34,195 bases of DNA from Pseudofulvimonas gallinarii (GTDB lineage Bacteria > Pseudomonadota > Gammaproteobacteria > Xanthomonadales > UBA2363), in the NCBI RefSeq assembly GCF_004343305.1, contig NZ_SMAF01000029.1, positions 1-34,195 on the forward strand, written 5' to 3'. A program made the position numbers and the translations under genes. The notes beneath the pieces were generated by a model. The model had not been told where the DNA came from. It saw only the letters and a list, made by a program, of their open reading frames with translations, and ran no database searches. Position 1 is the stretch's first letter. Each line of letters starts with the position of its first letter. This document shows, piece after piece, positions 1-34,195 of this stretch.

Positions 1-46
1 GCACCAGGATGCACAGTTGCGGCAAGCCGCCTGACCCGGAGCGGAC

Positions 47-205
47 TCACACAAATCCGGGACGAGCGGGTCCAAGGGAACTTGGAGGCAAAACAATACG
101 AGCCTGCAACCTCCGTACGTACTGGTTCGCCACATCCCACGGAATCGTGGTCCATGACTGCCAGTCGCAGGAGGCGACATCGCCCGTTTGTGAACAAGCG
201 TCCAT
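47..205 (-). pseudogene. Group II intron reverse transcriptase, N-terminal remnant
   Basis: A 52-codon frame starts at the ATG at 205 (minus strand), behind a good ribosome site (AGGAGG), and stops at 47-49. Its middle reads W-TTI-PW then V-RRLQARIV. This is the signature of the N-terminal domain of group II intron maturase/reverse transcriptases (pattern WxxIxW, then VxRLQxRI). After RIV the similarity ends and a stop follows, so the finger, palm and maturase domains are absent. Intact proteins of this family are roughly 400-600 residues. It lies 22 bases beyond the 3' end of the tRNA-Gly gene on the same strand. I infer a truncated or decayed mobile intron; the window edge hides whether more of it continues to the left in another frame. 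Only about 20 residues carry the signature, so the call is moderate. Confidence 0.5.
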
Positions 206-227
206 ATCTTCCTCCTGAGAGTTGGAA

Positions 228-301
228 TGGAGCGGGTGAAGGGAATCGAACCCTCGTCAGTTGCTTGGGAAGCAACAGCTCTACCATTGAGCTACACCCG
301 C
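228..301 (-). tRNA. tRNA-Gly (anticodon CCC)
   Basis: The reverse complement folds as a full cloverleaf: acceptor GCGGGTG pairs with CACCCGC, the D-arm contains AGCTCAATGGTAGAGCT, the anticodon stem GTTGC/GCAAC encloses loop TTCCCAA, and the T-arm contains GGTTCGATTCC. The anticodon at the centre of the loop is CCC, reading the GGG glycine codon, and the sequence closely resembles the E. coli glyU type. The CCA end is encoded (228-230). It is the only tRNA seen here, and a group II intron RT fragment follows its 3' end. Confidence 0.95.
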
Positions 302-417
302 ACTGGCGTCGATCATAGCGGCACATCCCGCCGCTTGCGAAGCCTGCACCGGCTGCCGCAGCGGCAGACCGGCGTTGTCGCGGAGACGGGCGACCCGCGT
401 CGCCCATCCCGTTCATC

Positions 418-831
418 TCAGCCGCGTTGCTGCTTGAGCAGGTCGCGGATCTCGGTCAGCAGCACTTCTTCGGCCGGCGGTGAGGCGGGCGCGGCGTCGG
501 CCTGCTTCTTGAAGCGGTTGAACTGCTTGATGAGGATGAACAGCGCGAAGGCGACCAGCAGGAACTTGATCACCGCGTTGATGAACAGGCCGTAGGCGAT
601 GACGGGCGCGCCGGCTTCGCGCGCGGCTGCCAGCGAGGCGAACTCGCCGCCGCCGAGGGTGACGAACAGGTTGGAGAAATCCAGCTCGCCCAGGACCAGG
701 CCGAGCGGCGGCATCAGGATGTCGTCCACCAGCGAGCTGACGATGGTGGTGAACGCGGCGCCGATGATGATGCCGACGGCCATGTCGAGCACGTTGCCAC
801 GGGTGGCGAATTCTTTGAACTCCTTGAGCAT
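418..831 (-). CDS. mscL: Large-conductance mechanosensitive channel MscL
   Basis: This 137-residue inner-membrane protein opens a wide pore under membrane tension and releases solutes on hypo-osmotic shock. The N-terminus ([20 protein letters not shown]) is the highly conserved MscL start and pore helix. Two membrane segments follow, at about residues 15-45 and 75-100, separated by a periplasmic loop with a GGGEF element. The C-terminal amphipathic helix ends [12 protein letters not shown], also typical. Length matches the family (about 136). It is transcribed alone on the minus strand, divergent from thiS across a 110-base spacer. Nothing is unusual about it. Confidence 0.97.
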
Positions 832-929
832 GGCGGTCTCCGATGCGGTGGTTGCGGCGCTATCGTAACCGGAAACGCGCGCCCGTCACGCACCGTTCGC
901 CGGTCCGGATCGCGCCGTGATGCAGCGGC

Positions 930-935
930 TAGAAT
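930..935 (+). promoter_or_regulatory. Candidate -10 box of thiS
   Basis: TAGAAT lies six bases before the thiS ATG (942). A transcript from this box would start at or next to the ATG, so the mRNA would be leaderless. No convincing -35 hexamer is seen at 16-18 bases. No TPP riboswitch is visible upstream. Confidence 0.35.
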
Positions 936-941
936 GGCGGC

Positions 942-1142
942 ATGGACATCCTGCTCAATGGCGAAACCCACGCGGTGCCGGAAGGCTGCACCGTGGCCGA
1001 ACTGCTGCGCCGCAATGACTTGGCCGAGCGCCGGGTCGCCGTCGAGGTGAACCGGACCATCGTGCCGCGCAGCCGCCACGAAACCCATGCGCTGGCGGCC
1101 GGCGACGAGGTCGAAATCGTCCACGCCATCGGCGGCGGCTGA
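942..1142 (+). CDS. thiS: Sulfur carrier protein ThiS
   Basis: A 66-residue ubiquitin-like sulfur carrier for thiazole formation in thiamine synthesis. The N-terminus MDILLNGE and a beta-grasp pattern are visible, and the protein ends exactly in the obligatory Gly-Gly (AIGGG), which is adenylated and converted to a thiocarboxylate. Length is typical. thiG follows 48 bases downstream, its direct partner: ThiG takes sulfur from the ThiS thiocarboxylate. There is no recognisable ribosome site in front of the ATG; a -10-like box lies only six bases upstream, which fits leaderless expression. The activating enzyme ThiF is not in the window. Confidence 0.95.
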   Translation: MDILLNGETHAVPEGCTVAELLRRNDLAERRVAVEVNRTIVPRSRHETHALAAGDEVEIVHAIGGG

Positions 1143-1159
1143 CCGGCCGGCGGTCGAGA

Positions 1160-1182
1160 TGCCGCGCCGCTTGCGGCACAAT
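1160..1182 (+). promoter_or_regulatory. Stem-loop and -10-like box between thiS and thiG
   Basis: TGCCGC (1160-1165) pairs with GCGGCA (1173-1178) over a seven-base loop. It is followed at once by a -10-like CACAAT (1177-1182), nine bases before the thiG start. This could slow transcript decay or separate thiS from a second start of transcription for thiG. No U-tract follows, so it is not a classical terminator. Confidence 0.3.
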
Positions 1183-1190
1183 AGGCGGCA

Positions 1191-2006
1191 ATGGCCACGA
1201 ACCTCCCCGAAGCGGCGCCCGCGCGCGCCGACAAGCCGCTGACCATCGCTGGTCGCACCTATCAATCGCGCCTCCTGACCGGTACCGGAAAGTACCGCGA
1301 TCTGGAGGAAACGCGGCAGGCCACCGAGGCGGCCGGCGCCGAGATCGTCACGGTTGCCATCCGGCGCAGCAACATCGGCCAGGATCCCTCGCAGCCGAAC
1401 CTGCTGGACGTACTGCCGCCGGACCGTTTCACGATCCTGCCGAACACCGCTGGCTGCTACACCGCCGATGACGCCGTTCGCACCCTGCGCCTGGCGCGCG
1501 AGCTGCTGGACGGCCACAGCCTGGTGAAGCTGGAGGTGCTGGGCGATCGCACCACGCTCTATCCCGACGTGATGGAAACGGTGAAGGCCACCGAAACGCT
1601 GGTCCGCGAAGGCTTCCAGGTCATGGTGTACTGCAGCGACGACCCGGTGCTGGCGCGTCGCTACGAGGAGCTGGGCGCGGTCGCGGTGATGCCGCTGGCG
1701 GCGCCGATCGGCTCCGGCCTGGGCATCCAGAACCGCTGGAACCTGATCGAGATCATCGAGAACGCCAAGGTGCCGATCATCGTCGATGCCGGCGTCGGTA
1801 CCGCGTCCGATGCCGCCATCGCCATGGAACTGGGCTGCGACGGCGTGCTGATGAACACCGCGATCGCCGGCGCCCGCGAGCCGGTGCGCATGGCGCGGGC
1901 GATGCGCCTGGCCATCGAGGCCGGCCGCGAAGCCTTCCTCGCCGGCCGCATTGCGCGCCGGCGCCACGCCAGCGCCTCGTCGCCGCTGGATGGACTGATC
2001 GGCTGA
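1191..2006 (+). CDS. thiG: Thiazole synthase ThiG
   Basis: A 271-residue TIM-barrel enzyme that condenses 1-deoxy-D-xylulose 5-phosphate, dehydroglycine (or iminoacetate) and ThiS thiocarboxylate into the thiamine thiazole. After an approximately 15-residue extension the canonical start is seen: [18 protein letters not shown]. Further family signatures are [30 protein letters not shown] (the lysine that forms the Schiff base), [12 protein letters not shown] and [15 protein letters not shown], then [14 protein letters not shown] near the phosphate-binding end. The stop TGA overlaps the trmB start (TGATG at 2004-2008), indicating translational coupling. Full length and intact. Confidence 0.97.
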
Positions 2007-2737
2007 TGGCCGGCATCGACCCGGCCAGCGACGCCAGTCCCCCGGACACGTCCGATCCGCGCCACCGCGCCGTGCGCAGCTTCGTGCTGCGCCAGGGCCG
2101 GATGACGGCGGCGCAGGCGCGTGCCTTCGAGGAACACTGGCAGCGTTACGGCCTGGTGGCCGGGGACGCGCCGCTCGACCTCGACGCCGTCTTCGGCCGG
2201 CGTGCCCGCCGCGTGCTGGAAATCGGCTTCGGCAACGGTGAGGCGCTGTGCGAGGCGACGCAGGCCGAACCCGGTACCGACTTCATCGGCATCGAGGTCC
2301 ATGGCCCCGGCGTCGGTCGCCTGCTCAAGGATGCCGCCGCGGCCGGCGTGGGCAACCTGCGGGTGTTCCAGCACGATGCGATCGAGGTGCTCGACCGCGC
2401 CATCCCGGCGCACAGCATCGACGAGCTGCGGCTGTTCTTCCCCGACCCCTGGCCGAAGAAGAAGCATCACAAGCGCCGCATCGTGCAACCGGCGTTCGCC
2501 GAACGCGTGCGCCGCGTGCTGGTGCCCGGCGGCCGCCTGCACATGGCGACCGACTGGCCGCACTATGCCGAACACATGCTCGAGGTGATGGATGCGGCGC
2601 CCGGCTGGCGCAACAGCGCCGGTGCCGGTCATTACAGCGAGCGGCCGGCGTCGCGGACGCTGACGCATTTCGAGAAGCGCGGCCTGCGCCTGGGCCATCC
2701 CGTCCACGACCTGATTTACGAAACCCTGACCACCTGA
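2006..2737 (+). CDS. trmB: tRNA (guanine-N7)-methyltransferase TrmB
   Basis: Uses S-adenosylmethionine to form m7G46 in the variable loop of tRNAs. The Rossmann-fold SAM motif LEIGFGNGEA is at residues 71-80, followed by FIGIEVH. The family-defining PDPWPKKKHHKRR is at 146-158, then RVLVPGGRLHMATDW, and the C-terminus has the TxFEKRG element (THFEKRG). Length of 243 residues is normal. The start ATG overlaps the thiG stop, as commonly seen in this bacterial order, so the two are probably co-translated although the functions are unrelated. Confidence 0.97.
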   Translation: MAGIDPASDASPPDTSDPRHRAVRSFVLRQGRMTAAQARAFEEHWQRYGLVAGDAPLDLDAVFGRRARRVLEIGFGNGEALCEATQAEPGTDFIGIEVHGPGVGRLLKDAAAAGVGNLRVFQHDAIEVLDRAIPAHSIDELRLFFPDPWPKKKHHKRRIVQPAFAERVRRVLVPGGRLHMATDWPHYAEHMLEVMDAAPGWRNSAGAGHYSERPASRTLTHFEKRGLRLGHPVHDLIYETLTT

Positions 2738-2740
2738 GCC

Positions 2741-4582
2741 ATGGACAGCAGCGCACTGGTCTTCACCACGGACATGCTGCTTGTCCTGGGCCTGCTGCTG
2801 TTCACTGTGGTGATGCTGGTCGGCGAGTGGATCCGCGCCGACATCGTCGCGCCGCTGGTGCTGGTCCTGCTCGGCATCCTCGGCCTGGTGCCCAGCGACG
2901 AGCTGTTCCAGGGCTTTTCCTCCAATGCCGTGCTGGCGGTGATCGCCACCATGATCATGGGCGCCGGCCTGGAACGCACCGGTGTGATGGCGTACGCCGC
3001 GCAGTTCATCATCCGCCTGTCCGGCGGCATCGAACGTCGCCTGACCGTGCTGCTGTCGAGCCTGTCCGGCGTGATCTCCGGCTTCCTGCAGAACCCGGTC
3101 GACGTCGCGCTGTTCCTGCCGGTGGCCAGCCGCATTTCCGCGCGTACCGGCCTGCCGCTGGCCAAGCTGCTGCTGCCGATCGCCTGCTGCATCATCCTCG
3201 GCGGCACGCTGACCATGGTCGGCTCCTCGCCGCTGATCGTGCTCAACGACCTGATCGTCAGCGCCAACCGCAACCTGCCGTCGGGCGCCAACGCACTGGA
3301 ACCGTTCGCGATGTTCGCGGTGGCGCCGGTGGGCCTGGCCCTGCTGGTCGCCGGCATCGGCTACTTCGCCTTCATTGCGCCGCACCTGATGCCCGAGCGC
3401 CTGCGCCGGCAGGAAACGACGCCGGCACGCGCCGAGAGCTACTTCGCCAGGGCCTATGGCATCGAAGGCGACATCTATGAACTGGTCGTCACCGCCGAAA
3501 GCCCGCTGGTCGGCATGGCGATCTCCGAGGCGGAGCAGCTGCATGGCGCGCCGCTGATCCTCGCCATCAAGGTCGGCTCGGAAGCGCGCCTGGCGCCGCC
3601 GGCCGACCAGATGATCTGGGTCGGCACCGCGCTGGGCGTGCTCGGCCCGCGCGAGGAGGTGCAGCAGTTCGCCCAGAACAACGTGCTTGCGCTGCGTCCG
3701 CGCCTGCGCGAGTTCGCCGATTTCTTCAATCCCAGTCGCGCCGGCATCGCCGAAGCGGTCATGCCGCCGGGCAGCCGCTTCATCGGCAAGAAGCCCTCCG
3801 AGCTGCGCCTGCGCAAGCGCCTGGGCCTGAGCATCCTCGCGGTCAGCCGCGGCGACCAGGTCATCACCCAGGGCGTGCGCGAAACCACGCTGCGCGCCGG
3901 CGACTGCCTGGTCTTCCACGGTTTCTGGCGCGACCTGGCGCATGCCGCGGAAAAGCACGACTACGTCGTCGTCACCGACATTCCCAAGCAGGAGCAGCGG
4001 CCGCACAAGCTGTGGCACGCGCTGGTGCTGTTCGTCACCGCCGTCGGCTTCGCGCTGTACAGCGCCGACCAGCTGCCGGTGATGCTGTTCGCCGGCGCCG
4101 TGGGCATGATGCTGGTCGGCGTGCTCAGCGTCGAGGAAGCCTATGGCGCCGTGAACTGGAAGACCGTGTTCATGCTCGCCAGCCTGATTCCATTGAGCTA
4201 CGCGCTGGAAACCACCGGCGCCGCCGCCTGGCTGGTGCAGGAAAGCCTGAGCGTGATCGGCGGCATGCCGGCGCTGGCGGTACAGCTGTTCATCGTCGCC
4301 CTGACCAGCTTCTTCGCCATGGTGATGTCCAACGTCGGCGCCACCGTGCTGATGGTGCCGCTGGCGATCAACGCGGCATTGGCGACCGGCCACAACCCGG
4401 CCGCCTACGCGCTGCTGGTCGGCGTCGCCGCCTCGAACAACTTCTTCACCGTCACCAATCCGGTGATCGCGATGATCATGGGCCCGGGCGCCTACCGCAC
4501 CAGCGACCTGTTCCGCGTCGGTGGCCCGCTGGCGCTGATCTTCATGCTGGTCACCATCGTCATGATCAACGTGATGTTCTGA
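2741..4582 (+). CDS. SLC13/DASS-type permease with two TrkA-C (RCK-C) domains
   Basis: A 613-residue inner-membrane transporter of the SLC13 (CitT/ArsB-like) fold. Membrane segments are visible at about residues 8-30, 34-55, 62-85, 100-125, 140-165 and 190-215, and again from about 425 to the C-terminus. Between them lies a soluble region (about 220-410) holding two TrkA-C type ligand-binding domains, recognisable by phrases such as GMAISEAEQLHGAPLILAI and KKPSELRLRKRLGLSILAV. Family members carry sulfate, dicarboxylates or similar anions; the substrate cannot be read here. The ATG sits two bases after the trmB stop, so it is probably the last gene of the thiS-thiG-trmB transcript. A sigma-54 promoter for the next gene follows. 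Confidence 0.88.
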   Translation: MDSSALVFTTDMLLVLGLLLFTVVMLVGEWIRADIVAPLVLVLLGILGLVPSDELFQGFSSNAVLAVIATMIMGAGLERTGVMAYAAQFIIRLSGGIERRLTVLLSSLSGVISGFLQNPVDVALFLPVASRISARTGLPLAKLLLPIACCIILGGTLTMVGSSPLIVLNDLIVSANRNLPSGANALEPFAMFAVAPVGLALLVAGIGYFAFIAPHLMPERLRRQETTPARAESYFARAYGIEGDIYELVVTAESPLVGMAISEAEQLHGAPLILAIKVGSEARLAPPADQMIWVGTALGVLGPREEVQQFAQNNVLALRPRLREFADFFNPSRAGIAEAVMPPGSRFIGKKPSELRLRKRLGLSILAVSRGDQVITQGVRETTLRAGDCLVFHGFWRDLAHAAEKHDYVVVTDIPKQEQRPHKLWHALVLFVTAVGFALYSADQLPVMLFAGAVGMMLVGVLSVEEAYGAVNWKTVFMLASLIPLSYALETTGAAAWLVQESLSVIGGMPALAVQLFIVALTSFFAMVMSNVGATVLMVPLAINAALATGHNPAAYALLVGVAASNNFFTVTNPVIAMIMGPGAYRTSDLFRVGGPLALIFMLVTIVMINVMF

Positions 4583-4600
4583 CCCGCGGCGGTCACCGGC

Positions 4601-4612
4601 GCGGACGTCCGC
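4601..4612. promoter_or_regulatory. Perfect 12-bp palindrome, possible activator site
   Basis: GCGGACGTCCGC is perfectly self-complementary and is centred about 92 bases before the predicted start of the sigma-54 transcript. Enhancer-type activators such as NtrC commonly bind palindromes about 80-150 bases upstream. Only one copy was noticed, so the assignment to the NtrC-type regulator at 9490 is inference. Confidence 0.3.
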
Positions 4613-4671
4613 CCGCCTCGCCGGACAGCGGTGCGTTGGCGACAAACCATTGAATCCGTTCCGTTCTGCGG

Positions 4672-4688
4672 TTGGCACGGCTGATGCT
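4672..4688 (+). promoter_or_regulatory. Sigma-54 (RpoN) promoter of the ABC/two-component module
   Basis: TTGGCACGGCTGATGCT matches the RpoN consensus (yTGGCACGrnnnTTGCw) at all but one defined position. The invariant GG (4674-4675) and GC (4686-4687) are separated by exactly ten bases, as sigma-54 requires. The predicted transcript start is about 4698-4700, eighteen or so bases before the ATG at 4718. The last but one gene of the downstream module encodes a sigma-54 activator, which supports the call. Confidence 0.85.
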
Positions 4689-4717
4689 TCACGCTTGCCA
4701 TGAACAGGAGTCCGGAC

Positions 4718-6013
4718 ATGGATGGCAGCAGCCGCATCGGCATTCGCGACACCTCGGCGCAGGACCGGGTCGTTTCCCCCGCCGCCGGCGAACAGCGCTC
4801 GCGGCGCATCAGGTGGCTGGCGATCGCCGCCGTCGCCGTCGTCCTGCTCGTGTTGCTGGTGCCGTCCCTGCTGCGTACGTTTTCCGCCACGCGCTCGGTG
4901 AGCGGCGACCGCTTGCGCACGGCAGTGGTCGAACGCGGCACGTTGCTGCGCGACATCGCCGTTCAGGGCCGCGTCGTCGCCGCGGTCAGCCCGACGCTGT
5001 TCGCGCCCGCCGCCGGCACCGTGACCTTCAATGTGCAGGCGGGCGACGATGTCGCGCAAGGCGCTGCCCTGGCGCAGATGGCCAGCCCGGAGCTGGAAAA
5101 CGAGCTCTCGCGCGAACAGTCGACGCTTGAGAGCCTGGAGATCGAGGTCGCGCGCGCGCGCATCGACATCCGCAAGCGCCAGCTGCTCAGCTCGCGCACC
5201 CGCGACGAGGCCGAGGTCGCGCTGCTCGCCGCGCGCCGTGAAATGCAGCGCGCCGACACCGCCTGGGAAACACGCTCGATCAGCGAGGTCGACCACCTGC
5301 GCGCCCGTGATGCCCTGCGCACAGCCGAGCTCGGCCATGCCCACGCCAGCGCCGACGTCGACCTGGAGAAGGAATCGCTGGCCTTCGAACTGCGCAGCCG
5401 CGAACTGGCACTGGACCGCCAGCGCCTGCTGGTCGAAGACCTGCGCCGCCGCGTCGACGAGCTGACCGTGCGGGCACCGGTGGACGGACGCGTCGGCACG
5501 CTGCTGGTCGCCGACCGCAGCGCCGTCGGCCGCGACGCCGGCCTGCTCACCGTGATCGACCTGAGCCGACTGGAAATAGAGATCGACGCGCCGGAAAGCT
5601 TCGCCGACGACCTCGTTCCCGGCCTGGCCGGCGAGGTGACGTTCCAGGGTCGCGCCTTCCCGGCCGAGCTGGCTTCGGTGTCGCCGGAAGTCGTCAGCGG
5701 CCAGGTGCGTGCGCGCCTGCGCTTCGCCGGGGCGCAGCCGGAAGGCCTGCGCCAGAACCAGCGCCTGCAGGCGCGCGTGCTGCTCGACGAACGGCCCAAT
5801 GTGCTGAAGGTGCAGCGCGGTCCGTTCGTCGACGCCGGCAGTGGCCGCTTCGCCTACGTGCTCGTCGATGGCGTCGCCGTGCGTCGCCCGATCGAACTGG
5901 GCGTCGGCAGCCTGACCGAGATCGAGGTGATCTCCGGCCTGGCCGAAGGCGAGCGCATCGTCATCTCGGGCACCGACGGCTTCGAAGACGCCGAGCGCGT
6001 GCTCGTCAACTGA
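4718..6013 (+). CDS. Periplasmic adaptor (HlyD/MacA-like membrane fusion protein)
   Basis: A 431-residue adaptor that would bridge an ABC transporter to the periplasm or outer membrane. A single membrane anchor lies at about residues 31-52, followed by a biotinyl-lipoyl-like half (LFAPAAGTVTFNVQAGDDV), a long charged helical hairpin (about 120-250, coiled coil), the second lipoyl half (VRAPVDGRVGTLLV) and beta-barrel/membrane-proximal domains to the C-terminus (IEVISGLAEGERIVISG). I chose 4718 rather than the in-frame ATG at 4700: AGGAG (4706-4710) is spaced seven bases from 4718, and 4700 lies at the predicted transcript start. The ATPase gene follows after 69 bases. No outer-membrane channel gene is present nearby. 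Confidence 0.88.
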   Translation: MDGSSRIGIRDTSAQDRVVSPAAGEQRSRRIRWLAIAAVAVVLLVLLVPSLLRTFSATRSVSGDRLRTAVVERGTLLRDIAVQGRVVAAVSPTLFAPAAGTVTFNVQAGDDVAQGAALAQMASPELENELSREQSTLESLEIEVARARIDIRKRQLLSSRTRDEAEVALLAARREMQRADTAWETRSISEVDHLRARDALRTAELGHAHASADVDLEKESLAFELRSRELALDRQRLLVEDLRRRVDELTVRAPVDGRVGTLLVADRSAVGRDAGLLTVIDLSRLEIEIDAPESFADDLVPGLAGEVTFQGRAFPAELASVSPEVVSGQVRARLRFAGAQPEGLRQNQRLQARVLLDERPNVLKVQRGPFVDAGSGRFAYVLVDGVAVRRPIELGVGSLTEIEVISGLAEGERIVISGTDGFEDAERVLVN

Positions 6014-6082
6014 ATCCCGGGCGCCGCGCCCCGGCGCGGCTTCCCACCCCGCACCTCCCAGGACACAACCAGGACGAACGAC

Positions 6083-6820
6083 ATGCTTCGCATGAACCAG
6101 CTCAGCAAGGTGTTCCGTACCCACATGATCGAGACGCATGCGCTGCGCGAGCTGTCGATGCACGTGCGCGAAGGCGAGTTCGTCGCGGTGACCGGGCCGT
6201 CCGGCTCCGGCAAGACCACCTTCCTCAACATCGCCGGCCTGCTGGAAACCTTCACCGCCGGCGAATACCACCTGGATGGCGTCGACGTACGCGGCCTCAA
6301 TGACGATGCCCGCTCGCGCCTGCGCAACGAGAAGATCGGCTTCATCTTCCAGGGCTTCAATCTGATCCCGGATCTCAACCTGTTCGACAACGTCGACGTG
6401 CCACTGCGTTATCGCGGCTTCAAGGCCCCGGAGCGCCGTCGCCGCATCGAGGAAGCGCTGGCCAAGGTCGGCCTGGCCTCGCGCATGAAGCACTACCCCA
6501 GCGAACTGTCCGGCGGCCAGCAGCAGCGTGTCGCCATCGCCCGCGCCCTGGCCGGGGAGCCGCGCCTGCTGCTGGCCGACGAACCGACCGGCAACCTCGA
6601 CTCGCTGATGGCGCGTGGCGTCATGGAGCTGCTGGAGTCGATCAACGAGCAGGGCACCACCATCGTGATGGTGACCCACGATCACGAGCTGGCGGCGCGT
6701 GCGCAGCGCAACGTGCACATCATCGACGGCCAGGTCAGCGATCTCGACGACGGCCCGCGGCTGGCGGCGCCGCGTCCGGCGGCCGCCGCGGCGAACCCTG
6801 CTGCGGCCGTGAACGCCTGA
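6083..6820 (+). CDS. ABC transporter ATPase, MacB/LolD type
   Basis: A 245-residue ATP-binding subunit. Walker [10 protein letters not shown] is at 38-46, the Q-loop glutamine near 90, the signature LSGGQQQR at 142-149, Walker B LLLADEP at 162-168 with catalytic Glu, and the switch His in VTHDHE. The spacing and GNLDS after Walker B place it in the MacB/LolD/FtsE group, which works with FtsX-type permeases on lipoproteins, lipids or peptides rather than importing solutes. A short alanine/proline-rich tail follows the domain. Two such permeases follow immediately, giving one transporter with two different membrane subunits. Confidence 0.93.
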
Positions 6821-6836
6821 GACGGAGCGAACGCCC

Positions 6837-8150
6837 ATGACCCGCTACTACTTCTGGCTGGCCACGCGCAGCCTGCGCCGCAATCCGGTGCTGACGGCGC
6901 TGATGGTCGCCGCCATCGCGCTCGGCATCGGCGCGGCGATGACCGCGCTGACCGTGCTGCGCGGCATGTCCAGCAATCCGATGGCGCACCGCGAGGATCG
7001 CGTCTATCGCCCGCAGGTCGACAACTGGTCGGCGAACCAGCCCTATGACGAGCAGGGCAATCCGCCCAACCTGATGACCTACCAGGACTCCATGGCGCTG
7101 CACAACGCGCGGAAGGCCAGGCGGCAGGCGGCGATGTTCCCCAACTTCCTCGCCGTCGAGCCGGCCAACCCGGAGGTCAAGCCGTTCCTGGCGACCGTGC
7201 TGTTCACGCACGGCGACTTCTTCCCGATGTTCGACGTGCCGTTCCTGTTCGGCGGCGGCTGGGACCGCCAGTCCGACGACAACAATGCCCGCGTGGTGGT
7301 GATCTCGCGCGCCATGAACGACCGCCTGTTCGGCGGCGCCGACAGCGTCGGCCGCCGTTTGCGCATGCAGGGCGAGGACTACATCGTCAGCGGCGTGCTT
7401 GACGCCTGGCAGCCGCAGCCGCGCTTCTACGAGATCTCCTCCGGCGCCTTCGCCGATGTCGAGGATGTCTTCGTGCCCTTCGGCATCGGCATCGAGAAGG
7501 AGCTGACGTCCAGTGCCAACAACAACTGCTTCAGCGATCCCGGCGCCGGCTACCAGGCGTGGCTGGCGTCGGACTGCATCTGGATGGCGTTCTGGGTAGA
7601 ACTCGAAGGGGCCGCCGACGCGGCCCGCTACAAGGATTTCCTCGACGCCTACGTGCAGGAGCAGAAGGCCCGCGGCCGCTTTCCGCGCCCGCTCAACAAC
7701 CGCGTGAACACCGTCGCGGAGTGGCTGGCGCAGCAGCGCGTGGTCGGCCGCGATGCCCAGACCCAGACCTGGCTGGCCTTCGCCTTCCTGATCGTCTGCC
7801 TGATCAACACCGTCGGCCTGTTGCTGGCGAAGTTCATGGCGCGCGCACCGGAAATCGGCCTGCGTCGCGCGGTCGGCGCAAGCCGGAAGCAGGTCTTCGC
7901 CCAGTTCCTCACCGAGTCCGGCGTGATCGGGATTGCCGGCGCGGCGCTCGGGCTGCTGCTCACCTGGCTGGGCCTGATCGGTCTGCGCGCGCTGTATGGC
8001 GACACCGCCACCGGCCGCATGGCCGAACTCGACGCCGGCATGACCGCGATCGTGGTGCTGGCCGCCATTGGCGCCAGCCTGCTGGCCGGGCTGTTCCCGA
8101 CATGGCGCGCCTGCCAGGTCACGCCCGCCCTGCAACTGAAGTCGAACTAG
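6837..8150 (+). CDS. ABC transporter permease 1 (MacB/FtsX type)
   Basis: A 437-residue permease. The first membrane helix is at about 20-42 (PVLTALMVAAIALGIGAAM), followed by a large periplasmic domain (about 45-310) of the MacB_PCD type, and three C-terminal helices at about 315-340, 358-385 and 400-425. The conserved FtsX element RRAVGASRKQV lies between the second and third helix. The periplasmic domain holds two cysteines in NNNCFSDPG and ASDCIWM, 17 residues apart or so, which may form a disulfide. It starts 16 bases after the ATPase gene and ends nine bases before the second permease. The partner permease is a different protein, so the pair is probably heterodimeric. Confidence 0.9.
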   Translation: MTRYYFWLATRSLRRNPVLTALMVAAIALGIGAAMTALTVLRGMSSNPMAHREDRVYRPQVDNWSANQPYDEQGNPPNLMTYQDSMALHNARKARRQAAMFPNFLAVEPANPEVKPFLATVLFTHGDFFPMFDVPFLFGGGWDRQSDDNNARVVVISRAMNDRLFGGADSVGRRLRMQGEDYIVSGVLDAWQPQPRFYEISSGAFADVEDVFVPFGIGIEKELTSSANNNCFSDPGAGYQAWLASDCIWMAFWVELEGAADAARYKDFLDAYVQEQKARGRFPRPLNNRVNTVAEWLAQQRVVGRDAQTQTWLAFAFLIVCLINTVGLLLAKFMARAPEIGLRRAVGASRKQVFAQFLTESGVIGIAGAALGLLLTWLGLIGLRALYGDTATGRMAELDAGMTAIVVLAAIGASLLAGLFPTWRACQVTPALQLKSN

Positions 8151-8159
8151 GAGCCCGCC

Positions 8160-9383
8160 ATGGCCATGCGACCGATTTTCTCCGCATTGATGCGCAACAA
8201 GGCCGGCCTGGCGCTGATCGTCGTCCAGGTCGCGATCACCCTGGCGGTGATCTGCAACAGCCTGTTCATCGTCCTCGAGCGCAGCACGCGCGTCGGCCGC
8301 CCCAGCGGCATGGACGAGACGGGCACGTTCACCATCGACAGCCTCGGCTTCGCCGCCGACTACGACGTCCGCGACACCATCCACGCCGATCTGGCGCGCC
8401 TGCGCGCCCTGCCCGGGGTGATCGATGCCACCAGCACCAACACGACGCCGCTGACAAACGGCGGCTGGAGTACCGGCGTCACCACCGAACCGGGGCGCGG
8501 CGTGGACAGCAGCGGCGTGCAACCGGCGGCAATGTATTTCATGGACGAACACGGCCTCGACGCCTTCGGCGTGAGGCTGGTCGAAGGTCGCGCGTTCCAG
8601 GCCGGTGACGTGCGCGAGTTCAACCAGAACACCCGCATCCAGTCCAGCGTCGCCATCCTGACGCAGGCGCTGGCCGACGTCCTGTTCCCGGATGGTGGCG
8701 CCGTGGGCCGGCAGATCTACGGTATTGCCAACGACAACCAGCCGGTCACGGTGATCGGCATCGTCGAACGTCTGCAGGTGCCGTGGGTGGGCTGGACTGA
8801 CGTCGAGCAGTCGGTGCTGGTGCCGGCCATCCAGATCGACGGCAACTTCTCGCGCTACCTGGTCCGCGCCGAGCCCGGACAGCGCGACGCGCTGATGCCG
8901 CAGGTCGAGAAGGCGCTGCAGGACGGCCACAGCGGCCGCCTGGTGCGGCGCATGCGTTCGATCGAGGAGGCGCGCACGCGCGTCTATCGCCAGGACCACG
9001 CGATGATGTCGATCCTCGGCGGCACCATGGTCGCCATGCTGGTGATCACCGGCCTGGGCATCGTCGGGCTGACCAGCTTCTGGGTCACCCGCCGCATGAA
9101 GCAGATCGGCACCCGGCGCGCGCTGGGCGCACTTCGAGGCGACATCCGCAGCTACTTCCAGACCGAGAATGCGCTGATGATCGGCTTCGGCATCCTGCTC
9201 GGCGCCCTGCTGACCTACGGCTTCAATGCCTGGCTGATGCAGAACTTCAATACCGCCCGCCTGCCATGGCCCTACCTGCCCATGGGTGCACTGGCAATGG
9301 CGGTGCTCGGGCAACTGGCGGTGCTCGGTCCGGCGTCGCGTGCGGCGTCGGTCACGCCGGCGCTGGCGACGCGCACGGCCTGA
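8160..9383 (+). CDS. ABC transporter permease 2 (MacB/FtsX type)
   Basis: A 407-residue second permease of the same topology: one N-terminal helix (about 15-38, GLALIVVQVAITLAVI), a periplasmic domain (about 40-275) with the MacB_PCD-like IGIVERLQVPWVGW stretch, and three C-terminal helices (about 285-310, 335-360 and 375-395). The FtsX signature is TRRALGALRGDIR. It has no cysteine pair like that in permease 1. The spacing of nine bases to permease 1 and the shared fold imply an obligate pair with the ATPase at 6083. A 106-base gap to the regulator gene contains a palindrome. Confidence 0.9.
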   Translation: MAMRPIFSALMRNKAGLALIVVQVAITLAVICNSLFIVLERSTRVGRPSGMDETGTFTIDSLGFAADYDVRDTIHADLARLRALPGVIDATSTNTTPLTNGGWSTGVTTEPGRGVDSSGVQPAAMYFMDEHGLDAFGVRLVEGRAFQAGDVREFNQNTRIQSSVAILTQALADVLFPDGGAVGRQIYGIANDNQPVTVIGIVERLQVPWVGWTDVEQSVLVPAIQIDGNFSRYLVRAEPGQRDALMPQVEKALQDGHSGRLVRRMRSIEEARTRVYRQDHAMMSILGGTMVAMLVITGLGIVGLTSFWVTRRMKQIGTRRALGALRGDIRSYFQTENALMIGFGILLGALLTYGFNAWLMQNFNTARLPWPYLPMGALAMAVLGQLAVLGPASRAASVTPALATRTA

Positions 9384-9460
9384 CGGAAAAACCGGACAGC
9401 ACGATGAGCGGTCGATACCATGCCTGCCCGGTGCAACCTATTCACCGGTCCGCGCATCCG

Positions 9461-9475
9461 GATGCATCATGCATC
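9461..9475. promoter_or_regulatory. Palindrome in front of the response regulator gene
   Basis: GATGCAT and ATGCATC form seven-base perfect arms around one central C. It lies 15-30 bases before the probable start of the regulator gene, within the only sizeable gap of the module. It could be an operator or a translation-controlling hairpin. It does not resemble the palindrome at 4601, so the same protein need not bind both. Confidence 0.3.
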
Positions 9476-9489
9476 GGGAGCGCGACCGG

Positions 9490-10854
9490 ATGGGCAGACA
9501 GGTCATGAGTACGGTTCTGGTGATCGACGACAACCCGGCGGTGGCGACGGCGCTGTCCGTGCTGCTCGGGCTGCGCGAAATCCGCACGCTGACGGCGGGT
9601 TCGCCGGAAGAAGGCCTGGCCGTGTTCGATCGCGAGACGGTGGACCTGGTCATCCAGGACATGAACTTCAGTGCCGACACGACCTCGGGCGAGGAGGGCG
9701 TGTCGCTGTTCCATGCGCTGCGCGCGCGCTGTCCCGACCTGCCGGTGGTCCTGCTGACCGGCTGGACGCGTCTTGAGACCGCCGTCGAACTGGTGAAGGC
9801 CGGTGCCGCCGACTATCTCGGCAAGCCCTGGGATGACGACAAGCTGCTGGCGTCGGTCGAGAACCTGCTCGAACTGTCGGAAACCTCCCGGATGGCGCGG
9901 CGTTACCAGTCCGAGCAGCGCTCGGCGCTGGCTGCTCTGGCGCAGCGCTTCGACCTCTGTGGCCAGGTGGTCGCCTCCGGCGCGATGGAACGCGTCGTCA
10001 ATCTCGCCGGCCAGGTCGCGCGCTCGGACCTCCCGGTGCTCATCACCGGCCCGAACGGCGCCGGCAAGGAAGGCATCGCGGCCATCGTGCACGCCAACTC
10101 CAGCGTCCGCGACGGTCCTTATATTGTGGTCAACTGCGGCGCCCTGCCGTCGGAGCTGGTCGAGGCCGAATTGTTCGGCGCAGAGGCCGGCGCCTACACC
10201 GGCGCCGGACGCGCGCGCGAGGGCCGCTTCGAAGCCGCGGACCGCGGCACGCTGTTCCTAGACGAGATCGGCAACCTGCCGCTGTCCAGCCAGGTGAAGC
10301 TGCTGCGCGTGCTCGAAAGCGGCCAGTTCGAACGGCTGGGATCGACGCGCACGCAGCGCGTGAAGGTGCGCGTGCTGTCTGCGACCAATGCCGACCTGCG
10401 CGCGATGATCGCCGACGGGCGTTTCCGCGAAGACCTGTTCTACCGTCTGGCCGTGATCGAGCTGCAGGTGCCGCCGCTGGCGCAGCGCCGCGACGACGTC
10501 CTCGCGCTGGCGGAGCATTTCCTCGCCGGCCAGGCGCGGCTGTCCGCCGACGCGCGCCGCCTGCTGCTGGCGCACGACTGGCCCGGCAATGTCCGCGAAC
10601 TCAAGAACGCGGTGCTGCGCGCGCGGCTGCTCTGTCGCGATGGCCTGATCGAGGCCGACGATCTCGGGCTGGCGCCACCGGCACGCCCGCCGATGGCCGC
10701 GTCGGCACCGGCCGAGCCGGACCGGCAGGCGATCGAACGCGCGCTGGAGCGCTCCGGCGGCGTGGTCGCGCAGGCGGCCGGCGAACTCGGACTCAGCCGC
10801 CAGGCGCTTTACCGGCGCATGGAAAAACTGGGCCTGGGTCCGGCGCGTGCGTGA
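9490..10854 (+). CDS. NtrC-family sigma-54-dependent response regulator
   Basis: A transcription activator with the three-domain NtrC layout. The receiver domain begins at VLVIDD and carries phospho-acceptor Asp in LVIQDMNF (residue 57 from this start) and Lys in LGKPW. The AAA+ domain has Walker A GPNGAGKE, the sigma-54 contact loop GAYTGA (the Phe of GAFTGA replaced by Tyr, seen in some members), Walker [10 protein letters not shown] and the arginine region [10 protein letters not shown] Fis-type helix-turn-helix closes the protein ([20 protein letters not shown]). Start choice: ATG 9490 has GGGAG nine bases upstream; ATG 9505, which begins directly at the receiver fold, has a weaker site. 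It probably activates the sigma-54 promoter at 4672 and therefore its own module. Confidence 0.92.
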
Positions 10855-10993
10855 AGCGACCGCCAGGGCATTGCGTCTGGCGCCGCGGCTCGATCCGTCG
10901 CCTGCTGCAGGCGGCCGGTATTCCCGCGCGCCCTGACACGGCGACGCAGGACTGCCTGGCATCCGCCTGACGATTCCCGCCCGCCTCACGCTG

Positions 10994-12298
10994 ATGCTGC
11001 TGCTGGCGATGCTCGCGGGTGTCGGCCTGGGCCGGCTCCTCGCCGGGTCCACGCTGGCGCCCGGGCCGATGCTTGCCGTCGCCGTCGCAGTGTCGTTGCT
11101 GCTGTGCATGCCAGTGGCCTATGTATTGACGCGGCCACTGGCGCGCCTGTTGCGCGCCCTGGCCGGCGCGGTGATCTCGTTCCGCGACGGTGATTTCAGT
11201 TTCAGCATCGCCAGCAACCGCCGCGACGAATTCGGAGACCTGGTGCGCGCGCACAATGAACTGGGCCGCGTGCTGCGTGCGGAACGGCAGTCCCTGTTCC
11301 AGCGCGAGCTGCTGCTGCACACCGTGATCCAGAACGCGCCCACCGCGGTGGTGCTGACCAATGCCCGCGGCCATGTGGTGCATGCCAACCTGGCCGCCCG
11401 CCACCTGATGAACGACGGCCACCGCCTCGAAGGGCAGACCCTGGAGGCGCTGCTGCAGGCGATGCCGGAGACCTTGCAGGAAGCCGTGCGGGCGCGCCGC
11501 GAAGGCCTGTTCGCGCTGGAGTTGCAGGGACAGGAGGAAGTGTTCCATCTCGCCACGCGCTCGTTCCGCCTGCATGGCCAGCGGCACCAGCTGTACCTGA
11601 TCCGGCACATGACGCGCGAGATCAGCCGCCAGGAGGTGGCCAGCTGGAAGAAGGTGATCCGGGTGATCAGCCATGAGCGGAACAACTCGCTGGCGCCGAT
11701 TTCCTCGCTCGCCCACTCCGGACGCATGCTCGCCGCGCGCGGTGACGTCGGCCGCCTCGATGAAGTGCTGGCGACGATCGGCGAGCGCGCGCAACACCTC
11801 GGCGAGTTCATCCGTGGCTATGCCGCCTTCGCCAAGCTGCCACTGCCGCGCCGGGAGGCGATTCCGTGGCAGGCGCTCGCGATGCGCCTGTCCGTGCAGT
11901 ATGCATTCCGGCATGGCTGCGAACTGGCGGACGATGCCGTCATCCAGGCTGACCCGGCGCAGCTCGAACAGGCGTTGATCAACCTGCTGAAGAACGCGCA
12001 TGAATCCGGCTCGGCCGCTGCGGACGTGGAGCTCGCCGTTGGCGAGTCGGCGCGGGACTGGTGGATCGAGGTGCGCGACCGCGGTCCGGGCATGAGCAGC
12101 CAGGTCATCGCCAGCGCGCTGGTGCCGTTCTATTCGACCAAGCGCAGCGGCACCGGCCTGGGGCTGGCGCTGGCACGCGAGATCGTCGAGGCGCACGGCG
12201 GCCGTCTTTCGCTGGCCAATCGTGCCGACGGCGGGCTGGGCGTGCGGCTGACGCTGCCGAAATCGCCGGAAGGCGACGCGCCACCGCTCGCCACCTGA
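10994..12298 (+). CDS. Sensor histidine kinase, NtrY/NtrB-like
   Basis: A membrane sensor kinase and probable partner of the regulator ending 140 bases upstream. Two helices lie at about 1-20 and 27-48, followed by HAMP (about 50-105), a PAS domain (about 108-170, VIQNAPTAVVLTNARG), the H-box VISHERNNSLAPI with His 227, the N-box LINLLKNAHESG, the G1 box DRGPGM and the G2 box GTGLGLALA. All catalytic elements are present. Only a very short periplasmic loop separates the helices, so sensing may be within the membrane or through the PAS domain. The ATG at 10994 lacks a ribosome site and starts inside the first helix; the frame stays open back to 10937 and reads IRLTIPARLTL before that ATG, typical of kinase N-termini, so a non-ATG start upstream is likely. 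Confidence 0.88.
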   Translation: MLLLAMLAGVGLGRLLAGSTLAPGPMLAVAVAVSLLLCMPVAYVLTRPLARLLRALAGAVISFRDGDFSFSIASNRRDEFGDLVRAHNELGRVLRAERQSLFQRELLLHTVIQNAPTAVVLTNARGHVVHANLAARHLMNDGHRLEGQTLEALLQAMPETLQEAVRARREGLFALELQGQEEVFHLATRSFRLHGQRHQLYLIRHMTREISRQEVASWKKVIRVISHERNNSLAPISSLAHSGRMLAARGDVGRLDEVLATIGERAQHLGEFIRGYAAFAKLPLPRREAIPWQALAMRLSVQYAFRHGCELADDAVIQADPAQLEQALINLLKNAHESGSAAADVELAVGESARDWWIEVRDRGPGMSSQVIASALVPFYSTKRSGTGLGLALAREIVEAHGGRLSLANRADGGLGVRLTLPKSPEGDAPPLAT

Positions 12299-12332
12299 GG
12301 GACAATATCCGCCACAGCGCGGAGTACCCCTC

Positions 12333-14324
12333 ATGGTCCAGCCCCTGATCCGATTCGCCGGCGCGGTCACCGCGCTGTGCGTGCTTGTTGCTTGTGCCGC
12401 CACGCGGCCGCGCGGGGGCGAGGACGAATGGCAGGCGACGCTGGCGGTGCTGGCGACCAGCGACCTGCATGGCAATGTCCTCGGATTCGATTACTACCGC
12501 CGGCGCGAGGATCCCACCGTCGGCTTCGACCGCGTCGCGACACTGGTCGCCCAGGCCCGGGCGCGATACGCCGACACCCTGCTGGTCGACAATGGCGACA
12601 CCATCCAGGGCACGCCGCTGGCCGACTGGCAGGCACGCGTCCAGCCGCCCGCCTGCGAAGACCGGCTGGCGATCCATGTCGCCATGGACCATGTCGGTTA
12701 CGACGCCGGCACCCTTGGAAACCACGAGTTCAACTACGGGCTGCCTTTCCTGTCACAGGTGGCCGGCGTGCCCTTCGACGACGGGCAGGCGGACTGTCGC
12801 GGTCCCGGTTTCCCGCTGCTGCTGTCCAACCTGGTGCATGCCGACGATGGCCGGCCGTTGCTGCCGCCACGCCTGCTGCTGGAGCGTCAGCTGCATGCGC
12901 GCGACGCGAAAGGCGAGGTCGTCCGCAAGCCCGTCCGCATCGGCCTGGTCGCGCTGGCGCCGCCGGGCATCATGAAATGGGATGCGCGGCACCTGGCCGG
13001 TCGCGTGCGGATGGTCGATGCCCTGGATGCCACGCGCGGGCAGGTCGCGGCCCTGCGCGCGGATGGCGCCGATGTCGTCATCGCACTGGTACACGGCGGG
13101 CTCGACACGCGGCCGTGGGATGGCACGCTCGACAACCCCGGCTGGCATGTCGCCGCCAGTGGCCTGGTCGATGCGATGGTCCTGGGTCACGAACACCTGC
13201 GGTTTCCCGATCCGCACTCGGCACGGCCGGCCTATGGCGACCTGCCCGGCGTCGATGCCGGCGCCGGGCGCGTGCACGGCGTTCCGGCGGTGATGCCTTC
13301 ATTCTGGGGTCGCGCCCTGGGCGTGATCGAACTGTCGCTGCGTTTCCGCGACGGCCGCTGGCAGGTCGACCGTGACGACAGCCGCAGCCTGCTGCTGCCG
13401 CACGGCGCGACGGACGCGTCGGGCGTCACGCCCGATGCGCAGGTCGCCGGGCTGGTGGCGCAGGCCCATGCCGGCACGCTCGCCTGGCTGGAGGAGCCGA
13501 TCGCCGAAACCCGGATCGCGATGACCACCTTCTTCGCCGATGTCGGCGACACCAGCGCCCTCGATGTCGTCAACCGCGCCCAGGTCGATTACCTGCGCGA
13601 ACGCATCGACGCCGACTGGCCGCAGTTGCGCGGCCTGCCGCTGCTGTCGGCGGCGGCACCGTTCAAGACCGGCAGCGCCGGACCGGACGACTACACGCAG
13701 GTCGCCGCCGGGACGCTGGCGATCCGGCATGCCGCCGACCTTTACCTCTATCCGAACACGCTGGTGGCGGTGAAGGTGACGGGTGCGCAACTGAAGGCCT
13801 GGCTGGAGCAGTCGGCGAAACGCTTCAACCGCATCGACCCGGACGTCGCGACGCCGCAGCCGCTGGTGGACACCGGCGTGGCCGGCTACAACTTCGATGT
13901 CATCGACGGCGTCCGCTACGTCATCGACCTCACGCGTGAGGCCGGTGCGCGCATCGTCGATCTGCGCCATGCCGACGGCCGCGCGGTGGATCCGCAGGAA
14001 TGGCTGCTGGTCGCGACCAACAACTACCGCGCCGGCAACGGCCAGTCGTTCGGCTTCGATGCCTCGGCACTGGTGGTCGACACCCAGGCCGGCAATCGCG
14101 ACGTGCTCATCGACTGGCTGCGTGAGCGCCGCGTCGTCGACGGACGCGACCCGCGGTCCGCCCCGCCCTGGCGATTCGCGCCGCTGCCGCCGCAGGCCAA
14201 CGTCACCTTCAGCACGCGCGCCGGGCTCGCGGCGGAACCCTCGTTCGGTCCGCACCGACTGCAGCGCGTGGCGGACACGGACGACGGTCGCGCAGTCTAT
14301 CGGCTGCACGTCGGTCCTGAGTGA
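12333..14324 (+). CDS. CpdB-like 2',3'-cyclic phosphodiesterase/3'-nucleotidase, lipoprotein
   Basis: A 663-residue member of the 5'-nucleotidase/CpdB family, which hydrolyses 2',3'-cyclic nucleotides and 3'-nucleotides outside the cytoplasm. Metallophosphatase motifs: SDLHGN at 43-48, DNGDTIQG at 86-93, GNHEFNYG at 129-136, a later ALVHGGLD and GHEHLRF. The C-terminal substrate domain has AAPFKTG, NTLVAVKVTGAQLKAWLE, YNFDVIDGVRYVID and ATNNYRAGNG, which fits CpdB rather than UshA. The N-terminus has a lipobox, LVAC, with Cys 21 followed by Ala, so the mature protein is probably outer-membrane anchored, unlike soluble periplasmic E. coli CpdB. A -10-like GACAAT precedes the gene, which is probably transcribed alone. 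Confidence 0.9.
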   Translation: MVQPLIRFAGAVTALCVLVACAATRPRGGEDEWQATLAVLATSDLHGNVLGFDYYRRREDPTVGFDRVATLVAQARARYADTLLVDNGDTIQGTPLADWQARVQPPACEDRLAIHVAMDHVGYDAGTLGNHEFNYGLPFLSQVAGVPFDDGQADCRGPGFPLLLSNLVHADDGRPLLPPRLLLERQLHARDAKGEVVRKPVRIGLVALAPPGIMKWDARHLAGRVRMVDALDATRGQVAALRADGADVVIALVHGGLDTRPWDGTLDNPGWHVAASGLVDAMVLGHEHLRFPDPHSARPAYGDLPGVDAGAGRVHGVPAVMPSFWGRALGVIELSLRFRDGRWQVDRDDSRSLLLPHGATDASGVTPDAQVAGLVAQAHAGTLAWLEEPIAETRIAMTTFFADVGDTSALDVVNRAQVDYLRERIDADWPQLRGLPLLSAAAPFKTGSAGPDDYTQVAAGTLAIRHAADLYLYPNTLVAVKVTGAQLKAWLEQSAKRFNRIDPDVATPQPLVDTGVAGYNFDVIDGVRYVIDLTREAGARIVDLRHADGRAVDPQEWLLVATNNYRAGNGQSFGFDASALVVDTQAGNRDVLIDWLRERRVVDGRDPRSAPPWRFAPLPPQANVTFSTRAGLAAEPSFGPHRLQRVADTDDGRAVYRLHVGPE

Positions 14325-14392
14325 GGCGAACGCGCGCGACCTTCCTGCTGTCGCGTGCGTGACGTCCCCCCGCTCCCATCCGGCCGCCGCTG

Positions 14393-14421
14393 CTGAATCC
14401 CCCTCGCGCAGCGCGTATAGT
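14393..14421 (+). promoter_or_regulatory. Candidate sigma-70 promoter of gcvT
   Basis: CTGAAT (-35-like, 14393-14398) and TATAGT (-10, 14416-14421) are separated by 17 bases. The -10 box is close to consensus, the -35 is weak. No tandem glycine riboswitch is recognisable in the 129 bases before gcvT. Confidence 0.45.
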
Positions 14422-14453
14422 TCGGCCCCGTTACCTACGGAAAGTTTTCGGAC

Positions 14454-15536
14454 ATGAGCCAACAGACCCCATTGAATGCCGTCCATCGCCAGCTCGGTGC
14501 CCGCATGGTCGATTTCGGCGGCTGGGACATGCCGATCAATTACGGCTCGCAGATCGAGGAGCACCACGCCGTCCGCCGCGACGCTGGCATGTTCGATGTC
14601 TCGCACATGACGGTGATCGACCTGGATGGCGATCGCAGCCGCGACTTCCTGCGCCACCTGTTCGCCAACGACGTCGCCAGGCTGAAGACGCCGGGCAAGG
14701 CGCTCTATACCTGCATGTTGAACGAGACGGGTGGCGTCATCGACGACCTGATCGTCTACTGGCTGGCCGGCACCCGCTACCGCATCGTCTCCAACGCCAG
14801 CACCCGCGACAAGGACCTGGCATGGATCCGTCGCCATGCCGCCGACTACGCGGTGACTGTCACCGAGCGGCCGGAGATGGCGATCATCGCCGTGCAGGGG
14901 CCGACGGCACGAGAGCGCGTGCACGGTCTGCTGTCGACGGCGACCTCGCAGTCGGCGACCGCGCTCGCCCGTTTCGCCGCCATCGAAGGCGACGGCCTGT
15001 TCATCGCCCGTACCGGTTACACCGGCGAGGACGGCTACGAGATCGTGCTGCCCGACAGCGAGGTGGTCGCGTGGTGGCAGAAGCTGGTCGATGCAGGCGT
15101 GCGTCCCTGCGGACTCGGCGCACGCGACACACTGCGCCTGGAGGCCGGCATGAACCTGTACGGGCAGGACATGGACGAGACCACGACGCCGCTGGAATCC
15201 GGCCTGGCCTGGACGCTGGCGATGAAGGACGAGCGCGCCTTCCTCGGTCGCGCCGCCCTGCAGGCGCAGCTCGACGCCGGCGTGCCGCAGCGGCTCGTCG
15301 GCCTGGTGCTGGAGGACAAGGGCGTGCTTCGCCACGACCAGCGCGTCATCACCGACGCCGGCGACGGCGTCATCACCTCCGGCACGTTCTCGCCGACGGC
15401 CGGCAAGTCGATCGCACTCGCGCGTGTGCCGCGCGATGCCACCTCCTTCCGCGTCGACATCCGCGGACGCGAACTGCCGGCACGCGCCGTCGACATCCCG
15501 TTCGTGCGTGATGGCCAGGCGCGACCGGGACTGTGA
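14454..15536 (+). CDS. gcvT: Glycine cleavage system T protein (aminomethyltransferase)
   Basis: A 360-residue enzyme that takes the aminomethyl group from lipoylated H protein, releases ammonia and passes the one-carbon unit to tetrahydrofolate. Family landmarks: [20 protein letters not shown] at the start, [37 protein letters not shown], the middle [15 protein letters not shown] and [20 protein letters not shown], and the C-terminal barrel with GVLRHDQRV and GTFSPT. Length is normal. gcvH follows on the same strand after 64 bases. P protein (gcvP) and lipoamide dehydrogenase are not in the window. Confidence 0.97.
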
Positions 15537-15565
15537 CGTTTCCACCCGGTCCGGAAATCCTGAAT

Positions 15566-15571
15566 TAGAAT
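15566..15571 (+). promoter_or_regulatory. Candidate -10 box for gcvH
   Basis: TAGAAT occurs in the gcvT-gcvH gap, 29 bases before the gcvH ATG, in the context TTAGAAT. No good -35 is seen, so gcvH may be transcribed both from gcvT and from here. Confidence 0.25.
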
Positions 15572-15600
15572 CCTCCCCAACGACCCCGGAGAGCAGCAAC

Positions 15601-15993
15601 ATGAGCGAGATACCTGGCGACCTCAAGTTCCTCAAGAGCCACGAATGGGCCCGCGTCGAGGACAACGGCACGGTGACGGTCGGCATCTCCGATCACGCCC
15701 AGGGACTGCTCGGTGACCTGGTCTATGTCGAACTGCCGCAGGTCGGCGACAGCGTCGATGCCGGCAGCGCCTGCGCCGTCGTCGAGTCGGTGAAGGCGGC
15801 GTCCGACGTCTATTCGCCGGTGTCCGGCGAGATCGTCGCGGTCAACGCCGCGCTGTCCGACAAGCCCGAAACGATCAACGAGGATGCCTTCGGCGAAGGC
15901 TGGATCTTCGTCGTGAAGGCCAGCGACCTGGGCGAACTGGAAGAGCTGCTCGATCCGGACGCCTACGCCGAACTGATCGAAGGCGAGGAATGA
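15601..15993 (+). CDS. gcvH: Glycine cleavage system H protein
   Basis: A 130-residue lipoyl carrier that shuttles the aminomethyl intermediate between P, T and L proteins. The lipoylated lysine is K65 in [19 protein letters not shown], the family signature. The start [10 protein letters not shown] is preceded by GGAGAG, and the residues [12 protein letters not shown] and [16 protein letters not shown] are the canonical N-terminal half. The frame is open further upstream but the ribosome site and homologous N-terminus fix 15601. It pairs functionally with gcvT immediately upstream. Confidence 0.97.
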
Positions 15994-16444
15994 TCGCAGC
16001 GATGCATCGCGACCGGCGCGCATCGGGATGAAGGTTTCCGGAGCGCGCTCCAGCGGCATCGGCATCGTTTTCCGGAACACGCGAACGATCATTGTCACGA
16101 CCGCTGCGGATGAAGCGATGATCGACGTGAGAAAAAAATGACGGAATCTTCGTCTAGACGATTGACACCGTGGATGCAAGTGATTAGTTTCTGCGCAACC
16201 CACGGATCGCAACCCGGTGGCGACGGTCCAGAGAGCTTCAGAACAGTGCCGAAACGGTCCCTGCAGCTGACAATCAGAACGAATGACGCGGCAGCCCAGC
16301 CGCGCACCGCCCACCATCCCCGACTTTCATCCACGTCGGTCGGCCGACCATCCCCATAACTCCACCAACCGGCCGCCCGGCGTTTGCTGCGTTCGAGTTT
16401 CACTGGGCAACACACACAACCACTAACGAGGAGCTAAGACGTCT
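15994..16444 (+). other. Intergenic region gcvH to H1-like gene
   Basis: 451 bases with no convincing gene. It holds several small palindromes, including CGATGCATCG and GGAGCGCGCTCC just after gcvH. An inverted repeat has seven-base arms CGATCAT (16086-16092) and ATGATCG (16118-16124). A sigma-70-like promoter lies at 16162-16190. If that promoter serves the H1-like gene, its mRNA carries a leader of about 250 bases. The open frame beginning at 16138 has no ribosome site and no recognisable content. Confidence 0.6.
16162..16190 (+). promoter_or_regulatory. Candidate promoter with perfect -35
   Basis: TTGACA (16162-16167, consensus) is followed after 17 bases by TAGTTT (16185-16190), with TG at 16181-16182 just upstream, a partial extended -10. 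It is the best-scoring site by eye in the region before the H1-like gene. Confidence 0.4.
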
Positions 16445-16993
16445 ATGGCAACTACCAGGAAAGCTGCGAAGAAACCTGCAGCCAGGAAGGCCACGGCCAA
16501 GAAGGCAACGAAGAAGGTTGCGAAGAAGGCCACCGCCAAGAAGGCAACGAAGAAGGTTGCAAAGAAGGCCACGGCCAAGAAGGCAACCCGCAAGGTAGCC
16601 AAGAAGACCACCGCCCGTAAGGCGACGGCGAAGAAGGCCACCGCGAAGAAGGCAACGAAGAAGGTCGCCAAGAAGGCCACCGCCAAGAAGGCCGCCAAGA
16701 AGGCGACCCGCAAGGTAGCCAAGAAGACCACCGCCAGGAAGGCGACCGCCAAGAAGGCGACCCGGAAGGTAGCCAAGAAGGCGACCGCGAAGAAGGCGAC
16801 CCGGAAGGTAGCCAAGAAGGCGACCGCGAAGAAGGCAACGGCGAAGAAGGCCACTGCCAAGAAGGCGGCCCGCAAGCCGGCTGCCAAGAAGGCGGCCAAG
16901 CGTCCGGCGAAGAAGACCAAGCCTGCCGTGAAGAAGGCGGTCAAGCCGGTGACGACGCCGATCGCCCCGGTCCTCAGCAGCACCGTGCAGTAA
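16445..16993 (+). CDS. Histone H1-like Lys/Ala-rich DNA-binding protein
   Basis: A 182-residue extremely basic protein of almost only Lys, Ala, Thr, Arg and Val, built from repeats of the type [13 protein letters not shown]. Such sequences match bacterial H1-like proteins (AlgP/AlgR3 of Pseudomonas and the C-terminal-tail-like proteins of Xanthomonadales), which bind DNA without sequence specificity and act in nucleoid organisation. There is no globular domain; the C-terminus changes to a Pro-rich end ([11 protein letters not shown]). A strong GAGGAG site sits 11 bases before the ATG. Low sequence complexity makes the precise family uncertain, but role as a nucleic-acid-binding polycation is likely. 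Confidence 0.85.
16757..16834 (+). repeat. Perfect tandem duplication of 39 bp inside the H1-like gene
   Basis: Two identical 39-base units (16757-16795 and 16796-16834), each encoding 13 residues [13 protein letters not shown], stand head to tail. Being a multiple of three, gain or loss of units would keep the frame. Less exact copies occur across 16500-16860. Confidence 0.9.
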
Positions 16994-16998
16994 TAAAG

Positions 16999-17060
16999 CG
17001 TCGGCTTCGCCGACGTCATGACCCTTGCCACCCTCCCCGTGTCGCCCAGCGCGGGGAGGG
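16999..17060 (+). terminator. Two hairpins after the H1-like gene
   Basis: CGTCGGC (16999-17005) pairs with GCCGACG (17009-17015) over a TTC loop, six bases after the stop codon. A second, nine-pair stem CCCTCCCCG (17031-17039)/CGGGGAGGG (17052-17060) follows. Neither has a U-tract, so termination is plausible but not proven; they may equally protect the 3' end. Confidence 0.5.
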
Positions 17061-17226
17061 CAGTTCCACCAGGCGGTGCCGTCCGTATCCGCCTTTCCAG
17101 TCTCCCCGGATTCCCCGACCCGTTGTGGCCGCCTCGCCGCGACCGCATGTCCCGGCACCCATGTCCTAGGCGCTGACGTCCACCTGCGTCCGTCGCGCCG
17201 TCGCGCTCACTAAGTCCGGGCCGCCC

Positions 17227-17255
17227 TTGTGCTCATGACGGTGCCGCACTGTAAT
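17227..17255 (+). promoter_or_regulatory. Candidate promoter of the SRPBCC/GyrI-like gene
   Basis: TTGTGC (17227-17232) and TGTAAT (17250-17255) are 17 bases apart. The -10 matches five of six consensus positions. The predicted start is about 24 bases before the ATG at 17286. Confidence 0.4.
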
Positions 17256-17285
17256 GGCGCACCCGGCCCCTGACGATCCGTCGCC

Positions 17286-18308
17286 ATGAAACGACTGCTG
17301 AAGTTCCTGATCGCCCTGTTCCTGCTGCTCGCCGTCGTTTTTTTTCTCGGTGCCTACCTGTTGCCCGATCGCGCGCGCATCTCGCGCCAGGTCCGCATCG
17401 ACCGGCCCGCCGGCCAGGTCTTCGCCGTCGTCAACGACCTGCACCGGTTCAATGAATGGTCGCCGTGGTTCGATCTCGATCCGTCCGCGACCTACCGTCA
17501 CGAAGGACCGGAGCGGGGTGCCGGTTCGGCGCTGCACTGGTCGGGCAATGATGCCGCCGGCAGTGGCACGCTGCGCATCGTGTCGAGCGAAGCGCCCTCG
17601 CGCGTGGAAACCGAAGTCGCCTTCGAAGGCTTTCCCGATCCGGCGCGGGCCCTGCTGCTGATCAGCGGCGACGGCGACGCCAGCCGCGTGGAGTGGACCT
17701 TCGAGACGGCGCTGAATGGACCGCTTGCCCGCTGGTTCGGACTGCTGATGCCGCGTTACATCGGCGCCGACTATGACAAGGGGCTCGGACGGCTCAAGAC
17801 GCTGGTCGAGTCCGGACCCGACGTCGATTTCAGCGACCTCGAGGTCGCCGACATGACCACCTCCGCCTTCGACGCCATCGTCGCCGATGGCGAGGTGCCG
17901 GCCGGCGACATGGACGCCGCCGCCGCAACGCTCGGCGATCTCTATGGCCGGCTGCTGGCGTTCGCCGCCGCGCAGGACCTGGAGATCATCGGCCAGCCGC
18001 TGACGCTGACCAGCGAACCCGGTGCGGCGACCTGGCGCTTCCAGGCGGCACTGCCGGTGCGCGTCGCCGGTGCCGTGCAGGAAAGCGAAGGCGTCGGCCT
18101 GCTGCGCATCCCGGCGTCGCGCGCCTTCGTCATCGAGCATGTCGGACCGTACGACGGCCTCGATGCGGCCATGGTGAAGCTCGACGCCTACGTGACGGCC
18201 CAGGGTCTTCGCCGCGCCGGCCCGATACGCTCGGTGTACGTCAGTGATCCGGGGGACACCGCAGCCGACGAACGGGTGACGCGCATCGTCTGCCCGCTGG
18301 CCGAGTAA
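17286..18308 (+). CDS. Membrane-anchored SRPBCC domain fused to GyrI-like effector-binding domain
   Basis: A 340-residue protein with an N-terminal membrane helix (about 3-27), an SRPBCC/polyketide-cyclase-like domain (about 30-175, with VRIDRPAGQVFAVVNDLHRFNEWSPW typical of its first strand and helix) and a C-terminal GyrI/AraC effector-binding-like domain (about 180-340; AFVIEHVGPYDGLDAAMVKLDAYV). Both folds bind hydrophobic or aromatic small molecules in internal cavities. No enzyme motif is visible, so a ligand-binding or sequestering role is inferred only. The helix would hold it in the inner membrane. It seems to be a single-gene unit, with its own promoter and a stem-loop behind it. 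Confidence 0.8.
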   Translation: MKRLLKFLIALFLLLAVVFFLGAYLLPDRARISRQVRIDRPAGQVFAVVNDLHRFNEWSPWFDLDPSATYRHEGPERGAGSALHWSGNDAAGSGTLRIVSSEAPSRVETEVAFEGFPDPARALLLISGDGDASRVEWTFETALNGPLARWFGLLMPRYIGADYDKGLGRLKTLVESGPDVDFSDLEVADMTTSAFDAIVADGEVPAGDMDAAAATLGDLYGRLLAFAAAQDLEIIGQPLTLTSEPGAATWRFQAALPVRVAGAVQESEGVGLLRIPASRAFVIEHVGPYDGLDAAMVKLDAYVTAQGLRRAGPIRSVYVSDPGDTAADERVTRIVCPLAE

Positions 18309-18324
18309 GGCCGTAGCGGCTGCG

Positions 18325-18358
18325 CCGATGGCCGCAGGGCCGCCCGCGCGGCCGTCGG
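18325..18358 (+). terminator. Stem-loop after the SRPBCC gene
   Basis: CCGA-GGCCGC pairs with GCGGCC-TCGG (one T/G mismatch between) around a 12-base loop, 17 bases after the stop codon. There is no uninterrupted U-tract, only a T-rich ATTTGTTTTC further on. Termination is possible. Confidence 0.4.
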
Positions 18359-18376
18359 CAAGACACATTTGTTTTC

Positions 18377-18428
18377 TTGCCCGGACGAGGTCGAACGGGT
18401 AAAACAACGGGTTACAGGGAAAGGAGGT
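18377..18428 (+). promoter_or_regulatory. Promoter and consensus ribosome site of the TonB-family gene
   Basis: TTGCCC (18377-18382) and TAAAAC (18400-18405) are 17 bases apart, each matching four of six consensus positions. They are followed by AAGGAGGT (18421-18428), a complete anti-16S match seven bases before the ATG at 18436. The strong site predicts high translation and fixes the start. Confidence 0.55.
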
Positions 18429-18435
18429 ACCCGGT

Positions 18436-19455
18436 ATGGCACAGCAGTCCCGAGATCCCATCGATCGACTTCAGCGCGGCCTGATCATCGCGCTGATCGC
18501 GATCATTGCCATTCTGGCTGTCGTGCTGGGCATCCGCATGTTCACCGGCGGAACCGAGTTGCAGACACTGGGCGCCATCCAGACGGGACCGGCAACCGAT
18601 GGCGGGTCGCGCGGCAATATCGATGCGCTGCTCGCCCAGGCGCGTACCGCGATGGCGCAGAGCCGCATGGTCTCGCCGCCCAACAACAACGCCTACCAGT
18701 ATTACCTCGCCGTCCTCGAGCAGGATCCCGGCAACGTGTCGGCGCGCGAAGCGCTCAACGACCTTTACGGCATCGCCGTCAGCAGCGCCGACCAGGCGGT
18801 GGCCGCCGGCGACTTCGACGATGCCAGCCGCCTCGCGGATCTGCTGGCGGTGTCGAACCCGAACTCCTTCACCGTGGTGAACTTGCGCCAGCGCATCGAT
18901 CGTGCGCGTGAAGCCGCCGCGGCCGCCGAAGCCGCCGCGCAGCAGCGCCAGCAGGCACAGGCCGCAGCCGCCGCCGCGGGCACGGCCACGCCCGATGAAC
19001 CGGAACCCGCGCCGGCGCCGGCGCCGGCCGCCGAACCGGCGTCCGACCTCGCCAGCCTGACATCGCCTGCCGCACCGGCGACTACGACGTCGGCGCCTGC
19101 CGCACCGACGCCGTCGCCGGCCACGACGCCGCGTACCACGACCACGACGACCGCTTCGGCTGCGCCTCCGGCCGCGGCCCCGGCGGTCCGCGAAGCGCGC
19201 ATCCTCGCCCGCGTCGATCCGGAATATCCGCGTGAAGCCATGCGCGGTCGCCAGCAGGGCTGGGTGGAAGTGGAATTCACCATCGGCGTCGATGGTTCGG
19301 TCAGCGAGGCGCAGGTCGTCGCCAGCCGTCCGGCGCGCATCTTCGACCGTGCCGCGACGCGTGCGATCCAGCAGTGGCGTTTCGAGCCGCGTTACGAGAA
19401 TGGCCAGCCGGTTGTCTCGCGTCTGCGCCAGCGTTTCGACTTCCGTCTCGACTGA
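18436..19455 (+). CDS. TonB-family energy transducer-like protein
   Basis: A 339-residue protein with cytoplasmic start, a membrane helix at about 16-38 (GLIIALIAIIAILAVVLGI), a periplasmic helical part (about 55-165) that resembles short tandem helices (a VSAREALNDLYGIA stretch), an Ala/Pro/Thr-rich linker (about 165-250) and a C-terminal TonB domain (about 252-339; VDPEYPREAMRGRQQGWVEVEF, then WRFEPRY). TonB couples the proton-motive force to outer-membrane receptors through ExbBD, but no exbB, exbD or receptor gene is near. The helical segment between anchor and linker is unlike classical TonB. Its role may be an envelope linker rather than transport. Confidence 0.85.
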   Translation: MAQQSRDPIDRLQRGLIIALIAIIAILAVVLGIRMFTGGTELQTLGAIQTGPATDGGSRGNIDALLAQARTAMAQSRMVSPPNNNAYQYYLAVLEQDPGNVSAREALNDLYGIAVSSADQAVAAGDFDDASRLADLLAVSNPNSFTVVNLRQRIDRAREAAAAAEAAAQQRQQAQAAAAAAGTATPDEPEPAPAPAPAAEPASDLASLTSPAAPATTTSAPAAPTPSPATTPRTTTTTTASAAPPAAAPAVREARILARVDPEYPREAMRGRQQGWVEVEFTIGVDGSVSEAQVVASRPARIFDRAATRAIQQWRFEPRYENGQPVVSRLRQRFDFRLD

Positions 19456-19484
19456 CGGCGGTCCCCAACACGGAAAGCCAGGGG

Positions 19485-19509
19485 AAGGGCGGCCCAGGCC
19501 GCCCTTTTT
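19485..19509 (+). terminator. Rho-independent terminator of the TonB-family gene
   Basis: GGGCGGC (19487-19493) pairs with GCCGCCC (19498-19504) over the loop CCAG, extended by AA/TT, and five T residues follow directly (19505-19509). It is the clearest intrinsic terminator of the window. Confidence 0.92.
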
Positions 19510-19645
19510 CATGACGCGTGCTGGCAGGGCGGTCGGGACCATCGCCCGCCGTCGGCAACGACCGTCCGCGAGCGGGTCGATGTCCGACGGAGCCGCGCCC
19601 AGGACAGCGTGCGCCAGAACGCTGTCGAACACCGGTTCCCCAGCT

Positions 19646-19753
19646 CGCGGTATGAGCGCGGTCGCGAGGCCGCATCCAGGTCGCGGCATGAACACCGTCG
19701 CGAAGCCGCATCCAGGTGCAGGGATGGTGCTCGCCGCGGAACCGCAATGAGAT
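19646..19753 (+). repeat. 36-bp imperfect tandem repeats
   Basis: Copy one (19646-19681) and copy two (19682-19717) agree at 31 of 36 positions. A third, clearly decayed copy fills 19718-19753, and the first nine bases of a fourth (CGCGGCATG) follow at 19754. On the plus strand the unit reads in frame as twelve residues of the type RGMNTVAKPHPG, but no supported gene contains it. Confidence 0.8.
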
Positions 19754-20142
19754 CGCGGCATGCGTTCCAGTGGCGCCGCGGCAGGACCGGGACACGTGCG
19801 TCGATCGGCAGCCATCGCAGATGCCTTGCACGCTGGCCACGGGCGGCGATACCTGATGTCGGGCGCGTATCGACGCACGGCGGTGATCCCTTGCAGCGTG
19901 GCCGCCGACGCGCAGCGTCAGCCGCGAGTGCGGTCATCACCTCCGGGAACCGCGGGATGCAGGTACGGCGCATGTGGAAGCAGCACCGGGTCGGACCGGC
20001 CGAGCGCCGCAGCGCATGCGGACGGTAGCCGGAACCGGCTTGCTGAGAACGGGCAAGCAGACAGGCCGGAAGACCGACCGCATCCGTGCCGCGAGCCGAC
20101 CGGTCGGCAGTCGGTGCAATGCCTCCGTTCCGGTTCTGCGGC

Positions 20143-20218
20143 GTCACGGATCGACGCGAGCACGGGCGTCACGCATCGCCATTCCCGCAGGCGGCAGGGG
20201 ACGCGCGGGATCCGTGAC
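20143..20218. repeat. Inverted repeat with 10-bp arms
   Basis: GTCACGGATC (20143-20152) and GATCCGTGAC (20209-20218) are perfect complements separated by 56 bases, just beyond the 3' end of the beta-lactamase-like gene. It could fold in RNA on either strand. Confidence 0.6.
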
Positions 20219-20261
20219 TCCTGGTCGTCCGCCGGCAGAAGGTCGCTGCCGAAGCCGGCCT

Positions 20262-21521
20262 TCAGCGCCGCTGCGTGCGGCGCGTCGTCGCCGGCCGCTG
20301 TGCATGGAGCACGCGGTCCAGCTGGATCCAGTCGACTTCGGGCAGGTTGAGGTAGCGGTCCATCGCCACCGGCAGCAGGCCGGCCGGCACGTAGCTCTCG
20401 CTGTTCCATACGAAGGCGACGCCGAAGCGGCGGTCGGGCAGGAAGCCGATCATGCCGCGATAACCCTGCACCGCGCCGGCATGGAAGATCATCCGTTCGC
20501 CGGCGTAATCCATGATCCGCCAGCCCAGCCCGTAGGAGGCGCTGCGCAGGCGCTGCGTGCGCCAGCCGGTGCCGCGGATCTCGTAGGGTGTCTCGACCTG
20601 CGGCGTATGCAGCTCGGCCAGCAGTTCCGGCGGCAGTACGTCCGGGAAACCGCCCATCTGCGCGATCAGCCACTGGCCCAGGTCCTTGGCGCTGGCATTG
20701 ATGCCGGCCGCGGGTGCGACGCGATAGTAGGTGTCCTTGGGGGTCTCCAGCGTCAGCCGCCCCGACCGGAGCACATGCGGGCGTGCCCAGTTGCTGCTGG
20801 ACTCCAGCGCCTCGCGGCCATGCGTGGCGGTGTGCATGCCCAGGGGCGTGAAGATGCGCTTCTCGACCTGGAACGAATAGAAGTTGCCGGTGGTCGCGAA
20901 CACCATGTCGCCGATCAGGCTGAAGGCGACGTTCTGATAGCCGAAGCAGTCGCCGACGCTGCAGGTCATCGGGATCGACTGCAGCGTCTCGACCAGCACC
21001 GGATAGGGTTCGTTGGCTTCCAGGCGGCGATCCAGCGTGTTGAAGGGCAGCCCGACGCGATGGCTGAGTACGTCGCGCAGGGTCAGACGGCTGGTGTCTT
21101 CCGGATTCGCCAGCGCCAGGCCGGGCAGCCACGGCTGCACGTGCATGTCCCAGTCGAGCACGCCTTCCTGCACCAGTTGCGCCGCGACCGTGGCGGCGAA
21201 CGCCTTCGACAGCGAGGCGAGCCGGAAGACGGTGTCGGCATCGACGGCCGCCTGGCTGGCCACGTCGGTGACGCCGGCGCCTTCGGCCATGAGGACGCGG
21301 CCTTCGTGCACGACGACGCCGGCGAGGCCGGCCACCTGCGGCACGTCGGCAATCCGCTTCATCAGGTCGCTGATGTCGCTGGCCAGTGACTGCACCCGCT
21401 GCTGCTCCGGCGGCAGCGGCGTGGCGATCGAGGCGCGCCCGACCAGATCGGGGGCGGCGCCGATTGCCGGTGTGACCCCGGCGAACAGGCAGACGGCGGC
21501 GATGTACGGCAGGAAACGCAT
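20262..21521 (-). CDS. Serine beta-lactamase-like hydrolase (class C/PBP fold)
   Basis: A 419-residue exported protein of the beta-lactamase/DD-peptidase superfamily. A signal peptide covers about residues 1-22. The catalytic SxxK is S103-LS-K106 (RLASLSKAF), the second motif is Y195-Q-N197 and the third position is H347-A-G349 in place of the KTG of class C lactamases; the HxG form is typical of the esterase, EstB-like and penicillin-binding relatives. So it is probably a peptidase or esterase rather than an antibiotic-resistance enzyme. Two close cysteines (C187 and C192) may form a disulfide. It is transcribed on the minus strand, divergent from lemA with a 75-base spacer. Confidence 0.85.
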   Translation of the reverse strand: MRFLPYIAAVCLFAGVTPAIGAAPDLVGRASIATPLPPEQQRVQSLASDISDLMKRIADVPQVAGLAGVVVHEGRVLMAEGAGVTDVASQAAVDADTVFRLASLSKAFAATVAAQLVQEGVLDWDMHVQPWLPGLALANPEDTSRLTLRDVLSHRVGLPFNTLDRRLEANEPYPVLVETLQSIPMTCSVGDCFGYQNVAFSLIGDMVFATTGNFYSFQVEKRIFTPLGMHTATHGREALESSSNWARPHVLRSGRLTLETPKDTYYRVAPAAGINASAKDLGQWLIAQMGGFPDVLPPELLAELHTPQVETPYEIRGTGWRTQRLRSASYGLGWRIMDYAGERMIFHAGAVQGYRGMIGFLPDRRFGVAFVWNSESYVPAGLLPVAMDRYLNLPEVDWIQLDRVLHAQRPATTRRTQRR

Positions 21522-21596
21522 GGTATTCTTCGGCGCGCGCGGACGACTGGCCGCATCTTAGCCGCAACGGCAATCCATATTCACAGGAGGTCGAAC

Positions 21597-22181
21597 ATGT
21601 CCTGGGTCATTCTCGCGGTAATCGTCGGCCTCGTGCTCTGGGCCGTCGGCATCTACAACGGCCTTGTCATGGCGCGCAACGCGTACAAGAACGCCTTCGC
21701 GCAGATCGACGTCCAGCTGACGCGTCGCTATGACCTGATCCCGAACCTCGTCGAGATCGCCAAGAAGTACATGGCGCACGAGCGCGAGACGCTGGAAGCC
21801 GTGATCCAGGCGCGCAACGCCGCCGTCAGCGGCCTCGGCCAGGCCAAGGGCAATCCGGGCGACCCGGCGGCCATGCAGCAGCTGTCCGGTGCCGAGAACC
21901 AGCTGTCCGGCGCCCTCGGTCGACTGTTCGCGCTGTCCGAAGCGTATCCGGACCTCAAGGCCAACCAGACCATGATGCAGCTCAGCGAGGAACTGACCTC
22001 GACGGAGAACAAGGTCGCGTTCGCGCGCCAGGCCTACAACGACGCCGTGATGAACTACAACAACCGGCGCGAGGTCTTCCCGAGCAGCTTCATCGCCAAT
22101 ACGTTCGCGTTCCAGCCGGCCAGCCTGCTGGAGATCGAGAACGAGGAAATGCGCAAGGCCGTGCGCGTCGATTTCGGCTGA
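21597..22181 (+). CDS. lemA: LemA family protein
   Basis: A 194-residue protein with an N-terminal membrane helix (about 2-22) and a long four-helix-like domain. The family features are the start of the domain, YNGLVMARNAYKNAFAQIDVQL, followed by RRYDLIPNLVEIAKKYMAHE, and near the end the YNNRREVFPSS and FQPASLLEIE elements. The ribosome site is AGGAGGT five bases before the ATG. Function is poorly defined; the gene is very often next to a membrane-bound M48 peptidase, as it is here (26 bases downstream), so a shared role in membrane-protein quality control is inferred. Confidence 0.93.
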   Translation: MSWVILAVIVGLVLWAVGIYNGLVMARNAYKNAFAQIDVQLTRRYDLIPNLVEIAKKYMAHERETLEAVIQARNAAVSGLGQAKGNPGDPAAMQQLSGAENQLSGALGRLFALSEAYPDLKANQTMMQLSEELTSTENKVAFARQAYNDAVMNYNNRREVFPSSFIANTFAFQPASLLEIENEEMRKAVRVDFG

Positions 22182-22206
22182 TCCCCGCACAGGCGTCTGA
22201 ACGGCG

Positions 22207-24207
22207 ATGGCGACGAACTTCTTCGAGCGCCAGCGACTGGCGCGCCGCGACAGCCAGCGGCTGGTCATCCTGTTCGGCATTGCCGTCATCGCCATCGTGG
22301 TGGCGGTGACGGCGGTCCTGATGGTGTTCCTCGGCCTGGGCGACAGCGGACGCGTCGCCCAGGGCAAGGGCATCCTGTTCTCGAACTGGAAGGTGATCGC
22401 CTGGACCGGAGGGCTTACGGTGGCGGCCATCGCCGGCGCCAGCCTGTTCCGCACCATCCAGTTGCGTGAAGGCGGCGCGGCGGTCGCGCGCAGCCTGGGC
22501 GGTACGGAAATCCCCCCGTCCAGCCGCGACCGCCACCACCAGCGCCTGCGCAACGTCGTCGAGGAGATCGCCATCGCCTCCGGCGTGCCGGTGCCTCAGA
22601 TCTTCGTGCTCGAACACGAACCGGGCATCAACGCCTTCGCCGCCGGACTGCGCACCACCGACGCCGCCATCGGCGTCACCCGCGGCGCGATCGAACAACT
22701 CAGCCGCGACGAGCTGCAGGGCGTCATCGCGCACGAGTTCAGCCATGTGCTCAACGGCGACATGCGCCTGAACCTGCGCCTGATCGGCTGGCTCGCCGGC
22801 ATCACCTTCCTCGCCGTCATCGGCCGCATCCTGATGCGTGCACGCGGCCGCAATTCCGGCGGCATCGTGATGTTCGGCGTCGCCTTGCTGGTGATCGGCT
22901 CGATCGGCCTGTTCTGCGCCCGCATGATCAAGGCCGGCATCTCGCGCAAGCGCGAATACCTGGCCGACGCCTCCGCCGTGCAGTTCACGCGGCAGAACGC
23001 CGGCCTGGCCGGCGCCCTGAAGAAGATCGCCGCCCATGCCCACGGCTCGACGCTGGAGGCGACAGATGCCGAGGAGGTCAGCCACATGATGTTCGGCGAT
23101 GGCGTCGGCTATTCGAAGCTGTTCGCCACGCATCCGCCGCTGGAAGAACGCATCCGCGCGCTGGAACCGGGCTTCAAGCTGACCGACCTGACCGCATGGA
23201 TCCGGCAGCAGAAGAGCGCCGATGTACGGACCGCGGCCGAAGAGCGCCGCGCACCCTTGCCGGACCTGGAATTCACCCGCGTGTTGGGTCCGGCCGGCGC
23301 TGCCATTCCCGCGCCGGTGATCATCGCCGGCCTGCCCGCGGCCGCATCCGCGGCGCTCGCACCCGGGGACGTCCTCGAACAGGTCGGCAGCCCGGGCGCC
23401 GACGACTACCGCACCGCCGGGCTGCTGCACGATTCGCTGCCCGCCGGCCTTGACGAGGCGGCGCACCAGCCCGACCTGGCGATGCCCGTGCTCGCCGCCC
23501 TGCTGCTGGCCGAGCCGGGCGCGATCCGCCAAGCGCAGCTGGCAGCCGTGGCGGAGAAATTCGACGCCAGGGCCGCTCAGCATGCCGATGCCCTCACGCG
23601 CCTGACGGCCGCCCTGCATCCGATGCAGCGCCTGCCGATCGCCGAGATCGCCTTCTCCTCGCTGCGGCGCATGCCGGCCGGCCATCTGCGCGATACGGCC
23701 GACGTCGTGCAGGCGCTGGTGGTCGCCGACCGCAACGTCAGCCTGTTCGAGTTCTGCCTCGGCTTCCTGCTGCGCCAGCACATCGACGAAGTACTGTCGC
23801 CCCGCGACGCCAAGGAAGGACGCAAGTCGCTGCCGGCGGTGCAGCCCGCGATCGGACTGGTGCTGTCGCTGCTGGCCGATGTCGGTCATCCCGACGACCG
23901 TCGCGCTGCCGAACGCGCGTTCGCCGCCGGCCTGGCCGAACTGGGCCAGAGCATCACGCTGAAGTTCGACCTGCCGCTGGACTGGTCGCTGCGGCTGGGC
24001 CCTGCGCTGGTCGAGCTCGACCAGCTCGGTCCTGTCGCCAAGTCGATGCTGATCGCGGCGATGACGCAGGCGATGGCGAACGACGGCCGCATCGACGTCG
24101 CCGAGGCCGAACTGCTGCGCACCACCTGCGCCGCGCTGCATTGCCCACTGCCGCCGCTGCTGCACGAGGCGCGCACCCGCCTGGCCGGCACGCCCACCGT
24201 CGACTGA
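22207..24207 (+). CDS. M48-family membrane metalloprotease with C-terminal TerB-like region
   Basis: A 666-residue inner-membrane zinc peptidase related to HtpX. Two helices lie at about 19-43 and 62-82, the zinc site is H176-EFS-H180 (HEFSHVLNGD), two more helices at about 190-210 and 218-242, and the third zinc ligand is E250 in RKREYLADASAVQF. The protease ends near residue 320. The remaining half, much longer than HtpX (about 290 residues), is soluble; its last part (SMLIAAMTQAMANDGRIDVAEAE) resembles TerB-like helical domains. It follows lemA after 26 bases and is surely in one transcript with it. The substrate is unknown; membrane or surface proteins are a guess from HtpX. Confidence 0.9.
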   Translation: MATNFFERQRLARRDSQRLVILFGIAVIAIVVAVTAVLMVFLGLGDSGRVAQGKGILFSNWKVIAWTGGLTVAAIAGASLFRTIQLREGGAAVARSLGGTEIPPSSRDRHHQRLRNVVEEIAIASGVPVPQIFVLEHEPGINAFAAGLRTTDAAIGVTRGAIEQLSRDELQGVIAHEFSHVLNGDMRLNLRLIGWLAGITFLAVIGRILMRARGRNSGGIVMFGVALLVIGSIGLFCARMIKAGISRKREYLADASAVQFTRQNAGLAGALKKIAAHAHGSTLEATDAEEVSHMMFGDGVGYSKLFATHPPLEERIRALEPGFKLTDLTAWIRQQKSADVRTAAEERRAPLPDLEFTRVLGPAGAAIPAPVIIAGLPAAASAALAPGDVLEQVGSPGADDYRTAGLLHDSLPAGLDEAAHQPDLAMPVLAALLLAEPGAIRQAQLAAVAEKFDARAAQHADALTRLTAALHPMQRLPIAEIAFSSLRRMPAGHLRDTADVVQALVVADRNVSLFEFCLGFLLRQHIDEVLSPRDAKEGRKSLPAVQPAIGLVLSLLADVGHPDDRRAAERAFAAGLAELGQSITLKFDLPLDWSLRLGPALVELDQLGPVAKSMLIAAMTQAMANDGRIDVAEAELLRTTCAALHCPLPPLLHEARTRLAGTPTVD

Positions 24208-24449
24208 CTCGTCGCCCGCAGCCACGACCGCAACGCAGGCGAGTGCATCGCCGTGGCGTTGCCATGAGCCTGTGCTCCATCTCCTGCACCGACGACGGGC
24301 CGTGCCCTTGAATGCGCGCCGGTATGTGCCGCGGCGATCGATGCGCAGCAGTGATCGTTCGCGCTCGTTGAGCGACAGGACGCAACGGCGGTCCCGGCCT
24401 GCTAGAGTTGCGGCGGGAGACGGCCTGCGCCGCTGAAAGGGGACAACGC

Positions 24450-26780
24450 ATGAATAGCAACATTGACGGCGCGGCAGCGCAGCCGCGTTTTCTTGTGCGC
24501 CAATGGCAGCGCCTGATGGCGGTACCGCTGGGCCGCCTGCTGCGCTGGCTGTTGTGGGTGGTGTTGGTGTTGCTGATCCTCGCAGTCGGTGCCTTCACGC
24601 TCTACGTGCTGTTGCCGGCCTCGACCATCCCCGCCTACGAGCCCATCGACGAGTATGTCTATGCCGACCAGGGCTGGGGCACGCAGATGGATGCGCCACA
24701 GCGGCAGCTCTGGTACTACACGCCACAGGGCACCTCGCTGCCGCAGGGCGTGCTGACCACAGCGATGCGCTACGACTGGTTCGTGCACCTGGAGATGCCG
24801 TTCGGCACCGCGCGTTTCGCCGATCCCGAACACATGCGCCGCTACCGCTTCCTGGTCGATCCGGAATCGACGCCGGCGAATCCGGACCAGCTGCCGGTGG
24901 GGTTCACGCGCCACTTCAGTCCTGCCATCGGCGAATACGTCCTCGACATCACCTGCTCGGCCTGCCACACCGGCGAGTTGCATTATCCGCGTGCCGACGG
25001 CCGTCGTGTCGCACTGCGCATCGACGGTGGCCAGGCGATGCACGCCTTCACCGACATGCAGCGCGGTTCCTTCGCGCCGACGCTGGCGGCGTCACTGATC
25101 GCCACCTACTTCAACCCGCCGAAGTTCAATCGCTTCGCCCGCAAGGTGATCGGCGCGCGCTATCCGGCCGGCAAGTCCGCGCTCAAGGAGGCGCTGTGGA
25201 GCACGATCAAGGCTCTGCTGGAAACCGGCCAGAACAATCCGCTGCGCCACCTGTATCCGGTGCGCGAGGGCTTCGGTCGCACCGATGCGCTGGGACGCAT
25301 CGCCAACACCGCCTTCGGCGACCATCTGGTGCCCGGCAACTACCAGGTCGCCGACGCGCCGGTCAGCTACCCGTATCTGTGGAACATCTGGAAGTTCGAC
25401 TGGGTGCAGTACAACGGTTCGGTCAGCCAGCCGCTGGCGCGCAACGTCGGCGAGGCGATGGGTGTCGGCGCGGTACTGCGACTGACCGATACCTACGGCA
25501 ATCCGCTGCCGAAGGACCAGCGGCTTGACAGCTCGGTCATGGTGCCGAACCTGGTGCGCATCGAGCACGCGCTGCAGCACCTGAAGCCGCCGGCCTGGCC
25601 GGAGGACCTGTTTGGCGCGGTCGACCCGGCCAAGGTCGAGCAGGGTCGCGAACTGTTCGAAAGCCACTGCCGCCACTGCCACGGCCCGCACGTCGCGAGC
25701 GCGGCGCAGCAGCAGGCCGAGGCGCCGGGCAAGCCCGGACCGTGGGCGCAGTGGCGGATCGAGGTCATCGATGTCGACCACATCGGCACCGACGCGACCG
25801 CCGCGCGCGCGTTCATCGACCGCCGGTACGACCTGACCGCGGCCGGCCTGGACCGCGATGAAATCGCCGGCCTCCTGCGTCCGCTGCTGGTCCGGCAGCT
25901 GGCGCGCGATGCGCGTTACCGGCTGCGGGAAGTCATCGACGGCCGCCGCGCGCTGGGCATGGACGTCACGCTGCTGGAAGCGCTGCTGGAGGCCTACCCG
26001 GATCCGGATTCACAGCCACAGCCCTTCCTGCCGCGCGACAGCTTCGCCGCGATAGAACTGGCGCTTGCATCGCCGGCACCGACGCAGGCGCCGCCGTTGC
26101 CTTGGGAATGCGACCTTGACTGCCACACCGACTGGCTGGCCTGGGACGTCACCGGTGCCGAAGCGGACATCGAACGGCAGCTGGCGCGGCTGGAACCGGC
26201 CTCGCTGACCGAAGGCGAAGGCCTCAACCTGCTCGGCCTGCTGATCAAGAACCGCTACTACCGCGAGAACGGCATCGACTACACGCGACAGCAGTGCATC
26301 GAAGGCTTCGGCACGCTGGACCTGCCGCAGCAGATCGCCGGCTACAAGCCGCGTCCGCTGGCGGGCGTGTGGGCGACGCCGCCATTCCTGCACAACGGCT
26401 CGGTGCCCAGCCTCTACGAGATGCTGTTGCCGCCCGACCGGCGCAGCAAGCGCTTTTTCGTCGGGCGTCGCGACTACGACCCGCTGCATGTCGGCTATGT
26501 CACCGAGCCGGACGAGGATGGCACCGACGACGGCTTCTGGCTGGATACCACGGTCAAGGGCAACAGCAACGCCGGCCACGGTTTCAGCGCCGACGCGCAG
26601 ACCTGGGCGAATCACCGCGCCGACCCTCGGGCGAATCCGCTGCCGCCCGGCGTGATCGGCCCGGCGTTCAGCGATGAACAGCGCTGGGCGCTGGTGGAAT
26701 ACCTGAAGGTGCATCGTGATCCGGAGACGCCCGCCGACTTCCAGTCGCCCGACTGCGGCCTGCCGGGGGTTGCGCCATGA
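24450..26780 (+). CDS. Membrane-anchored di-haem cytochrome c, RoxA/MauG-like
   Basis: A 776-residue periplasmic haem protein with a membrane anchor at about 31-53 (no cleavable signal). Haem c sites: C169-SA-C172-H173 and C407-RH-C410-H411. A third, unusual CxxxCH (C554-DLD-C558-H559) is also present. The C-terminal WATPPFLHNGSVPSLYEML is the signature shared by RoxA rubber oxygenases and di-haem peroxidases of the MauG type. Length exceeds the usual RoxA (about 650-680), partly through the anchor. Possible reactions are peroxidase or dioxygenase; the substrate is unknown. Start: ATG 24450 with AAAGGGGA six bases upstream, preferred over the longer open frame. Its stop overlaps the patatin gene start (ATGA), so the two are translated together. 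Confidence 0.8.
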   Translation: MNSNIDGAAAQPRFLVRQWQRLMAVPLGRLLRWLLWVVLVLLILAVGAFTLYVLLPASTIPAYEPIDEYVYADQGWGTQMDAPQRQLWYYTPQGTSLPQGVLTTAMRYDWFVHLEMPFGTARFADPEHMRRYRFLVDPESTPANPDQLPVGFTRHFSPAIGEYVLDITCSACHTGELHYPRADGRRVALRIDGGQAMHAFTDMQRGSFAPTLAASLIATYFNPPKFNRFARKVIGARYPAGKSALKEALWSTIKALLETGQNNPLRHLYPVREGFGRTDALGRIANTAFGDHLVPGNYQVADAPVSYPYLWNIWKFDWVQYNGSVSQPLARNVGEAMGVGAVLRLTDTYGNPLPKDQRLDSSVMVPNLVRIEHALQHLKPPAWPEDLFGAVDPAKVEQGRELFESHCRHCHGPHVASAAQQQAEAPGKPGPWAQWRIEVIDVDHIGTDATAARAFIDRRYDLTAAGLDRDEIAGLLRPLLVRQLARDARYRLREVIDGRRALGMDVTLLEALLEAYPDPDSQPQPFLPRDSFAAIELALASPAPTQAPPLPWECDLDCHTDWLAWDVTGAEADIERQLARLEPASLTEGEGLNLLGLLIKNRYYRENGIDYTRQQCIEGFGTLDLPQQIAGYKPRPLAGVWATPPFLHNGSVPSLYEMLLPPDRRSKRFFVGRRDYDPLHVGYVTEPDEDGTDDGFWLDTTVKGNSNAGHGFSADAQTWANHRADPRANPLPPGVIGPAFSDEQRWALVEYLKVHRDPETPADFQSPDCGLPGVAP

Positions 26781-28861
26781 ACGCGCATGGATCGCAGGAC
26801 GCGACGTTCACGCGCGACCCCGGCCGCGTCCACGGCGACGAGCGCGAGTGGCTGCGTGCACGCCGTGCGGCTGCCGGCCTGCCACCCCCGGATGACGACG
26901 AGGTCGGCCTTGCCCTGTCCGGGGGCGGCATCCGCTCGGCGGTGTTCAACCTCGGCCTGCTGCAGTCGCTGGCCAGGGCCGACCTGCTGCGCCGCGTCGA
27001 TGTGCTGTCCTCGGTGTCGGGTGGCGGCTACATCGCCAACTGTTTCCACTGGCTGCGCCACGTGCTGCCAGCGGCCGGCGACGACGTTTTCAAGGCGTGC
27101 CTGGCCGACGGTTCCGGCAACGTCCTCGACTGGCTGCGCCTCAACGGCAAGTTCCTCATCGCGTTCCAGGGCTTCTCGATGTGGACGCTGGTCGCCTCGA
27201 TCCTGGCGGCGACGCTGTTGAACCTGCTGGTGCTGGGGCCACCGTTGCTGCTCCTGCTCTGGCTGCTCAGCCGCGACTGGTGGACCGCGGAATGGCCGGG
27301 CTGGCTGGCCTGGTCGGGCGAGGCGGCGCCGGCCGGTCACGACGGCTTCTGGCTGCTACTGCGTGCCGGCCTGTGGATGCTGGTGGCCTTTCCCTTGGTC
27401 GCGGTGGTTTTCGGGTTCATCGTCGGCAGCCTGCGCGCCCGTTCGCAGGGCATGGTCCGGACCCTGCGCCTGTTCATGGGCAAGCTGCTGATGCTGTCCG
27501 TCGGACTGATCGGACTCGGACTGATTCCGCTCGCGGCGCGCTCGGGCGATGCCGCGCTCGCCGGTGCCTCCAGCGACTGGATGCGCCAGGCCGGCATCCA
27601 TCTCGACTATGCCGCCGCGCTGGCCCTGGGTGCCGTGCTGCTGCTGGTCGGGCAGGCACGGGCGCGCGCCGGTCGCGAGGGCCTCGCGATGCTGGGCCTG
27701 GCGTTGCTGGTGTACGGGGTGATCCTGCTCGGCTACTACCTCGCGGTGGAACTCGACGTCGTCACCAGCACCGCCTTCGCGGTCTGTTTCGGACTCTCGC
27801 TGCTGTTCGCCTTCACCTGCGACGTCAACCGCGTGTCGATGTTCGCCTACTACCGTTCGCGCCTGCTCGGCGCTTTCATGCCGCGCGTCGAAGGCGGCAT
27901 CCCGGAGCCGCGACCGGAGTTCCACCTGCATCGGCTGCGCCCCGAACATGGCGCGCCGTTGCCGGTCATCAACACCTGCCTGAACACCTGCAGCTCCAGC
28001 GATCCCAAGCGACAGGCACGCGCCGGCGAAAGCTTCTTCCTGACACCGCTGTGGCTGGGGTCGACGGCGACCGGATTCCGGCGCAGCGACGACTACGGCG
28101 GCGATGCCGGCACCATGGCCAGCGCGATGACCATTTCCGCCGCGGCGATCGATCCGGATACGCATGCGACCCGCGGCCGCGCGGTCAGCTTCCTGATGGC
28201 GCTGCTCAACGTGCGGCTGGGTTTCTGGGGCCTGAACCCCGATCGCACGCCGGCGCGCTGGGTGCCGCGCCTGTTGTGGTGGCAACTGCTGGGCCGCGAG
28301 ATGCTTGGCATCGGCCTGTCCGAATCGCACCGGCACATCCATCTCAGCGACGGCGGCCATTTCGAGAACCTGGGGCTCTACGAGCTGATCCGCCGTCGCC
28401 TGCGCTACATCGTCGTCAGCGATGCCGGCGCCGATCCGGACCTGGATTTCAGTGATCTTGGCCGCGCCATTGAACGCGTGCGCGTCGATTTCGGCGCCGA
28501 GATCGAACTGGCGGTCGATGGCCTCGCGCGCGAGCGCGAGCGCGGCGCCGCGCAGCGGCCCTGGCGCCTTGGCCGCATCCGCTACGCCGACGGCAGCACC
28601 GGGCAGATCCTCTACCTGCGGCCGATGATGTGCGAAGGACTCAGCGCCGACATCTACACCTACTGGCGCGGCCACCCGCTGTTTCCGGACGAACCGACCT
28701 CGAACCAGTTTTTCGGCGAGGCGCAGTTCGAGGCCTATCGCGCCCTGGGCTGGGAGATCGCCAGCCGGCTGACCGGCAGCGATGGCTGCGCATCGGTGGC
28801 CGAATGGTTCCAGCGCCTGGCCGACCAGGAAGCGCCGGTACCCGAGGCGGTGGCGTCATGA
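26777..28861 (+). CDS. Patatin-like phospholipase with internal membrane region
   Basis: A 694-residue lipase-like protein. The oxyanion loop S48-GGG-I-R53 and the nucleophile elbow SSVSGGGY (Ser 81; the first Gly of GxSxG is Ser) form the N-terminal half. The catalytic Asp is D525 in SDGGHFENLGLYEL, the DGG motif of the Ser-Asp dyad. Between them are about six hydrophobic helices, at about 135-165, 180-225, 232-255, 272-295 and 300-350, so the active site would sit at the membrane surface. Hydrolysis of membrane lipids or acyl esters is likely. Its ATG overlaps the cytochrome c stop, implying a shared pathway with that protein. Start fits: a normal RBS is lacking, as expected for coupled translation. 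Confidence 0.87.
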   Translation: MNAHGSQDATFTRDPGRVHGDEREWLRARRAAAGLPPPDDDEVGLALSGGGIRSAVFNLGLLQSLARADLLRRVDVLSSVSGGGYIANCFHWLRHVLPAAGDDVFKACLADGSGNVLDWLRLNGKFLIAFQGFSMWTLVASILAATLLNLLVLGPPLLLLLWLLSRDWWTAEWPGWLAWSGEAAPAGHDGFWLLLRAGLWMLVAFPLVAVVFGFIVGSLRARSQGMVRTLRLFMGKLLMLSVGLIGLGLIPLAARSGDAALAGASSDWMRQAGIHLDYAAALALGAVLLLVGQARARAGREGLAMLGLALLVYGVILLGYYLAVELDVVTSTAFAVCFGLSLLFAFTCDVNRVSMFAYYRSRLLGAFMPRVEGGIPEPRPEFHLHRLRPEHGAPLPVINTCLNTCSSSDPKRQARAGESFFLTPLWLGSTATGFRRSDDYGGDAGTMASAMTISAAAIDPDTHATRGRAVSFLMALLNVRLGFWGLNPDRTPARWVPRLLWWQLLGREMLGIGLSESHRHIHLSDGGHFENLGLYELIRRRLRYIVVSDAGADPDLDFSDLGRAIERVRVDFGAEIELAVDGLARERERGAAQRPWRLGRIRYADGSTGQILYLRPMMCEGLSADIYTYWRGHPLFPDEPTSNQFFGEAQFEAYRALGWEIASRLTGSDGCASVAEWFQRLADQEAPVPEAVAS

Positions 28862-28943
28862 CCCGTACCTGCATCGGCGTGCGGAGCCGGCATTACACTT
28901 CCACCGGCGACCGCGGGTCGCGCTGAGGGGACGCGAGGCGAGG

Positions 28944-30611
28944 ATGGGCCGATCGCAGGGAATGTTGCGGCTGGGCATGGCATGCCTGCTGCTGGTGCTG
29001 GCATCGCGGGTCTGGGCGCAACCCGTGGTCGAAGTGACGCCGGATTTCGACCGCCTGGACCTGACCCCGCATCTGGAAATCCTCGAGGATGTCGAAGGCG
29101 AACTGGACTTCGACGCCGCACGCAGGGCGACCGGCTACGCGCCGGTGCCCGCCGCCGGTCCCAACTTCGGCTTCTCCACGTCGGTGTGGTGGGTGCGTTT
29201 CGCCGTGCACAACACGGGCAGCGAACCGGCGGTGCTGCTGCTGCGCCAGGACTATCCGCTGATCGACCACCTGGACCTGTGGCTGCCAGATGGACGTGGT
29301 GGCACGCGCCACCTGCATACCGGCGACCGCAAGCCTTTCGCCAGCCGCGATATCGACCTGCGCAACTTCGTGTCGCAGCTGGTCGTGCCGGCGGGCGAGA
29401 CCGTGCCGGTCCTGCTGCGCTACGCCACCGGCGGCAGCATGGACATCAGCCTCAAGCTGTTCGCGCCCGTGCCGCTGCTGGAACAGGTCGGCGTCGAGCA
29501 GCTCGCCTACGGCATCTACTACGGCGGCTTCATCGCCCTGATCTTCTACAACCTCATCATTTTCGTGGCCGTGCGCGACCGGGTGTTCTTCTGGTACCTG
29601 CTGTACGCGGTGGTGTTCGGCCTGCATTTCGGCGTCCACAACGGTTTCAGCTACCAGTTCCTGTGGCCGAACAGCCCGGCCTGGGCGAACCAGAGCCTGG
29701 TCGTGCTGCTGGGACTGTCGCTGATCTTCGCGTTGCAGTTCACACGCGGCTTCCTCGACGCCCAGCGCATGCTGCCGCGCTGCGACCGCATCGCACAGAT
29801 CCTGCAGGCAATGGCCGGGCTGATCGTGCTGGGCTCATTCGTGCTGCCGTACGGCACCGTGGTGGTGCCGATCGCCCACGTCACCATCCTGGTCACCGCC
29901 CTGATCCTGTTCATGGGCACGCGTTCACTGCTCGCGGGCTACCGTCCGGCGCGCTACTTCATGCTGGCGTGGATCGCCATGCTGCTGACCGTGTTCGCCT
30001 ACATGCTGAAGGCGTTCGGCATCCTGCCCAACAACGTGCTCACCCAGAACGGCTTCCAGATCGGTTCCCTGCTGGAAATGACACTGCTGTCGGTGGCGCT
30101 CTCCGCGCGCGTGCGCGACCTGCAGAAATACAGCTTCACCGATCCACTGACCGGGTTGCTCAACCGCCGCTCCTTCGACCAGCACCTGGAACTGGAATTC
30201 CTTCGCGGCCGCCAGGGCGGGCCGGTGTCACTGCTGGTCATCGACATCGACCACTTCAAGCGCTTCAACGACAGCCATGGCCACGCCGCCGGCGACAAGG
30301 CCATCCGCCTGGTGGCGCGCCACCTGGACCGCAACCTGCGTCCCGGTGATGCCGTTTATCGCTACGGCGGTGAGGAATTCGCGGCGATCCTGCCCGGCGC
30401 CGACCTCGATCAGGCCCGGGACGTTGCCCAGCGCCTGCTGGGACCCGTCGACAGTGGCGGCATCACCGACGACCCGATAACCCTCAGCATCGGCGTGGCC
30501 TGCAGTGATGGTCTGCCGGAACCGGTGGCGGCGCGCCTGTTCGAACTGGCCGACCAGGCCCTGTACCAGGCGAAGACCGAAGGTCGTCACCGCGCCGTCG
30601 CGGCGACCTGA
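28944..30611 (+). CDS. 7TMR-DISM sensor diguanylate cyclase (GGDEF)
   Basis: A 555-residue inner-membrane enzyme making cyclic di-GMP. A signal peptide (about 1-26, ending at ASRVWAQP), a periplasmic 7TMR-DISM ligand-binding domain (about 28-175), seven membrane helices (about 185-385) and a C-terminal GGDEF domain (about 395-550) are seen. The active site is GGEEF at 475-479 (intact) with an inhibitory site RPGD at 466-469, exactly five residues earlier. LTGLLNRRSFDQ and LVIDIDHFKRFNDSHGH are the typical substrate-binding parts. No EAL domain. Start: ATG 28944 (after GAGG) or ATG 28962. A -10-like TACACT precedes it, so it may be transcribed separately from the patatin gene. Confidence 0.93.
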   Translation: MGRSQGMLRLGMACLLLVLASRVWAQPVVEVTPDFDRLDLTPHLEILEDVEGELDFDAARRATGYAPVPAAGPNFGFSTSVWWVRFAVHNTGSEPAVLLLRQDYPLIDHLDLWLPDGRGGTRHLHTGDRKPFASRDIDLRNFVSQLVVPAGETVPVLLRYATGGSMDISLKLFAPVPLLEQVGVEQLAYGIYYGGFIALIFYNLIIFVAVRDRVFFWYLLYAVVFGLHFGVHNGFSYQFLWPNSPAWANQSLVVLLGLSLIFALQFTRGFLDAQRMLPRCDRIAQILQAMAGLIVLGSFVLPYGTVVVPIAHVTILVTALILFMGTRSLLAGYRPARYFMLAWIAMLLTVFAYMLKAFGILPNNVLTQNGFQIGSLLEMTLLSVALSARVRDLQKYSFTDPLTGLLNRRSFDQHLELEFLRGRQGGPVSLLVIDIDHFKRFNDSHGHAAGDKAIRLVARHLDRNLRPGDAVYRYGGEEFAAILPGADLDQARDVAQRLLGPVDSGGITDDPITLSIGVACSDGLPEPVAARLFELADQALYQAKTEGRHRAVAAT

Positions 30612-30659
30612 GTATTCCCGGCGACCGTCGTGGCAACGCGCGGCGGGTGACTTGTGGGC

Positions 30660-31022
30660 TCAGCTCCGTCCGAGCAACACCAGCGTCAATGCGATCGCGG
30701 CCGGCAATGCCTGGACGTACAGAATGCGGCGACTGACGGTGAGCGCGCCGAACACGCCGGCGACGATCACGCAGCCCAGGAAGAACAGCACGATGTGGCG
30801 GCCGGCATCGCCGAGGTAGAGGCCCCAGGCCAGTCCGGCGGCGAGGAAGCCGTTGTAGAGGCCCTGGTTGGCAGCCAGGGTCTTGCTGATGGCGGCCGAC
30901 TCGCGCGTCAGCCGGAAGGTGCGCAGGCCCAGCGGCTTGTCCCAGAAGAACATTTCCAGCACCAGGAAGTACAGGTGAAGCAGGGCGACCAGCACGATGA
31001 CGGCGGTGGCGGCGAGGGTCAT
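30660..31022 (-). CDS. DUF1304 family membrane protein
   Basis: A 120-residue protein with four predicted membrane helices (about 5-25, 48-68, 72-92 and 98-118). The conserved phrases of DUF1304 proteins are visible: FLVLEMFFWDKPLGLRTF, NQGLYNGFLAAGLAWG and FGALTVSRRILYVQALPA. Function is not known; the family has been linked only loosely to membrane stress. Start ATG at 31022 is preferred over the in-frame codon further upstream because the hydrophobic N-terminus MTLAATAVIVLVALLHLYF matches the family. It converges with the diguanylate cyclase gene, 48 bases away, and precedes nothing else on the minus strand in its direction. Confidence 0.9.
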   Translation of the reverse strand: MTLAATAVIVLVALLHLYFLVLEMFFWDKPLGLRTFRLTRESAAISKTLAANQGLYNGFLAAGLAWGLYLGDAGRHIVLFFLGCVIVAGVFGALTVSRRILYVQALPAAIALTLVLLGRS

Positions 31023-31091
31023 GGGCGTGCCTTCGGCAGTTGACGGGGCGTGGGTCCAGCATAGCGGCAACGCGATGCCGTTTTCGCGATG

Positions 31092-32084
31092 TCAGCGCGC
31101 GCTGCCGGACTTCAAGGCCGGTCCGATGATCTCGATGCGATCGGTCCAGAGGTAACCGTCGAACGTCGCGGGAACGTCGCCCAGGGACGCCGGCGAATCC
31201 AGTCCCCTGGTGCGCGGCCGCGTCAGCGCGGTCGAGCCGGTGAGGATGAGCTCGCTGCCGGCCGCCTTGAATCGCTGTTGCAGGCGGTTGGGCCAGCCCC
31301 ACATCCAGGCCGCGACATTGACCGGAATGGCGACCAGCGTGTTCCCGCACGCTTCCGGCATCACGCCGGTCCATGCCATCAGCAGATACCGCTTCACGCA
31401 ACGCTCGACGCCAGGCCGCGTGAAACCGCGCAGCCCTTCAATGCGTCCGGTCGCGCGAACCACCGGTTCCTCACCGCCGTATACGCCCCAGACGCGCGCG
31501 CGCCAGGACGGTCGCTCGGCCAGCATGACGGCAAGCCGGTCGCCCTCGCCGGCATCACGGCTCTTGAAGTTGATGAGGAAACGCCCTTCCGGAAAGGCCT
31601 CGAAGACCTCGGCCAGGCTGGGGATCTGGCCGATGCCCTGGCCGCGCAGGGGAAAGCTGCGTCCGCCATCGGCGCTGTAACCATGGCCGATGTCCAGCGC
31701 CTTCAGCCTTGCCAGGTCGTGGTCACGGGTTCGGCCCGTGCCATTGGTGCGGCAGTCCAGCGTCCAGTCGTGGAACACGGCGAAGTGGCCGTCGGTGGTC
31801 GGATGCACGTCGAGTTCGACGACATCCGCGCCGGCATCGAAGGCGGCCTGCATGGAACGGATCGTGTTCTCGATGTAGTCGTGTCGCGGCGGTTCGATCA
31901 GGTCTGCCGTGCAGGTATCGCGGTCGACGTCCTGCCTGCTGTGGGTCTGGTGCACGCCGAGATGCGCGATCAGGCGTGGCCGGCCATCGCCGGCCGGTGC
32001 GAGCCAGGCCGCGTTCACGAGGTAGACCGTCAGCAGCGCGGCAAGCAGCGCAAGGGCGATGCCGCGTTTCCGGTGGCGCTTCAT
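31092..32084 (-). CDS. Glycerophosphodiester phosphodiesterase (GDPD) family protein
   Basis: A 330-residue protein with an N-terminal membrane or signal helix (about 8-26) and a GDPD TIM-barrel. GDPD enzymes cleave glycerophosphodiesters to an alcohol and glycerol 3-phosphate. Metal and catalytic residues: the first box is IAH41-L-G (usually HRG), then E72-N-T, E90-LD92-V, and H105-D106 in FHDWTLDCRTNGTG. Gly-Tyr-Ser, SLAEVFEAFPEG and INFKSRD follow in their normal places, and the helix-rich C-terminus DSPASLGDVPATFDGYLWTDRIE ends the barrel. The HRG to HLG change removes the usual Arg that contacts the phosphate. The membrane helix suggests action outside the cytoplasm. Transcribed alone on the minus strand. 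Confidence 0.88.
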   Translation of the reverse strand: MKRHRKRGIALALLAALLTVYLVNAAWLAPAGDGRPRLIAHLGVHQTHSRQDVDRDTCTADLIEPPRHDYIENTIRSMQAAFDAGADVVELDVHPTTDGHFAVFHDWTLDCRTNGTGRTRDHDLARLKALDIGHGYSADGGRSFPLRGQGIGQIPSLAEVFEAFPEGRFLINFKSRDAGEGDRLAVMLAERPSWRARVWGVYGGEEPVVRATGRIEGLRGFTRPGVERCVKRYLLMAWTGVMPEACGNTLVAIPVNVAAWMWGWPNRLQQRFKAAGSELILTGSTALTRPRTRGLDSPASLGDVPATFDGYLWTDRIEIIGPALKSGSAR

Positions 32085-32629
32085 CTGGCAATGCTCAGGG
32101 ACGGGGTTGTCGTTTCACGGCAGGGGATGGCTGCGGGCCTGGCCATGCGCGATGTCGCGGCGGCGGGCGGACAATCCGGTCCCGGCGGTCGGCACGCGGA
32201 GCATGTGCGGCGCGACGCGGTGACAAGCGCATTGGAGCGTGGATCCCGGCAGAACGCGGCACGGCAAAGAAAGGGTATCCGGATTCTGATGTGGGAAGTC
32301 GGCCTGATGACTGCAGGTCACGATGGCGGGCAGTTGTTGGATCCGTGAGCCGGACGGCAGGGGCGATCTCAGGAGATTCTGTGGGTTCGCGGCCAGCGGT
32401 GGCGACCAATTCGCCAATACGATGACATGCGTCACGTTTCGAGGCGTAGGATCGCTGCTGCACCAAACGGTGTGCATGGGACGAGTAGACTGCCGGCAAG
32501 GAGGCGACGCGCGCACCGATCTCTTCCGGCGACGGACGCTCGGCAGTGCACTACGAAACTCGATGTATGCGCGTCGGCGGCAAGGCAAAAAAATGATGAG
32601 CCCTTCATTCAGGCTCAGTTGTAAGCCCA
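32085..32629. other. Intergenic region left of the XRE pseudogene
   Basis: 545 bases with no gene that I recognise. Possible frames on both strands are short, arginine-rich and lack ribosome sites. It holds the promoter region of the minus-strand GDPD gene near its left end, a TGCAC/GTGCA stem near 32460 and, at its right end, a minus-strand terminator-like hairpin. Base composition falls towards the right, where the accessory region begins. Confidence 0.5.
32587..32617 (-). terminator. Rho-independent terminator-like hairpin (leftward)
   Basis: Read on the minus strand, TGAGCC pairs with GGCTCA (6 bp) over a nine-base loop and is followed after three bases by seven T residues (complement of A 32587-32593). 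No minus-strand gene that would need it is seen between here and the window end. Confidence 0.6.
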
Positions 32630-32956
32630 ATGGTCGTCAAGCCGCCACCCCAGCCGTATTCTCGCGACGCTTGAAAGAGGCGTCGTTTTTTTTGCGGGCA
32701 GGCTTGTCGCAGCGGCGACTTGGGGTGGCCGCCGGGGCTCGACCCGGGCGTGGCCAGTGCCCGGATCAACCGATATGAAACCGGGCTGCATGAACCGGGG
32801 CATCAGATGGAGAGGCTGGTGGCTCAGACGCTCAAGGTTCCCCATCCTTACTTCCACTGCGAGGACGACCAGCTTGCGTGGCTGATCCTGCGGTTCGATG
32901 CAATGTCGAACCGACAGCGCAGTGAGTTGCTGAAACAGCTTGGCTCCGATATCTAG
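32630..32956 (+). pseudogene. XRE-family helix-turn-helix regulator, frameshifted
   Basis: Three frame segments form one XRE-type DNA-binding protein. MVVKPPPQPYS comes from frame 32630, SRRLKEA...LRAGLSQRRLGVAAG from the frame at +2, and LDPGVASARINRYETGLHEPGHQ through FDAMSNRQRSELLKQLGSDI again from the first frame, stopping at 32954-32956. Homologues in this order read these segments without a break. The two shifts (two extra bases near 32666, one extra G near 32735) cancel, so the C-terminal half stays in frame. The region between the shifts contains an intrinsic terminator. Either the gene is inactivated or the two indels are sequence errors. A short remaining frame from TTG 32720 would lack half the DNA-binding helices. 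Confidence 0.6.
32665..32693 (+). terminator. Rho-independent terminator inside the XRE pseudogene
   Basis: CGACGC (32665-32670) pairs with GCGTCG (32680-32685) over a nine-base loop, and eight T residues follow directly (32686-32693). It is a textbook intrinsic terminator on the plus strand but stands 35-60 bases downstream of the start codon of the XRE gene. It is where the frame is first broken. Confidence 0.75.
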
Positions 32957-33303
32957 CCCGCATTTCCTGCACGTTACTGCTGCGGCTACCGATGCACTCG
33001 CCGTAGCGTGGCGTGCTCCTTCGAATCGGGTCGGTATCGTGTTGATTACGCCCTTGCTGTCTCTTAGTCCGCGTGCTGCATCACGCCATAGTCTCGACGC
33101 CCTCGTGCCGGACGGCTGCGAGAAATGCCGGCCTGCTTATCCCGATCCGACTGCCTTGGCGTGTTTGGCAGCTTTGGTTGGCGTAGCGGTCAATGGTTCG
33201 CAGAAACCGTCTGTTTCAAACGCTGGTTCCGTGTGTCCGCCAAGCATGCTGGCCCGTGGGCGTACCATGTGCTTGCATGTGCAGGTACATCGCGGAGACT
33301 GAA
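32957..33303 (+). other. Region between XRE pseudogene and secreted-protein gene
   Basis: 347 bases of lower GC than the rest of the window. The only frames are weak. One of 60 codons (33125-33307) overlaps the next gene by ATGA and is tryptophan-rich, but has no good ribosome site and no recognisable family, so I do not call it. No terminator or tRNA is seen. Confidence 0.4.
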
Positions 33304-33831
33304 ATGAAACCTCTACTGTTCGCTTTCCTCATCGCTATCGTGTCATTGACGCAGTCGGCAGGAGCCTTCGTCAACCCGCCCGCGCTCGCCCCGGAGGTTG
33401 CTCAACCGGGACAAGTCGTCAATCTCCACCTGACGACGGGTGTGTGCGATGGAGTTCTAGGTGGCGCAAACAATCCAGCCATAACCATCAACGGCCAGTC
33501 CATCGATGTTCTGATCGATGCGATCAGACGATTTGACCCGTTGTTCTGCCCGTTTCCAACAGTCAATCATGTCTGGCCTATCGGGACATTTGGTCCTGGC
33601 ACTTACAGTGTCACTGTGCGCTATCGATTTACTCCTTTCGGGTTGCCAACGGTCATAGAAGCGCTTGGTGTCCTGCCGTTGCAGGTTCAAGGGACACCTG
33701 CAACGGATCCCCGGCCAGTTCCAGCCACGAACTGGCCTTTCCTTGCCTTGATGGTGATCGCCATCCTATTGATAGGGATATTATACAGTGACAAGGTGTT
33801 ACGCTTATGTCATTTTGATGTTGATCTGTAA
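33304..33831 (+). CDS. Exported protein with C-terminal sorting-like anchor, cut by IS66
   Basis: A 175-residue protein with a signal peptide (about 1-21, ending SAGA), a compact extracytoplasmic domain with two cysteines (TTGVCDG and LFCPFP) and a C-terminal VPATNWPFLALMVIAILLIG segment: a Pro/Trp element and a hydrophobic helix, similar to IPTL-CTERM-type sorting signals. After the helix an unusual polar tail (SDKVLRLCHFDVDL) follows. The last codons and the stop TAA (33829-33831) are supplied by the first bases of an IS66 left end at 33828, so the native 3' end is probably lost. GGAGA is spaced six or so bases before ATG 33304. Base composition is clearly lower in GC than the neighbouring core genes, suggesting acquired DNA. 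No function is recognised for the domain. Confidence 0.65.
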   Translation: MKPLLFAFLIAIVSLTQSAGAFVNPPALAPEVAQPGQVVNLHLTTGVCDGVLGGANNPAITINGQSIDVLIDAIRRFDPLFCPFPTVNHVWPIGTFGPGTYSVTVRYRFTPFGLPTVIEALGVLPLQVQGTPATDPRPVPATNWPFLALMVIAILLIGILYSDKVLRLCHFDVDL

Positions 33832-34195
33832 GCGTCCGGTCGCGACACCTGTTTCCGCGCTGCTGATTGCGGTGTGATGAGTGCTCCGGATTTGAAGGAG
33901 CGCACTGATGAAGAGCACGCGGACACGCTGGGCGGCCCATGTGGCCGCGTGGCAATCCAGCGGTTTGAGCCAATCGGCGTATTGCCGGCGACAGGGTCTA
34001 TCGCTGGCGAGTTTCGGCTACTGGCGCCGACAGCTTCGCACCGATGAACCGGATGCCAATGTGCCGGTGACGCGTGCGCTCGTTCCGATCCAGGTGGCGT
34101 CGGCGCCGGTGTCGCTGTCCTCACCGTGGGTGGAGGTGTGCCTGAGCAACGGCCTGCGGGTTCGGTTGCCAGGGCTGGTCGATCAGGCCTCGGTG
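33828..34195 (+). mobile_element. IS66-family insertion sequence, left end (continues beyond window)
   Basis: The element starts with GTAAGCGTCCGG, the typical IS66-type terminal GTAAGCG, and is followed within 80 bases by the tnpA accessory gene. IS66 elements duplicate eight target bases; the left candidate is GTTGATCT (33820-33827). The right end, tnpB and tnpC lie outside the window. Confidence 0.8.
33908..34195 (+). CDS. tnpA: IS66-family accessory protein TnpA, partial
   Basis: A start-containing but 3'-incomplete gene (96 codons in the window). The N-terminus has a helix-turn-helix region with the family wording RWAAHVAAWQSSGLSQSAYC then RRQGLSLASFGYWRRQLR. The later WVEVCLSNGLRVRLPG is the beta-strand part typical of this small protein. 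TnpA is needed together with TnpB and the TnpC transposase for IS66 movement. AAGGAG lies seven bases before the ATG. The gene runs off the right edge of the window without a stop. Confidence 0.9.
   Translation, partial: MKSTRTRWAAHVAAWQSSGLSQSAYCRRQGLSLASFGYWRRQLRTDEPDANVPVTRALVPIQVASAPVSLSSPWVEVCLSNGLRVRLPGLVDQASV

Follow-up and report, generated by a model that had tools for sequence, protein, structure and literature searches.

The DNA analysed here, referred to as the window, is a 34,195-nt stretch of contig NZ_SMAF01000029.1 from the Pseudofulvimonas gallinarii assembly GCF_004343305.1, read on the forward strand. It carries the gene of a membrane-anchored di-haem cytochrome, whose last codons overlap the start of the gene of a patatin/cPLA2-type lipase, and 82 nt downstream of the latter, on the same strand, lies the gene of a sensor diguanylate cyclase (Table 1). 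The first-pass annotation of this DNA had described the cytochrome and lipase genes as joined by an ATGA overlap, and the ORFs confirmed this. It had stopped at the pair, however, and missed the cyclase gene, to which the gene unit likely extends; the polytopic nature of the lipase and its likeness to cPLA2 are further additions made here. A purine-rich stretch precedes the ATG of the cytochrome gene. A scan for promoters and terminators gave no promoter-like site and three terminator-like sites (2.8 in shuffled sequences), all of them intragenic, and has no bearing on common transcription. A reading of the region as a defence system was discarded, since none of the five window proteins compared had a PADLOC match.

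Table 1. Positions of the genes, motifs and predicted membrane segments within the window
Feature	Coordinates	Strand	Length or residues	Basis
Di-haem cytochrome, NF040606 family, RoxA-like, with N-terminal membrane anchor	24450..26780 (ATG-TGA)	+	776 aa	ORF, profile scores, AlphaFold model
Membrane anchor helix	24558..24614	+	37-55	Hydropathy peak; helix 27-54 in the model
Haem-binding motif 1, CSACH	24954..24968	+	169-173	Both Cys and the His invariant in 35/35 aligned proteins
Haem-binding motif 2, CRHCH	25668..25682	+	407-411	Both Cys and the His invariant in 35/35 aligned proteins
MauG/RoxA-type signature, FLHNGSVP	26385..26408	+	646-653	H648, N649 and G650 invariant in 35/35; aligns with RoxA PYFHNGSVP
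ATGA stop/start overlap of the cytochrome and lipase genes	26777..26780	+		Read from the ORFs
Patatin/cPLA2-type lipase, polytopic membrane protein	26777..28861 (ATG-TGA)	+	694 aa	ORF, profile, AlphaFold model
Oxyanion-hole-type motif, SGGGIRS	26918..26938	+	48-54	S48-A55 invariant in 18/18
Predicted catalytic Ser81 (SVSGGG)	27017..27019	+	81	Invariant in 18/18
Insertion with six predicted membrane helices, between the catalytic halves	27179..27817	+	135-347	Hydropathy, model helices, loop charge
Predicted catalytic Asp525 (DGG)	28349..28351	+	525	D525 and G526 invariant in 18/18
Sensor diguanylate cyclase, 7TMR-DISMED2 + 7TMR-DISM_7TM + GGDEF	28944..30611	+	555 aa, start inferred	Pfam domains

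A RoxA-like cytochrome and a cPLA2-like lipase

The cytochrome scored 491.1 bits with NF040606 (di-heme-cytochrome C peroxidase; curated cut-off 150) and 57.6 bits with the Pfam family RoxA-like_Cyt-c (cut-off 26.7), and reached only 37.9-44.1 bits with the NCBIfam models of RoxA, RoxB and RoxC, whose cut-offs are 900-1000. A fatty acid cis-trans isomerase was also considered and rejected, because no such family was among its Pfam matches. The best PDB fold for its AlphaFold model (pLDDT 85.4) was RoxA (4b2n; Z 14.5, 405 aligned residues, 4.2 A, 20% identity), with the MauG entries behind it (Z 8.5-9.5). Classical cytochrome c peroxidases were in none of the rows of this fold comparison, which covered only 308 chains preselected with Foldseek and hence excludes nothing. 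The modelled RoxA-type fold is thus combined with two CxxCH motifs and an HNGSVP motif in one protein, and the previous description of a membrane-anchored RoxA/MauG-type di-haem protein with the FLHNGSVP signature was borne out, with RoxA as the best match. H710 and W311 were likewise invariant in the 35 aligned relatives, and H710 aligns with the His in the GNDNGGH stretch of RoxA. No Phe was found 15-18 residues after the invariant Trp311, as compared with the essential Phe317 of RoxA, and the profile alignment with 4b2n does not contain this region. A putative third haem site, CDLDCH (CX3CH-like), was rejected: several relatives have Gln or Trp in place of its His, and others lack the stretch altogether, and therefore it represents a Cys pair rather than a conserved haem site, probably a disulphide. 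Attachment of c-type haem takes place in the periplasm, so that the haem domain of the cytochrome must be periplasmic.

The name of the family and the fold bear on an alternative function, namely the removal of lipid peroxides, with the cytochrome acting as a peroxidase that uses electrons of the respiratory chain and the lipase excising damaged acyl chains. We consider this reading unlikely: it agrees with a family named as a peroxidase and with the MauG-type fold similarity, but the fold of the oxygenase RoxA fits better than that of MauG, although fold ranks are no proof of chemistry.

In the lipase, the Pfam Patatin model (PF01734) covered only residues 45-89, with 26.1 bits, just below its cut-off of 27.7, and a Patatin match at E <= 0.01 was obtained with all 18 aligned members of the family. 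Pfam PLA2_B had no match in the window lipase at E <= 0.01 and matched one of the 18 members (E 0.0036). The protein has the GGG oxyanion motif, the nucleophile-loop Ser and the DGG Asp of the patatin/cPLA2 superfamily, and at that level the earlier assignment to the patatins was upheld. The nearest PDB folds to its AlphaFold model (pLDDT 83.6) were four entries of human group IV cPLA2 with Z scores of 25.3-28.3, among them 5izr (Z 28.3, 378 aligned residues, 5.4 A) and 1cjy (Z 26.4, 391 aligned residues, 3.7 A). CapE was the best fold other than cPLA2 (Z 18.6), followed by PlpD (18.4) and the patatin 4pka (15.9). Hence, the model is closer to human cPLA2 than to patatin, and cPLA2 was also the top match, a weak one (E 0.004), in a profile search of PDB sequences. 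The loops of the membrane insertion are basic, which suggests a cytosolic location for the two catalytic halves. With these halves predicted to be cytosolic and the haem periplasmic, a fatty acid would therefore need to cross the membrane. Both proteins are indeed membrane-associated, as the proposal of a pathway at the inner membrane had it, but their predicted location on opposite faces qualifies that proposal.

Recurrence of the gene pair and of the cyclase

The window cytochrome, used as query in one scan of species genomes, gave 42 relatives, that is, 43 loci with the window; the set leans to close kin because it was found with the window's own cytochrome, and the counts are not independent because many of the genomes are related. 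The lipase gene was directly downstream of the cytochrome gene in 26 of the 43 loci and elsewhere in the locus in four more, and a profile detected it in one further locus (L035, which is the same place as L145). In 18 of the 26 the genes overlapped by exactly 4 bases (14 ATGA, 3 GTGA and 1 TTGA), and because this exact gap of -4 is retained in so many loci, although many are related, the overlap is more than chance. Lipase relatives of some kind were present in 40 of the 43 genomes. The 17 loci that lack a directly downstream lipase include those of Colwellia, Thalassotalea, Acidobacteria and Gemmatimonadales, and two (L006 and L020) in which the contig stops soon after the cytochrome. In five Peristeroidobacter/Steroidobacter loci (L004-L007 and L010) the cyclase is present and the lipase is absent from the locus, with lipase relatives elsewhere in the genome; the one stretch fetched around such a relative (L133) had no cytochrome alongside. 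Of the 14 stretches fetched around more distant lipase relatives, 11 lacked the cytochrome, and most of these lipases are therefore on their own.

Of 200 genomes sampled evenly across the window's order, 14 carried NF040606 and 8 a lipase orthologue (at least 627 bits). These counts are lower bounds, as are those of the class and Pseudomonadales samples described below, because only 4-6 candidates were scored per genome. Each of the eight orthologues found has an NF040606 gene next to it in its contig: seven lie beside the long cytochrome and the eighth (G997), which is cut by a contig end, beside a short one. More distant lipases, with a best stretch of up to 350 bits, were found in 20 further genomes, and in three of these (G954, G964 and G980) the lipase was close to the cytochrome. 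As to the other three of the 14 NF040606 genomes, G1015 has an SMP-30 gene and a catalase relative, G1122 has a P450, and in G1059 the contig ends. A survey of gene neighbours had been proposed in the first-pass annotation, which took a pairing confined to this genome as evidence against its interpretation; the pairing clearly recurs.

The same data speak to the view that the two genes have no functional link and are neighbours through shared descent only. Many of the loci come from related orders, in keeping with this view, but the adjoining of all eight orthologues to the cytochrome gene and the retention of the 4-base overlap across Lysobacter/Arenimonas, Steroidobacteraceae, Hahella and Marinobacterium argue against it. 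So does the behaviour of other window genes: those of an M48 protease, LemA, GDPD and DUF1304 had no match at 1e-10 in any other of the 126 sequences compared. Hence, we regard shared descent alone as very improbable.

A relative of the cyclase (above 200 bits) was present in 28 of the 43 loci, the window counted, and the DISMED2, 7TM and GGDEF trio of domains was repeated in L004, L012 and L023. In another reading, the lipase and the cytochrome act on lipids or on redox state solely to give the diguanylate cyclase its sensor input, in a membrane-signalling unit that has no secreted product. The frequency of the cyclase, including the five Peristeroidobacter/Steroidobacter loci that lack an adjacent lipase, fits such a unit, and so does a single gene cluster that holds protein kinases and is represented in eight loci, seven of them from other phyla; a kinase domain was present in three of its four members scanned. 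However, of 40 Pseudomonadales loci, with enzyme partners or none, only 5 gave a match above 40 bits to the window cyclase (54-186 bits), and we hold this explanation to be quite improbable.

Partner haem enzymes and a candidate oxygenation module

Another RoxA-like cytochrome, shorter at about 560 aa, was found in 20 of the 43 loci, and the two examples scanned scored 535 and 572 bits with NF040606; none of the 7/7 candidates scored in the window's genome was a second NF040606 gene. In six of the 43 loci, from Colwellia, Thalassotalea, two Acidobacteria and one gammaproteobacterial MAG, genes for an SMP-30 protein, the cytochrome and a catalase relative followed in this order, with the catalase relative 8-148 nt downstream. 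These three and the lipase were all together in L199 and L204. A catalase relative was not found among the 8/8 candidates scored in the window's genome, in a search that had no positive control. The best profile match of the catalase relatives was 3e4w (E 2e-14), which we take to be a relative of allene oxide synthase, and they also matched the coral allene oxide synthase-lipoxygenase 1u5u (E 7e-7), as well as true catalases. H70, R344 and Y348 were invariant in 7/7 sequences, and their roles, among them the distal His and the conserved haem Tyr, are presumably those of the catalase residues. As judged by profile and residues, the catalase relatives thus have the features of putative allene oxide synthases. 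Neighbours of the catalase fold would fit a defence against peroxides as well, but the P450 partners described below and the diguanylate cyclase are left unexplained if the unit only removes lipid peroxides.

Other lineages gave a mixed picture. On pNGR234a of Sinorhizobium fredii the cytochrome is grouped with a catalase and a different patatin that has just 19% identity with the window lipase, and on two Methylobacterium plasmids a lipase of the window family (162-163 bits) lay opposite a cytochrome, after which come a regulator and a P450. The plasmid neighbourhoods of Ruegeria, Rhizobium and Bradyrhizobium had none of the lipase, catalase or P450 partners. NF040606 was found in 48 of 293 Pseudomonadales genomes, with 58 places listed; 40 stretches of these were fetched, a non-random choice with some from the same genome, and 38 held a cytochrome above 150 bits. 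Within 3 kb of the cytochrome, 13 of these 38 loci had a catalase relative (one of them also a lipase) and 8 a P450, and 17 had no lipase, catalase relative or P450. In a sample of the class (229 genomes), 12 were above the cut-off, the window's included, and among the 14 stretches obtained there, 11 had a scored cytochrome, with a P450 in five, a catalase relative in one and a weak lipase match (55 bits) in one. Across the 128 cytochrome rows compared, 23 of 24 catalase relatives and 13 of 16 P450s lay downstream of the cytochrome gene and on its strand. Among the P450 partners, 6/6 sequences inspected retained the Glu-Thr pair, and their Cys loop was normal too; they look like ordinary monooxygenases because of this pair, and both features rule out a hydroperoxide-type P450 as a strong argument.

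The types of partner cluster on a cytochrome tree (32 changes, against a mean of 72.6 after shuffling), and near-copies contribute to this; they alone could give such clustering if the neighbours shared nothing but descent. The window's clade, which has the lipase as partner, adjoins clades with the catalase partner. This tree was a quick one (FastTree, 125 distinct of 128 rows) with long branches that meet, and its joins are usable only loosely.

We give a little better than an even chance to the proposal that the two genes form the core of an oxylipin-type module by which bacteria oxygenate fatty acids. Working at the cytosolic face of the inner membrane, the lipase would release acyl chains from membrane phospholipids, the freed unsaturated fatty acid would cross to the periplasmic side, and the cytochrome would add O2 to it, yielding a hydroperoxide. 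In relatives, a second haem enzyme would convert the hydroperoxide, and depending on the lineage this could be a RoxA-like cytochrome, an allene-oxide-synthase-like catalase relative or a P450. No second cytochrome or catalase relative was detected in the window's genome, and therefore the product there may be the hydroperoxide itself, or it may be handled elsewhere. In the weakest step, which is conjecture, the cyclase would sense the lipid product with its periplasmic DISMED2 domain and adjust c-di-GMP accordingly. By analogy with PA2077 and PA2078 of Pseudomonas aeruginosa, described below, we infer that such a module would release, oxygenate and convert a fatty acid of the membrane.

Gene order is the main evidence on this oxygenation module. 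The strongest argument for it is the exchange of three types of haem enzyme after a common first enzyme, and the RoxA fold, the motifs, the precedent of RoxA-like di-haem proteins known to oxygenate fatty acids, the conservation of the pair, partner genes that fit hydroperoxide chemistry and the cPLA2-like lipase are counted with it. On the other side stand the loci that have no adjacent lipase (17/43), the distant lipases that are alone (11/14), the Pseudomonadales loci that are partnerless (17/38), the predicted opposite faces of the lipase and haem domains, the ordinary-looking P450s, the Phe317 equivalent that was not identified, and the absence of the second cytochrome and catalase relative among the candidates scored in the window's genome. 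The two-step release and oxidation of lipid chains suggested at first is strengthened by the second cytochrome, the catalase relative and the P450 neighbours, as far as gene content can tell; of the original interpretation as a whole, the protein types, the overlap and the pairing stood, and the making of oxidised lipids and their repair are left as competing readings.

Alternatively, the cytochrome could oxygenate another hydrophobic substrate, such as an isoprenoid, a sterol, a hopanoid or an aromatic lipid, with the lipase freeing this substrate or an unrelated acyl group. The presence of the cytochrome in Steroidobacter genomes is in line with such a role, and RoxA and RoxB are reported to cleave polyisoprene (PMC6311187). 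Nevertheless, the NCBIfam cut-offs of RoxA, RoxB and RoxC were missed widely, and the allene-oxide-synthase-like partner and the cPLA2-like lipase point to fatty acids, which makes a different substrate rather improbable.

Comparison with known systems

MauG shares with the window cytochrome a di-haem fold (Z up to 9.5) and an HNGSVP-type signature, but its solved chains have about 355 residues instead of 776, its fold score is lower, and methylamine dehydrogenase was absent among the eight window proteins scanned. The rubber oxygenases RoxA and RoxB share the fold and the haem and MauG motifs; they differ in that their NCBIfam cut-offs are far off, and in the lipase partner at the window locus.

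The nearest characterised parallel of the window unit is PA2078-PA2077 (FadCcp) of Pseudomonas aeruginosa, with OdsR. As reported, PA2077 is a 10S-dioxygenase and PA2078 a 7,10-diol synthase, RoxA-like di-haem paralogues of one operon that have CAGCH/CAACH and PYFHNGSVP motifs and make the 10-hydroperoxide and the 7,10-diol from oleate, and PA2077 is toxic when expressed without its partner (PMC4496055). According to later papers, biofilm formation is promoted by the products, which also serve as signals (PMC5155153, PMC6377657), and the fatty acid is scavenged from outside (PMC5155153). The window cytochrome resembles both enzymes in being a RoxA-like di-haem protein with two CxxCH motifs and an HNGSVP-type motif, and it is predicted to be exported, as they are; they are, however, 634 and 624 aa long (1905 and 1875 bp) and have cleaved signal peptides, whereas the window protein is anchored. 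The operon as there described has no lipase, and a LysR-type regulator, OdsR, instead of a sensor cyclase. A candidate counterpart of the FadCcp paralogue within the operon is the second cytochrome of the 20 loci mentioned above, of which none was found in the window's genome. A PYFHNGSVP pattern search for PA2077-like sequences gave none in 398 genomes, a set that may or may not include P. aeruginosa. The cPLA2-like lipase would supply from within the substrate that P. aeruginosa reportedly scavenges. In the literature found, as far as it was accessible, bacterial oxylipin signalling is represented by this one operon, which oxidises an outside fatty acid, and a search whose coverage left out most subscription journals returned no paper on the cytochrome-lipase pair. 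The recurrence of the pair in other bacteria, next to additional haem enzymes and a signalling enzyme, suggests a so far unstudied bacterial route to oxidised-fatty-acid signals.

In the animal eicosanoid cascade, cPLA2 acts first, then a haem dioxygenase, and then a P450 or, in corals, allene oxide synthase. The likeness lies in this order of steps, in cPLA2 as the nearest solved fold of the lipase and in the match of the catalase partners with 1u5u. On the other hand, the oxygenase of the animal cascade is a cyclooxygenase or a lipoxygenase and that of the window a c-type di-haem protein, and the six predicted membrane helices of the window lipase are also unlike the animal system. The resemblance is one of logic, and pathway homology is not implied. 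Tentatively, and at well below even chances, we put forward an eicosanoid-like cascade of bacteria that uses an internal substrate, in which a translationally coupled cPLA2-type lipase and di-haem fatty-acid dioxygenase would be followed by one of three interchangeable haem enzymes that convert the hydroperoxide and, in gammaproteobacteria, by a dedicated DISMED2 sensor cyclase that passes the oxidised membrane lipid on as a c-di-GMP signal. If bacteria do have a conserved unit of this kind, equipped with a lipase, with exchangeable enzymes for the hydroperoxide and with a sensor that acts through c-di-GMP, oxylipin signalling would be more widespread among them, non-pathogenic species would become available to test it, and bacteria, like animals, would have put together the order of lipase, haem dioxygenase and P450 or catalase relative.

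Genes flanking the unit in the window

The genes bordering the cytochrome-lipase-cyclase unit are listed in the table. When 126 sequences were compared at a threshold of 1e-10, no counterpart of the glycerophosphodiester phosphodiesterase gene, nor of the LemA-family and M48/HtpX-like protease genes, was found in the other loci. The phosphodiesterase family protein could take deacylated phospholipid as a substrate, and the protease carries a long C-terminal extension.

Genes flanking the unit
Gene	Positions	Strand	Remarks
Serine beta-lactamase fold	20262-21521	(-)	Pfam Beta-lactamase, 206.9 bits
LemA family, then M48/HtpX-like protease	21597-24207	both on one strand	just upstream of the cytochrome
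Glycerophosphodiester phosphodiesterase family	31092-32084	(-)	convergent to the unit

Lipase genes in relatives

Two Methylobacterium plasmid proteins labelled 'hypothetical' (loci L045 and L050) were found to be members of the window lipase family, and that of L045 matches Pfam Patatin. The lipase matches of L029, L031 and L032 (genomes G255, G257 and G258) each have one internal stop, which may reflect either a sequencing error or decay.

Partners of the cytochrome in other loci

In seven loci of Acidobacteria and Gemmatimonadales (L033, L035-L037, L039, L042 and L044), the gene upstream of the cytochrome belongs to one shared cluster. A kinase domain was detected in three of the four members scanned (L033, L042 and L044), and this gene would encode a putative different signalling enzyme in loci whose gammaproteobacterial counterparts have the cyclase. 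In L160, L200 and L201, a catalase-related gene and a tandem pair of RoxA-like cytochromes adjoin each other on a single strand; this layout recalls that of the P. aeruginosa PA2078-PA2077 operon, to which the catalase relative is an addition.
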